7,177 bases of DNA from Thermoproteota archaeon (GTDB taxonomy: Archaea > Korarchaeota > Korarchaeia > B14-G2). The notes under the pieces were generated by a model, which saw only the letters and a program-made list of their open reading frames with translations, had not been told where the DNA came from and searched no databases. Positions within the stretch are counted from its first letter, which is position 1, and the number at the start of each line of letters is the position of its first letter. The stretch is taken from positions 1-7,177 of the forward strand of contig QMWA01000089.1 of the NCBI GenBank assembly GCA_003661385.1, read 5' to 3'. Both the position numbers and the translations under genes were made by a program. Shown here piece after piece: positions 1 through 7,177 of this stretch.

Positions 1-959
1 CCCCTTGGGGCTAGGGATGCAGCCAGCTCTGCTATGAACATGGGCATCCTCTCGTTGACCTCTCTAGCTGCCTTGACGAGCTGGAGGCTGAAGCCTTGGC
101 TCTCAGAGTCCTTGATGATGAAGTATGGGTCTTGTGGCAGGCAGTTCCCGCCGACGCCTGGGCCTGGGCTGAGGAAGCTGACTGTCGGCACTATGCTAGC
201 TAGCTTGAAGACTTCCCTGGCGTCCAGCCCCTTCAGCATGCAGTATACTGCGAGCTCGTTTGCTATAGCTATGTTTATGTCCCTGAAGACGTTCCCTAGG
301 ACCTTAGACGCCTCTGCTGCAGCCATGCTTGATGCCCTGTAGACCTCGACCTGGAAGACCTCCTTGAAGAGGAGCTCAGCTGCCTCAGCTGCTTCGCTCG
401 TGTATCCACCGACCACCCTGGGGTATGTGTAGAGGTCCTTCATTATCCTGCCAGCTTTCCCGTGGATTGGGACATAGGCCATCAGGTAGTCTATGCCGTG
501 AGCTAGGCCCTCTGACTCTATAGCTGGCATCGCTATGGCCTCTGTGACGCCTGGCGCTACGTTGCTCTCTAGCACCGCTAGCATCGGCTTTGAAGCCAGC
601 TTTGCAGCCTCCTTGAAGGAGCTCCCTATCCCGCTGTAGTCTGGGTTTCTCCTAGAGTCCAAGCCAGTTGGAACAATGTTGACTATTATGCTGCACCCCT
701 TGAGCACGCGGTAGTCTGTTGAGACATCGATCCTGTCAGCGACCTCTCTGAGCGCCTCCTCGAGGCCAGGCTCAGGGTATGGGCTTCTGCCGCTCCTCAC
801 AGCCTCTATGACAGCTGGGTTGGTGTCTACTCCACGTACTTGGAAGCCTGCTTTAGCGAAGGCTACTGCAGTTGGGAGCCCCATCTTCCCCAGGGCTATC
901 ACACCGACCTCTGCTGTCCTTTTCCTTATCTGCTCAGACAGCTCCTCAAGCAGGCTCAT
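1..959 (-). CDS. Nucleotide-sugar dehydrogenase (UDP-glucose/GDP-mannose dehydrogenase family), 3' end outside the window
   Basis: The first 319 residues are present, read from the ATG at 957-959; the C-terminus lies beyond base 1. The family oxidises the sugar C6 of an NDP-sugar to a uronic acid with NAD, in the cytoplasm, supplying surface glycans. An N-terminal Rossmann motif VIALGKMGLP (residues 20-29) resembles the usual VIGLGYVGLP. The central helix has K219 and N223 in an SKVLGNVFRDINIAIANE stretch, and the cysteine loop GPGVGGNCLPQDP (266-278) carries C273 and D277. Conserved RVVGG is at 181-185. Unusual features: the first Gly of GxGxxG is Ala22, the usual EST reads ESN (131-133), and the usual PE(R/F) loop reads PIHGKAG (164-170), so catalytic Thr and Glu positions are altered. 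Its start overlaps the SCP2 gene end by 14 bp. The family is secure; the exact substrate (UDP-ManNAc, UDP-Glc or other) is not. Confidence 0.9.
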   Translation of the reverse strand, partial: MSLLEELSEQIRKRTAEVGVIALGKMGLPTAVAFAKAGFQVRGVDTNPAVIEAVRSGRSPYPEPGLEEALREVADRIDVSTDYRVLKGCSIIVNIVPTGLDSRRNPDYSGIGSSFKEAAKLASKPMLAVLESNVAPGVTEAIAMPAIESEGLAHGIDYLMAYVPIHGKAGRIMKDLYTYPRVVGGYTSEAAEAAELLFKEVFQVEVYRASSMAAAEASKVLGNVFRDINIAIANELAVYCMLKGLDAREVFKLASIVPTVSFLSPGPGVGGNCLPQDPYFIIKDSESQGFSLQLVKAAREVNERMPMFIAELAASLAPR

Positions 960-1326
960 GGTCTCTCCCTAGGAGAAGGCGAGCTAGCTTCAGCAGGTGC
1001 TCGGTCTCGTGCATTGCGCCCTCTACTACCAGAGTCCAGTCTCTTGTCAAGGCCTTTACGCTAGCTCTCCCGAGGAGCATGTCGACTAAGGTGCTTTCCT
1101 CAGCTATGTAGTGCACGTCTGGAGCAGGGTACTCCCCCTCCTTGAGTTCTATGCTGCCGTCCGCGTAGAGAACTAGGTAGAGCTTCTCTCCTCCAGCTTT
1201 GAACTGCAGCACCTTCCCAGGGTAGTGGCTGCATGCCTTCGCTATGAGCTCCCTGGCTTCCCTGCTTTCTCTCGCCTTCTTGACCAGCTCCTCAAGAACC
1301 CCTCTGAGGCTGGCCACCTGCATCAT
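946..1326 (-). CDS. SCP2 sterol-binding-domain-like protein
   Basis: This is a 126-residue protein made of essentially one SCP2-type domain. SCP2 folds bind hydrophobic ligands such as fatty acyl chains or sterols in a tunnel; the ligand here is unknown, and no signal peptide is present, so a cytoplasmic role is inferred. The support is a family-like layout: a helix at about 7-33, strands around residues 38-63, then PDVHYIAEESTLVDMLLGR (69-87), matching the usual 'PD.ti.g....l..ll.G' block, WTLVVEG (97-103) matching 'GklkieG', and a closing helix LLKLARLL (111-118). Two adjacent ATGs exist (1326 and 1323); GGAG lies 7 nt before the first. The gene overlaps the preceding small gene by 35 bp and the dehydrogenase by 14 bp, so it is probably translated in one coupled string. 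The family call is by motif pattern only, without a profile search. Confidence 0.75.
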   Translation of the reverse strand: MMQVASLRGVLEELVKKARESREARELIAKACSHYPGKVLQFKAGGEKLYLVLYADGSIELKEGEYPAPDVHYIAEESTLVDMLLGRASVKALTRDWTLVVEGAMHETEHLLKLARLLLGRDHEPA

Positions 1327-1576
1327 CCTCGTGCTCCACTCTCTTAACCCACTCCATTATGGCGGCTTTCGCAGCCTCGTTGACGTTCCTGTGGGATATG
1401 CTGCCATACTTTGCCTTGACTGCGCTCAGGAACCTCTGGTACTCGATGTGGTCGAATATCACAACTACACGCCCCATCCTGGTCTTCACTAGGGCCTCTC
1501 CTAGGAGGCTTTCCCTGAGGAATGGGCTCGTTATGTCCTCTCTCTTAAGGCGAGGGTAGCCTAGGTACTCAGCCAT
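1292..1576 (-). CDS. Small protein with ribbon-helix-helix-like core (second of two in tandem)
   Basis: This is a 94-residue protein starting at the ATG at 1576. A longer reading from a GTG at 1585 is possible, but that GTG lies inside a strong SD (AGGAGGTG, 1583-1590) placed 6 nt before the ATG, so the ATG is preferred. Residues 36-78 resemble a ribbon-helix-helix: a short strand RVVVIFD, an amphipathic helix EYQRFLSAVKAKYG (45-58), a turn SISHRN, and a second helix NEAAKAAIMEWVKRV (66-80). Proteins of this type are DNA-binding repressors or antitoxins, usually as dimers. An N-terminal arm of about 35 residues (KREDITSPFLRESLLGEALVKTR) is not recognised, and the hydrophilic C-terminal tail (81-94) falls in the region overlapping the SCP2 gene. 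It overlaps the upstream ribbon-helix-helix gene by 8 bp. No toxin gene is adjacent. DNA binding is inferred from the fold pattern only. Confidence 0.65.
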   Translation of the reverse strand: MAEYLGYPRLKREDITSPFLRESLLGEALVKTRMGRVVVIFDHIEYQRFLSAVKAKYGSISHRNVNEAAKAAIMEWVKRVEHEDDAGGQPQRGS

Positions 1577-1811
1577 GTGCCTCACCTCCTAGCTCGTGGT
1601 AGCCTACGATGTAGGGCCATGCCACAACTATCCTCTTCGCACTGGGGCCTGCCTCCTTCCACTCACCGTACCAGAGCTTCCCTCCTCGCTCTCTGAAGAA
1701 GCTTATGAGCACTAGCTCTGCTGCCTCCTCTGGCGTCAGCTTGGCGGACTTAGCCTGCTCTACTAGCTTGCTGTACACGTCATCTGGCAAGCTTAGCGTG
1801 AGCTTGGGCAG
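1569..1811 (-). CDS. Small ribbon-helix-helix-like protein, probable CTG start
   Basis: The protein has 80 residues if read from the CTG at 1809-1811. The first conventional start is a TTG at 1790, but that would remove the strand of the fold and has no SD. From the CTG the protein begins PKLTLSLPDDVY, a typical ribbon-helix-helix strand and turn, followed by helix A (VYSKLVEQAKSAKL, 12-25) and helix B (TPEEAAELVLISFFRER, 26-42). AGGAGGTG (1817-1824) sits 5 nt before the CTG. The remaining 38 residues (GGKLWYGEWKEAG and a W-P-Y-rich end) are an unrecognised C-terminal extension that could bind a ligand or partner. The gene begins 1 bp after the nitroreductase stop and ends 8 bp inside the next small gene. 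A DNA-binding regulator or antitoxin-type role is inferred; the target is unknown. Confidence 0.65.
   Translation of the reverse strand: MPKLTLSLPDDVYSKLVEQAKSAKLTPEEAAELVLISFFRERGGKLWYGEWKEAGPSAKRIVVAWPYIVGYHELGGEAHG
1583..1590 (-). promoter_or_regulatory. Ribosome binding site deciding the start of the second ribbon-helix-helix gene
   Basis: AGGAGGTG on the minus strand is placed 6 nt before ATG 1576. The longer reading starts with a GTG that is part of this motif, so the ATG is the better start. Motif and spacing match those before CTG 1811. Confidence 0.65.
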
Positions 1812-1812
1812 G

Positions 1813-2508
1813 CTACCACCTCCTGCCTCTGAATGCTAGCCTGATGTATGGGTTGCCCCACCTCTCAGCGTAGAACATGCCCTCCATCGGGAACCTGGAC
1901 GGCCCAGCCATCCTAGGGCGCTTTGGGACGCCTATGTGCAGCGCTCCGATAGGCTTCCAGCTCCTTGGGACCCCTAGGGCCTCGCATACCACCTCAGCTC
2001 TCCTGGGGTCCATTGCTGGGAAGGCCTGGTAGCCTACTCCGTAGCCTAGGGCTGTAGCTGCCAGCCACATGTTCTGGAATGCCATCCCTATGACTACTGA
2101 GCCGAATAGCTCATGTGGGTATATGAGGGGGGAGTCCTGGAATACCTCTGAGCTGAACCCGATCACTATGGTGTCTGCCTTCTCAGGGTACCTGAATAGG
2201 GTGCCGTCTCGCATCCTCTTGAATATGGAGGGCCTCTTCTCCTCTGGGATGTACCAGAGCCTGCCTTGTGCGAGCTCATATGGGTACATTCCGAAGAGCT
2301 CTTGTGCAGCCTCCTGGCATAGGTCTGCCATGAACCTCTTGAAGTCCTTGTCCTCTCTTATGACGATGTACCTCACCATCTGCATGTTCTCTGGTGATGG
2401 AGCGTACCTGGCGGCGTCGAGGATCTTCTCTATGTCCTCGGGGGGGATCTCCTCTCCAGTAAACTCTCTGATGCTTCTCCTCCTCCTTATTGCGGTAAAG
2501 ACGTCCAT
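1813..2508 (-). CDS. Nitroreductase-family flavoprotein
   Basis: This is a 231-residue protein with the expected length and layout of the FMN-dependent nitroreductase fold, which uses NAD(P)H to reduce quinones, nitro compounds, or other substrates; many archaeal members have unknown natural substrates. The FMN phosphate-binding start is RRSIREF (10-16), followed by helix ILDAARYAPSPENMQ (29-43), equivalent to the 'aP.a.N.qp' segment. The block QNMWLAATALGYGVGY (145-160) is the usual dimer/cofactor helix, and KPIGALHIGVPKRP (185-198) is the usual late strand plus positively charged end. The acidic/aromatic stretch around 62-108 is longer than in minimal members. The ATG at 2508 has AGGTGGTGG just upstream (2513-2521). 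It is separated by 34 bp from the preceding secreted-protein gene and by 1 bp from the next small gene, suggesting one transcript. Family membership is firm; the substrate is unknown. Confidence 0.9.
   Translation of the reverse strand: MDVFTAIRRRRSIREFTGEEIPPEDIEKILDAARYAPSPENMQMVRYIVIREDKDFKRFMADLCQEAAQELFGMYPYELAQGRLWYIPEEKRPSIFKRMRDGTLFRYPEKADTIVIGFSSEVFQDSPLIYPHELFGSVVIGMAFQNMWLAATALGYGVGYQAFPAMDPRRAEVVCEALGVPRSWKPIGALHIGVPKRPRMAGPSRFPMEGMFYAERWGNPYIRLAFRGRRW
1817..1824 (-). promoter_or_regulatory. Ribosome binding site for the CTG-started small gene
   Basis: AGGAGGTG on the minus strand is a near-perfect complement to the archaeal 16S rRNA 3' end. It lies in the last codons of the nitroreductase gene and is 5 nt before CTG 1811. 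It is the best evidence for that unusual start, since TTG 1790 has no such motif nearby. Confidence 0.6.
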
Positions 2509-2542
2509 GCTGCCACCACCTAGATGGTGCTACTAAAAGTAT

Positions 2543-3340
2543 CTATGGGAGGCCACTTGGCAGCTCAGCTCCCTCAGCTGTAGGCCTACCACCCTCCTTT
2601 GGGAAGTAGAGCTCAAGCAGCTTCTCAAGCGTGTCCGCAGCCTCCTCGTATCTGCCTTCCTCTATGGCCTTCTCCAGGTAGTCTAGTATCTCCTCTGGTA
2701 TCTTGCCCTCCAGCTGCTTTAACATCTCCTCTAGGGCTGCTTTAGCCATCTTCTCAGCTCTCTTCGCGTGGACATGTGATGAGACGTATTCTCTGCTGGC
2801 GTAGTAGTTTTCAGCTGAGCTGAGCTCCATTTTGGCTCCTGTCAGCTGTGTTGTGTCAGGGAACACGCCAGCATCCTGCATTGCCTTCGCTGCCCTCTCA
2901 GCTGCGTTGACTGCCTCCCTAGCCCTGCTGAGCTGCTTACCTGCTGTCTTGGGGCCTATCCTCCTGCTCAGGTGCTCCTTCAGGTAATCTCTTAGGATGC
3001 GGGCTTCAGTCGGGATCTGCTCGAGCTCTGATGGAGAGGTCTCCTCTCCCCTCGCAGCCCTCCTCTTGAGCTCGCTCAGCATGTACCTGAGCCTGTTCAG
3101 CCTCTGAACTGCCTCACGTGGCAGGGACCTGAAGAACTCCCTGTAGACGCTGGCGTACTCCTCGGTCTCAGCGACCTCCCTCTCAGCTATCTCAAGGTAC
3201 TGCTCAGCCCATGTCTTCTGCTCTACCTGAGGCTGTGTGGCCTCAGGCTGCGTGACAGCTGGCTCAGCTGGCCTTAGAGAGAAGGCTAGGAGAAGTGTTA
3301 TAAGAGTGAGCACAGAGGAGACTATCATCTGAAGCCTCAA
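2543..3340 (-). CDS. Secreted or membrane-anchored alpha-helical protein, unknown function
   Basis: The protein has 265 residues from a TTG at 3340, or 261 from the ATG at 3328; the latter has GAGG 6 nt before it, the former a weaker AGGT and a positively charged MRLQ n-region. The hydrophobic segment MIVSSVLTLITLLLAFSL (5-22) is a signal peptide or anchor, placing the rest outside the membrane. A short Pro/Thr/Gln-rich linker (23-42) precedes mostly charged helices with coiled-coil character (44-130). The region 139-208 has alternating Ala/Glu/Lys helices with a pattern such as SSAENYYASREYVSSHVHAK, similar to extracytoplasmic helical-repeat proteins of the DUF4398 kind, but no firm match is claimed. 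Two further helices (214-244) look TPR-like (EKAIEEGRYEEAADTLEKLL). It is the head of the minus-strand string and is divergent from the MoxR operon, so it may be a substrate or partner of that system. Confidence 0.8.
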   Translation of the reverse strand: MRLQMIVSSVLTLITLLLAFSLRPAEPAVTQPEATQPQVEQKTWAEQYLEIAEREVAETEEYASVYREFFRSLPREAVQRLNRLRYMLSELKRRAARGEETSPSELEQIPTEARILRDYLKEHLSRRIGPKTAGKQLSRAREAVNAAERAAKAMQDAGVFPDTTQLTGAKMELSSAENYYASREYVSSHVHAKRAEKMAKAALEEMLKQLEGKIPEEILDYLEKAIEEGRYEEAADTLEKLLELYFPKEGGRPTAEGAELPSGLP

Positions 3341-3364
3341 GCTGACCTAGGTGCCAGGCTGTGA

Positions 3365-3382
3365 TCTAGGATAAAAGGGTTT
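3365..3382. promoter_or_regulatory. Candidate TATA element in the divergent intergenic gap
   Basis: The 50 bp between the two gene strings is mostly mixed-sequence, with one AT-rich core, ATAAAAG at 3371-3377. Read on the minus strand it is CTTTTAT, about 34 bp before the TTG start and about 46 bp before the ATG at 3328. That would give a short leader of roughly 8 or 20 nt, so it suits the minus-strand gene best. On the plus strand it lies only about 17 bp before the ATG at 3391, closer than the usual 22-27 bp to a start site. Either the plus operon uses a start just inside the annotated gene, or its promoter differs. The call is from spacing and composition only. Confidence 0.4.
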
Positions 3383-3390
3383 AGGGGAGT

Positions 3391-4179
3391 ATGGTGAGGA
3401 GGCTGATAGCTGCTACAGCAGCCCTGTGCGCTGCCATGCTTTCCTGTAGGCTTACGTGGCCTGCTACAGCAGCTCCAGCGTTTATAGCGACCCTAACGCT
3501 GTACTATGCCACTGTGGCCTTCAGCCCATCCTCAGCTGCAGCTGTCACCTCAGCTTTCTGCCTTGGGGGGCTTCTCTCTTCAATCGGCTCCAGCCTAGGG
3601 CCTCTCGAGGCCTCTACGCTGGTTCCTGTCTTCTCAAGCTTCTACCCAGTTCAAGCTGTCAGGTACTATCGGGGGGTTGAGTGGAGGGAGGCTTCTCCCA
3701 TAGGCTTCCTCCTGCTGTCTACTGGAGCTCTGACTCTCGCCTTCACTACGCCTGAGAGCGATAGGAGCATTGAGGTGGCAGGGAGGTGGCTTCTGCTGGC
3801 GCTGAGCCAGCTTCTTGGGGTTGTGGCTGGGAGCTGGATGGCTTCACGCCAGCCTAGAGAGGCTGAGGCTGAGGACGTGTGGAGGATTGGAGAGCTGAGA
3901 GACGCTGAGAGGATGCTTGCCCTAGGAGACTACAGGTCAGCTTTAATGACTGCATGTGGCATAATCGAGTGGGCTCTAAGGACGAGGATGGGGCTTCCAG
4001 ATGGGATGCTGACTGAGGACATTGCTAGAGCAGCTGAGGAAGCTGGTGTGGATTGCAGGAAGGCCTTAGCCGCCCGGGATAGGGTGCTCTACCTTGGGGG
4101 AGGCGTAGACAGGGATGAAGCTGAGCAGGCTGTGTACGCTGCCAGAGAGCTCTTGAGGAGGGTTGGGAGATGGAAGTAG
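3391..4179 (+). CDS. Multi-pass membrane protein with C-terminal HEPN-like helical domain (MoxR operon head)
   Basis: This 262-residue protein has two parts. Residues 1-152 hold four clear hydrophobic segments (about 27-44, 47-66, 102-119, 129-150) plus a weaker one at 4-19, suggesting four or five membrane passes. Residues 165-262 are a soluble helical domain: a helix with ERMLALGDYRSALMTACGII (173-192), EWALRTRMG, then AARDRVLYLGGG (227-238) and a last helix EAEQAVYAARELLRRV (243-258). That order, including an R-x-R-V-x-x-G-G turn before the final helix, resembles HEPN or DUF4145-type domains, but the HEPN catalytic His position is Tyr234, so nuclease activity is not expected. A GTG at 3394 is an alternative start (GGAG at 3386-3389). 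The gene overlaps MoxR by 10 bp. Many MoxR operons carry a DUF4129 membrane protein; this may be its functional equivalent. Gene existence is firm; the domain assignment is tentative. Confidence 0.8.
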   Translation: MVRRLIAATAALCAAMLSCRLTWPATAAPAFIATLTLYYATVAFSPSSAAAVTSAFCLGGLLSSIGSSLGPLEASTLVPVFSSFYPVQAVRYYRGVEWREASPIGFLLLSTGALTLAFTTPESDRSIEVAGRWLLLALSQLLGVVAGSWMASRQPREAEAEDVWRIGELRDAERMLALGDYRSALMTACGIIEWALRTRMGLPDGMLTEDIARAAEEAGVDCRKALAARDRVLYLGGGVDRDEAEQAVYAARELLRRVGRWK

Positions 4180-5198
4180 ACTTATCTGAGCTAGGTGAGA
4201 GGATCCTGACAGCTGTGGAGAGGAGGATAGTTGGGATGAGGGACATAGTTGAGAAGGTCTTGGTCTCGCTGCTGTGCGGAGGCCATGTGCTGCTTGAGGG
4301 GGTTCCAGGGCTTGCTAAGACCATGCTAGCTAGGACCATCGCAGACTGCATCCAGGGGGTGGAGTTCAGGAGGATCCAGTTCACACCAGACTTGCTGCCA
4401 GCAGACATAGTTGGAAGTGAGGTGTACAACTTTGAGAAGCACAGGTTTGAGGTGAGGTTTGGGCCTGTCTTCACGAACCTGCTTCTGGCAGATGAGGTCA
4501 ACAGGGCTCCGCCGAAGACCCAGTCGGCGCTCCTTGAGTGCATGCAGGAGAAGCAGGTCACAATCGGGGGGAGGACCTTCAGGCTTGAGGAGCCGTTCAT
4601 GGTGATAGCTACACAAAACCCCCTTGAGATGGAGGGCGTATACCCCCTTCCTGAAGCTCAGGTTGACAGGTTCCTCATGAAGCTAGTCTTCACCTACCCG
4701 AGCTTCGAGGAGGAAGAGGAGATAGTGTCAAGGTACATGTCTGGGCTTGAGATCAGCGTTGAGCCTGTGGCAACCAGGGAAGAGGTGCTGAAGGCTCAAG
4801 CTGAAGTCGGTAAGGTGCTTGTCCCAAGGCTGGTCAAGAGATACGCTATACTGCTGGGTAGAGCTACTAGGCCAGGAGAGGAGCACACCCCACAAGCTGT
4901 CAGGAAGTATGTGAGGTGGGGTGTCAGCCCTAGAGCCATCCTGTTCCTGGTGAGGTGCAGCATGGCCTTAGCTGCTCTGAGAGGGAGAGGCTATGTGCTG
5001 CCAGAGGATGTGAGGTACATGGTGTACGATGTCTTCAGGCATAGGGTGATACTGACACCTGAAGCTGAGCTTGAAGGGGTTAGAGTTGAGGATGTGATAG
5101 CTGAGGTCGTTGAGCACACCCCAGCACCATCCCTATCTGAGGTCAGGGAGGATGTAGCTGCGTACTATGAGACTGGTGTGAGGTTTGAGCGAAGCTGA
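4170..5198 (+). CDS. MoxR-family AAA+ ATPase
   Basis: This 342-residue protein is a complete MoxR-type AAA+ ATPase. It carries Walker A GVPGLAKT (44-51), Walker B LLLADEVNR (104-112) followed by the family-typical APPKTQSALLECMQE (113-127), the sensor 1 motif ATQNP (147-151), the PEAQVDRF arginine-finger region (161-168) and a sensor 2 region GVSPRA (251-256). The C-terminal helical lid (from about 200) includes EEHTPQAVRKYVRWGVSPRA. MoxR proteins use ATP hydrolysis to remodel or load metals/cofactors into partner proteins, often through VWA (metal-ion-dependent adhesion site, MIDAS) proteins, and this gene is followed directly by DUF58 and VWA genes. The ATG at 4170 has GGAGGGT (4157-4163) 6 nt upstream. 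It overlaps the previous gene by 10 bp and the next by 14 bp. The client proteins are unknown. Confidence 0.95.
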   Translation: MEVDLSELGERILTAVERRIVGMRDIVEKVLVSLLCGGHVLLEGVPGLAKTMLARTIADCIQGVEFRRIQFTPDLLPADIVGSEVYNFEKHRFEVRFGPVFTNLLLADEVNRAPPKTQSALLECMQEKQVTIGGRTFRLEEPFMVIATQNPLEMEGVYPLPEAQVDRFLMKLVFTYPSFEEEEEIVSRYMSGLEISVEPVATREEVLKAQAEVGKVLVPRLVKRYAILLGRATRPGEEHTPQAVRKYVRWGVSPRAILFLVRCSMALAALRGRGYVLPEDVRYMVYDVFRHRVILTPEAELEGVRVEDVIAEVVEHTPAPSLSEVREDVAAYYETGVRFERS

Positions 5199-6072
5199 CC
5201 CCTGCAGGAAGCTATCAGAGCTTGAGAGGAGGGTTAAGGTAAGGGTGAGGTTCGCGCTATCAGGTGAGAAGGCCAGCAGGTTTAGGGGGCTTGGCACAGA
5301 GTTCTATGGGCACAAGAAGTACGAGTACGGGGATGACAGCAGGCACATAGACTGGGCTGCATCCCTCAGGACTGGAGCTCTGACCAAGGCTGAGCTCCAG
5401 GTCAAGACATTCGCTCAGGAGGTGGGGGTGCCCTGCTTCATAGTGCTGGATGCAAGCAGGTCCATGGGGTATGAGGCTGGGAAGAGGAGGCTTAGCATAC
5501 TGGCAGCTGCTACAGTAGCTTACTTCGCAGCCCAGATGAGGGATAACATCACCCTGGTGCTGGTCTCAGAGAAGACGAGGGTGGTGTCAGCTTCAGGGAG
5601 GAGGGGGGTGTATAGGGTTCTCAGAGAGGTCTGTAGCTGCAGGTTTGACGGCGAGGTCACGGCTGAGATGGTTCTCAGAGCTGTTAGAGCAGCAGTGAAG
5701 AGGAGGGGGCACACCTACATGATATCAGACTTCATCTTCAGAGACCTAGAGAAGCTGCATGCAGTCGTGGAGTACATCAGGAGCCTCGGGGGAAGCTACC
5801 TTACGCTAGTGCAGGTGCTGGAGAAGTGGGAGGAGGAGCTTCCCGAGGTCGGGTATGTGGCTCTAGCTGACCCAGAGACCGGTGAGGTCTCTGTCGTAGA
5901 TGCCTCAAGTAGGCGGGCTAGAGAAAGGCTGAGAGAAGCCATCTCAACGGTGCAGAGGAGCTTGGAGAGCATGAGAGCAGCAGGCTGCTCCTACATCAGG
6001 TTCCTTGGGGAGGGCAGTGTAGAAGAACTTATACTGGACTACCTCATGGCTAGGAGGTGGCTGTCAAAGTGA
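5185..6072 (+). CDS. DUF58 domain protein with degenerate VWA-like fold
   Basis: This 295-residue protein is the typical partner of MoxR in this operon type; no enzymatic activity is known for the family. The characteristic DUF58 block GDDSRHIDWAASLRTGALT (49-67) is present, followed by a VWA-like half with IVLDASRSM (86-94), the D-x-S-x-S MIDAS motif at 89-93, and an ISDF motif (about 174-180) near the expected second metal-site position. No transmembrane helix is obvious, so it is probably cytoplasmic. The start is a TTG at 5185, the first possible start after the in-frame TGA at 5179-5181, with GGTG 6 nt upstream. It overlaps MoxR by 14 bp and ends in a GTGA overlap with the VWA gene. By analogy it should work with the ATPase and membrane VWA protein in an assembly or maturation role. 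Confidence 0.92.
   Translation: MSEADPCRKLSELERRVKVRVRFALSGEKASRFRGLGTEFYGHKKYEYGDDSRHIDWAASLRTGALTKAELQVKTFAQEVGVPCFIVLDASRSMGYEAGKRRLSILAAATVAYFAAQMRDNITLVLVSEKTRVVSASGRRGVYRVLREVCSCRFDGEVTAEMVLRAVRAAVKRRGHTYMISDFIFRDLEKLHAVVEYIRSLGGSYLTLVQVLEKWEEELPEVGYVALADPETGEVSVVDASSRRARERLREAISTVQRSLESMRAAGCSYIRFLGEGSVEELILDYLMARRWLSK
6052..6059 (+). promoter_or_regulatory. Ribosome binding site for the VWA gene
   Basis: AGGAGGTG within the DUF58 coding end precedes GTG 6069 by 9 nt. The earlier GTG at 6057 is inside this motif. Together with the GTGA overlap this decides the start. Confidence 0.6.
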
Positions 6073-7016
6073 TATTTAAGCAGCCTCTGTTCCTTTATGC
6101 TGCCCCCTTAGCTTCAGCTGCTTTGGTGGGCCTGGGGCTCTGGGGCAGGAGGAGGAGAGAAGCCTACTACTTTGCCCCAGCTAAGCTGCTTCAGACAGCA
6201 GCTAAGGGGGGTGCTGGGCGTAGAGCCAGGTCCATCCTCACCCTTGTCCTCCCTGCTGTCCTGATGGCTCTCGTGATGGCTGCTCTAGCTCAGCCTGTTG
6301 AGCAGACTAGAGTCATGAGGAAGGCTGTCGTAGGCGTCCTAGTCGTTGATGTAAGCGGCTCAATGGAGTGTAGGGACATGGGGGTTGGGAGGAGCAGAAT
6401 AGAGGCTGTTAAGGACGCAGTCAGAGACCTGGTGACCTCCCTTAGGCCTGGGATGTTCAGGATCGGCGTCATCGCGTTCAGCGGGCTCCCTTACCCTGTG
6501 TGCCCGCTGACATCTGACCCTCAGCAGATAGTTTCCTCCGTTGAGAGGCTAGGCACAGTGTGGTCTGGGACAAACATAGGCGACGCTCTCGACGCAGCTG
6601 TAACTTGGCTTAAGGGAGCTCAGGTTGAAGCATGCTTCATAGTGCTGATAACAGATGGAGGCTGGAATGTTGGAGCAGACCCCATAGTAGTTGCCTCTAG
6701 GATACATGAGGAGATGCCTAGGCTTAGAGTGTACACCATAGGGATAGGGACGACAGGGGGGATTGTGAGGGGGAGGAGCATAGAGCCACCTGACATGATG
6801 CTCCTCTCAGCCATAGCTGAGAGGACAGGGGGGAGGGTTTACTCAGCGAACACATACCATGAGCTTAAGAGCGTGCTTACAGAGGAGATCCCAGCTGACA
6901 TGGGCGTCTGGGATGTAGATGAGAGAAACCTGTACTACTTCTTCCTAGCGCCAGTTCCAGCTCTGCTAGCAGCTTACCTGCTGCTCGTTGAGTGGAGGTT
7001 CAAGGTGCTTCCCTAG
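6069..7016 (+). CDS. BatA-like membrane VWA-domain protein
   Basis: This is a 315-residue protein from the GTG at 6069, which forms a GTGA overlap with the DUF58 stop. The GTG at 6057 lies inside the SD AGGAGGTG (6052-6059) and is less likely; the preferred GTG is 9 nt beyond that SD. Two N-terminal membrane helices are seen (about 7-25 and 55-73), with a basic GRRRR loop between, then a VWA domain with complete MIDAS residues: DVSGS (94-98), the SGTNIGDAL threonine (T168) and LITDGG (D196). A third membrane helix (about 289-307) precedes a short basic end. This is the BatA/aerotolerance layout, with the VWA domain facing the cytoplasm or outside depending on topology, probably cytoplasmic by comparison with BatA. 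It is the likely metal-dependent partner of MoxR and DUF58. No BatB-like second VWA gene follows immediately. Confidence 0.92.
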   Translation: MIFKQPLFLYAAPLASAALVGLGLWGRRRREAYYFAPAKLLQTAAKGGAGRRARSILTLVLPAVLMALVMAALAQPVEQTRVMRKAVVGVLVVDVSGSMECRDMGVGRSRIEAVKDAVRDLVTSLRPGMFRIGVIAFSGLPYPVCPLTSDPQQIVSSVERLGTVWSGTNIGDALDAAVTWLKGAQVEACFIVLITDGGWNVGADPIVVASRIHEEMPRLRVYTIGIGTTGGIVRGRSIEPPDMMLLSAIAERTGGRVYSANTYHELKSVLTEEIPADMGVWDVDERNLYYFFLAPVPALLAAYLLLVEWRFKVLP

Positions 7017-7177
7017 GTGCCAGCCTTGTACACGGTGTATGTGTCTGCCCACAGCTACAGGAGGGCGTTCGAAAGGTGGAGGGTCATTGGAGTCAGCAGG
7101 TTTCTGAGAGTGCTCAAGAACGTGCTCAAGCAGGGGGTTGTTGTAGCAGATCAAGGTAGACACATCTGGATAAGGCA
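7017..7177 (+). CDS. Start of an unrecognised gene continuing the MoxR operon (cut by the window end)
   Basis: An open frame starts at the GTG at 7017, directly after the VWA stop, and runs off the end with 53 residues. The other two plus-strand frames each meet a stop in this stretch. AGGTG (7003-7007) lies 9 nt before the GTG, the same spacing as in the VWA gene. The visible part begins MPALYTVYVSAHSYRR and contains a basic, aromatic segment (FERWRVIGVSRFLRV) followed by a hydrophobic VVVADQ. No family is recognised from this fragment. Its position suggests a further operon partner of the MoxR system, but a frame from the minus strand cannot be ruled out fully. Confidence 0.5.
   Translation, partial: MPALYTVYVSAHSYRRAFERWRVIGVSRFLRVLKNVLKQGVVVADQGRHIWIR

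Follow-up and report, generated by a model that had tools for sequence, protein, structure and literature searches.

MoxR AAA+ ATPases and the VWA proteins that partner them occur widely; little is known of what directs them to their place of action at the membrane. MoxR operons as such are known, and so are membrane HEPN domains (PMC3710099). The RNase site of HEPN domains requires the histidine of the Rx4-6H motif or a second conserved histidine, and families of the AF0298 type, which are without the motif histidine, keep another histidine upstream (PMC3710099). Reference proteins of the HEPN-T / PF05168 group are AF0298 (PDB 2hsb), TM0613 (1o3u) and ST0689 (1wol). The protein described here resembles this group in its predicted fold, its length and the arginine of the motif, and it carries a tyrosine at the histidine position as do many archaeal members. 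In contrast to them, it is without the alternative histidine, the region of helices 2 and 3 is shortened, and the domain is fused to a multi-pass membrane part and sits in a MoxR operon. Bacterial membrane-associated HEPN groups also combine HEPN domains, predicted to be cytoplasmic, with TM helices, but these are single- or two-TM proteins outside of MoxR operons and potential RNA processors (Anantharaman et al. 2013, PMC3710099). The nearest clear HEPNs are membrane proteins of the same genome or phylum (C66/L122, L119, L137, L138) with 24-27% domain identity; they differ in having the HEPN domain first, two TM helices behind it and an intact RNxCLH motif, and the stretches that were read showed no MoxR operon. 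BatD-like proteins share with the target the location of a membrane protein beside MoxR, DUF58 and VWA genes and a HEPN-like tail, probably on the cytoplasmic side. They differ by a BatD-type ectodomain, one or two TM helices, a distantly related tail and a usual position downstream of the VWA gene. Archaeal DUF4129 proteins (256-287 aa) are also encoded in MoxR loci and are similar in layout, with several TM helices and a helical tail of comparable size, but a direct sequence match to the target tail was undetectable.

Operon layout and membrane part

The window, i.e. the whole analysed stretch of 7,177 nucleotides, is a complete contig of a genome of 1.74 Mb (206 contigs, 91% complete). The features of the locus are compiled in Table 1. 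The target ORF starts with ATG; in base-shuffled versions of its stretch the frame stayed open in 0 of 2000 cases, thus a chance ORF is unlikely. It is the first gene of a four-gene operon with overlapping ends (target/MoxR 4170-4179, MoxR/DUF58 5185-5198, DUF58/VWA 6057-6072), its last ten bases overlapping the MoxR start. The ATPase has both a Walker A (GVPGLAKT) and a Walker B motif (LLLADE), and the DVSGSM metal site is visible in the sequence of the VWA protein. The overlapping genes and the Pfam assignments to AAA_3, DUF58 and VWA_2 agree with the initial, sequence-only reading that the target heads a MoxR operon. Among named genomes, the closest MoxR was that of a Baldrarchaeota archaeon (50% identical). 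The upstream neighbour is a divergent gene on the minus strand (2543-3340), 50 bp off, and in the intergenic region an AT-rich 'ataaaa' and an 'aggggag' precede the target ATG by eye. The product of the divergent gene has a single membrane helix at its N-terminus and an extended helical region with weak TPR-like matches. Directly behind the VWA gene another ORF begins (7017-7177), which is cut by the contig end; its 53 visible residues do not resemble BatD.

Table 1 Features of the MoxR locus in the window
Feature	Coordinates	Strand	Basis
Intergenic region common to operon and divergent gene, 50 bp	3341..3390	.	sequence
Target gene (262 aa), HEPN domain C-terminal to a multi-pass membrane part	3391..4179	+	ORF, HEPN searches
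Membrane part, residues 5-152	3403..3846	+	hydropathy
C-terminal domain of the HEPN superfamily (residues 155-262) with five predicted helices	3853..4176	+	Pfam, HMM, hhalign, fold, tree
Rx4H-equivalent motif R229-D230-R231-V232-L233-Y234	4075..4092	+	alignments, column counts
MoxR-type AAA+ ATPase	4170..5198	+	PF07726 (AAA_3) 1.4e-63, AAA_lid_2 8.5e-22
Short DUF58 protein without membrane helices, VWA-like	5185..6072	+	PF01882 3.2e-32
BatA-like membrane VWA protein	6057..7016	+	VWA_2 1.7e-21; BatA 1.1e-4 (below cut-off)

Simple hydropathy revealed six hydrophobic stretches in the membrane part, the fourth one weak, and the charges are consistent with a predicted N-in/C-in topology. Four or six passes therefore fit better than five; of the four or five passes assumed at first, four is retained and five fits worse. 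The membrane part had no Pfam match above cut-off. It matched a sequence in genome G176 (E 0.005, 41% over 56 residues), in hydrophobic sequence.

The C-terminal HEPN domain

The last ~105 residues of the target are a HEPN-superfamily domain. With the full protein the Pfam match to PF05168 HEPN was weak (E 0.044); the domain alone reached E 0.0027, below the curated cut-off. At a loose threshold two weak matches within the phylum were obtained, one from the same genome (C66/L122) and one from G027 (L119), both HEPN proteins with an intact motif (RNMCLH / RNRCLH) and two C-terminal membrane helices, L122 passing the Pfam HEPN cut-off (3.5e-7). A narrow HMM of seven HEPN domains of the same genome or phylum, the target left out, was run with hmmsearch on ~650 ORFs from archaeal MoxR loci; it detected the target at 6.1e-11, with 0.005 for the next best ORF. 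Comparison of profiles with hhalign gave 97.4% over 90 columns, and <=0.3% with reversed profiles; when the HEPN side was extended to 22 domains, the result was 96.4%. None of 109 helical background segments scored above 19 with the HEPN profile, the target scored 64. The profile of the target's relatives matched 2hsb at 9e-21, while the single target domain had chance-level matches only among PDB sequences. Neither a Padloc nor an NCBIfam family matched the target. The proposed HEPN/DUF4145-type tail is thus upheld as HEPN by profile, HMM, fold and tree, with PF05168 as the Pfam match; DUF4145 (PF13643) was unlisted for the target at E<=10 and matched the relative L122 at 0.011.

An AlphaFold2 model of the tail, calculated with the domain and 22 HEPN relatives as input rows, showed five helices (pLDDT 91.4, pTM 0.84). 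In Foldseek the two best matches were the HEPN structures 1o3u and 2hsb with modest E, and HEPN structures filled nearly all of the top 30 in VIA-align. The structural matches were 2hsb (Z 11.6, rmsd 3.0, 109 aligned), 1ufb (Z 10.0) and 1wol (Z 9.9); a Z of 11-14 lies within what helical bundles can attain through their common arrangement. Because the model was fed with HEPN rows, its fold depends in part on the sequence match and has to be seen as supportive only. A fold unlike HEPN would have spoken against the assignment; the predicted one is HEPN-like, with a four-helix core and an insert helix. A viral fold search yielded nothing significant. In a tree of 45 domains the target grouped with the HEPNs (branch 100/99) and apart from the BatD tails, its place among the HEPNs of the own genome being poorly separated.

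The segment R229-D-R-V-L-Y234 aligns with RNMCLH and RNRCLH of the relatives, which puts Tyr234 at the histidine position. The arginine is conserved in 20 of the 22 aligned HEPN domains. In the histidine column of the 22 collected relatives, tyrosine occurred 14 times, histidine 6 times, threonine and arginine once each. Tyr234 is therefore common rather than odd. The target thus retains R229 of the Rx4-6H motif and has lost its histidine, the upstream histidine of the AF0298 type is absent from a region that is shortened, and the 262 residues contain no histidine at all. As the whole protein is without histidine, the known HEPN RNase chemistry appears unlikely. The domain had been described as degenerate, with Tyr234 in place of the catalytic histidine; the position and the degeneracy are borne out, tyrosine as a peculiarity is not.

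Two further HEPN loci of the genome are of note. One ORF (L142:817-1854, C192) fuses an MNT-type nucleotidyltransferase with a HEPN domain that has an intact RNRVYH motif. In the other (L143:1495-2209, C82), a PIN-like gene precedes a tandem pair of degenerate HEPN ORFs, possibly a broken or divergent toxin-antitoxin cluster.

Tails of BatD-like and DUF4129 proteins

DUF4129 (PF13559) was tried as a family for the target and dropped, with no Pfam match at E<=10 and 1.9% in hhalign against 25 archaeal and bacterial tails. Scores of the target were 41 bits with the HEPN, 4.7 with the BatD and 2.1 with the DUF4129 HMM. The layout of DUF4129 proteins, several TM helices and a tail in a MoxR locus, is also that of the target. 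With the BatD tail, hhalign gave 46% over 86 columns; the BatD ectodomain (PF13584) had no match in the target at E<=10.

The weak second-tier matches of the HEPN HMM nearly all fell on BatD-like proteins that adjoin MoxR-DUF58-VWA genes, in the tail that follows their final membrane helix. A profile of 31 BatD tails aligned to HEPN with 94/90% over 100 columns and to DUF4129 with 92-93% over 63 columns; the reversed profiles stayed below 1% (hhalign). HEPN against DUF4129 gave 85% with a wide HEPN profile and 18-54% with a narrow one. As a blind control, 103 families of these loci were compared with HEPN; among them, the BatD tail alone exceeded 50%. A model of the BatD tail, built from BatD rows only and without HEPN rows (pLDDT 86.8), had 2hsb at the top (Z 13.7, rmsd 2.9, 108 aligned), besides 2q00 (Z 12.2) and 3o10 (Z 11.5), values again within reach of helical bundles. 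By sequence the BatD-tail profile matched no solved structure. In the 394 genomes, 21 of 33 BatD-tail matches were within 5.5 kb of a DUF58 match. The BatD tails look like HEPN domains, and the weight of this statement rests on the agreement of profile and fold; DUF4129 appears to be linked to HEPN, less firmly than the BatD tails. The contrast drawn at the outset, a HEPN-like domain in the place of DUF4129, has to be divided: the target does not match DUF4129 by sequence (hhalign 2%), but the contrast becomes less sharp, as a link to HEPN is also seen for the BatD tails and, with less support, for DUF4129.

BatD-like ORFs whose tails matched HEPN in profile and fold model were obtained from L165, L163, L150, L159, L175, L181, L149 and L153. 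Also near the BatD-tail model was PDB 3mfn (Z 13.6, rmsd 2.1), the uncharacterised Dfer_2879 of Dyadobacter.

Distribution of the gene

At E 0.001 the full-length target protein was found in a single genome, its own, among 394 archaeal genomes, so that the survey of archaeal MoxR operons proposed in the sequence-only reading returned the same gene nowhere else. Conservation can therefore not support a function of the target. Among the DUF58 matches and the HEPN matches listed, the latter to ~E 8e-4, the two lay side by side only in the window, as judged by eye. About 55 MoxR loci were read completely; in these, MoxR is preceded by a gene for DUF7502, DUF4350 with a tail, a DUF4129-like protein or an unrelated one. 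Two of these were considered as counterparts and set aside: the DUF4350 tails directly before MoxR in several archaea, which seemed similar on inspection (HEPN 0.1-0.2%, DUF4129 weak at 27%), and the DUF7502 membrane proteins, a different family, which precede MoxR in L100 and L109 and have look-alikes in L102, L111 and L114. The own genome contained no match to DUF4129 (E 0.001) and none to the BatD tail (1e-4); this fits a replacement by the target without proving it. In relatives of the same class (L101, L103, L108, L110), DUF58 and MoxR are oriented in opposite directions, with a protein of 280-290 aa without clear Pfam family beside them.

Proposed role

We propose, with a probability of about 0.5, that the membrane-tethered, catalytically dead HEPN tail docks the MoxR-VWA machine and is an independent recruit, in a place taken elsewhere by HEPN-like BatD or DUF4129 tails. 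The multi-pass membrane part would anchor the HEPN-fold domain, presumably on the cytoplasmic side, and the tail, without the residues for RNA cleavage, would be a membrane docking platform contacted by MoxR and the VWA partners. In other archaeal MoxR operons HEPN-like BatD or DUF4129 tails may do the same job; the HEPN domain of the target is closer to ordinary archaeal HEPNs and was seemingly recruited on its own. The gene overlap and the position in the operon make an adaptor of the MoxR-VWA machine plausible. Against docking speaks that the association with the MoxR operon is unconserved, being observed in one genome.

The closest HEPNs of the own genome are toxin-like or membrane proteins outside of MoxR operons, and the domain may thus have retained a different role. 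It may be a nucleic-acid-binding or MNT-type dead HEPN that is merely co-transcribed, with no direct part in the MoxR machine: nucleic-acid binding has been proposed for non-catalytic HEPN domains (PMC3710099), several other HEPN genes, the MNT-HEPN fusion among them, are present in the genome, and the gene arrangement is unconserved. We consider this unlikely, since the gene overlaps MoxR on the same strand and HEPN-like tails recur on further membrane proteins encoded in MoxR operons. A strongly diverged DUF4129/BatD tail, in place of a separately recruited HEPN, seems quite improbable. Against it stand the values of 1.9% for DUF4129 and 97% for HEPN, the bit scores and the 100/99 branch in the tree; for it speak a position, size and layout as in archaeal DUF4129 proteins of 256-287 aa and the 46% with the BatD tail. 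Least probable is a membrane-bound HEPN RNase or toxin that is active, restrained by MoxR-VWA and using R229 with Tyr234 or other residues, since both the Rx4-6H histidine and the upstream one of the AF0298 type are missing and the region of the latter is shortened. For it speak the retained R229 with the following polar D230, the HEPN families with altered motif that may still cut RNA via other residues (PMC3710099) and the presumed role of membrane-bound HEPN domains in RNA processing at the membrane.

Beyond this locus, a membrane-tethered dead HEPN-fold tail may be a standard docking part of MoxR-VWA operons in general, the DUF4129 and BatD tails being unrecognised HEPN members; we put this forward tentatively, at somewhat less than an even chance. 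This possible link between HEPN, BatD and DUF4129 is the more interesting claim. In a library of open-licence papers, no work was found that links HEPN tails with MoxR, DUF58 or BatD. If one dead-HEPN fold is indeed common to these tails, MoxR-VWA would gain a concrete docking surface, two unexplained domains, DUF4129 and the BatD tail, would get a name, and an RNase fold would have been reused as structural adaptor.

A BatD-tail-like domain was also observed near the N-terminus of two proteins (L044:4139-4864 and L037:1149-1916, minus strand; hhalign 89-90%). Both are soluble, have ~250 aa and are encoded divergently beside MoxR.
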